In this document: in pieces, positions 1 through 40,959 of the stretch | Layout: each line of letters begins with the position of its first letter | How positions within the stretch are numbered: position 1 is the stretch's first letter | Assembly: GCA_020718905.1 (NCBI GenBank) | Contig: DYRD01000015.1 | Span: 1-40,959 of the forward strand | Source of the DNA: Syntrophus aciditrophicus | GTDB lineage: Bacteria > Desulfobacterota > Syntrophia > Syntrophales > UBA8958 | Length of the DNA stretch: 40,959 nt | Direction of reading: 5' to 3' | Position numbers and translations under genes: made by a program | The notes under the pieces: generated by a model | Told to the model about the DNA's origin: nothing | What the model saw: the letters and a program-made list of their open reading frames with translations, nothing else | The model's database searches: none

Positions 1-790
1 CCCTCCTGGCTGCTCTTATAGCGGTTCGTGATCACTCCTGCTTGCATGAGGTGCATGAAGCCGTCCGTCATGAACTGGGTATGGACGCCCAAATCATGCT
101 TTCCCTGCAAGGCGCGGAGGATGGGACCTGTATCCTCGCTTAATCCCACATGGATCGTGGCGCCATCCTCGATCAGACACGCCGCCAACTCGGCGATCTT
201 CCGGGCTGTCTCCGTCTCCGGATGCTCCTGAACCGCCGGCAGCGGGGCGTCCCATTCCACGAATATATTGATGTCCCGAACATGGAGGAAGCTGTTTCCG
301 TTGATACGGGGCATTTGAGGGTTGACCTGGGCGATGACGAGATCCGCCGCCTGGGCAGCCGCCCGCGTAATATCGACGGACACCCCCAGGCTCATCCACC
401 CGTATGCATCGGGGGGGGGCTGACCTGAATGAGGGCGCAGTTGATGGGCAGCTTCCGGGACCGAAAAAGCCTCGGAATGGATGAAAAGCCCATGGGGGTG
501 AGAAAGCGGCGGATACCCCGGAGCTGTTCCGTTCGTCCTGACCCCTGATAGATGCTCCGGAAGGAAAAGATATGCTCCAACTCCTGCCGATGCTTAGTCA
601 TATCGATGGTTGCTTCCAATGCCAGGAGGCGTAGAATCTCCAGATCGGAGAAACGGTCGCGGTTTTTGATGAGGGCCTCTACAAGATGGCGTGGTGAACC
701 ACAGTTGGAACTAATGAAGACCCGATGACCGGAGTGAATCATGGCAATCGCTTCCTCGGCGGTCCTTAGTTTTTGCCGGTATGCTTCCAT
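1..790 (-). CDS. Acetyl-CoA hydrolase/transferase, 5' part, frameshifted
   Basis: Probable CoA-transferase family I enzyme (acetyl-CoA hydrolase or 4-hydroxybutyrate CoA-transferase type), exchanging or hydrolysing acyl-CoA in the cytoplasm. The start is ATG at 790 behind an AAGGAGG ribosome site. Seen: an N-terminal segment (AEEAIAMIHSGHRVFISSNCGSP, of the type that opens this family), then after correction the SPPDAYGWMSLG motif, followed by VDITRAAAQAADLVIAQVN and LSEDTGPILRAL. The reading frame breaks at a C9 run (G9 at 411-419 on the plus strand); seven or ten C would restore it. The 3' half continues in the second frame to the window edge, so the gene is truncated by the window. The family is clear from the motifs; the exact CoA donor or acceptor cannot be read here. 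The break is most simply a homopolymer length error. Confidence 0.85.
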
Positions 791-824
791 TTCTTAATGC
801 CTCCTTTTAATCATCGGGGGTGAT

Positions 825-853
825 ATTACACATAAAATGGAATAATTCATCAA
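825..853 (-). promoter_or_regulatory. Candidate sigma70 promoter of the acetyl-CoA hydrolase gene
   Basis: On the minus strand TTGATG (848-853) and TGTAAT (825-830) are separated by 17 bases, about 35 bases upstream of the ATG at 790. Both boxes are close to consensus. Predicted from sequence only. Confidence 0.45.
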
Positions 854-1061
854 ATTTTCTCGCTTTTTCTTTCCTTGGGCGGAAATGTCAATCCATAGTA
901 TATTACTATATTGTTTTGTATGCCCTGACAGATAAAAAAGCCAGTTCGCCGATTTCACCCTGCCCCGATCCCTTGCGGGCGTGGCCGCTCTGGAGTATTC
1001 TCTGGCGAATATCTCGGCGACGACCCACTTAGCTCCTCACCATAAATAAATAATTTTTTTC

Positions 1062-1090
1062 TTGAAGGTTAGAAAATTTACTGGTATTAA
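1062..1090 (+). promoter_or_regulatory. Candidate sigma70 promoter of the VWA-OmpA lipoprotein gene
   Basis: TTGAAG (1062-1067) and TATTAA (1085-1090) are separated by 17 bases. The predicted transcript would have a leader of roughly 85 bases before the ATG at 1184. No riboswitch-like structure was recognised in the leader. Confidence 0.45.
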
Positions 1091-1183
1091 ACTCGTGGAG
1101 GATAGGAGCGGAAGGCCGGACGGTAATCGAAAGGAATTATTCAAGGGAGTTCCATATTTCATACTAATAAGGAGGACACGTTC

Positions 1184-2299
1184 ATGAAAAGTATTGGGTT
1201 GCGGATGTTGTTAGTAGTTTCTCTGTGTTTGCTTTTTGCAGGTTGTGCGGCAAAAAGGGTGGCTTATTCGCCCGATAGCCTTGACGGACAAGTGAAAGCC
1301 GGCAAATTGGTTCAGAAAACGGAAAACTTTGTCGTCCTCTTCGACAAGTCTTCTTCCATGGACGACCCCTATGGCAAGTCTACGGAGTTGACTCTGGCCA
1401 GAGAAACGACCCAAAGAATGGTTGAGACGATTCCGGATATCAAGCTGACAGCGGGGCTGCGGGATTTCTATAACGATGAGAGCACCCTTCTCTACGGAAT
1501 GACCGCCTTTGACAGAACAGCGTTTGTCAAGGCTATGGATCCCCTGCAATGGGGCAGCGGTCCAACCCCGATGGAAAAGGCTATCGACGGCGCCGCCCTG
1601 GACCTCCAGGGAAAAACGGGCAATTCTGCTGTTATTATTGTCAGCGATTTCGAAAATATACCTGGTGTTGACGATCTTCAGCCTGCAAAGGTCATCCCCG
1701 CCGTAATCAGGCTAAAAGAAAAATACGGCGACAAGGTCTGCATCTATACCGTCCAGATAGGCAAGTATCCCCGGGCGAAAGAACTTACCGACGCGATCAT
1801 GAAGGAAGGTAAGTGCGGAGCAGCTGTAAACGCCGATGACTTAGCCACCCAGGCGGCCATGGATGATTTCGTGAAGGGCATATTCCTCACCACGCCCGCG
1901 GCCGCGGTGCCGGTCGTGGAGGAGGTTCAGGAAGCGGAAGCGGCGGCGGCACCCGTGGCGTTGGAACTGGCAAATGTCCACTTTGATTTTGACAAATCCG
2001 CAATCAGAACCCCCGATAGAGAAATCCTGAAGGGTCATGCCGACTGGCTCGCCAAGAATAAGGATTACTCCCTGACCGTTGAAGGTTATTGCGACGAAAG
2101 AGGTTCTTCGGAATACAACTTGGCCCTCGGGGAAAGGCGGGCCATGGAAGCAAAGAAATATCTCGTCGGTCTGGGTGTTGATGAAAAGCGGCTGAAAACT
2201 ATCAGCTACGGCCTCGAACGTCCCTTGGATCCGGGACACAACGAGGCGGCATGGGCCAAAAACCGCCGGGCTCAGTTCGTCCCGGTACAGAATAAGTGA
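1184..2299 (+). CDS. Outer-membrane lipoprotein with VWA-like and OmpA domains
   Basis: A 371-residue lipoprotein. Signal peptide with lipobox LFAGC, acylated Cys at 21. Residues about 48-235 form a von Willebrand A-like domain with a metal-site pattern: D54-K-S56-S-S58, a Thr in GPTPM near 128, and an Asp in VSDFE near 155. An Ala/Glu/Pro-rich linker (about 236-260) leads to a C-terminal OmpA/Pal domain with VHFDFDKSAI, VEGYCDERGSSEYN and KNRRAQF. The OmpA part should bind peptidoglycan from the inner leaflet of the outer membrane, as in Pal; the VWA part suggests a metal-dependent protein-protein contact. Start supported by TAAGGAGGACACGTTC before the ATG. Monocistronic, with a promoter candidate and a strong terminator. 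Pal-like architecture is certain; the partner is unknown. Confidence 0.88.
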   Translation: MKSIGLRMLLVVSLCLLFAGCAAKRVAYSPDSLDGQVKAGKLVQKTENFVVLFDKSSSMDDPYGKSTELTLARETTQRMVETIPDIKLTAGLRDFYNDESTLLYGMTAFDRTAFVKAMDPLQWGSGPTPMEKAIDGAALDLQGKTGNSAVIIVSDFENIPGVDDLQPAKVIPAVIRLKEKYGDKVCIYTVQIGKYPRAKELTDAIMKEGKCGAAVNADDLATQAAMDDFVKGIFLTTPAAAVPVVEEVQEAEAAAAPVALELANVHFDFDKSAIRTPDREILKGHADWLAKNKDYSLTVEGYCDERGSSEYNLALGERRAMEAKKYLVGLGVDEKRLKTISYGLERPLDPGHNEAAWAKNRRAQFVPVQNK

Positions 2300-2381
2300 T
2301 TTTACGGAGCTGATGCAAGGTGGCGGAGCGGAAAGGCTTCGCTCATAGATCATTGCTGGACAAAGACTTCGTTATTTATCA

Positions 2382-2427
2382 GCCGCCTCTCCCCGTGCAA
2401 TTGCTGCGGGGAGAGGCGGCTTTTTTT
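2382..2427 (+). terminator. Rho-independent terminator
   Basis: A perfect 14-bp stem (2382-2395 with 2407-2420), an 11-base loop, then seven T at 2421-2427. It ends the VWA-OmpA transcript 80 bases after the stop. The opposite strand has no T run after the stem, so it is one-directional. Confidence 0.9.
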
Positions 2428-2435
2428 GAGTATTT

Positions 2436-3034
2436 CTATTGCGAAGACGGCATCGCCGCCGCAATCTCGCGGCTGAGTGTCCCCAGCGAACGGCTCAGGG
2501 CCGCTACGAAACTGGGATAATCGCCGCCGCTGACAGGTTCGGAGATGTCCGATCGTCTGACGAGGAAGGTTTTTGTCCCGTTTTCCTCCAGGATCGCCTA
2601 GTTTGCCTTTAAGATCACAACTTTCCCTAATACACCGTCTAAACGGAGAATATCAACGGTGATCTGGCGGTTAAGGATTATCCTCCGTCCCCAGGCGGAG
2701 GAGATAATCCGTTGCGATGGCAGCAGCGCGGATAGGTTCTCTGTCATCACCCGGGCGATTTCATCCCGATATGAGCCGGACCAACGGTCAAATTCCGCGA
2801 TGGCGACCTCGTTTTTCCGGAAAGGGTGACAATCTGAGGGCGATCCAGATAAGCGGGAATGGAAACCGGCCCCACGCCGATAGTTTCTTCCTTTCCTGTC
2901 GTCGTTGGGGGCGCATGCTCCGGTTTATCGATCCCATTCAGGGTGTAGAACCTTGCCGGCGGAGATGTTGCGCACCCGGCGGTGATAATTGCGAGAAAAA
3001 TCACTAATACCCAGGATTTAAATCCTATTTTCAT
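2436..3034 (-). pseudogene. PqiC/DUF330-type ABC transport auxiliary lipoprotein, broken
   Basis: Last gene of the Mla-type operon. It encodes a lipoprotein (signal peptide with ITAGC lipobox, then a short RFYTLNGI segment typical of PqiC/YmbA proteins) expected to sit in the outer membrane and work with the MCE protein. The family pattern VGPVSIPAYLDRPQIV is present. Two lesions: one base is missing in the T run at 2812-2816, after which the frame gives FDRWSGSYRDEIARVM and ENLSALLPS as expected; and an in-frame TAG at 2598-2600 sits where a Trp (TGG) would fit. The corrected frame runs to a TAG at 2436. Starts 12 bases after the MlaD stop behind GGGAGGAAAGG. Either a pseudogene or a doubly mis-sequenced gene. 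A paralogue is at 22240. Confidence 0.8.
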
Positions 3035-3046
3035 ACCCTTTCCTCC

Positions 3047-4049
3047 CTAAGGCCCCTTCTTTCCCTTCAGGAGCGCCTCGAGGTGGCGTTCCAGGTAATC
3101 GGTCAGCACCCGCAGCGACCGGGCGATATTGGCAAACTCCCGGAGAGTGTCTTCCAACTGGAAGGAAACCTCCGTATTCTCCCGGGTGAAACGCTTCAGG
3201 GCGGCAAGACTATCGTCCATCTTGTGCAGCGTTCCCTTTGCCTGATCGAGAGTTTCTTTGGTCTTTGTGGCTATTTGACCGGAAACCCCTTCATTCATGG
3301 CGAGGGTCTTTTCGGCCTGCAGGAAGGTACTCCGGGCCGCTTCGGAGGTTTCCCGGAGATCCGTCACTGTCGGGCCGATCTGTTCATTTATCTTTCTTAT
3401 CAGCCCCTCGGCCTCTTTTGCCGTTCTGGCAAGGGATTTGATGCCTTCCTGCGTATCCTGGGAATTGACGAGGCTTTCAATGCCTGAGATAATCTTGTCG
3501 AGCTTCTTCACCATCTCCCTAATCGGAATATCCTGCAAGGCCTTGGCGACCTGCTCGAACTGCGTCGGTATCGTCTGGATCTCCTCGTATTTTTTCATAT
3601 AACTGTGGAGTTCGGCGGGTTTGTCAGGGAAAAAATCGAGGGTGATAACCAACAGGCCGGTTACCAGACTTTGGGTATCCAACTGCCCCTTCAGCCCTTT
3701 TTTTTTCCACCAGGTATTTAACGTCTCCCGATTCCGCCGCTACCTTTCCCCCCGTGTTGATGTTGATGATCCGACTCGAGTCAAGTTCGATGACGACGGC
3801 GCTATGGAGCGTCTCAATTTCGGGCTTGTAAAAGAGCCGGACGTCTTTGACGGCTCCGACCTTCACGCCTTTGAAATACACAGGAGCGCCCGCGTTTAAA
3901 CCCCGGACGGATTCATCGAAGTACAGGACATAGAAGTTCTGTTGCTGAAAAAATAGCCAGGAGGAAAAGATGACAACGGCCACCGTCAGCAACACCAGCG
4001 CCCCAACTACGAAGACGCCGATCATTTTCATGCTCGCCTGCTTGCTCAT
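3047..4049 (-). CDS. mlaD: MlaD-like MCE-domain protein, frameshifted
   Basis: Periplasmic lipid-binding subunit of an Mla-type transporter. One N-terminal membrane helix (residues about 10-32), then an MCE domain beginning YVLYFDESVRGLNAGAPV and including VGAVKDVRL, then a long helical, coiled-coil-like tail (QTIPTQFEQVAKAL, LQAEKTLAMN, LDQAKGTLHKMDDSL). The frame breaks in a T9 run (3698-3706 on the plus strand); removing one T joins YLVEKK to GLKGQLDTQSL. Ends with TAG at 3047. It lies between mlaF and a pqiC-like lipoprotein gene, as expected for a four-part system. The single MCE domain plus helical tail is nearer to MlaD/Mce proteins than to multi-MCE PqiB. Confidence 0.86.
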
Positions 4050-4090
4050 GGGTTGACTCCCTGTCTATCGTCTGTTTTGTGCTCCCTGAA

Positions 4091-4882
4091 TCAACATTCT
4101 TCCCTAGCCATGGTTTTTGCGGAAAACTCCCCGCCTCGGGTCAGAAAGCTCTGAACGACGGGATTGGTGCAATCTTTGCGCAGCAGCTTTGGATCCCCGG
4201 AGGCAATCATGGTCTTCGCCGTCGCATCGAGAAAAACCGAGTTATTGCCGATGGCAAAGATGCTTGCCAGTTCATGGGTTACAACTACGATAGTCCTTCC
4301 CAGGCTATCCCGAAGCTGGAGGATGAGGTCATCGAGGAGGCGGGAACTGATGGGGTCCAGTCCTGCCGACGGCTCGTCAAAGAAGAGGATTTTCGGATCC
4401 ATGGCCATTGCCCGGGCCAATCCCGCCCGCTTCATCATGCCCCCGCTGATCTGGGCGGGATAATAGTCTTCAAACCCCTTCAACCCCACCAGGGCCAGCT
4501 TCAGGGAGGCTATCTCGCCGATATCCCGAGGGGAAAGATCGGTATATTCTTCCAGGGGGAGGGCGATATTTTCCGCCAGGGTCATGGAGCTCCATAGGGC
4601 GCCGCTCTGATAGATGACACCGAAGCCCCGGGTAATCTTTTCCCGTTGCTGCGGTTCCGCCTGCCAGTAGTTGACGCCGTTGAAAAGGATCTCCCCCTGG
4701 GCGGGATTATTGAGGCCGATGAGATGCCTGAGGAGGGTGCTCTTTCCGCAACCGCTCCCCCCCATGATGATGAAGACGTCGCCGTTGTAAATAGTGAAGG
4801 CCAGGTCCCGCTGGAGAACGAAATCACCATAGGCCATCGTCAGATCCTTAACTACAATATGGGGTTCCCTGTTCCCATCCAT
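4091..4882 (-). CDS. mlaF: MlaF-type lipid transport ABC ATPase
   Basis: 263-residue ATPase that powers the MlaE permease. Walker A GGSGCGKST at 41-49, Q-loop YQSGALW near 91, signature SGGMMKR at 146-152, Walker B ILFFDEPSAGLD at 165-176 and the switch His in THE at 203. The SGGMMKR signature and PSAGLDPISS are typical of the Mla/Mce ATPase branch. Follows mlaE at once (its start codon is 1 base from the mlaE stop) and precedes mlaD by 41 bases. No lesions. Confidence 0.93.
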   Translation of the reverse strand: MDGNREPHIVVKDLTMAYGDFVLQRDLAFTIYNGDVFIIMGGSGCGKSTLLRHLIGLNNPAQGEILFNGVNYWQAEPQQREKITRGFGVIYQSGALWSSMTLAENIALPLEEYTDLSPRDIGEIASLKLALVGLKGFEDYYPAQISGGMMKRAGLARAMAMDPKILFFDEPSAGLDPISSRLLDDLILQLRDSLGRTIVVVTHELASIFAIGNNSVFLDATAKTMIASGDPKLLRKDCTNPVVQSFLTRGGEFSAKTMAREEC

Positions 4883-4883
4883 T

Positions 4884-6002
4884 TCATATCCCCAGGATAT
4901 TGCACAGCACCGTAATAATCGCCGTGGCGATCACGATGCTCACGATCCCCGTCACCACCGCGGACATCGTCGCCTGCCCGACGGCGGCAGCGCTCCGCTC
5001 GCATTGGAGCCCCCGGAGGCATCCCGTAACCGCAATGAGGATGCCGAAAACGGCACTCATAAAAAGGCCGACCCACATATCATTGAGCCTGACGGCATTC
5101 GTCATCGTCACTCCGACCATAAGCCCGCCGAGAACACCCATGAAATCGGCGTAGAGGCACAGCAGGGGCATCATCACGGCCAGGGCGACCATTCTGGGCA
5201 GCACGAGAAATTCCATCGGCGGGATACCCAGGGTCTTGAGGGCGTCGATTTCCTCATTTGTCTGCATGGTCCCAAGCTGGGCGGCGAAAGCCGCCCTCGT
5301 CCGTCCGGCCATGATCACCCCCGTCATGATCGCTCCCATCTCCCGGAAAACGCCGATTCCGACCAGATTGGCGATATAAATTTGGGCGCCGAACATGCTC
5401 AATTGGATGGCTCCGACAAAGGCAAGGATGACACCGACGAGCAGACTGATCAGGGAAACGATGGGGAGGGCCTGAATCCCGCATTCCTCGATGGCGACGA
5501 AGAGATCGCGGCGGCGGAAGCGGGCCTGCCCCCGGAGCAATCTTCCGAAGGCCACCGTCGCCTCACCGATAAAGGCGAACACTTCCTGGGTACCCTGCCA
5601 GCAGGGGTAAACTTCCTGTCCCAGCTGTTCCAGGATAGGCGTCCGGACCTTTTCGCGTCTGGCCCCGGCCCTCTCCGGGACGGCATAGGCCAGGGTCAGA
5701 AGCCCCTGAACACCCGGGGGAAGCCCTCCCCGGTCCACAGAGACGTCCCGTTGCCGGCCATAGTCAATGATATTGATGAGGAAGGTGATGAGGACGCTGC
5801 TCCAGCCTCCTAACCCGGAACATTCAAAGGTAACGTTTTTAGTCGCCGGGTCCTGCTCAATTTGCCGGAATACTTCCGAGGCCGGGGGCAATTTCTCTCC
5901 CGCCCGCCATTGCCCCCGCAGAACAATGAGCAGTTTTCCCATATCCGAACGGACAAAAGAGAGCATACTCTCGTCAATTTGCCTATTCAAGAGGGCTACC
6001 AT
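4884..6002 (-). CDS. mlaE: MlaE-type permease with N-terminal STAS-like domain
   Basis: Inner-membrane permease of the lipid ABC transporter, 372 residues. Residues 1 to about 110 look like a STAS/MlaB-like domain (LRGQWRAGEKLPPASEVF, then VTFECSGLGGWSSVL); the remainder is the MlaE permease with several membrane helices and the conserved cytoplasmic helix TNEEIDALKTLGIPPMEFLV, which contacts the ATPase. E. coli has these as separate MlaB and MlaE; fused forms are common elsewhere. I take ATG at 6002, because AAAGGTGGGG lies just before it; the in-frame GTG at 6008 has no spaced ribosome site. A TATACT at 6035-6040 (minus strand) could be a -10 box, but no convincing -35 is present. Confidence 0.92.
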   Translation of the reverse strand: MVALLNRQIDESMLSFVRSDMGKLLIVLRGQWRAGEKLPPASEVFRQIEQDPATKNVTFECSGLGGWSSVLITFLINIIDYGRQRDVSVDRGGLPPGVQGLLTLAYAVPERAGARREKVRTPILEQLGQEVYPCWQGTQEVFAFIGEATVAFGRLLRGQARFRRRDLFVAIEECGIQALPIVSLISLLVGVILAFVGAIQLSMFGAQIYIANLVGIGVFREMGAIMTGVIMAGRTRAAFAAQLGTMQTNEEIDALKTLGIPPMEFLVLPRMVALAVMMPLLCLYADFMGVLGGLMVGVTMTNAVRLNDMWVGLFMSAVFGILIAVTGCLRGLQCERSAAAVGQATMSAVVTGIVSIVIATAIITVLCNILGI

Positions 6003-6179
6003 CCCCACCTTTACTGAAAGCTAATGAACCCACCAGTATACCGGAAGGTCACTCTGGATTACCTCTTTCCTGGACACGGCAGGCGGCAGGGGATATCACC
6101 CGAAGCGGCAAAATATGATCCCCACCGGCTCTCGTTTTTTCGCCATAGCGGCGATAATATTTATTTTTCCAGCCCCGCT

Positions 6180-8663
6180 TCAGGAAACAACAGTCAATAA
6201 TTTCTTGATATCAAGGTCAAGGACCTTGGCCACCTTGGCAACGAGAGCGCTGTTCGGATCGAGCCGGGCGTCGCTGATCATCATGACCTCCATCGTAAGC
6301 TTCACGGCCGCTTCACGTTCCTCCTTGGTCGGCAGGAGCTTGGCCAGAGAGGCAAGCGCCCGATCCTCCTCGATGAGGAGCATAAAATACTGCTCCCAGA
6401 TCATTTTCCTGGCTATTTCAGGCCTTATTTCCTCTTTCTGGTGCCGCTTCTCAAGTTGTTTGGCGATGAGACGGGACCGATAATCGATGGCCCCGATGTG
6501 GATCATACTGGCAATGATCAGGCGGATCAGGGCCTCATCGAAACCGCCCTTGTCCATCTCGTTTCTCAGACGCTCAATTTCCGCATGAATTGCCGCCTCC
6601 TGGGCCTCGTTTTCCTCGGCCATAGCCACGGCCTTCCTGGCCGGAAAGAGCGGCGCCAGCCCCAGCGGTCCGTACATGGCTTTGAATATGTTGCGGTAAA
6701 GGTCGTCCCGCACATCCCGATAACCATTAAGGCGATTCTCGATCGTCTGGGCCATGTCTTGCTCCATTGTCAGGAAATAGTTGTTTTCCGATACCTGTTT
6801 GCGGTTCTTCCGGACCCAGTCCGCCCAGATCTTGAAGGTCGCCATAAAGGGATTCACCCGCTCGGAAAAGAGGTAATATTTCATCCGGCTCTTATTGAGC
6901 CAGCGCATCATCTCCGCGCTCCGTTCCGTTGTTATCATCCGGACCCAGGGCTGGAGGAAGGTTCGGTACAGTTCATCATTGAAATATGATACCTCTACCA
7001 CGGAGGCAAAATAATCGTCATCCCGGCGGGAGTCATTGAGGGCCATTATGTCTTTAATCTTCCGCATTTCAAACCGGCAGACGAAGTCACCCTGGATCAG
7101 TTCCCCATGTTCCGTGAAGGGATTCTTCTTCTCAAGGATCATTTCGTATAGCCCCGGTGGCAGGCCATCGATCATCTCGAGGGTCGTGACAAACTCGGCA
7201 TGTTGTTTTCTGGCGATGGAGGCGCCCACAAAGATTCCCAGGTGGCCTACATCGGGATGGAGGGTGTAGATGATCACTTGACCGTCCTTCAGGATAGCTT
7301 CGTCGGTGCCGTAAACATCGACAATCCAGTTGAGGGCCTGCTGAGGAGGGGTAATGTTGTCTCCGAATGAGGCAAAGATGACGATGGGGCACTTAATATT
7401 CTTCAGGTTGACACGTCGGCCGTCGGGAGTGGTAATGCCGCCCTTGGCCAATTTATTCCCGACAAAAAGATTGGTTACGATGGCATCGATCTCCTCGGCG
7501 TTCATCAGGAAGAAGCCGCTCCACCACTCCTCGAAATGGAGATAGCGTTCCGCCTCCGTGTCGATTTTGGCATAGAGGTTATACTCCTTGGCAAAGAGGG
7601 TATTGGCGGGGTTGAGATTCTCGAAGTTCTGGACGAGATAGGCTCCGTCGAATCTGCCGTTACCCAGGTCGCAGGTCAGCGTGGTGAGCCACTTGCCGCC
7701 CAGGAGGCCGCCGGAATAACGCATGGGGTTTTTGTTCTTGTATCCCGCCCAGTAGGACATCGGGGCGCCGTTCAAGATAATGGTTCCCATGATATCCGGA
7801 TCAACGACGGCCCAGCCGGCCTGGCAGTTTCCCATGACGCAGGGTTTCTCCGCCTCAGGATGCCGGCGGATGACTTCCTGAAGAAACAGGTGCTCGGCAC
7901 GGCCGACATCGTTCAGGGTTTGCCCCGGTTCCGGCTTGGGGAAGAACATGACAAAATATACGTGATGGCCGCCTTGCAGGGCGACGCCCACCTGGGATTC
8001 ACTTTTGGACCCGCCGATCCCCGGCCCGTGCCCCGCCCGGGGATCAACGATAACGAAGGGGCGCTTCCTGGGATCGATAGCCATGCCTGCTCCGGGGATA
8101 ATCCTGAGCAGGGCGTAATTGACGGGATTCTCCAGCGTCCGTCCGGCGATGATCGTTTCATACTCGAACTGTAATACCGGCGGCTCTCCCTCCTGGATAT
8201 GGTGGAGAAAGTTATCCCCCCGCTGCCGCATGACATCCCAGAAAAGGATTTGCCGCTGGATCATATCCACGCCATATTCCCATAGGTCTTTGGCGGCGGC
8301 GTTGCCCTCCCATGTTCCTTTTATTCCCTTGAAGAAAGAGGTCTGACCAAGTCCGGCGAAGGGTTTTTTCACCTCCTCGTCTTGCTTGTCCGTGTCCGTC
8401 CCTGCCGCCCTGGCAGCGGCAGCGGCTTTTTCCGGTGCCTGCTGTTTGCCCGGTGGGGGGACCGGTTTCGTTGCCGCTGCCGTTTTAACGGCAGCAGCCT
8501 CTTCGGGAATCGCCGCCTTTCCTTTTTTTGCCGCCTTTACAGATTTTACGGGTTCAGAAGGCGCCTTTAGGGACGTCTTTTTTATCTCCGGATCGAGAAC
8601 TGACGACACGGCCGCCTTAATCTTGGCTGCCTTGTCCTTAACCGGCGCTGCTATCTTGGCCAT
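6180..8663 (-). CDS. DUF3141 family, PhaC-like alpha/beta-hydrolase
   Basis: 827 residues. The first 105 or so are a Lys/Ala/Pro-rich low-complexity segment (VKAAKKGKAAIPEE and similar). Then comes an alpha/beta-hydrolase core like PHA synthases, with a Cys nucleophile elbow VMGNCQAGWA (Cys near 280), an Asp in ASFGDNITPP and a His in HPDVGHLGIFV. The C-terminal 250 residues are mostly helical and charged. DUF3141 proteins are related to PHA synthases, but their reaction is not established; acyltransfer or hydrolysis through a Cys-Asp-His triad is an inference. ATG at 8663 has AAGGGGG about 10 bases upstream. In the given sequence the upstream PduL frame runs straight into this one through a C9 run (8673-8681), so the two could be one polypeptide or two overlapping genes. 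Confidence 0.82.
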   Translation of the reverse strand: MAKIAAPVKDKAAKIKAAVSSVLDPEIKKTSLKAPSEPVKSVKAAKKGKAAIPEEAAAVKTAAATKPVPPPGKQQAPEKAAAAARAAGTDTDKQDEEVKKPFAGLGQTSFFKGIKGTWEGNAAAKDLWEYGVDMIQRQILFWDVMRQRGDNFLHHIQEGEPPVLQFEYETIIAGRTLENPVNYALLRIIPGAGMAIDPRKRPFVIVDPRAGHGPGIGGSKSESQVGVALQGGHHVYFVMFFPKPEPGQTLNDVGRAEHLFLQEVIRRHPEAEKPCVMGNCQAGWAVVDPDIMGTIILNGAPMSYWAGYKNKNPMRYSGGLLGGKWLTTLTCDLGNGRFDGAYLVQNFENLNPANTLFAKEYNLYAKIDTEAERYLHFEEWWSGFFLMNAEEIDAIVTNLFVGNKLAKGGITTPDGRRVNLKNIKCPIVIFASFGDNITPPQQALNWIVDVYGTDEAILKDGQVIIYTLHPDVGHLGIFVGASIARKQHAEFVTTLEMIDGLPPGLYEMILEKKNPFTEHGELIQGDFVCRFEMRKIKDIMALNDSRRDDDYFASVVEVSYFNDELYRTFLQPWVRMITTERSAEMMRWLNKSRMKYYLFSERVNPFMATFKIWADWVRKNRKQVSENNYFLTMEQDMAQTIENRLNGYRDVRDDLYRNIFKAMYGPLGLAPLFPARKAVAMAEENEAQEAAIHAEIERLRNEMDKGGFDEALIRLIIASMIHIGAIDYRSRLIAKQLEKRHQKEEIRPEIARKMIWEQYFMLLIEEDRALASLAKLLPTKEEREAAVKLTMEVMMISDARLDPNSALVAKVAKVLDLDIKKLLTVVS

Positions 8664-11032
8664 GATGGATATCCCCCCCCCTTTTTTGTCGGTTGAAACA
8701 AACTGCCTGTGCTCTATTGATTCGATATATCCCGTGTCTCCCGTCTTGATTTCGGCGGCGTTGCCCTCATCCGTATCGAGGTGCATGTCGAGGCGGAAGT
8801 TCTGATCCACCCGGATCAGGACATCGCCGAAGATGAGCCCTCGCCCTCCTTCCTTGCGCACCCGGACGACATCCTTGTCCCGGAGTCCGAACTTGAGGGC
8901 GTCATCGGTGGACATGTGAATGTGGCGCTTGGCGCAGATTACCCCCTTATCCAGCCGGACTTCTCCCCGGGGACCCACCACCGTAATCCCCGGTGTTCCT
9001 TCGATATCCCCGGAATCACGGATCGGCGGATCGATGCCGAGCTTGAACTGCTCCGTCCGGGAGATTTCCAGCTGACTGTATTTTCTCGCCGGGCCGAGGG
9101 TGCGGACCTTCTCCAGGGTTCCCTTCGGGCCGATTAGATCGACCGTTTCCTCGGCGGCAAACTGACCCGGCTGGCTGAGAGGCGACTTCGGCGTCATCGT
9201 TTTCCCCTTGCCGAAGAGGAGTTCGAAATTTTCCTGGGTCAGGTGGATATGGTGGGCCGAAATGCTCAAGGGAATGGGGGTGGTCTTGAAGACCTTCATG
9301 TCCGTATCGGAGCGGACCAAGCCGACAGTGCGGAGGGTATTCCGGGCAATCATCCGTTCCTCGTCGGCGGGAATCACGAGCACCCGGACCTTGGCATTGG
9401 GTTCCGCGACGTCGACGACCTGCCCCCGCTCCGGCCGGGCATCGCGATTGATATTATGATCAATGGTCATGCCGAAGGTCTCGAAACCCTGAAAGATTCT
9501 GGCCCGGATCTCCGGGGAGTTTTCCCCGATGCCACCGGTGAAGACGACCACATCGAGGCCGCCCAGGGCGACGGTATAGGCGCCGATATATTTCTTGATC
9601 CGATAGCAGAAGACGCTGATCGCTTCCAGGGCGTGGGTGTCGCCATTATCCGCCGCCGCGAGGGGTTCCCGCATGTCGTTGGTCAGGCCGCTGATTCCCT
9701 TGAGACCGCTGTCCCTGTTGAAGATGTTTTCCAAGTCGACGGCGTTTCTGCCTTTCCGGAGGAGATGGAAAATTACGCCCGCGTCGACATCCCCCGGTCG
9801 CGTCCCCATGACCAAGCCCTCCAGGGGGGTCATCCCCATGCTCGTATCGATGCTCCGGCCGTGATCGATGGCGCGCAGACCGAAGCGCCGCTGCCCAAGT
9901 GACAGGTGATCATCTTGAGCTCGCTCAAGGGTTTTTTGAGAAAAGTAGCGGCATTGAGGGCGACATATTCATGATTTGTTCCGTGGAATCCGTACCGGCG
10001 GATCCTTTCCTCCGCACAGAGCTGACGGGGCAGGGCATAAGTCGCCGCCGCCGGAATGGTCTGATGGAAGGTGTTGTCGAAAACGGCAACCTGCTGCGCC
10101 CCGGGGAGAAGTTTCCGGAACAGTTCGATTCCCTCGATGTTGTAGGGATTATGGAGGGGAGCCAGATCGGAGACGGATCTGATCTGCTCCAGGACCTGGT
10201 CGTCGATGATAACGGGTCCGTTGAAAAGTCCGCCGCCGTGGGTTACCCGGTGGCCGACCGCCTTGAATTCCCGGACGTCCCGGACGGTGCCGCCGACCGC
10301 GGGATAGGAAATGGCCTCAATCATGAAGTCGAAGGCCTTCTCCATGTTGGGTACCGCCCCCAGGGACACTGATTTCTTGAACTTGGGGGTGACAACCTTG
10401 TGCTGGGCGTCATCGGAACCGATCCGCTCGATCGTTCCCTCGATCAGAGGATCTTTCTGGGTGGTATCGAAGATGGTGTATTTCAGGGAGGAACTTCCGC
10501 AATTGATGACGGAGATCTTCATCGGCTCCGAGGCGGAGGTAAAATAGAGATCGTAGGGATCATGGCTGGCAAGTTGGGCCGCTTTGCGAACCTCCTGCTC
10601 CTTCTGATAAAAGCCCATTTTAAAGACAATCTCGGTCAGATTCTTGGTTAACAGCAATGTAGCCGCAGGGTTTCGCTTGACCGCGGCCATAAAGACCGGC
10701 CGGGGAATACGGACCAACGTGCTGAGCTTGGTTGTCTGATAGTCAAAAGCCACCATATTCCCCGTAAAAACGGAAAGATCGCCAAATATCCGCCCCTTCT
10801 CCAAGTAGGTCAGCACTTCTTCATTTGTTCCTTCGGCAGGAAGGGGTACGGCTATCTCACCTTCGTAAATAATCCAAGTGGAATTATGGGATTCCCCCCG
10901 TTTCACCACGTCAATTCCGGCAGCTAATTCAATAATTTCCGAAGCTTTAACGCACTCAGCAAGTTCTTCGGCGGAAAACAGGGATATTAAAGGGTTGGTC
11001 TGGAAAAATGCCTTCAGGTCATTGACCGCCAT
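8651..11032 (-). CDS. cNMP-binding domain / acetate kinase / PduL fusion, frameshifted
   Basis: Start ATG at 11032 with GAGGAGGAG eight bases upstream. Residues about 10-135 are a CRP-like cyclic-nucleotide domain (WIIYEGEIAV, then GRIFGDLSVFTGNMVAF); the usual GE...R pocket reads GD...no Arg, so it may not bind cAMP. Acetate kinase starts at 171 with MKISVINCGSSSLKY and has GHRVTHGG, FDNTFHQTIP, YGFHGTNHEYV, and after one frameshift DHGRSIDTSMG, EGLVMGTRPGD and FTGGIGENS. A PduL-type phosphotransacylase follows in frame, with the two zinc-site motifs SAHHIHLT and AKRHIHMS. The enzyme would interconvert acetyl-CoA and acetate plus ATP in one chain. The break is at GCGC (9871-9874), where two extra bases (or one missing) shift the frame inside the kinase. 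End placed at TAG 8651, assuming one G fewer in the run at 8673-8681. Confidence 0.83.
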
Positions 11033-11121
11033 AGCTAACTCCTCCTCGCTTTGCGTGAAAATGTCTTTTTCTGCCTCCCCTGAAACGGAGAGGCCGAAAA
11101 ATTTCGTATTCTCCTTCCTTT

Positions 11122-12647
11122 TCAAGGAGAGAGAGGGGGTGGGGCTGGACTGGGTTCTTCCGTGGTGATGGCGTACCCGCTGGCCATCTTGTCTGCTTCG
11201 GTGATCCAGCCTCCCCCCATGGTCTTGTAGACATTCACCAGGGATTGAAAAAGGGTTCCTTTGGTCTGAACCTGGGAGAGCTGGCCGTTGAAAAGGCTCC
11301 GTTCCGGGTCCAGCACCTCCATGTAGCTGCTATAACCGTTATCGTACCTGAGCCCGGCCAGCCTTCTGGTATTCTTGAGGGCCTTGACCTGATCGCCCTG
11401 GACGGAAATGCGCTCCCGGGATTTCCGCTGATCTACCAGGGAATCGTCCACTTCCCGAAACTCCGTCTGCACCGTTTGCAGATATTTCGCCAGGGCCTGC
11501 TGCTGGATTGCCTCCGCCTGCTTCACCTGACCCTTGATTTTGCCGGCGGTAAAGATGGGGGCCGTAAGGGAAGCGGCATAGTTCCATGTCTTGGCCGGTC
11601 CCGTCAGGAGATCGTTCAGCTCGGCGCTGGCGAAACCGAAGAGCCCCGTAAGGGAGATGGAGGGAAAGTACAGTGCCTTTGCTACGGCGATCCGGGCGTT
11701 GGCGGCGACCAGATCCTGTTCTGCCTGACGGATATCGGGGCGGCGTTCGAGAAGATCCGAAGGAAGCCCCTCCGGAACCGTTGGCAGGACCAGCTCGTCA
11801 AGGGTCCTGCCCTGGTAATGGGACCGGGATTGCGCCCGAGGAGCAGATTAAGGGCGTTTTCCTGCTGGGCGATATTCTTTTCCAACTGGGGAATAACCGC
11901 CCGGGTGTCTTCATATTCCGACCGGGACTGGTTCAGTTCCAGCTCCGAAATGACGCCGCCGGCATAACGTTTTTCGAAAATATCCAGGGAATCCTTGCGG
12001 GTATTAAGAGTTTCCTTGGCAATTACCAGTTGCTGGTCATAATTAAGGAGATTGATGTAACCGTTGGCTACGGAAGCCACCAGGGTCATGATCACGGCCC
12101 GGCGGGCCTCGTCGGTGCTCAAGAGATCGGCCCGGGCTCCTTCCGTCGCGCGTCTGAGCTTGCCCCAGATGTCGAGCTCCCAGCTGGCATTAAGATTGCC
12201 TTGAAAGGTATTGGAAGTGGGCGACAAGGTCGGCGACCACCCGGTGGGTCCTACTTCCGTCGATCGCTGCCGGCCCGCACTTGCCCCCACTCCCACCTGG
12301 GGGAAGAGATCGGACCGGGTGACGCCGAGCTTGCCCATATATTCTTCAACCCGGGACGTAGCGATGCGAATATCCTTGTTTTCCTTCAGGGCCGTCTGGA
12401 TCAGTTCATTAAGCGCTGGATCCTGGAATTGCCCCCACCAGGCGGTGTTGGCCAAAGCCTTGGCGTCCTTCTCTACGAAGCGCCAGTTCTGGGGCGTATC
12501 CACGGTCGGACGTTTGTAGTCCTTGCCGAGCGTGCAGCCTCCCAGAAGCAGGGCAATGGCAACGGCAGTAAAAAGGCTTCTTATCCTTACCGCTTTTGAT
12601 TTGCGCTTTGCCCTTGGTAGTTCCATATTCATGCTGGCAATCTTCAA
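11122..12647 (-). CDS. Outer-membrane efflux factor (OprM/NodT type), frameshifted
   Basis: TolC-like outer-membrane channel of the RND operon. Lipoprotein signal with LLLGGC lipobox, then DYKRPTVDTPQNWRF, WWGQFQDPALNELIQTAL, ASWELDIWGKLRRA, ERRPDIRQAEQDLVAANARI, ISLTGLFGFAS and, near the end, YDNGYSSYMEVLDPERSLF, all standard OprM-family segments. One base is missing near 11810-11812 (AGGGCAGG should be AGGGGCAGG), which splits the open frame. I choose the TTG at 12647, because AGGAGG lies nine bases before it; the ATG at 12632 would be 24 bases from that site. Last gene of the MFP-RND-OMF operon; its end is 90 bases before the cNMP-acetate kinase start. Confidence 0.85.
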
Positions 12648-12676
12648 TTCAGTTGCCCTCCTTTCCCGGTGAAGTT

Positions 12677-15600
12677 TCATGTCCCGGGTCCCCGGCCCCC
12701 TTTTTTTATCGGACCGTGTGCTAAAGGTTGCGAGGATCTGGAAGAAAAGGGGAATAAAGAAAATGGCGATCACCGTCGCCCCCAGCATGCCGCCGATGAC
12801 GCCGGTGCCGATGGAATGGCGGCTGTTGGCCGAGGCGCCCGAGGCAATAGCAAGAGGTACGCAGCCCAGGATGAAAGCGATGGAGGTCATGACGATGGGG
12901 CGGAGCCGGAGCCTGGCCGCTGCGAGGGCGGCGTCGTAAATGGACATCCCCTCCGCCCGTTTCATGACGGCGAATTCCGTGATGAGAATGCCGTTCTTGG
13001 CGGCGAGGGCGATGAGGGTCAAGAGGCCGATCTGGAAATAGATGTCGTTCTCAATCCCCCGCAGCAGGATGGACAGCAGGGCCCCGAGGAGGGCGAAGGG
13101 AACCGCCATGAGGACGCCGAAGGGCAAAGACCACTTCTCGTACTGGGCAGCCAGGATCAGGAAGACCATGATCAGGCCGAAGACGAACACCAGTCCGGAA
13201 GTCCCCCCCGCCTTCTTCTGGTAGAAGGCCTCGCCGCTCCAGGCATAGCTGAAATCATCAGGCAGGACTTCCTTTGCCGCCCGCTCCATGGCGTCAATGG
13301 CCTGACCGGAACTGTAACCGGGGGCGGGTCCGCCGATGATGTTGGCCGCGGGGAAATTATTGAAGCGGTTGACGATATCGGGTCCGGATTCATGTTTTGT
13401 GGTGATCACCGATTGGAGGGGCACCATACGGCCGTCGTGGGAACGGACATAAACCTGGGTCAAATCATCAGGACGGGAGCGATACTGGGGTTCCGCCTGG
13501 ACAATGACCTGCCAGAGGCGGCTGAACTTGTTGAACTGGCTCACATAAGCAGACCCGAAGAGGATCTGGAGGGTATCATAGACATTCTGGACGGGGACTC
13601 CCAGGGTTTCCGACTTCTCCCGGTCCACATCCACCCGCAACTGCTGGGAGTAGGCGTTCAATCAATGTCGAGTTGACGCCGTGCAATTCCGGTTGCTTGC
13701 GGCAATGATCGATAAACTTGTTTGTCACTTCCTGTAGTTTCGCAGCGTTCCCCTCGCCGCGGTTGAGAATCCAGAACTGAAAGCCCCCCATGTTGCCCAG
13801 GCCGGGAATAGAGGGAGGATTAAAGGGCATGACCACCCCTTCCTTGATCCGGGAGAAGTTCTTGAAGGCCGCAGCAATAATCGCCGGGGCCTTGAGCTCG
13901 TCCTTGTCTCTTTTTTCGTAATCCTTGAGGGAGACGAAGATGACGCCGGCGTTCGCTTTCAAGGCGCTGTCCACGAGACTGTAGCCGGCAAACTCACTGA
14001 CATCCTGGACGGCCGGATGGTTCATGAAAAACTTCGCCTTCTTGCCCCCTACGTCCTCCGTTCGGTCAAGAGACGCCGTATCGGGAAGAAAACTCACCCC
14101 GAAAAGATAGCCTTGATCCTCAGAGGGGACAAAACTCGTGGGAGTTTTATAAAACATCAACCCCACGAGCACCAGCATAATGACAAAGACGATCATTGCC
14201 GTCTTCGTATGCTTGAGCATTTTGGCGACCCCGCCGGTGTAGCCGTGGGTCACTTTAAGGAAAAAGGCCTCAAACCATTTAAAGAAGCCTTTCTTTTCCC
14301 CCGTCTTGTGCTGGAGGAGGAGGGCCGCCAGGGCCGGGGACAGGGTCAGGGCAACGATCCCCGAGAAGACGACGGAAATGGCGATGGTCACGGCAAACTG
14401 CTTGTCGAGCTGTCCCGTCATGCCGCCCAGAAAGGCGACGGGGACGAAAACGGCGCACAAGACGAGCATTATGGCGATCACCGGTCCCGTAACCTCGTCG
14501 ATGGCCTTTTTCGCCGCCTCCTTGGGAGACAGGTGAAACTCCTCCATGTTCCGCTCTACGTTCTCGATGACGACGATGGCGTCGTCCACGACAATCCCGA
14601 TGGCGAGGACCATCCCGAAGAGGGTCAGCATGTTGATGGAAAAACCTAAGAGGATCATCCCCGTGGCGTTGCCGATAATGGAGATGGGGACGGCCAAAAT
14701 GGGGATGATCGTGGCCCGGGCGCTCTGGAGAAAGATGTAGACCACGAGGATGACGAGGAGGCAGGCCTCGAAGAAAGTAATGATGACGTCCTTAATCGAT
14801 GCCCGGACAAAGTTGGTGGAATCCATGGCGATCTTGTAATCGATCCCGTCGGGGAAATTCTTTTTCATCTGTTCCAGGGTTTGCTTCACCTGGTCCGAAA
14901 ACTGGACGGCGTTGGCCCCGGGTTGCTGGTAAACGGCGAGGAGCGTCGCCGTCTTGCCGTTCATTTTCGTGCGCACGGAGTAGTCTTTCGATCCCAACTG
15001 CGCCCGCCCGACGTCTCGCAGACGGACGATCGCCGAACCGTCCTTGTTGGCGAGGATAATATTTTCGAATTCCTGGGGGGGTCGTCAGAGGACCCTTGGT
15101 GGTCACGGAAAAGGTCTGTTCGACCCGGCCGTCCGTAGGGGACTGGCCGATCTTGCCGACGGCGAACTGCTGGTTCTGATTTTGAATGGCGCTGGAGACG
15201 TCGGAGGCCGTAATGCCGAGCTGGGCCATCCGGTCCGGTTTTAACCAGATGCGCATGGCGTAGTCCGGGGTGCCCAGGATCGCCGTCTGGTTGTCCCCTT
15301 CGATGCGCTTCAGGGCGTCGAGGACGTAGAGGTTGGTGTAATTGGCCACATAAGTCTGGTCCTAGCGGTCATCGGGAGAATAGACGCCAATGACCATAAG
15401 AAAGGAGCTCGATTTTTTTTGTACCTGAAGACCTTGCTGCTGGACCGATTGGGGCAACTGGGGCAGTGCGATGTTGACCCGGTTCTGGACATCGACCTGG
15501 GCCATGTCGGGGTCGGTCCAAATCTCGAAAAACACCGTCAGAGTCATCGTTCCCATCCCCGTGGCGACGGAGTTCATATAGATCATATTGTCGGCGCCGT

Positions 15601-15811
15601 TTACCTGCAGCTCGATGGGAGAGGCGACATTCTGGGCGATAACGTCGGCACTGGCCCCAGGATAGATAGCCGACACCTGGATCTGGGGAGGGGTAATTTC
15701 CGGGTATTGGGCGATGGGCAGGTTGAACATCGCCACCCCGCCGGCAATGACAATCACGATGGAGATAACGGCGGCAAAGATGGGCCGGTCAATAAAGAAT
15801 CTCGAGATCAT
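12677..15811 (-). pseudogene. RND efflux transporter, HAE1 (AcrB) type, multiply disrupted
   Basis: Inner-membrane proton-driven drug efflux pump. Reconstructed length (about 1045 codons) equals a normal AcrB-family protein. Start MISRFFIDRPIFAAV at 15811. Conserved segments: YPEITPPQIQVSAIYPGASA, the helix 4 Asp pair in IVVDDAIVVIENVERNM, the helix 10 Lys in ALAAKNGILITEFA and PSEDQGYLFG. Lesions: in-frame TAG at 15362-15364 (a Tyr codon would fit), one extra G in the G7 run 15075-15081, a 4-bp tandem CAAT duplication at 13659-13666, and a T7 run (12701-12707) that fuses the end to the outer-membrane gene; with T6 the gene stops at 12677. Four lesions in one gene exceed what a single homopolymer error explains, so it may be inactive. 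Confidence 0.85.
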
Positions 15812-15823
15812 GGCGGCCTCCCC

Positions 15824-17052
15824 TTACTTCCTGGCCGGAGCGGCGGTCTTTGCCTCTTCCCCGGCGGTTGCCGGCGGCGGGGTGCCCGCAGCGGTCTTCA
15901 GCTTGTCGACGACCTTCACGGGTGCATCCTGGGCCAGCATCATGACGCCGTCCACGATTACCCGGTCGTTGGCGGCCAACCCCTTGGTAATGAAGATGTC
16001 GTCGCCGATCCAGTCGCCCACGGTGACGTGGCGGACCTCCGCCCTGCCCTGCTTATAGATGCACCAGACAAATTGTCCTTTGGCCCCTTCAAAGACCGCC
16101 CGCCGGGGGACGACGATGGCGTTGGGACGACTGGCGCCCTTGAGGCGGACCCGGACAAACTGGCCAGGTTTCAGGATGCCCTTGGGGTTTTCCATGGTGG
16201 CTTTGATGAGAAACATCCCCGTCTCCTTGCTGAAGGAGGGATCGGCAAAGATCAGGTGCCCCTGCTGTAGATCAATGGAGCCGTCGGCGAGGACCAGTTC
16301 CACGATAAATTTTTCCCCGCGCGGAAAGCGGAGGGCGCCTTTCTTAATTTCCTCCATAGAACTGAGATATTGGTTCTCCGACAGGCTGAAGGTGACCCAC
16401 ATGGGGTTCATCTTGGCCACATAGGTGAGGAGGCTGTCCGTGGCGGAGATATACGTTCCATCCTGCTTTTTGGCCTGACTGGAGAGGCCCGTCACGGGGG
16501 ACGTGATAACGACGGTATAACTGAGATTAAGTTCCGCTTCTCTGACCTTTCCCTGAGCCGCAAGGACCGAAGCGGCGGTGGCCTGCTCCTGTCCCGTGGC
16601 GTCATCGAGGTCCTTCTTGCTGACGGCGTTTTGCTCCGCCAGGGGCTTTACGCGGGCTAGATTGGCCTTGGCCGTCGCCCACCGGGCCTCTTGCTGGGCC
16701 AGTTCACCTTTCGCCTGCTGGAGGGCGGCCTGGAAATCCCGCTGGTCGATCCGGAACAGGACCTGCCCCGCTTTGACCAGCGATCCTTCTTCATATACCC
16801 GTTTGTCGAGGAAACCCGCAACACGGGCGCGGATTTCCACCATATGGGAACTTTCCGTCTGCCCGACCCACTCGAATACGACCGGGGTATCCTTGGGGGT
16901 GACGGTGACGGCGGTCGCTGGGCGCCCCCCTGCTGATCCTTCCCGCATCCCGGCAGGAGGCCGACGGCAAGGACGATACAAAATAAAACCAAGGTAATTT
17001 TAAAAGGATAACGAGGTGTAAGGATAGAATAGCGCCAGTTTGCCGTTTTCAT
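15824..17052 (-). CDS. RND periplasmic adaptor (AcrA/MFP), frameshifted
   Basis: Membrane-fusion protein linking the RND pump to the outer-membrane channel. Signal peptide with GLLPGC lipobox, barrel-sandwich halves (VEIRARVAGFLDKRVYEEG and TVVITSPVTGLSS), a helical hairpin rich in Ala/Gln/Glu between them, and a beta-barrel region (MENPKGILKPGQFVRVRL) before an Ala/Pro-rich tail. One G is missing in the C6 run at 16925-16930 (plus strand), between the lipobox segment and the first barrel strand. ATG at 17052 is preferred, since GGGGAAG precedes it; the ATG at 17085 lacks a good site. Stops 12 bases before the RND start, so the genes are co-transcribed. Confidence 0.86.
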
Positions 17053-17083
17053 AACTTCCCCACTCAAATTAAATTCTCGAAAC

Positions 17084-17110
17084 ATTATCTCATTTTCTGT
17101 GGCCTGTCAA
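17084..17110 (-). promoter_or_regulatory. Candidate promoter of the RND efflux operon
   Basis: TTGACA (17105-17110) and GATAAT (17084-17089) on the minus strand, spaced 15 bases, which is shorter than ideal. A second TTGACT overlaps just upstream. Located between fabI and the adaptor gene. No operator palindrome or repressor gene was seen nearby. Confidence 0.35.
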
Positions 17111-17152
17111 AAAAAGTCAACAAAGAACAGCCTTTCAACCTTCGGGTTCCTT

Positions 17153-17926
17153 TCATCCCATGATGTGATAGCCCGCATCAATGAAGGTGGTGTTGCCCGT
17201 AATCGCGTCGGCTAAATCGCTGGCAAGAAAAGCGGCAATGGCGCCCACGGCATCAATATCCACGAGGCGGCGCTGTGGTGATCGTTTCTCCGCCATGGTC
17301 ATGAGTTCATCGAAATGGCCGAGTCCCGAGGCGGCTCTTGTCTTCAGAGGCCCCGGTGACAGGGCATGGACCCGGATCCGCTTCGGCCCCAATTCCGCGG
17401 CCAGGTAGCGGACGCAACTCTCCAGGGCGGCCTTGACCGGCCCCATGGCGTTGTAGTTGGCGACCACCTGGTTGGCGCCGAAATAACTCATGGCGATAAG
17501 ACACCCTCCGGAGGTCATGAGGGGCTCCGCCATCCTTGCCATCCGGAGAAAAGAATGACAGGAGACGTCCATGGCCATCAGGAACCCGCTCAAAGGGCAA
17601 TCTATGACCCGTCCCTGGAGATCGTCTTTCGGCATGAAGGCGATGGAATGGACCAAAAAGTCAAGGGATCCCCATTTCTCGGCAATGGCCTGAAAAACCG
17701 CCTCCAGTTCACCCTCTTTCTGGACGTTCAGGGGCAGGAACAGCTCCGCCTGCAATGCGTCAGCCAGGGGTGCTACATAAGCCCTGCCTTTCTCATTCTG
17801 ATAAGTGACGGCTAATTTTGCCCCCTGGCCGCAGAAGGAGCGTCCGCAACCATAGGCAATACTATCTGCATTGGCGATACCGACGACGAGGCCCTTTTCC
17901 CCCGTTAACAGCTTCTTTGCCTCCAA
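17153..17926 (-). CDS. fabI: Enoyl-ACP reductase, FabI type
   Basis: 257-residue short-chain dehydrogenase-like enoyl-[acyl-carrier-protein] reductase, last step of the fatty-acid elongation cycle. Seen: GLVVGIANADSIAYG nucleotide-binding start, VHSIAFMPK, and the FabI-type active site with Tyr158 and Lys165 spaced Y-x6-K in NYNAMGPVKAALE, then RVHALSPGPLKTRAASGL. Start is a TTG at 17926, supported by AAGGAGGGAAGGACT directly upstream; no in-frame ATG fits the conserved N-terminus. Ends 100 bases before the RND adaptor start and begins 45 bases after the AI-2E gene stop. An FabI-like paralogue with another acyl substrate is possible, as other fab genes are absent here. Confidence 0.85.
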   Translation of the reverse strand: MEAKKLLTGEKGLVVGIANADSIAYGCGRSFCGQGAKLAVTYQNEKGRAYVAPLADALQAELFLPLNVQKEGELEAVFQAIAEKWGSLDFLVHSIAFMPKDDLQGRVIDCPLSGFLMAMDVSCHSFLRMARMAEPLMTSGGCLIAMSYFGANQVVANYNAMGPVKAALESCVRYLAAELGPKRIRVHALSPGPLKTRAASGLGHFDELMTMAEKRSPQRRLVDIDAVGAIAAFLASDLADAITGNTTFIDAGYHIMG

Positions 17927-17971
17927 AGTCCTTCCCTCCTTCCCTGGTTCTGGCGACTATTTATACGCAAT

Positions 17972-19045
17972 TTATGGTCCTTCCGGAGCATCGGCGCCTT
18001 CCTCTGCGACCCAGGCTTTAAGCAGGGTGTAAGCTACTGCCAGCACCACGGGACCAATAAAAATACCCACGATGCCGAAGGCGATAAGGCCTCCGATGAC
18101 ACCGGCAAAGACGAGGAGGAGCGGCAGGTCTGCGCCTTTTTTGATAAGCAGCGGACGGAGCACATTGTCCAGGGTGGTGACGACAATCGACCACACGAGC
18201 AGCACCGATCCCGCCAGGTTATGATTGCCCCAGAAGAGCCAAATGACAGCAGGAATAAGCACTAGGGCCGGGCCGAGCTGGGCTATGCAAAGCATGAACA
18301 TGACAGCCGTAAGGACTGCTGCCGTCGGTACGCCGGTCATCGCCAGGCCGATGCCTCCGAGGAGGGACTGCGCCAGGGCCGTAACTACCACGCCGAGGGC
18401 AACGCCCCGGATTGCCTTTCCCGCGAGAATGGTGACCTCTTCCCCGCGAGGACCGCCGAGACGGCTGGCAAAGCGGCGGATGCCGGCAGCGGCAGTGTCG
18501 CCCCTGGTGTAGAGGATCACGGAAATAATCACGGTCAACAGAAACTGAACGAAAATTTTGCCCAGGTTACCGGCCTGATCAACAAACCATTTGGCCACCC
18601 TTCCCGAGTATGGCTTGACCCGCGCAATTACCCCCTCCGGACCGGCAGCGGCGACTTCCTGCCAGGCCGTAGCAAGCTTGGGGCCGATCATCGGCAGGTC
18701 CTGAACCCAGGAGGGAGGGGACGGCAGCGAACTTGTGCGCAGAGATTCCGCCAAGTCGTCGATGCGGTGAGAATTTTCCGCAATAGTTGCCAGGGCGACC
18801 CAGGATGGTATTACCAAGACCAGGAGCAGGACCCAGGTCATTACCAGGGTGGCGAGTCCCCGTTTCCCCCACAGCCGTTCCTGAACACGTAACATGACCG
18901 GCCAGGTTGTTACAACGATCGTTATTGCCCATACCAATGCAGGCAGGAATGGGCGTAGTATTACGAAAACGGCGATGATGAGAATGGCAACCAGCAAAAC
19001 GGGCAAGGTCGTGTGGGTGATGTCTCGATAGCTGGCTTTTTTCAT
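17972..19045 (-). CDS. AI-2E family transporter (YdiK-like)
   Basis: 357-residue polytopic membrane protein of the PF01594 family. About eight hydrophobic helices: two near the N-terminus (LPVLLVAILIIAVFVILRPF), one at 60-85, then a soluble segment (ENSHRIDDLAESLR to GRVAKWFVDQAGN), and five at 160-345 with the family motif LIAFGIVGIFIGPVVLAVAY. Some members export autoinducer-2, others act as ion antiporters or have unknown cargo; the substrate cannot be told here. ATG at 19045 has AAAGGAG before it. Divergent from the pqi operon. Confidence 0.88.
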   Translation of the reverse strand: MKKASYRDITHTTLPVLLVAILIIAVFVILRPFLPALVWAITIVVTTWPVMLRVQERLWGKRGLATLVMTWVLLLVLVIPSWVALATIAENSHRIDDLAESLRTSSLPSPPSWVQDLPMIGPKLATAWQEVAAAGPEGVIARVKPYSGRVAKWFVDQAGNLGKIFVQFLLTVIISVILYTRGDTAAAGIRRFASRLGGPRGEEVTILAGKAIRGVALGVVVTALAQSLLGGIGLAMTGVPTAAVLTAVMFMLCIAQLGPALVLIPAVIWLFWGNHNLAGSVLLVWSIVVTTLDNVLRPLLIKKGADLPLLLVFAGVIGGLIAFGIVGIFIGPVVLAVAYTLLKAWVAEEGADAPEGP

Positions 19046-19072
19046 GAATCTCCTTTAAATGGAAACGGCTTC

Positions 19073-19101
19073 ATTTTGGACACATATTTAGTTTTTGTCA
19101 A
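19073..19101 (-). promoter_or_regulatory. Candidate promoter of the AI-2E family gene
   Basis: TTGACA (19096-19101) and CAAAAT (19073-19078) on the minus strand with a 17-base spacer, 28 bases upstream of the start codon. The -35 box is perfect and the -10 box matches four of six. Confidence 0.45.
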
Positions 19102-19154
19102 TGTAAAATGTGTGATTTTCAAAGGGGAACGAGTTTCCATTTTTGATTGTGGAT

Positions 19155-19160
19155 TATAAT
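19155..19160 (+). promoter_or_regulatory. Possible -10 box of the pqi operon
   Basis: A perfect TATAAT on the plus strand, 120 bases upstream of the first pqiA start. No good -35 box lies 16-18 bases before it, so an activator or a different promoter may be used. Weak evidence. Confidence 0.25.
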
Positions 19161-19279
19161 CGGCGAGCATGATAAAAAAGATACAAATAAGAAGTGCGGT
19201 AATGAAGTGCTTTAGAATAAATGGTAATTATTACCGATAGTTCTCGTAATCGAAAAAACCATTGACGGAGCGGTTACTG

Positions 19280-19939
19280 ATGCCCGAGACTCCCGTTGCC
19301 TGTCCCGATTGCGATCTCCTACAGCACGTTCCCTTGTTGCCACCGCGGGGGAAAGCGCTTTGCCGCCGGTGCGGCAAGGTGCTGGCAACAGATAAGCCGG
19401 GGGCCAACGAACGCACCCTGGCCCTGGCGGTTGGGGCGGCAATCGTTTTTGCCAATGCCTTGCCCCTGATGGGTTTGTCGGCGGCGAGGCGTGAGGTTGA
19501 TACGACGATCATTGGCGGCGCCTGGATGATGTGGCAGGAGGGGCAGCAGCTGACGGCGGCCCTGGTCGCGCTGTGCGCCGTAGTTGCCCCGGCCGTATAT
19601 ATCGGGATCATCGTGGTGCTACTTGCCGTCCGCATTTACAGCCCGGCGCCGCTTTGGGTGGGTGAACTCCTTCACTGGGGCGAACTGGCGCGGGAGTGGG
19701 CCATGACCGAGGTAATGATGCTCGGCGTTCTTGTCGCCTTGGTCAAAATCGCCGATCTGGCCACCGTAGTCATCGGCGTGGGGATATTTGCCACCGGGGT
19801 GCTTATTGCCCTGATAACAATGGTCGCGGTAAATTTCGATTCCGGGAAGATCTGGACGCAGGTACAATGGACCACTGTCGATGCCCAGTCCCTCCCGAAT
19901 CCCACCCCTGCCATCGACTACCAAGGGGTAAAGAAATGA
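19280..19939 (+). CDS. pqiA: PqiA/LetA-like membrane protein, first copy
   Basis: About 219 residues. An N-terminal zinc ribbon (CPDCDLLQHVPLLPP, then CRRCGKVL) is followed by four membrane helices, typical of one PqiA domain. E. coli PqiA carries two such domains in one protein of about 417 residues; here each is a separate gene. It is the inner-membrane partner of the MCE protein PqiB. ATG at 19280 is chosen with GGAG ten bases upstream; an in-frame TTG at 19262 has no ribosome site. Its stop overlaps the next start in ATGA. Confidence 0.86.
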   Translation: MPETPVACPDCDLLQHVPLLPPRGKALCRRCGKVLATDKPGANERTLALAVGAAIVFANALPLMGLSAARREVDTTIIGGAWMMWQEGQQLTAALVALCAVVAPAVYIGIIVVLLAVRIYSPAPLWVGELLHWGELAREWAMTEVMMLGVLVALVKIADLATVVIGVGIFATGVLIALITMVAVNFDSGKIWTQVQWTTVDAQSLPNPTPAIDYQGVKK

Positions 19940-20579
19940 CCGCTCGGGAACCGATGGCCATGCCGTACGGACTCGCCTTGTGCAGGCACTGTGCGCTTTT
20001 GTCAAAACTCCCGGTCACACCCGGGCAACGAACTATTGCCCCCGCTGCGGCAACGAACTAGCCTTCCGCCGTCATGAGGCAATGGAGCGGACCTGGGCGC
20101 TCATCATCGCTGCGGCAATCTGCTACGTTCCGGCCAATCTTTTACCGGTTATGACCTCCATAACGGCGATGGGCGCCCAGGCAGACACGATCATCGGCGG
20201 CGTTATCCTGCTTTACCGGACGGGATCTTGGCATTTGGCGCTCATAGTCCTGATCGCGAGCGTGATTATTCCCCTGACAAAGCTGTTCGCCCTTGCCTAT
20301 TTACTCATCACGGTGCAGCGGTGTTCGGCAAAAAGCAACCGCGAACGGGCGCAGCTATATCGTCTGGTCGAATTTATCGGCCGCTGGTCCATGCTCGATG
20401 TTTTTGTCATTGCCTTTGTGGTCGCCCTGGTGCAGCTCAAGCCGCTCATGGCCGCCCAGCCTCGATACGGAATCCTTTTTTTTGCGGCGGTTGTAATATT
20501 GACAATCTTTGCCTCCCAATCATTTGACCCGCGTCTGATCTGGGATTCAGCTAATAAAATGGAGGAGCGAAATGAGTGA
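19936..20579 (+). CDS. pqiA: PqiA/LetA-like membrane protein, second copy, frameshifted
   Basis: Second half-size PqiA protein. It starts at the ATG overlapping the previous stop (ATGA) with CRHCALLSK, and after a frameshift continues with YCPRCGNELAFRRHEAMERT, completing a zinc ribbon, then membrane helices including AAICYVPANLLPVMTSI and DVFVIAFVVALVQLKPL. A one-base indel lies within about 20000-20030, in a stretch with short A, C and G runs. Its stop overlaps the pqiB start. The two cysteine pairs are on opposite sides of the break, which argues that the intact gene is functional and the break is artefactual or recent. Confidence 0.83.
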
Positions 20580-22243
20580 ATTAAACGGCGTCTCGAACAT
20601 TCCCCAGGCGACAATCGCAACCAGCAAACGGTTGCGGTTCTCCGTTGTCTGGATCATTCCCATCATTGCCGCCCTGGTCGGTATCGGGATTGCAGTGGAA
20701 CGGTTCCTGAATGAAGGACCGACGATCACGATAACCTTCAAGATAGCCGAGGGTATAGAGGCCGGCAAGACTTTTGTAAAATACAAGGATGTTAACATCG
20801 GTCAAGTCACGGGAGTGAACCTCTCAGATGACTATTCCCAGGTCGTCGTAACGGCAAAAATCGCCAAGAATGCCAAGAATCTCCTGGTCAAAGACGCCCG
20901 GTTCTGGATCATGCAGCCCCGGGTCACCTTGAGCGGGGTGTCCGGAATGGGCACTTTGCTTTCGGGGAATTATATCGGCCTGGAAGCCGGCAAATCCAAT
21001 GAAAAACAAAGGATATTCAAAGGTTTCGATACACCCACGCTCATTAAGAGTACGGAGCCCGGGCGGCAATTCCTGCTGAAGGCGGACGACCTCGGCTCCC
21101 TCGGTTATGGTTCTCCCATTTATTACCGGCGTCTGAATGTCGGCCAGGTCATCGGCTACGATCTGGCGAAAAACGGCAAGTCCGTCGATATCAAGGTATT
21201 CGTGAATGCGCCCTACGACAAATATATAACCGCTGAAACGAGATTCTGGCAGGCGAGCGGCATCGACTTTTCCATGGGGGCAAACGGGGTGGTCATCCAT
21301 ACCCAATCGTTAGCTTACATGCTCGCCGGCGGCATCGCCTTCGATACGCCCCTATTCTCCCAGGACGCCGTACCGGCGCCGGAAAACACGGCCTTTCCCC
21401 TCTTTGGCGATCGGAAGGCGGCCACGGCAAAACATGAGCTTCAGGCCGATCCTTATGTCCTTGTTTTTAATGAATCGGTAAGGGGGCTTTCCGTCGGTGC
21501 TCCCGTTACCTACCTTGGTCTTGAAATCGGGGAGGTGAAGCAGGTATCGTTTCATTACGATCCCGAAGTCGAAACGATTAAACCCAAGGTGCTGATTGTA
21601 TATTATCCGGAGCGCTTCCTCTCGCAATTTGACAACCGGCAAATCATTGACCCCAAACACGATAAGTCTCTGCGCCGGCTTTCAAGGCGGCTTGCAACAT
21701 CTGATCGATCGGGGCTTGCGGGCGCAGTTCCACCTTGGAAACATCGTCACGGGGCAACTTTACATCGCTTTTGATTACTTCCCCCATGCCCCCAAGGTCA
21801 AGGTCGACTGGCAAAAGGGTCCGCCGCAATTGCCGGTAATGCCGAGCGGCCTGGCGGAATTTCAGATGAAGGTCACCAAGATCCTTGGTAAAATAGACAA
21901 AATACCCTTAGAAGATATCGGGAAAGATACGCAGAAGGCAATGGCTTCCCTGGACAAGACGTTGAAGGATACCCAAAAGCTCTTGGGGCGTATCGATACG
22001 GAGATAGTTCCTGAGGTTAAAACAGCCATGGAAAACTTAAAACGGGCGGTTGCCGCGGCTGAGCGGGTGTTGGTCAACACGGACAAGACATTGACCGGTC
22101 CCGATGCGCCGGTGAATCAAGAGCTGCGGGAGGCATTGCAGGAGATATCCCGCGCCGCCCGCGCCTTGAAGGGATTTGCCGAATATATGGACAGCCACCC
22201 GGAGGCATTGATCCGCGAGAAGGCACAGGAGCAAGGACAATGA
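20572..22243 (+). CDS. pqiB: PqiB-like multi-MCE protein, frameshifted
   Basis: Periplasm-spanning lipid-transfer protein with an N-terminal membrane anchor (VVWIIPIIAALVGIGIAVERF) and three MCE domains: the first at about 45-145 (ITITFKIAEGIEAGKTFVKYKDVNIGQV), the second at about 160-250 (GSPIYYRRLNVGQVIGY), the third from about 293 (PYVLVFNESVRGLSVGAPVTY). PqiB proteins stack as hexamers bridging inner and outer membrane. A helical tail (DIGKDTQKAMASL, LKDTQKLLGRIDTEIV) ends the protein. A one-base indel near 21665-21680 moves the frame inside the third MCE domain, after which AGFQGGLQHLIDRGLRAQ follows as expected. Overlaps pqiA upstream and pqiC downstream, so translation is probably coupled. 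Confidence 0.87.
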
Positions 22244-22853
22244 AAAAACTACCTACCATGAAGATCCTTTGCGCATTGGCCGTGCTCATCCTGACGGCGG
22301 GATGCGCATCTACCTCACCGCAGTTGTACACACTGAGCCCCATGGAAAAACCGGGGGGGGCGAGACATCAACCCTCACCATCACCGTTGGTCCCGTATCC
22401 TTGCCGGCCGCCGTCGATCGTCCCCAGCTTGTGTTGAGCGTTACCCCCAATCAGGTTGCCGTCGATGAATTCAACCGCTGGGCCTCGCCGTTAAAGGGCG
22501 ACATCGCCCGCGTCATTGCCGAGAATCTTTCGGCCCTTTTGGGCTCTCCTTATGTTTCCGTATTTCCCCAGTCCGTATCTCCATCTTACCGCGTCACTAT
22601 CGATGTGACGCGTTTCGAATCCGCCCCGGGAGAGGAGGCCAGGCTGAATGCCATCTGGTTGGTGCGGTCCGCGGCGGACGGACAATCACAGGGAGGGCGC
22701 ACGGTGCTGACCGAGCTGGTGCGGGAAAAAACATCCTCCGCCCTCGTTGCTGCCCACAGTCGGATGTCAGGGGTATTGAGCGGTGACATTGCGGCGGCCA
22801 TCCGCACGCTCGCGGCGGCCGGTCGGAAAGAACCCCCCGGGGTGGTTAAATAG
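22240..22853 (+). CDS. pqiC: PqiC-like lipoprotein (DUF330), frameshifted
   Basis: Outer-membrane lipoprotein that receives the PqiB channel. Signal peptide with LTAGC lipobox, then PQLYTLSPM, and after the break VGPVSLPAAVDRPQLVL, VDEFNRWASPLKGDIARVI, ENLSALLGS and VTIDVTRFES. The break is a G8 run (22353-22360); six or nine G restore the frame. Its start overlaps the pqiB stop as ATGA. It resembles the broken lipoprotein at 2436-3034 over its whole length, the same family serving a different MCE system. Confidence 0.86.
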
Positions 22854-22856
22854 CGG

Positions 22857-22889
22857 AAAAAACTGTGGGGAGACGGTTGTCTCCCCACA
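22857..22889 (-). terminator. Rho-independent terminator for the EF-hand transcript
   Basis: Perfect 11-bp stem (22864-22874 with 22879-22889), 4-base loop, followed on the minus strand by six T (A run 22857-22862). It lies about 100 bases downstream of the EF-hand gene stop. On the plus strand no T run follows, so it does not obviously terminate the pqi operon. Confidence 0.8.
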
Positions 22890-22990
22890 TGCCGGATCGT
22901 AAATCTCAGAAAATTAGCTTTCCCTGCCTCGGAAGCGACTATGCATCGTTATGGAATGATTTATAGCCGGAACCGGTATTTTGATGTTTT

Positions 22991-23529
22991 TTACTTTTTG
23001 GCCTTGGCGTCCTGGGCCTCATAATGGTAGTCAAAATCCTGGACCGCAATCACACCGTCGCCATTCTTATCCATATCCTTGAACTGCTTTTTGGCCGCCG
23101 CCAGGAATTCGTCCATGGACACTTTCCCGTCTTTATCGGTATCCATATCGCTGTAACGGGCCATCCAGAAGGCAACGCATTCGTCCTTCCCGATTTTACC
23201 GTCCTTGTTGGCGGCTATTTTCTTCATCGGTTTAGCTTTCGCCTTTTTCGGGGCCTTGGCCTCGGGGCCGCAATAATAGGCTACAAACTCCTGCGCCACA
23301 AGCGAGTTATCCTTATTGGCATCCAGGCCGCTGAACTGTTGCTTGGTGCTGGCCTCGAATTCGGCGGCCATGACCTTGCCGTTACGGTGATGATGCCGTC
23401 GCCGTTGGTGTCGATTTTGGCAAACGCCGTCTGCGTAACGACGGGGGACTTCCCCTGGGCCATGGCGACGCCCAGGCCAAATGTCAGGATAAGCAGGAAA
23501 ACCAAACCTCCTCCGCATATCTTCTTCAT
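22991..23529 (-). CDS. Exported EF-hand calcium-binding protein, frameshifted
   Basis: Signal peptide (KKICGGGLVFLLILTFGLGVAMAQG) followed by five EF-hand-like loops: DTNGDGIIT, DANKDNSLVAQEF, ANKDGKIGKDEC, DTDKDGKVSMDEF and DKNGDGVIAVQDF. Probably periplasmic, binding calcium. A single base is missing near 23386-23395, between the first loop and NGKVMAAEFEAS. ATG at 23529 has AGGAGG six bases upstream. It follows the repeat protein at 23584 by 54 bases on the same strand, so the two may be co-transcribed. The calcium-binding role is a family inference; the target is unknown. Confidence 0.82.
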
Positions 23530-23583
23530 ATCAATCCTCCTAAAAGAACCTGCCATTGCGGTTATGCCTGCGATATCTATTCC

Positions 23584-24210
23584 TTACTTATTGGGCGTCT
23601 CAACAACTACGGCGAGGGCCTCGGTGTACCGGACCACAATATCATCACCTTTCTTCAGGCCTTTGAGTTCTTTGACGTTCTTGGCGACCTGCAGGGTCTT
23701 GGTCTTGCCGTCGGGGGTGGTAATCGTCACGGTGCCTTTCTTGGCGTCCACAGCGTCAATTTTGGCTTTGAGGACGACGGTGTCCGTTACAAGCACCCCC
23801 GGCTTGGCGCCTTTGGGGGCCAGGGTAACAGTTTTGACATCATCGCCGCCGGCCGGAGCTCCGGCCTTCTGGAGATAGACCGCCAGGGCTTCCACGAAGG
23901 TGACCTTGAGCAAGTCTCCCACCTTGATCTGGGCGAAATTTTTAACCTCGGGACCACAGGTGATGGTCTTGGTCTTGCCGTCCATTTCCAGGGTCACCAT
24001 CCGCTTGGACGCATCGATGGCCGTTACCTTCGCCGTCGCCTTGACGGTTTCAACCATGATTGCTCCCGGTCCGGGGGCCGGTTTCTTTGCCGCTTTTGCT
24101 AACCCTGCTTCCGGTTTCGCCGCCGGTGCGGTCTGATCGGCCGCGAACGCGAAATGTGTCCCCATTGCCAGCATGGCCGCCAGTGCGAATACAGTCAACT
24201 TCTTCTTCAT
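23584..24210 (-). CDS. Exported protein with two tandem repeats
   Basis: About 208 residues with a signal peptide (KKKLTVFALAAMLAMGTHFAFAA). The mature part has two similar units of about 65-70 residues: one with VKATAKVTAIDASKRMVTLEMDGKTKTI and EALAVYLQK, the other with VVLKAKIDAVDAKKGTVTITTPDGKTKTL and EALAVVVET. Each looks like a small beta-barrel (OB-like) ending in a helix; I know of no function for it. ATG at 24210 is preferred because AGGAGG lies six bases before it; a longer frame from 24321 has no ribosome site and no signal peptide at its start. Upstream partner of the EF-hand gene. Confidence 0.78.
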   Translation of the reverse strand: MKKKLTVFALAAMLAMGTHFAFAADQTAPAAKPEAGLAKAAKKPAPGPGAIMVETVKATAKVTAIDASKRMVTLEMDGKTKTITCGPEVKNFAQIKVGDLLKVTFVEALAVYLQKAGAPAGGDDVKTVTLAPKGAKPGVLVTDTVVLKAKIDAVDAKKGTVTITTPDGKTKTLQVAKNVKELKGLKKGDDIVVRYTEALAVVVETPNK

Positions 24211-24377
24211 TTCATGCCTCCTTTTAGTTAATGTTTCCACGGACAATCCCGCGGATTCCATATCTATTTTACCGCAGACCGGGAGGTGGCAATGTCGGCA
24301 ACCTCCTCTGATGATACACAATACTTGTCAAACTGAACATTAAAAGGTCCGGTCCCGCATCTCAAGGAAATACTGCC

Positions 24378-24441
24378 GACGGCCGTAACATTCTCAACCT
24401 CCCCGGGACAACGCCGCATCCGGATTTTTTACGCCGCCGTC
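24378..24441. repeat. Short terminal-inverted-repeat element (copy A)
   Basis: 64 bases bounded by GACGGCCGTAA and its near-complement TTACGCCGCCGTC. Its right half CAACGCCGCATCCGGAT then T-rich ACG...GCCGTC is nearly identical to the right end of the larger element at 32867-32996. It ends one base from the era stop codon. Confidence 0.6.
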
Positions 24442-24442
24442 A

Positions 24443-25330
24443 TTATTGATCGTAACCGAATTCCCTAACCAGCCGCTCGCTGTGTGTCCAGTCCTTTTGA
24501 ACCCGGACAAATAATTCGAGAAATATCTTGGCGGCGAAAAAATGTTCCATATCGAGACGGGCCTCCGTTCCGATTCTTTTCAGCATGGACCCTTTCTGGC
24601 CGATGAGGATCTTTTTCTGGGAATCCCGTTCCACATGAATGGTGGCCTGGATGCGGATCAGGTCCTTTCCCGCCACTTCCTGGAAGGATTCTACGACGAC
24701 CGCCGCTGCGTAAGGAATCTCGCGGTGCGTCAGAAGAAGGATTTTTTCTCTGATGATCTCGGCGGCGATAAATCGCTCCGAACGGTCGGTGAGCATGTCT
24801 TCGGGGAAGTAGGGTGGTCCCTCCGGGAGGAGGTCACGGATTTCCTGAAGCAGGGCCGGGACATCGTCGCCCGTCCGAGCGCAGAGGGGGAAGAATGCCC
24901 GGCATGGAAAAGCGGCGCGGGCTTCGGCGATGAGAGGCAGGAGGGTGTCTTTTTTGACGAGATCGATCTTGTTGATTACCAGGATCGCCCGCTGGTGATA
25001 CGGGGCGAGAGCTGCGAACAGGGCGCGGTCCTCCGGGTAGATACGGTTGCCGGCCTCAATGAGGGCCAGCAGCACATCGACATCGCTGAAAACATTTCTT
25101 GCCGTTTTCACCATGGCCGTATTCAGAGGTTTGTGAGGGTCGTGAATCCCCGGGGTATCTAAAAAGATCAACTGTCCGTCGGCCAGATGCTTGATGCCCA
25201 TGATCCTGTTTCTCGTTGTTTGCGGCTTGGGGCTTGTGATGGCAATGGCCTCCCCCATGATGCTGTTGAGAAGTGTCGATTTGCCCACATTGGGTCTGCC
25301 TACGATGCCGATGAAGCCCGACTTGAACAT
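24443..25330 (-). CDS. era: GTPase Era
   Basis: 295-residue GTPase needed for 30S ribosome maturation. G1 GRPNVGKST (11-19), switch PQTTRNRI (36-43), G3 DTPG (58-61), G4 NKID (120-123), G5 CARTG near 150, and a C-terminal KH domain with GQKGS for binding the 16S rRNA 3' end. Full length and intact. ATG at 25330 is preceded by AAGGGGGAAAAC. Last gene of mtaB-rnc-radical SAM-era; rnc-era proximity is common in bacteria. Confidence 0.96.
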   Translation of the reverse strand: MFKSGFIGIVGRPNVGKSTLLNSIMGEAIAITSPKPQTTRNRIMGIKHLADGQLIFLDTPGIHDPHKPLNTAMVKTARNVFSDVDVLLALIEAGNRIYPEDRALFAALAPYHQRAILVINKIDLVKKDTLLPLIAEARAAFPCRAFFPLCARTGDDVPALLQEIRDLLPEGPPYFPEDMLTDRSERFIAAEIIREKILLLTHREIPYAAAVVVESFQEVAGKDLIRIQATIHVERDSQKKILIGQKGSMLKRIGTEARLDMEHFFAAKIFLELFVRVQKDWTHSERLVREFGYDQ

Positions 25331-25348
25331 GTTTTCCCCCTTGTCCTT

Positions 25349-26356
25349 TCAGGAAATGCTGTAATTGAAGACCTCATTTCCAGGTTTGATCTCCAGCGCC
25401 GCAAACCGGAATTGTCTCTGTAATCGTTGAATGTTGCCGTTCCTGTTGCCGCGGAAGGCGCTTTCCTGTCCTGCCGGCACATAGATGGTCAGCCTTTTGT
25501 CCTGGACGTCGGCGCCGTCAAGTAATGCCATGGTCCGCTCCAGCCAGAGGGCCTCGGCAACGAGGGAACCGAAAGCGGAGTGATAGGGCCCCCCAAGAAC
25601 GGCACCGGGGATGGTCAGCATCTCCGTTGCCTGGAGACCCAGGCGGATGATCGGGATTTCTGCCTTTTGAAAACTCCGCCAGGCCTCCTTGCAAAGCTCA
25701 ACCGCCTCCCCGAGCGCTAGGGGCCGGTACCGCCCCCGCCGGAATTCTTCGGCAAGCCGGGTGTCAGCCAGGACCAGGGTGGGATGAATGCGCACGCCGT
25801 CAGGGTGCAGGGCGATCGTTCGCCCTACGGATTCACCAAAGCCGCTGCGGTTGTCTCTGGGTAACCCTACCATCAGATGGAGGATCACTTCAAAGCCGTA
25901 ATCTTTTAGAAGTGCGACTGTATAATCAACGTCTTTCCCGGTGTGTCCCCGCTGGGAAGCCTCCAGGACATCGTTGAGAAAGGATTGAGCGCCAAGTTCC
26001 ACGGTTTTGACTCCGAAGGCCGCCAGGCGTTCCATGTCCTGAGTATGCAGGGCGTCGGGGCGGGTCGAAATCCTGACACTTTCCACGGCGCCCTGCTCCA
26101 CATAACGATGGGCCAGGCCAAGAAGGCGATCCTGTTCCGCCGCCGCCAGACCCGTAAAATTTCCCCCGTAAAAGGCAATCTGCACCCCTTTTGTCCGCTT
26201 TGCCTCGGGGACGCGGGACGCCAAAAAGGTCATGGTCTTTTCATGGAAAGATGCGTCCGTCCAATCAGCCGGTCCCCGGTCCCCGGAAAGCTGCTGGTTA
26301 CAGAAGATGCACCGGTGAGGGCAGCCACGGTTTTGAATAAAGAAAGGGATGATCAT
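25349..26356 (-). CDS. Radical SAM protein (Elp3/MiaB-type fold)
   Basis: 335 residues. Begins with the [4Fe-4S]/SAM motif C12-PHR-C16-IF-C19, followed by IAFYGGNFTGL (SAM-binding glycines), ISTRPDAL, VELGAQSF and LMVGLPRDN, and shows the overall layout of Elp3-like oxygen-independent radical SAM enzymes. No N-terminal B12 domain and no C-terminal acetyltransferase domain, so it is not Elp3 itself; the substrate is unknown. Its start overlaps the rnc stop and it lies 18 bases upstream of era. The rnc-era context suggests RNA modification, but that is only inference. Confidence 0.85.
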   Translation of the reverse strand: MIIPFFIQNRGCPHRCIFCNQQLSGDRGPADWTDASFHEKTMTFLASRVPEAKRTKGVQIAFYGGNFTGLAAAEQDRLLGLAHRYVEQGAVESVRISTRPDALHTQDMERLAAFGVKTVELGAQSFLNDVLEASQRGHTGKDVDYTVALLKDYGFEVILHLMVGLPRDNRSGFGESVGRTIALHPDGVRIHPTLVLADTRLAEEFRRGRYRPLALGEAVELCKEAWRSFQKAEIPIIRLGLQATEMLTIPGAVLGGPYHSAFGSLVAEALWLERTMALLDGADVQDKRLTIYVPAGQESAFRGNRNGNIQRLQRQFRFAALEIKPGNEVFNYSIS

Positions 26357-27075
26357 GATGTTTGTGGGGTCTGAAAGTATTCCAGGACTTTTCTGGCCGC
26401 CTGTTGTTCCGCCTCCTTCCTGCTTTTCCCCGTCCCTGTTTCTTTCACCGATTCGACTATCGCTAATTCCACTTCGAAGGTCTTGTCATGATCAGGTCCG
26501 TATTCATTGCGGAGTTGATATTTCGGCGTTTCGTGAAAGCGGCCCTGGCAAAGTTCCTGGAGGGCGGACTTATAATCCCGGAAGGGGGCAGCCCCTCCTT
26601 CCCCGGTGAGGATCAGGTCTGCAAACAGATCGGCAATGAGCCGGGAGGCCTGTCCATATCCGCCGTCGAGATAGACGGCGGCCATGACAGCCTCGAAGGT
26701 GTCGGCGATGAGGGATGTTTTCCCCCGGCCTCCGGAAGCCTCCTCCCCCTTGCCCAGGAAGAGATGATTCCCCAGGCCGAATCTCTTACCCAGGGCCGCC
26801 AGGGATTGTTCATTAACGAGGGTCGCCCGCATTTTGGAAAGCCGGCCTTCCGTAAAATCGGGGAAACGCCTCATCAGGAGATCGCTGATGCATAACTGCA
26901 AAACGGCGTCCCCGAGGAACTCCAGGCGTTCATTGTCCCGGCAGGTGAGGGACGGATTCTCGTTGGTATATGACCTATGGGTAAAGGCGTTGACAAGGAG
27001 CTGGGGGTCCTGAAATACATATCCCAGCGCCTGTTCGAGATCTCCTAGAGTCGGCGGTTTTTCATTGTCCATCAT
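26353..27075 (-). CDS. rnc: Ribonuclease III
   Basis: 240-residue double-strand RNA endonuclease for rRNA and mRNA processing. Catalytic signature ERLEFLGDAVLQL at about 49-61 (Glu52, Asp56), second acidic site in IADTFEAVMAAVYLDGG, and a C-terminal double-stranded-RNA-binding domain (DYKSALQELCQ, then GTGKSRKEAEQQAARKVL). Full length. Overlaps the mtaB end by 14 bases upstream and the radical SAM start downstream. Confidence 0.96.
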   Translation of the reverse strand: MMDNEKPPTLGDLEQALGYVFQDPQLLVNAFTHRSYTNENPSLTCRDNERLEFLGDAVLQLCISDLLMRRFPDFTEGRLSKMRATLVNEQSLAALGKRFGLGNHLFLGKGEEASGGRGKTSLIADTFEAVMAAVYLDGGYGQASRLIADLFADLILTGEGGAAPFRDYKSALQELCQGRFHETPKYQLRNEYGPDHDKTFEVELAIVESVKETGTGKSRKEAEQQAARKVLEYFQTPQTS

Positions 27076-28399
27076 GTGCTCTTCCGATCAGCGCCCCGGC
27101 GCGCACCGATGCAAGTTTAACGCGGGCAATGGTGTTGACCATTTCGGCGCGTCCGTCCTGAAGGAGCACGGGCAGGTAATTGTGGGTGAATCCCTTTAAA
27201 TAACCGCTGGGGCGATCTTTCCTTTTTTCAATAAGCACGGGCATGGTTGACCCGATAAATCTTTCCAGGAAGGCCTGGCGTTTCATCACTCCCAGTTCCC
27301 GGAGTACCCGTCCCCGTCTTTTTTTGTCTGCCTCTCCCACCTGGTTCTCCATCCGGGCCGCCGCCGTTCCCGGACGTCGTGAATAAGGAAAAACGTGGAG
27401 ATAAGCGATCGGCAATGATTCAAGCAGGGATACCGTATTCTCAAATGCCTTTTCAGCTTCTCCGGGGAAACCGACCATAACGTCCATTCCCACGGTCAAA
27501 TCGGGCCTGCTCGCAAAAACCTGCGCCATCAGTTCACGGAAAAAGGCGGTATCGTAATTGCGCCCCATCCGTGATAGAATCCCGTCGTCCCCGCTTTGCA
27601 GGGGAATATGAAGATGGGGGCACACGATATGGGCGTTCTTCATAATTCCCAGTATCTCCCCGGTAACTTCCCGGGGTTCGAGAGAACTCAGGCGCAGGCG
27701 CTCTACGGTCTTGTTTGCTTCCACCTGATGCAAGATCCCGGCTAGAGAAGATCCATCCCGCCGGTCCTCTCCGTAAGCCCCCAGGTGGATGCCCGTCAGC
27801 ACCACCTCACGGTAGCCGTTGCGGGCGAGGGACTCAATCCGTTCCAGGACCTCGTCCGCACTGATGCTGCGGCTCCTTCCCCGGGCAAACGGGACGATAC
27901 AGTAGCTGCAAAAGGCGTTGCATCCATCCTGAATCTTCAAAAAGGCCCGGGTATGCCACGGAAATCCTGATACGGAACGGACTCCCCATGCCTTTATCTC
28001 CACCCCGATATTGCCTACCTGGACGGATGGGGCAGCCCCGGATGTCTTCCCGGGGGGGGTCTTTTGAATTTCCCTGATAATTTCAACAATGCGATCCTTC
28101 TCCAGGGTTCCGGCGACGACGGCTACCTCGGGCATGCCGGCGAAGACCTCCGGTGCGGTCTGGGCGTAGCATCCCGTGACAATAATGGCGGCCCGGGGAT
28201 TTGCTTTGCCGGTCCGGCGGATCAGTTGGCGCGACTGGTAATCCGTTCGCTCTGTTACCGTACAGGTGTTAATGATATAATAATCGGCCTCCGCAAGGAA
28301 GGGTACGAGGCGGAAGCCATGTTTTTCAAGGGATTCGCCCATTGCCGTCGATTCATATTGATTCACTTTACAGCCTAAAGTCGTGATTGCTACCCGCAT
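27062..28399 (-). CDS. mtaB: tRNA t6A37 methylthiotransferase MtaB
   Basis: 445-residue radical SAM enzyme that adds a methylthio group to t6A37 of tRNA. N-terminal UPF0004 domain with three cluster Cys (TLGCKVNQYES, INTCTVTERTD, VTGCYAQ), radical SAM motif CNAFCSYCIVP with the following FARGRSRS, and a C-terminal TRAM domain. CKVNQYES and CTVTERTDYQSR favour MtaB over MiaB or RimO. First gene of its operon; a TTGACA lies 45 bases upstream of the start, but I see no convincing -10 box at standard spacing. Confidence 0.93.
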   Translation of the reverse strand: MRVAITTLGCKVNQYESTAMGESLEKHGFRLVPFLAEADYYIINTCTVTERTDYQSRQLIRRTGKANPRAAIIVTGCYAQTAPEVFAGMPEVAVVAGTLEKDRIVEIIREIQKTPPGKTSGAAPSVQVGNIGVEIKAWGVRSVSGFPWHTRAFLKIQDGCNAFCSYCIVPFARGRSRSISADEVLERIESLARNGYREVVLTGIHLGAYGEDRRDGSSLAGILHQVEANKTVERLRLSSLEPREVTGEILGIMKNAHIVCPHLHIPLQSGDDGILSRMGRNYDTAFFRELMAQVFASRPDLTVGMDVMVGFPGEAEKAFENTVSLLESLPIAYLHVFPYSRRPGTAAARMENQVGEADKKRRGRVLRELGVMKRQAFLERFIGSTMPVLIEKRKDRPSGYLKGFTHNYLPVLLQDGRAEMVNTIARVKLASVRAGALIGRAHDGQ

Positions 28400-28536
28400 A
28401 TTTATAACCTTAGCCGCCTGAATATTCTTTTGTCAAGACGAAAGGATGACTGGATTTTTTTCTAATTTTCCGCTAAGGAGGGACATCAATATATCGATAT
28501 TATTAATGCCGGATTGTATGTAAAGGGTCGCGAACG

Positions 28537-28887
28537 ATGGAAACAATATGGTCTTTCATTCATAGTCATCAGTTTGCCGTTATTACCGTTGCCTTGATTA
28601 TTATTTATTTTCTATTCAAGAATCTGATTAATCTGGCCCTGTTATTTCTTCTTATCCTGATTCTGACGGGGAGCTATTTCTATTTTACGGCCCCCAAAAA
28701 ATCCCCCGCGGATCTCACCCGGGCCATAAAAAAGACGCAGGAACAGGCAGGGCAGGTGATCGATACAGGGAAGATCGCCTATGATAAGGGCAAGGAAATC
28801 ATTGGCAAGGGCGTGGAGATCACGGACAGTGTCAGCAGGGTGATCAGTAAAGACAAGGGCAAGGAAGCCGTTCCCCGCAAAGATTGA
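28537..28887 (+). CDS. Small membrane protein, unknown function
   Basis: 116 residues, not recognised. A short N-terminus is followed by two close hydrophobic helices (about 12-30 and 32-50), then a charged region of about 60 residues rich in Lys, Gly and Ile with weakly repeated units (GQVIDTGKIAYDKGKEIIGKG). AAAGGG ten bases before the ATG supports the start. Divergent from mtaB and ending six bases before the NIL-ferredoxin stop (tail to tail). Codon use is like its neighbours. Confidence 0.7.
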   Translation: METIWSFIHSHQFAVITVALIIIYFLFKNLINLALLFLLILILTGSYFYFTAPKKSPADLTRAIKKTQEQAGQVIDTGKIAYDKGKEIIGKGVEITDSVSRVISKDKGKEAVPRKD

Positions 28888-28893
28888 TCCTGT

Positions 28894-29319
28894 TTAGAAA
28901 ATATTTACCTCCATGGCCCGGGCCGGACAGGCTGAGACGCAGAGCTCGCAGCCGTTGCACTTCTCGGCGTCGAACAAGACCCGTTGTGTGTCCATTTCAA
29001 AGGACAGGGCATCCGTGGGACAGAAGGCGGTACAGGCACCGCAATGCACGCATTTTTCGACATTTTGGTTAACGCTCTTGGAGAGAGGCTCAACCTTAAG
29101 ACCTTGTTCCTTGAGATAACGGATCCCGTTGTTGAAATTCTCCGGGTTGCCGCTCAGTTCCAGTATGATGATGCCTTCCCGCCTGGGGAATATTCTGGCT
29201 TTAAGGATATTGAAGACCAGATCATGGGTTTTAACAAGCTGACAGATGATGGGCTGATCAACATTCTCAGCGGTATAATGAATAACAATTCTTCTGGAAA
29301 CCCTCTGTTCGTCCGCCAT
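28894..29319 (-). CDS. NIL-domain ferredoxin (2[4Fe-4S])
   Basis: 141 residues. Residues 10-80 form a NIL domain (ACT-like fold, also found at the end of methionine ABC ATPases); residues 90-131 hold two CxxCxxCxxxC clusters (C90, 93, 96, 100 and C121, 124, 127, 131). Proteins of this layout act with DUF39 proteins in anaerobic homocysteine synthesis; no DUF39 gene lies in this window, so that role is a family inference. In the given sequence phaR reads through into this gene without a stop. I treat it as separate because GGGAGAGAG precedes the ATG at 29319 and phaR would end at 29388 with one A fewer. Confidence 0.82.
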   Translation of the reverse strand: MADEQRVSRRIVIHYTAENVDQPIICQLVKTHDLVFNILKARIFPRREGIIILELSGNPENFNNGIRYLKEQGLKVEPLSKSVNQNVEKCVHCGACTAFCPTDALSFEMDTQRVLFDAEKCNGCELCVSACPARAMEVNIF

Positions 29320-29387
29320 GGTCTCTCTCCCGCATTGCTTTCTCGGCGCGATGTTATGGGAATGGCCGTTTATTGTCAAGGCTTTCA

Positions 29388-29856
29388 TTAAAATACTCGT
29401 TTTCTTTTTCGTTTCGCCGTTCTTTTCTGCCGGGGCATCGGGAGGGCCCGGAAAAATGTCAAAAAAAGGTTTGAAAGGATTGATGGCTGAGTAGTCAATG
29501 CCCATCTCCAGCCACTTTTTGAACTGATTATCCATCATCGTCCGATAGGAAAGGTAGTTTTTAAGCACCTGTTCTAAATATTTTTGAAAAAATTCATGGA
29601 GAATATCTTCGCCATATTGAATAATCAAATGGAGGAGGGGCAAGGGGAGAAGGAAATTACGCTTCCTTGATTCTTCGAGAATAATCTGAGTCAGGATAAG
29701 GGAGGTAACGTCTTCCTTTGTTTTGGCGTCGACGACTTGGACCTGCCGCCCCTCGCGGATGGTGCGGGTGATATCGGCAAGAGTCACGTAGCTGCTTTTG
29801 GCCGTGTCGTAGAGCCGACGGTTTCCGTATTTTTTGTAGAGGAGTTTTTCTGTCAT
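29388..29856 (-). CDS. phaR: PHA synthesis regulator PhaR
   Basis: About 155 residues. The N-terminal PHB_acc_N DNA-binding domain is plain (LLYKKYGNRRLYDTAKSSYVTLADI), followed by an accessory domain (RNFLLPLPLLHLIIQYGEDILHEFF). PhaR binds DNA and PHA granules and represses phasin and phaR transcription until polymer appears. It is divergent from the phasin-like genes, the classic arrangement. As given, the frame continues into the NIL ferredoxin; one base less in the T runs near 29399-29410 would give a stop at 29388 with the ending KKRVF. Confidence 0.87.
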
Positions 29857-30013
29857 AAATTTTTTCTCGATTATTGGTTATCCTCGTAGCAGGGATATTG
29901 ACATAACGCAACAAATAACTTTTTATCCAGACCCCGGGGTGACCGGTTAAATGGTGAAATAATAAAAATATGCTCAATATTACAGATAATATTGCCTTAA
30001 AGCTGGTCGTGGC

Positions 30014-30052
30014 ATTGTTTGTGAGCCGTAAACAATAATGGTGCGTTGCAAC
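30014..30052. promoter_or_regulatory. Candidate PhaR operator region
   Basis: An inverted repeat ATTGTTT (30014-30020) / AAACAAT (30030-30036) and a perfect 8-bp palindrome GTTGCAAC (30045-30052), ending 8 bases before the phasin -35 box. The position between phaR and the phasin promoter suggests a regulator site; assignment to PhaR is inference. Confidence 0.4.
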
Positions 30053-30060
30053 ATTTTTTC

Positions 30061-30088
30061 TTGACAAACCCAAAAGTAGGCCTATATT
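30061..30088 (+). promoter_or_regulatory. Sigma70 promoter of the phasin/PhaC-like operon
   Basis: TTGACA (30061-30066), 16-base spacer, TATATT (30083-30088). Predicted start of transcription near 30095, 26 bases before the ATG, which has AAGGAGGAGG. One of the best promoter matches in the window. Confidence 0.65.
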
Positions 30089-30120
30089 GTATGAGAAAAC
30101 AAGGAGGAGGTATTACGATC

Positions 30121-30420
30121 ATGGAGCAAGGAAAGATTGCAAAACAGATGGTAGATTTTCATAAGGCCACATTCGACAACACCTTTAACGCGATGTAGAT
30201 TATGCAGGAGCAGACGTAACGCATGGTGAGCATGTTTCTCGAACAGTCTCCCTGGGTCCCGGAAGAGGGGAAAAACGCGATTCAGGATTGGGTAAAGGCT
30301 TACAAGAAGGGGCGGTCGGATTTCAAGGCATCCGCCAACGATAGTTTCAAGAAGGTGGAAGATTTTTTTGCGGGATTCGAGAAGCAGACCAAGGAAACAA
30401 AGGTAAAAGAGGGCAAGTAG
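30121..30420 (+). pseudogene. Phasin-like protein, copy 1, with two in-frame stops
   Basis: Strong ribosome site (AAGGAGGAGG) and ATG at 30121. The frame codes for EQGKIAKQMVDFHKATFDNTF, then TAG at codon 26 (30196-30198) and TAA at codon 33 (30217-30219), then SMFLEQSPWVPEEGKNAIQDW and AYKKGRSDFKA to a TAG at 30418. It aligns without gaps to the intact copy 2 over about 85 residues (shared KQM-DF, FLEQ/WLEQ, PEEGK, W-YKKGR-DFK). The stops correspond to a Val and a Glu in copy 2. Phasins coat PHA granules. Either a recent pseudogene or two base errors; no frameshift is involved. A shorter product could start at the ATG at 30223, which keeps the C-terminal half. Confidence 0.75.
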
Positions 30421-30452
30421 CCCGAAAAAAACTAAAAAAGGGGGAAAACAAA

Positions 30453-30722
30453 ATGGATCCGAAGCAGATTTCAAAACAGATGTTCGATTTCAACCAGATG
30501 GCTTTTGAAAAATCCTTCTCGGCCATGGTGGTCATGCAGGATCAGGCGGAAAAGATGTTCAACATGTGGCTGGAGCAGAATAAATGGTTTCCCGAGGAAG
30601 GGAAGAAGGCCATGGGGGAATGGGTAAAACCCTACAAAAAGGGCCGTGAGGATTTTAAGGCCAAGGTTGAAGATGGTTACGGGAAGATGGAAGAGTATCT
30701 GATGATGTCGAAGGAAAAATAA
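30453..30722 (+). CDS. Phasin-like protein, copy 2
   Basis: 89 residues, intact, start ATG at 30453 after AAAAGGGGG. Amphipathic helices with aromatic and charged residues (QMFDFNQMAFEKSF, MWLEQNKWFPEEGKKAM) and a Lys-rich C-terminus with WVKPYKKGREDFK, as in small PHA granule-associated proteins. The phasin call rests on size, composition and its place between phaR and PHA synthase-like genes; sequence similarity to the well-studied PhaP cannot be shown by eye. Downstream, a 14-bp palindrome separates it from the PhaC-like gene. Confidence 0.7.
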   Translation: MDPKQISKQMFDFNQMAFEKSFSAMVVMQDQAEKMFNMWLEQNKWFPEEGKKAMGEWVKPYKKGREDFKAKVEDGYGKMEEYLMMSKEK

Positions 30723-30727
30723 GGCGG

Positions 30728-30741
30728 TAACGAATTCGTTA
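30728..30741. promoter_or_regulatory. Perfect 14-bp palindrome between phasin and PhaC-like genes
   Basis: TAACGAATTCGTTA, five bases after the phasin stop and just upstream of GGAGG for the next gene. It could be an operator or an RNA hairpin that changes translation of the PhaC-like gene; no T run, so not a classic terminator. Confidence 0.4.
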
Positions 30742-30766
30742 TCCCGGAGGAAATAAACCAGTTTAT

Positions 30767-32329
30767 ATGATGTCAAACCTAAATCAACAGGCGTTAAGCC
30801 GCGCAGCATCCGTCTATGCCGGGAGGGTCAGAGAGACTCCCGGGAGGATCCTGGGGGTTACCACGGATATGCTCAAGGTCGGCCAGCTCTATGGGTTGGG
30901 TGTCCTTGTCTATGTGGCCGATTTTATGGTCCCCTTCTGGACGGCGTGGCAGGGCTTCAACCGTCTCGAAAAGGAAAAGCTGCAAAGCAACTTCCCCATC
31001 CAGAGCGCGGCTGATTATTACGAATTGTTTCAGTTCAATCTCCAGATCGCCGAGCAGGGAATGACGGGGTCTCTCAAGGGCTTCCGGGACTTCTACAAGA
31101 AAGAAGCAGCGAGAGTTCTCGTCTCCCTGCTCAATAGCCTCTATGGGGATGAAGAAGATTTTCCTAATTATGCGGCCAATCTGGCTCGTCTCACCGACAG
31201 CGTCATCAATCAGTATCCCGAGGCGATAAAGAAGGCTGGCGCGGGATTCGGTTTTCATTTCGATGACGGCGGGTATGTCAAAACGGCGGAAACGGAACGG
31301 TTTATCCTGTATCAGGTCCTTTCTCGCAACAGGAAGATCCGCCCGCGGCAAGACGGGAAGCCGATCATGATCATCCATCCTTATGTGCTGGGGCCGAATA
31401 TTCTGGCCTTTTTGCCGGATGAACGGAAAAGTTACACCCACGCCTTCGCCGATCAGGGCATCCCGACCTACATCCGGATCCTCAAGGACATCCAGACGAC
31501 GGAGGCGGTGCAGGTCATGACGGGGGAAGACGACGCCCGCGATACCCGCCTGTTCTGCAAGTTGCTGAAGGAAACTCATGGCCGCCCGATTACCCTGAAT
31601 GGCTTCTGCCAAGGCGGGTTCATCGCCGTCCTGGATATCCTCTCCGGCGAACTCGACGGTCTGGTCGATGCCCTCATCACCTGCGTCGCCCCCATGGACG
31701 GCACCCGGAGCAAGTCGCTCATGGAATACATGCAGCATTTACCCCCCCGCTTCCGGGATCTCGCTTATGCCGCCAAGGTGATGCCCAATGGGAACAGAAT
31801 TGTCTACGGCAAGGTCATGAGCTGGGTCTATAAGTTAAAAAGCATGGAGAAAGAGGCGCCCTTTGTTGCTCTCTATCGGGATCTCAGCAATATCGGCGAT
31901 TCCCAGATCAATAAAACGGCGGCGGCTCTGAATCACTGGCTGATCTATGACCGGATGGACCTTCCCGAAGGGATCACGAAACTCAGTTTCGATTCCTATA
32001 CGATCCCTGTGGCCGAGGATGGAGCCCTGCCGGTGCAGCTTTTTGGCAAGAAATTGAATTTCCATGGAATTAAAGAAAAGGGCATCCCCTGGCTGCTCTG
32101 CTATGCCGAAGGGGATGATCTGGTGGACAAGGATGCCGCCTTGGTTCCTGCGGACTTTGTCGATGTGGAAGTGACGCCCTTTCCGAAAGGACACGGGGCA
32201 ATTGCCACCTCCTGGTCTGATCCGCGCTCGGCGTGCGCTCTCCATACCCGCTTCGGTAATGGTTACCGGGGACCGGTGCGATTCCAGCTTGATCTGGAAG
32301 AAGGGAAGGTGAACAACAATGGATCGTAA
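30767..32329 (+). CDS. PHA synthase-like alpha/beta-hydrolase
   Basis: 520 residues, intact. The first 170 are helical; the rest is an alpha/beta-hydrolase with a Cys nucleophile in LNGFCQGGF (C281, G-x-C-x-G as in PhaC), an Asp in CYAEGDDLVD (about 450) and a His in PKGHGAIATSW (about 476). Cys instead of Ser points to acyl transfer rather than simple hydrolysis, as in PHA synthase. Sequence around the elbow differs from the class III PhaC at 34579, so it is a second, distant family. Whether it polymerises, depolymerises or esterifies is not readable. Followed with an 11-base overlap by a PhaE-like gene, a synthase-plus-partner arrangement. Confidence 0.8.
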   Translation: MMSNLNQQALSRAASVYAGRVRETPGRILGVTTDMLKVGQLYGLGVLVYVADFMVPFWTAWQGFNRLEKEKLQSNFPIQSAADYYELFQFNLQIAEQGMTGSLKGFRDFYKKEAARVLVSLLNSLYGDEEDFPNYAANLARLTDSVINQYPEAIKKAGAGFGFHFDDGGYVKTAETERFILYQVLSRNRKIRPRQDGKPIMIIHPYVLGPNILAFLPDERKSYTHAFADQGIPTYIRILKDIQTTEAVQVMTGEDDARDTRLFCKLLKETHGRPITLNGFCQGGFIAVLDILSGELDGLVDALITCVAPMDGTRSKSLMEYMQHLPPRFRDLAYAAKVMPNGNRIVYGKVMSWVYKLKSMEKEAPFVALYRDLSNIGDSQINKTAAALNHWLIYDRMDLPEGITKLSFDSYTIPVAEDGALPVQLFGKKLNFHGIKEKGIPWLLCYAEGDDLVDKDAALVPADFVDVEVTPFPKGHGAIATSWSDPRSACALHTRFGNGYRGPVRFQLDLEEGKVNNNGS

Positions 32330-32825
32330 TTTTTATGAATTCTGGGGGCAGTTGTTTCAGAATCTTGCCAAAGGCCAAAAACAGATCGAGGACTTTAGAA
32401 AGTGGTTCGGCCAGGGACTGGTGGGCTACGAATCGTTGACGGCCATGTTCCGCAAGGCTTATAATCTGGACGTGGTTGAAGAGGGATCTCCCGATTACAC
32501 GGAATTCTGGCAGAAATCAGTGGAAACCTTCCAGAAGTCCTTTCGGGAAAGTCTTGCCCTCATGGATGTTGTCCCCAAAGGAGAGTATGAAACCCTGGCC
32601 CGGAAATGCGCCGCCCTCGAAAAGACCGTGGCGGAACAGGAAGGAGCCATGCGCAGCCTGAAGAGAATCTCGTCCGAAGGGGGAATCGGTTCTCCCTTCG
32701 CCCTCGATGAGCTTCAGGAACTGATGAAAAAACAGCACAACCAGTTCCAGGATCTCGTGAAAAATATGGCTGTCCTTTTCGAGCAGGACCCCAAGGCCGA
32801 CCGTTCCGGCAAAAAGAAGCACTAA
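32319..32825 (+). CDS. PhaE-like partner subunit
   Basis: 168 residues, overlapping the previous gene by 11 bases. Begins RNFYEFWGQLFQNLAKGQKQ; includes YTEFWQKSVETFQKSFRESL and a C-terminal coiled-coil stretch (ALEKTVAEQEGAMRSL, then LMKKQHNQFQDLVKNM). Size, aromatic-rich start, helical content and position resemble the PhaE subunits of class III synthases, although this is about half the length of the PhaE at 35873. Probably binds and stabilises the PhaC-like protein encoded just upstream. The last gene of the plus-strand phasin operon. Confidence 0.65.
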   Translation: MDRNFYEFWGQLFQNLAKGQKQIEDFRKWFGQGLVGYESLTAMFRKAYNLDVVEEGSPDYTEFWQKSVETFQKSFRESLALMDVVPKGEYETLARKCAALEKTVAEQEGAMRSLKRISSEGGIGSPFALDELQELMKKQHNQFQDLVKNMAVLFEQDPKADRSGKKKH

Positions 32826-32866
32826 CGAGACGGGAAAATAAATCTTAGGCGATAGATCAAATCACA

Positions 32867-32996
32867 GACGGCTTCGTAAAATGATTCGCAGGCAAGGCGC
32901 GCAAGTTATGGGGAATGAGGTGTACTAGGCGTACACCGCAGGGACGTAGGATGCAGCGCACGCAACGCCGCATCCGGATCTTTTTACGAAGCCGTC
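32867..32996. repeat. 130-bp terminal-inverted-repeat element (copy B)
   Basis: Perfect 15-bp inverted ends: GACGGCTTCGTAAAA (32867-32881) and its complement (32982-32996). An inner inverted pair GGTGTAC / GTACACC lies at 32919-32937. No open frame: a MITE- or REP-like element. Its right 34 bases are shared with copy A at 24378-24441. It sits between converging operons, and the right end supplies part of the maoC stop codon. Confidence 0.78.
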
Positions 32997-33426
32997 AGGC
33001 TTTGGGGGGGGCCTTAGGCGGACTAACCAACGCCTCGCCGTCCAGGACCAGGGTTCCCTCCTGATTCCGGCAGGTAGTGCGAAGGCGGAGCCGGTTTTTC
33101 TCCTTAATGATTTCTACAACCTCGGCCCTGCCGGTAATTGTGTCGCCCATGCGTACGGGGGCGAGAAAGTTCAACTCCTGGCGAAGGTAGATTGTCCCCG
33201 GGCCAGGCAACTGCATCCCCAGGATGGACGATATGAAACCCGCCGTGAGCATTCCGTGGGCGATCCGGGTCTTGAAGAAGGTCCCGGCGGCATAGGATTC
33301 ATTGATATGGGCCGGATTGAGATCCCCCGTAATCCCGGCATACAGATAAACATCGGTTTCTGTTACTGTTTTGGCGAACTCGGCCGCGTCCCCTACCTTA
33401 ATGGCCTCAATGGTTTTCCCGATCAT
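32995..33426 (-). CDS. MaoC-like (R)-specific enoyl-CoA hydratase
   Basis: 143 residues, single hot-dog domain. Hydratase motif GDLNPAHIN with catalytic Asp35 and His40, followed by RIAHGMLTAGFISSILG. PhaJ-type enzymes convert enoyl-CoA from beta-oxidation into (R)-3-hydroxyacyl-CoA for PHA synthase, which fits the place downstream of phaE-phaC-GAF on the same strand. The stop codon (32995-32997) overlaps the inverted-repeat element, so the last residues (SPPKAPPKA) may have been altered by its insertion. Confidence 0.88.
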   Translation of the reverse strand: MIGKTIEAIKVGDAAEFAKTVTETDVYLYAGITGDLNPAHINESYAAGTFFKTRIAHGMLTAGFISSILGMQLPGPGTIYLRQELNFLAPVRMGDTITGRAEVVEIIKEKNRLRLRTTCRNQEGTLVLDGEALVSPPKAPPKA

Positions 33427-33517
33427 TTGCTTCCTTTCCTCTCCGAATTGATGGTCCCCGCACCTAAGCGCCGCGGGCGTCTGCCCTCGTAAAGACGGGA
33501 AACCTTCCCCCGCGTCT

Positions 33518-34564
33518 CTAAAACCAGCACTTGTAGGCCCAGGACGATTCTTTCATGTCCCGCAGATCATCCTGCACCATAAGATAGAGGCTGGCATTCT
33601 GGATGGCCAGTCCTCCCTGGAGGGCAAGTGCCGTGACGAGTTCGATTTCGTCTTCCGAAAAAATCTTCTTCTTGCTGCTGTAAAGGCGCAGCACGCCGAT
33701 GACGTCCTCCTTGGCCTTTATCGGGACACACAGGATGGAGACAATGCCTTCTTCTTTTTTCTCCTCCTTGTATTGAACGCCCTTGTCCGTATAGGCGTAG
33801 TCTATGGCCACCGGTTTGCCGTTGAGGGCTTGGGCAATACTTTTTTCCGCTGATATGGGTCCTTTTTGCAGATATTTATCGCTGAGACCGTAGCTGGCCA
33901 CCAGTTGCAGAACCGTCTTTTCGTCATTGAGGAGACGAATCGAAGCGGCCTTTATACCCAGGGACTTGGCCACCTCTTCTGTCAGGGTATGAAGAATAGT
34001 CATGATATCGAGGCTTGCAGCGATAGCAGCGGCCAGATTCAGGAAAAGCCTCGTATTGCTCCGCAGCTTCTCGACGAGGCGGGCATTCTCAATGGCCAAT
34101 CCCCCCTGCTCCGCCACGACGCGGAGAAACTCGATTTCTTCCCTGTTGAATTCCCTGATTTTCGAGGTATAAATGGTGAGCACGCCGATGAGTTCGCCCA
34201 TGACCTTTGCCGGGACGACCAGGATGGACCCGATGCCTTCGGCCTTTTTCTTATCCAGGTTCTCCAGGCGCGGATCTGTCGTCGCATCGCGGTAATAGCT
34301 GAAACCTTCCTTCATCAGGATGGGGGTGAACTTCTCGGCATGGGCATAGCCGGCGTGGGGATACTGCGGCGATAATCCCTTTTGCGCGACAACCGTTAGG
34401 GTTTCCTTTTCCGCGTCCGTCAAAAACAGGCAGACCGCCTTCACTTTCATTGTCTCCAAGGCACTGTCTACAATCAACTGCAACAGGGCGTCCATATCCT
34501 TAGTCGTGCCGAAGGCTTCACTGATTTTCCTAATGGTCCTGAAATAGCTTTGTTTTTCCGCCAT
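33518..34564 (-). CDS. Tandem GAF-domain protein
   Basis: 348 residues with two GAF domains (about 20-165 and 185-335). Each ends in the same kind of segment: EIEFLRVVAEQGGLAIENARL and EIELVTALALQGGLAIQNASL. No kinase, cyclase, HD or DNA-binding domain is visible, so it is a stand-alone sensor or scaffold; the ligand is unknown. ATG at 34564 follows the phaC stop by 14 bases, so it belongs to the phaE-phaC-GAF-maoC operon. A GAF protein in a PHA operon is uncommon and may sense the metabolic state. Confidence 0.85.
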   Translation of the reverse strand: MAEKQSYFRTIRKISEAFGTTKDMDALLQLIVDSALETMKVKAVCLFLTDAEKETLTVVAQKGLSPQYPHAGYAHAEKFTPILMKEGFSYYRDATTDPRLENLDKKKAEGIGSILVVPAKVMGELIGVLTIYTSKIREFNREEIEFLRVVAEQGGLAIENARLVEKLRSNTRLFLNLAAAIAASLDIMTILHTLTEEVAKSLGIKAASIRLLNDEKTVLQLVASYGLSDKYLQKGPISAEKSIAQALNGKPVAIDYAYTDKGVQYKEEKKEEGIVSILCVPIKAKEDVIGVLRLYSSKKKIFSEDEIELVTALALQGGLAIQNASLYLMVQDDLRDMKESSWAYKCWF

Positions 34565-34578
34565 GGTCTTTCCTCTTC

Positions 34579-35857
34579 CTAAATCGTTTCCTGCATTACC
34601 TGCGTTAAGGACGGGTTGATGGCCTGTTCCTTCCTTGCCGGTCTTGGCCGCTCAGGACTTGTTCTTGCGGGCCGTTTTCCCGGTGATGGACGGGAAGGCC
34701 TTTGCAAGCGTGAGGCCGGGGAAGGCTGCTCCCCGACCGTTTCGTCAGCCACGGCAACAGCCGGGGCAGGGCGCAGCGCGCCGTCCCGTTCCCGCAGCCA
34801 CCGGATGATCTTGGGGGCGAATTCCCGCTGACACTTGGAGCTGACATAGATCCCGATGTGGCCCGTGTCCAGAGTGATGTCCTCGGCGTCGGTGCTGCCG
34901 ACTGCTTGGGTGAGCATATTGCATGCCTCGGGAGGCACGAGGTGATCGTACATCCCATAGAAATTAAGGAGGGGCATGGTGATGTTCTTCAAATCGACGC
35001 GCCTTCCTCCGATCTCGAGCTTGTTCTGGATAAGCAGGTTCTTCTGGTAGAAATCGCCGGCAAACTGACGGAATGTCGCTCCGGGGACGTCGGGGCTGTC
35101 AAAGATCCATTTCTCCATGCGGACGAAATTCTCGACGAAAGACTTGCTGCCCATATTCTCGAAAAACCCTACATACTTGTCGATCATGAGCCGGGCCGGA
35201 TTCAGGAGGAGAAAACCTAGGTTCATGAAATCGCCGGGGAGATTGCCGAAGGTGTCAATAATCTTGTCCGTATCGATGGCCCGCATCCAGATATGGAGAA
35301 GGCCCTTGTCCGTATCGAAGTTGGTCGGCGTCACGGTGGTAATAAGGTTTTTGATCTTTTCCGGATGGAGGGCGGCATAGATCGCACAGAAGGTGCCGCC
35401 CATGCAGATTCCCATGAGATTGACCTGGGGAACCCCGGTCTTGGCGAGGATGAAATCTACGATATTGCCCATGTAGCCGTTGACATGGTCGTCAATGGTG
35501 ACGAAACGGTCCTGTCTGGTCGGGTAGCCCCAGTCGATCATATAGAGATCGATGCCGCTGTTGAGAAAGGTCTGAACGACGCTCCGGTCGGGCTGCAGAT
35601 CAAGCATCGTTTCCCTGTTGATGAGGGCGTAGGTTACCAGGAGGGGCGTTTTCATGGTTACATCGCCGGGAGTGCGGTAATGGTTTCAGCTTCACCCGGT
35701 CCTCTTCGTAGACCACATCGTAGGGCGTGGTGGCCATAGCGGTTTCCAGGGGGCCAAGGAGCACCTCGGAGGCCTTGGTCGCCGTATCCTGGGCTTTCTA
35801 GGTTTCCGCGGCGATATTGGCTAAAATCAGGGCGAGGGAAATCTTCGGTTGATCCAT
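34579..35857 (-). pseudogene. phaC: Class III PHA synthase PhaC, with TAG and frameshift
   Basis: Catalytic subunit of class III PHA synthase. Reconstructed 425 residues. Nucleophile C151 in LMGICMGGTF, D304 in FYGMYDHLVPPE and H333 in LDTGHIGIYVS, offset by two from the class III reference triad (C149, D302, H331). ATG at 35857 has AAGGAGG. Lesions: in-frame TAG at codon 20 (35798-35800) and one extra base at 35680-35686 before YRTPGDVTMKTP. A protein starting at the ATG 35655 would lack the first 67 residues but keep the triad. The C-terminus carries an unusual Arg/Pro/Ser-rich tail of about 60 residues beyond the normal end. Follows phaE by 15 bases. Confidence 0.86.
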
Positions 35858-35872
35858 AAGCGCCACCTCCTT

Positions 35873-36745
35873 TTATTTTTTTTCTTTCCCGGCAAGTTCC
35901 TTTTCCATGGCCTTCACGCGCTTTTTCAATAGATAGAGATCCTTGTAGATATTGTCCATATCCCGGTTGGTGGGAGCGGGTAGTGATTGCAGGATGTCCT
36001 GAAGGACTTCGTTTTTTGCGGTTACGTAGTTTTCCGCCTGACTGAGCATTTCCCGGAAGGACGCCAGGTACTCGGGGGACTTGAACAGATTCATGTAATG
36101 ACCTTCCAGAATCTTTACCCAGAGATTGTAATAGTCCTTGGCCTTGTCGGGGACGTTCCCCTCTTTGGAGAGGTCTTCTATCCTGTCCTGGAAGACCTTC
36201 ATTGACTTTTCCAGAGGCAGGTAGAGGAGATAAAGGAATTCGGAGAGAGAGGCGTTGAGGAGATTGGACTGGTCCAGCAGACGGTTTAATCTTTCCTGAT
36301 AATAACGGGCCAATCCCAACTGGGGGACCTGGAAATACTGGCTGAATTCTTCCTCATAAATTTCCCGCCAGGCCTTGAAGACCCCCTGATCCAGGTTTTC
36401 GAACTGGTAGGCCTCGGTTTTCTGGCCGATTTTCCCGGCTTTTTCAGAGACCTTTTGCTGGAGACGCACCGACGCTTCCCAACCCGCTTTAGAGATTTTT
36501 AAAAAAAATTCCGGAAGGGTGTTGAGAGCGGTGAAAACAGCGCCGGCCATCTGGGGATCATTGAGGGCGGACGAGGCGGACTGCATGCGCTTCAGCGTCG
36601 CTTCCACGGATTCGGCATAGCGGTTTTTGATCCCTCCTCCGTCGGGGGCGGCCTTGAGCATGGAGGTCCAGAGATCCGTGGAGGCCTTCATCCATTCCTG
36701 CGTGGTGGCAGCCATATCGCTTTTTTTCGCTTCATTTTCTTCCAT
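35873..36745 (-). CDS. phaE: Class III PHA synthase subunit PhaE
   Basis: About 290 residues, intact. All-helical, with aromatic-rich N-terminal WMKASTDLWTSML, mid region FKAWREIYEEEFSQYFQVPQLGLAR and a C-terminal coiled coil (DNIYKDLYLLKKRVKAMEKEL), which match PhaE (PF09712). It activates and stabilises PhaC. ATG at 36745 is taken, since GAGGTG precedes it; an in-frame GTG at 36754 would overlap that site. Promoter candidate at 36830-36858. Confidence 0.9.
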   Translation of the reverse strand: MEENEAKKSDMAATTQEWMKASTDLWTSMLKAAPDGGGIKNRYAESVEATLKRMQSASSALNDPQMAGAVFTALNTLPEFFLKISKAGWEASVRLQQKVSEKAGKIGQKTEAYQFENLDQGVFKAWREIYEEEFSQYFQVPQLGLARYYQERLNRLLDQSNLLNASLSEFLYLLYLPLEKSMKVFQDRIEDLSKEGNVPDKAKDYYNLWVKILEGHYMNLFKSPEYLASFREMLSQAENYVTAKNEVLQDILQSLPAPTNRDMDNIYKDLYLLKKRVKAMEKELAGKEKK

Positions 36746-36829
36746 CTGCAGCACCTCGTTTTGATAAGAAAGCTGATGGGACTTTTGCCTGTTAAAGATC
36801 GGGGGTGAGACTAGCGAAATAAAGCACTT

Positions 36830-36858
36830 ATACTATTATGGACAGGGCCGTTTGTCAA
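36830..36858 (-). promoter_or_regulatory. Candidate promoter of the phaE-phaC-GAF-maoC operon
   Basis: TTGACA (36853-36858) and TAGTAT (36830-36835) on the minus strand with 17-base spacing, about 85 bases before the phaE start. Perfect -35, four of six at -10. Confidence 0.45.
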
Positions 36859-36900
36859 TAGGGAAATGATCGTCATTGGGGGAGATTACTCCTGTAGGAG

Positions 36901-37365
36901 CTATTCCCAGGGCATCCCGGGAAAGGTCTCATGAAGGGAATGATCGTCTTCCACAAGACGGTAATTAAGGTCATTAAATGTCCCCTCGGCAACCGCCCGG
37001 ACTTTGCCGGGAGGGACCACATCATCCCGGCGGCCATGATAGAGGTGGACGGGGATGGTCAATACCTGCCCTGCATACGGTTTAAATTCTTCAAGATTAA
37101 TGGCCGGGGCCAGGAGGATAAGGCGGCGGACCTTTTCCGGATGGCGACAGGCGTAAATAGCTGCCATCAGGCCGCCGTAACTGGAGCCGACAAGCATTAG
37201 CTTGTCTTTTCCCGCCAGGTCGGCCTCCAGTTTTTCCATGCGTGCCTCCAAATTTCCGGGGTAATCCTCGATAATCATCTCGGGATAACGCCCCCGAAAG
37301 TATCTTCCTTTCGTACCCTGGCTGGTGCTTTCCAACCCGTGAATAAAAACCCTGATCGCCGTCAT
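36901..37365 (-). CDS. Small alpha/beta-hydrolase (YqiA-like esterase)
   Basis: 154 residues. Starts VFIHGLESTSQGTKG; nucleophile Ser62 in VGSSYGGLMA; Asp in YHGRRDDVVPP; His in VEDDHSLHE. Short esterases of this UPF0227/YqiA type act on small acyl esters; in a PHA locus it might release oligomers, but nothing in the sequence shows that. ATG at 37365 with AGGAGG six bases upstream. Ends in TAG about 155 bases before the phaE start on the same strand, so it may be transcribed separately. Confidence 0.82.
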   Translation of the reverse strand: MTAIRVFIHGLESTSQGTKGRYFRGRYPEMIIEDYPGNLEARMEKLEADLAGKDKLMLVGSSYGGLMAAIYACRHPEKVRRLILLAPAINLEEFKPYAGQVLTIPVHLYHGRRDDVVPPGKVRAVAEGTFNDLNYRLVEDDHSLHETFPGMPWE

Positions 37366-37393
37366 AAGTGTCCTCCTAGCCCCCTTAAGTTCC

Positions 37394-37505
37394 GACGCCT
37401 TCGCGAAAAGTCCGGCAGTTGCCCCCTCCTAAAAGTCCCGATCCTCCCCCGGTGCCGGGGGAGGATCGGGACGGGGGCGAAAATGAGTGCTTTTGCGAAT
37501 TTGTC
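37394..37505. repeat. Nested inverted repeat with long hairpin
   Basis: Outer imperfect inverted ends (GACGCCTTCGCGAAAAG at 37394-37410 against 37489-37505). Inner near-perfect 18-bp arms (37435-37452 and 37455-37472) with only two bases between them, and a further GCCCCC/GGGGGC pair. No T run, so not a standard terminator. Lies in the 262-base gap between the divergent esterase and DUF1015 genes. Confidence 0.6.
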
Positions 37506-37627
37506 AATGCTGACACGGCTATTGTACGTTAGGTTTTCCTTTCCTGTCCAGCGGTGATTTCCTTCCCGTTGATTTAAGGAGGGGACTGTGATAGAAACCC
37601 GCCATATCCCATTTGAAAGGTTTTATC

Positions 37628-38853
37628 ATGGCACGCATCGCCCCCTTCCGGGCTCTCCGGCCTTACCGTCAATACGCGCAGGCAGTCGCCGCGCCTCCCT
37701 ATGATGTCGTCAATGTCGAGGAGGCCAGGGCGCTGGCCGGCGATAACCCCCTGAGCTTTCTCCATGTGGAAAAATCGGAGATCGACCTGCAGGAATATCC
37801 CCAGGTTGAAGAACAGGCCATCTTCCGGACCGCCGCGATGAACCTCCGGAAACTAAAGGGAGACAATATCCTGTTCCAGGACCCGGCGCCCTGTTTTTAC
37901 GTCTATGCCCAGCAGATGGGAGGGCATCGCCAGTATGGGATCGTCGCGGGGGTCAGCGTCCGGGAATATGAGCAGGGACTGATCAAAAAGCACGAAGACA
38001 CCCGGGCGGACAAGGAGCGGGAGCGGATCAACCATGTGGATGCCGTCAATGCCCAAACGGGCCCCGTTTTTATCACGTATAGAAAGAGGGAGATCATCGA
38101 CGGCATCGTTGCGGCGATCGCTCAGACCCCGCCGGAATACGCCTTCGTCGCCTCCGACGGCATTACCCATGAGGCCTGGGTCGTGTCCGATGGGGATACC
38201 ATCGGGCAATTGACCGCGGCTTTTGCCGCGGTTCCAACGCTCTACATCGCCGACGGTCACCACCGGGCCGCGGCGTCGGCCTCCGTCGCCCGCATGCGGC
38301 GGGAAAAGGACCCCCATCCCTCCGCAGCCAGGGATTATGAAACCTTTCTGGCCGTCCTCTTTCCCCACGACCAGATCCGGATCATGGATTATAACCGGGC
38401 GGTCAAAGACCTGAATGGGCTGGGAACAGTGGATTATCTGGCCAGGATTTCGCAATTACCGATGGCTTCGCGGACCGCTCGCCAAAGAGAATGCATGATT
38501 TCGGAATGTATCTCGACGGAAAGTGGCGGCGCCTCATCTTTAAGGGAGAGTTAGGGGCAAAAGATCCGGTGCGCTCCCTCGATGTCTCGCTCCTCCAGGA
38601 ATATCTCCTCGGCCCCGTGCTTGGCATTGCCGATCCGCGCACGGACAAACGCATCGACTTCATCGGCGGCATCCGGGGAATGGGGGAACTGGAGCGCCTT
38701 GTCGATGCGGGCCGCTTTGCCGTCGCCTTCTCCCTGTGTCCCACGACGCTTCCCGAGCTTATGGACGTGGCCGACGCCGGACTGGTCATGCCCCCCAAGT
38801 CGACGTGGTTTGAACCGAAGCTCCGGAGCGGCCTTTTCGTCCATCTGATCTAA
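37628..38853 (+). CDS. DUF1015 family protein, frameshifted
   Basis: About 408 residues. Opens RIAPFRALRPYRQYAQAVAAPPYDVV, with FLHVEKSEIDL, the family motif IADGHHRAAASASVAR, and after a frameshift DFGMYLDGKWRRLIFK, then FSLCPTTLPELMDVADAGLVMPPKSTWFEPK to the end, all standard for DUF1015 (SerC-like HTH family, function not established). One base is missing at about 38446-38456, between ARIS and AITDGFADRS. Start ATG at 37628 with GAAAGG upstream; a longer frame from TTG 37613 would cover that site. RNA polymerase would pass straight into the methyltransferase gene. Confidence 0.86.
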
Positions 38854-38868
38854 AAGGAGAAAAGAAAA

Positions 38869-39648
38869 GTTAACAGCGAAGCTAACGGCGTCATCCGGAA
38901 CGGGGAAAGGGCAGACGACATCCTGGATGGCCGCTTCCGGGTCATCCAGAAAAAAACGGGGCATCGCTTTTCCCTGGACGCCTTCCTCCTGGCCCATTTT
39001 GTCCGCATGAAGAAGTGGGCTTCCCTCCTGGACCTGGGAACGGGGAGCGCCGTGATTCCCCTGCTCCTGTACCATCGCTGGGGATGCTCCCGGATGGCGG
39101 GCATGGAAATCCAACCCGAACTCGCCGATATGGCCGGAAGAACTTTGGCCCTGAACGGATTGTCCCATCAGATCGAGATTATCGAGGGCGATATCCGTGC
39201 CATCGCCCAACTCCTCCCCCCCAGCTCCTTTGACACCGTCACCTTTAACCCCCCCTACGGAAAGCCGCAGTCGGGAAGGATCAATCCCCTTCCCGAGAAG
39301 GCCCAGGCCCGGCACGAGCTTCACGGCGCCGTCGGGGATTTTCTCCGGGCCGCCGTCTATGCCGTTCGCCCGCGCGGGCGGATTTTCCTGATCTATCCGG
39401 CCCGCCGTCTGGCGGAGCTGATTTTCCAGATGCGGAGTTGCCGGGTGGAACCGAAGCGCTTGCGGATCGTCCATTCCCGGGCCGATATGGAGGGGGAATT
39501 TGTTTTAATGGAGGGCATCGTCGGGGGTGGGGAGGAATTGGCGGTCTTGCCGCCCTTGATCATCTATGGAGAGAACGGCGCCTATACCGAGGCGATGGAG
39601 GAGGTCTTCAGCGACCTTTGCGTCGCTGAAGAAACCGGCGCCGGCTGA
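38869..39648 (+). CDS. TrmN6-like tRNA(1)(Val) A37 N6-methyltransferase
   Basis: About 259 residues. Family start ADDILDGRFRVIQKKTGHRFSLDAFLLAHFV precedes the first ATG (39007), so the true start must be upstream. AAAAGGAGA is placed 8 bases before 38869, but the codon there is GTT; no ATG, GTG or TTG exists in this frame before 39007. A single base error (GTG or ATG) or a non-standard start is likely. SAM motif LLDLGTGSAVIPLLL and the N6-adenine catalytic motif FNPPYGKPQSG are intact. Follows DUF1015 by 15 bases. Its end overlaps the DciA gene tail to tail by 41 bases. Confidence 0.83.
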   Translation, partial: VNSEANGVIRNGERADDILDGRFRVIQKKTGHRFSLDAFLLAHFVRMKKWASLLDLGTGSAVIPLLLYHRWGCSRMAGMEIQPELADMAGRTLALNGLSHQIEIIEGDIRAIAQLLPPSSFDTVTFNPPYGKPQSGRINPLPEKAQARHELHGAVGDFLRAAVYAVRPRGRIFLIYPARRLAELIFQMRSCRVEPKRLRIVHSRADMEGEFVLMEGIVGGGEELAVLPPLIIYGENGAYTEAMEEVFSDLCVAEETGAG

Positions 39649-40117
39649 TTTCCCTGAGCATTACCCGCTGCAGGATCTCCTTCAGCTCGGGATCGCTGAT
39701 GGCCGCAAGGCTCTCCGCCATGAGGCGTTCATCCCGTTCCTCGAGGAACGACGTCCATGTGGATAAAGTAACGACGGCAGCGTTTTCGGCATGGTTTGCC
39801 GGGACTTCGCCGATGGAAAAATTCAGTTTCTCGACGTTTCCTGCTCCATAGAGGCTGTTGACCTTCTGGATGATCTCTTTCTTCAGGAACTGAAGCTGGT
39901 GCATCCAGACGGAAGAGGCCACCTTGACGTGCAGGACGCCCCTCCTGATCTGGTCCGGCAGGGTCTGGGCGGCAATCTGGGGACCCACCGCTTCACCCCA
40001 TACCCGGCGCAGGGAGGTGCTGGCCCCGGCAACGGGAATCCCCTGCTTTTTCATGATTTTCTGAAGAATATCAGCAATCGGTTGGGGTTTGAATTGGGGA
40101 CGGCGGCGCGGAGTCAT
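39608..40117 (-). CDS. DciA/DUF721 family protein
   Basis: 169 residues. DUF721 domain in the first 100 (PIADILQKIMKKQGI, then VWGEAVGPQIAAQTLPDQIRRGVLHVKVASSVWMHQLQFLKKEII), matching DciA, which loads the replicative helicase in many bacteria. The last 60 residues are a charged, Arg-rich tail. Family membership is plain; the helicase-loader role is from family knowledge. ATG at 40117. Convergent with the methyltransferase gene, overlapping by 41 bases. Confidence 0.85.
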   Translation of the reverse strand: MTPRRRPQFKPQPIADILQKIMKKQGIPVAGASTSLRRVWGEAVGPQIAAQTLPDQIRRGVLHVKVASSVWMHQLQFLKKEIIQKVNSLYGAGNVEKLNFSIGEVPANHAENAAVVTLSTWTSFLEERDERLMAESLAAISDPELKEILQRVMLREISRRRFLQRRKGR

Positions 40118-40216
40118 ACCTTTTTCCCTTAGCTCCGGTGTTCAGGATGGGGTTGCGTATTTTGTTCGTTCACGGTACCATGACCTGCAAATTTTGACTG
40201 CCTCAATATTTCTTAG

Positions 40217-40576
<360 letters not shown>

Positions 40577-40959
40577 TCACAGGATCTTGCGTAGTTCCTT
40601 TACAAAGGCAGCATAGGTCTCGCGGCCAAAGAGGACGAAACGGATCAGTTCAATGTCTTCGTGCTCCCCCAGGTAATCCACCGCCGTTTTCAGGGCGATA
40701 TGGGCGGCCTCGGCCAAGGGGTAACTGTAGACCCCCGTGCTGATGGCGGGAAAGGCGATGCTCCTTACTCTCCTGGCGGAGGCGAGCTTCAGGCTCTCCA
40801 AATAAGCGCTCCGCAATAGATCCGCCTCTCCTGCCGTGCCTCCCCGGTAGACCGGTCCGACGGTATGGATGACATACCTTGCCTTCAGGGCTCCTCCGGA
40901 GGTGATGACCGCCTGACCGGTGGGACAACCGCCGATCTTGCGGCATTCATCCATGATGG
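40577..40959 (-). CDS. Macro-domain ADP-ribose hydrolase, 5' end cut by the window
   Basis: C-terminal 127 residues of a macro domain (YmdB/MacroD type). GGCPTGQAVITSGGALKA with the binding loops VIHTVGPVYRGG and IAFPAISTGVYSYPLAEAA are present; the start and first strand lie beyond the window end. Such proteins remove ADP-ribose or O-acetyl-ADP-ribose. The frame is open to the window edge. Confidence 0.9.
   Translation of the reverse strand, partial: IMDECRKIGGCPTGQAVITSGGALKARYVIHTVGPVYRGGTAGEADLLRSAYLESLKLASARRVRSIAFPAISTGVYSYPLAEAAHIALKTAVDYLGEHEDIELIRFVLFGRETYAAFVKELRKIL

Follow-up and report, generated by a model that had tools for sequence, protein, structure and literature searches.

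A probable frame-damaged member of a conserved one-gene family joining a cyclic-nucleotide-binding-like domain, acetate kinase and PduL phosphotransacylase

The locus analysed here brings together three domains that are each known, and it is their combination that is new. The acetate kinase AckA (PF00871, TIGR00016), with 1tuu from Methanosarcina thermophila as the best solved relative, shares a full-length domain and the catalytic residues with the central part of the protein; in the present family, however, the kinase is fused on both sides. The phosphate propanoyltransferase PduL (PF06130; best solved relative 5cuo) shares six zinc ligands with the C-terminal part, which differs in being tethered behind the kinase, and the match to 5cuo begins inside the domain. 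Direct fusion of a cNMP-binding-like domain (CNBD) to an acetyl-transfer enzyme is represented by mycobacterial Pat Rv0998 (4avb), but Pat is a protein lysine acetyltransferase that was crystallised with cAMP, and the arginine needed for cAMP is absent in our family. A second CNBD of interest is that of the cAMP-independent PKA regulatory subunit of Trypanosoma (6hyq, with guanosine), in which V, T, A or N stands in place of the phosphate-binding arginine and nucleoside analogues are the ligands found to bind with high affinity (PMC6440977). Finally, WP_011798166.1 of Polaromonas naphthalenivorans joins the same pair, AckA and PduL, in a single chain, likewise beside a DUF3141 gene; it lacks the CNBD, however, and is annotated only as an acetate/propionate family kinase, the name under which AckA-PduL chains are already present in RefSeq. 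We found no relevant paper on the CNBD-AckA-PduL layout in the open-licence literature, which agrees with the sequence-only reading, to which no described protein of this kind was known.

The window, by which we mean the entire stretch of 40,959 nucleotides that was analysed (contig DYRD01000015.1 of assembly GCA_020718905.1), encodes the three domains on its minus strand, in the order and orientation first proposed and recovered by Pfam (PF00027, PF00871 and PF06130). With a probability of roughly 0.7, we read it as a frame-damaged member of a conserved group of one-gene CNBD-AckA-PduL enzymes, which would carry out the PduL and AckA reactions with the CNBD modulating them on a non-classical ligand. 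The ATG start at 11032, proposed from the sequence, coincides with the start position found in congeners. The CNBD and its C-terminal helix occupy 10568..11032 (PF00027 at approximately 10670-10930, E 1.6e-8) and are followed by a conserved linker from sensor to kinase, DPYDLxFS (10523..10561), in which D, P, Y and L are invariant across 30 homologues. The N-terminal part of the acetate kinase lies at 9845..10516 (PF00871 positions 2-222, E 9.6e-70) and the C-terminal part, in a different frame, at 9342..9878 (positions 213-392, E 8.4e-59); together the two halves span positions 2-392. The PduL domain covers 8697..9311 (match to 5cuo, E 1.1e-52), its metal ligands are kept, and 8697 corresponds to the last residue in the congeners. 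The AckA-PduL joint contains neither a stop nor a homopolymer in the given sequence, as had been claimed.

The description of this region as one gene does not hold for the window copy as a single frame. The open reading frame at 9830-11125 carries the CNBD and the first half of the kinase, and that at 6180-9839, in a different frame, carries the second half, PduL and a DUF3141 domain. The split arises because of an additional GC in GCGCGC at 9871..9876, within the interval 9860-9880 already flagged as doubtful by the sequence-only reading; five congener sequences have two bases fewer at this site and a continuous frame. The congeners encode an intact CNBD-AckA-PduL protein of 778 residues that ends in TAA TAA and precedes a separate DUF3141 gene, and intact proteins of this layout range from about 774 to 778 residues. 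Because the three-domain frame is broken in the window copy as sequenced and open in the congeners, we regard this copy as a damaged homologue. The fusion itself is genuine: dozens of genomes carry the fused frame without a break, which led us to reject a fusion by chance or assembly, and close homologues are consistently fused rather than encoded as separate genes. With eight frame breaks in the 29.3 kb aligned to the congeners' open frames, the layout is not decidable from the window alone.

Two congener loci of about 19 kb each contain no frame breaks. The assembly that holds the window has breaks on all three contigs sampled, with one in 20.7 kb and three in 11.8 kb on the other contigs. 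Besides the kinase, the genes broken in the window include those for MlaD, an outer-membrane efflux protein and an RND pump, among others. Further breaks lie at approximately 2814, 3690, 11812, 13662, 15076, 21692, 22353 and 23380, several of them in short runs or short tandem duplications. The breaks in the window copy more probably stem from errors of sequencing or assembly, or from decay of recent date, than from a property of the family. Of error and decay, we tentatively favour error, as unrelated genes are affected and several breaks coincide with short runs or duplications. That the gene is decaying in this strain, a pseudogene from which nothing is made, is nonetheless plausible, though we lean against it. 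The kinase frame is broken and the stop is gone, rpoB and rpoC in the same assembly have intact frames, and a second copy in that assembly is reduced to pieces; damage to unrelated genes on this and other contigs, however, follows the pattern of assembly error. The remnant of the second paralogue (G000:C259:4019-4909, L034) comprises three pieces (CNBD 1-111, AckA 267-321 and PduL 93-201) separated by large internal gaps, and could be either a pseudogene or a misassembly.

By our own count, which takes in contig-edge fragments, about 31 of the 155 class genomes encode the three-part protein, and AckA-PduL chains that lack the CNBD are found in a further eight. The three-part protein extends to a further family of the phylum, and the matches listed include Syntrophaceae UBA8930 and fen_1166, Candidatus Magnetominusculus (Nitrospirota) and Azonexaceae. 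Among the matches listed for the sensor-less form are Bacteroidota, Myxococcota, Spirochaetota and proteobacterial plasmids, and its spread appears to be the wider of the two. Two paralogues occur in the genus of the window: A, which includes the window copy, and B; identity between them is about 30% in the CNBD and 59-69% in the catalytic domains. An AckA tree unites the three-part proteins in a single clade (SH-aLRT 96), interrupted only by one Nitrospirota acetate kinase. This protein (L062:4779-6248) keeps a DPYxLxFS-like linker, has no CNBD or PduL in frame, and possibly reflects a secondary loss. A reduced AckA tree places all fused kinases, with or without a CNBD, on one side of a branch with a support of 91, which is not decisive. 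Such a grouping would fit an AckA-PduL fusion of old date to which a CNBD was added later.

Homology to characterised enzymes gives good support for catalysis by the AckA and PduL domains. The C-terminal PduL domain would reversibly convert acetyl-CoA and phosphate to acetyl phosphate, and the central kinase would reversibly convert acetyl phosphate and ADP to acetate and ATP. Against the AckA profile (PF00871 / TIGR00016, full-length) the congener protein L007 scores 455 bits, above the cut-off of 293. Locating the kinase residues through the numbering of 1tuu revealed that N7, S10, S12, K14, R91, H180, R241 and E384 are kept in the Syntrophales-type members, and outside Azonexaceae the kinase site is for the most part intact; relative to 1tuu, Asn211 is replaced by Ser in 28 of 36 sequences and Val93 by Thr in the window's group. 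The PduL ligands of the two zinc ions, H48, H50, E109, H157, H159 and H204, are invariant in all 49 fused sequences, the window's among them, and 48 of these keep Arg103 as well (residue roles from PMC4784909). Two Azonexaceae homologues (L054:5001-7304 and L057:2585-4861) retain the PduL ligands and have a degraded kinase site, with changes at S10, S12, K14, G331 and E384. These proteins may function as phosphotransacylases, the kinase part having become a pseudokinase. The Nitrospirota member L052 has kinase changes at S10, D283 and R285.

A CNBD fold is present at the N-terminus, where PF00027 scores above its cut-off. The predicted structure of this domain (mean pLDDT 70.8) matches the CNB-B domain of PKG II (5bv6) with a Z-score of 18.4 and an rmsd of 2.4 over 143 residues, Trypanosoma PKA with a Z-score of 16.3, and Rv0998 with a Z-score of 16.1. 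A long helix follows the barrel in the model. The full-length model, with a mean pLDDT of 64.5, is too weak for domain contacts. The CNBD, with its PKG/CRP fold, is tied to the kinase through this helix and the conserved linker. The phosphate-binding arginine of the cassette occurs in none of 30 homologues; Ala takes its place in 21 of the 30, and the replacements are mostly A, V and T, and also S. The GE motif is found in 24 of 30, GD in four members of the window's group, and Val in the two Azonexaceae sequences. The degenerate pocket noted earlier, with GD and no Arg, was thus read correctly for the window; across the family only the loss of the arginine is general, and GD is confined to one paralogue group.

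Absence of the arginine in all 30 homologues makes a cyclic nucleotide an unlikely ligand, and we disfavour a classical cAMP sensor on the same ground. We rate a cyclic nucleotide no worse than unlikely because mutation of the same arginine in mammalian RI-alpha lowered cAMP activation only five-fold (PMC6440977). Together, the fold, its retention and the missing arginine suggest that the CNBD modulates the enzyme pair when it binds some small ligand that is not a classical cyclic nucleotide. In this family, as in Trypanosoma PKA, the phosphate-binding arginine is in most cases replaced by a short neutral residue, but the pocket Glu that the kinetoplastid proteins have in place of Ala was not seen; the position is Ser in 29 of 30 homologues and Ala in one. 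By analogy, a nucleoside is only a lead. More specifically, the CNBD could have been repurposed for a non-cyclic metabolite, such as a nucleoside, an adenylate or an acyl compound, that sets the direction or rate of the one-chain conversion of acetyl-CoA to acetate and ATP, a proposal we regard as tentative. Both the sensor gating and the channelling of acetyl phosphate suggested by the sequence-only reading are hypotheses.

Alternatively, the CNBD could be a scaffold that dimerises or positions both enzymes and senses nothing. The faster evolution of this domain relative to the catalytic domains is the reason for considering such a role, with which the complete loss of the key arginine, the altered GE motif in some members and the modelled helix after the barrel would also agree. 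We nevertheless find it unlikely, as the structural glycines, the GE motif in most members and the linker have been retained over wide divergence, and CNBDs that lack the arginine are able to bind other ligands (PMC6440977). A modulating CNBD remains part of our main reading.

In the congeners, paralogue A is located between an RND efflux operon and the DUF3141-MlaE genes, and a comparison of neighbours found the DUF3141 gene adjoining in G003, G006 and G007. The corresponding window genes, all on the minus strand, are a DUF3141 gene of 827 amino acids (6180..8663; PF11339, E 1.5e-241), an MlaE permease gene downstream (4884..6008; PF02405) and, upstream at 11158..17061, genes for an outer-membrane efflux protein, an RND pump and a membrane-fusion protein, which contain the breaks at 11812, 13662 and 15076. 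A gene of 202 amino acids near MlaD was considered as MlaC and ruled out, since Pfam identifies an ABC_trans_aux lipoprotein. No microcompartment genes were found among the few neighbours scanned. Paralogue B stands alone; the single congener inspected for this has a separate Pta gene approximately 2.4 kb away, and a search of the paralogue B loci for DUF3141 found none. Next to paralogue B in G010 is a fusion of an acetyl-CoA hydrolase/transferase with a GNAT acetyltransferase domain (L040:6334-8199). Our neighbourhood search placed DUF3141 beside paralogue A and also beside certain AckA-PduL or Pta-AckA genes. On plasmids of Azospirillum (L185) and Ensifer (L186) it accompanies Pta and AckA, with RND efflux genes adjoining in Azospirillum; there, however, Pta and AckA are separate and Pta belongs to another protein family. 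A Polaromonas plasmid (L183:6266-10660) carries FabI, the AckA-PduL fusion and DUF3141. Based on these plasmids, we place paralogue A in a recurrent gene neighbourhood.

The gene end first assigned, 8651, falls on a TAG that is not in the PduL frame. The PduL frame of the window reads on into DUF3141 and ends at 6180 because no stop follows PduL, where an A6G9 run (plus strand 8673-8687) is found instead. Although no stop separates PduL from DUF3141 in the given sequence, a larger multi-domain protein produced by genuine read-through is highly improbable, and we rejected it, because in three congeners the last PduL residue is followed by TAA TAA and then by the ribosome-site-like AAGGAGGGG before the DUF3141 ATG, a one-base change in the run would close the frame, and the kinase frame is already broken upstream.

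How Syntrophales-type anaerobes obtain ATP from acetyl-CoA has been an open question. In Syntrophus aciditrophicus, homologues of AckA and Pta are absent and an AMP-forming synthetase is used instead (PMC4992975). The relatives analysed here have both steps in one sensor-bearing chain, and in G039 (99% complete) no other such route turned up: apart from the fusion, neither an acetate kinase nor a PduL was found, and there was no match to the PTA_PTB profile. In G008 and G010 no further kinase of this type was found except a weak, partial PF00871 match, probably a butyrate kinase, and PTA_PTB matches are only weak. Several genomes of the window's genus have a full separate Pta as well, and a search of the near-complete congener G002 found no fusion. 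Genes annotated plainly as acetate kinase can conceal a phosphotransacylase and a sensor. The CNBD-AckA-PduL protein offers a natural one-chain Pta-AckA system for the study of channelling and allostery. If the CNBD has been repurposed as proposed, substrate-level phosphorylation in some syntrophic-type bacteria would be under allosteric control.
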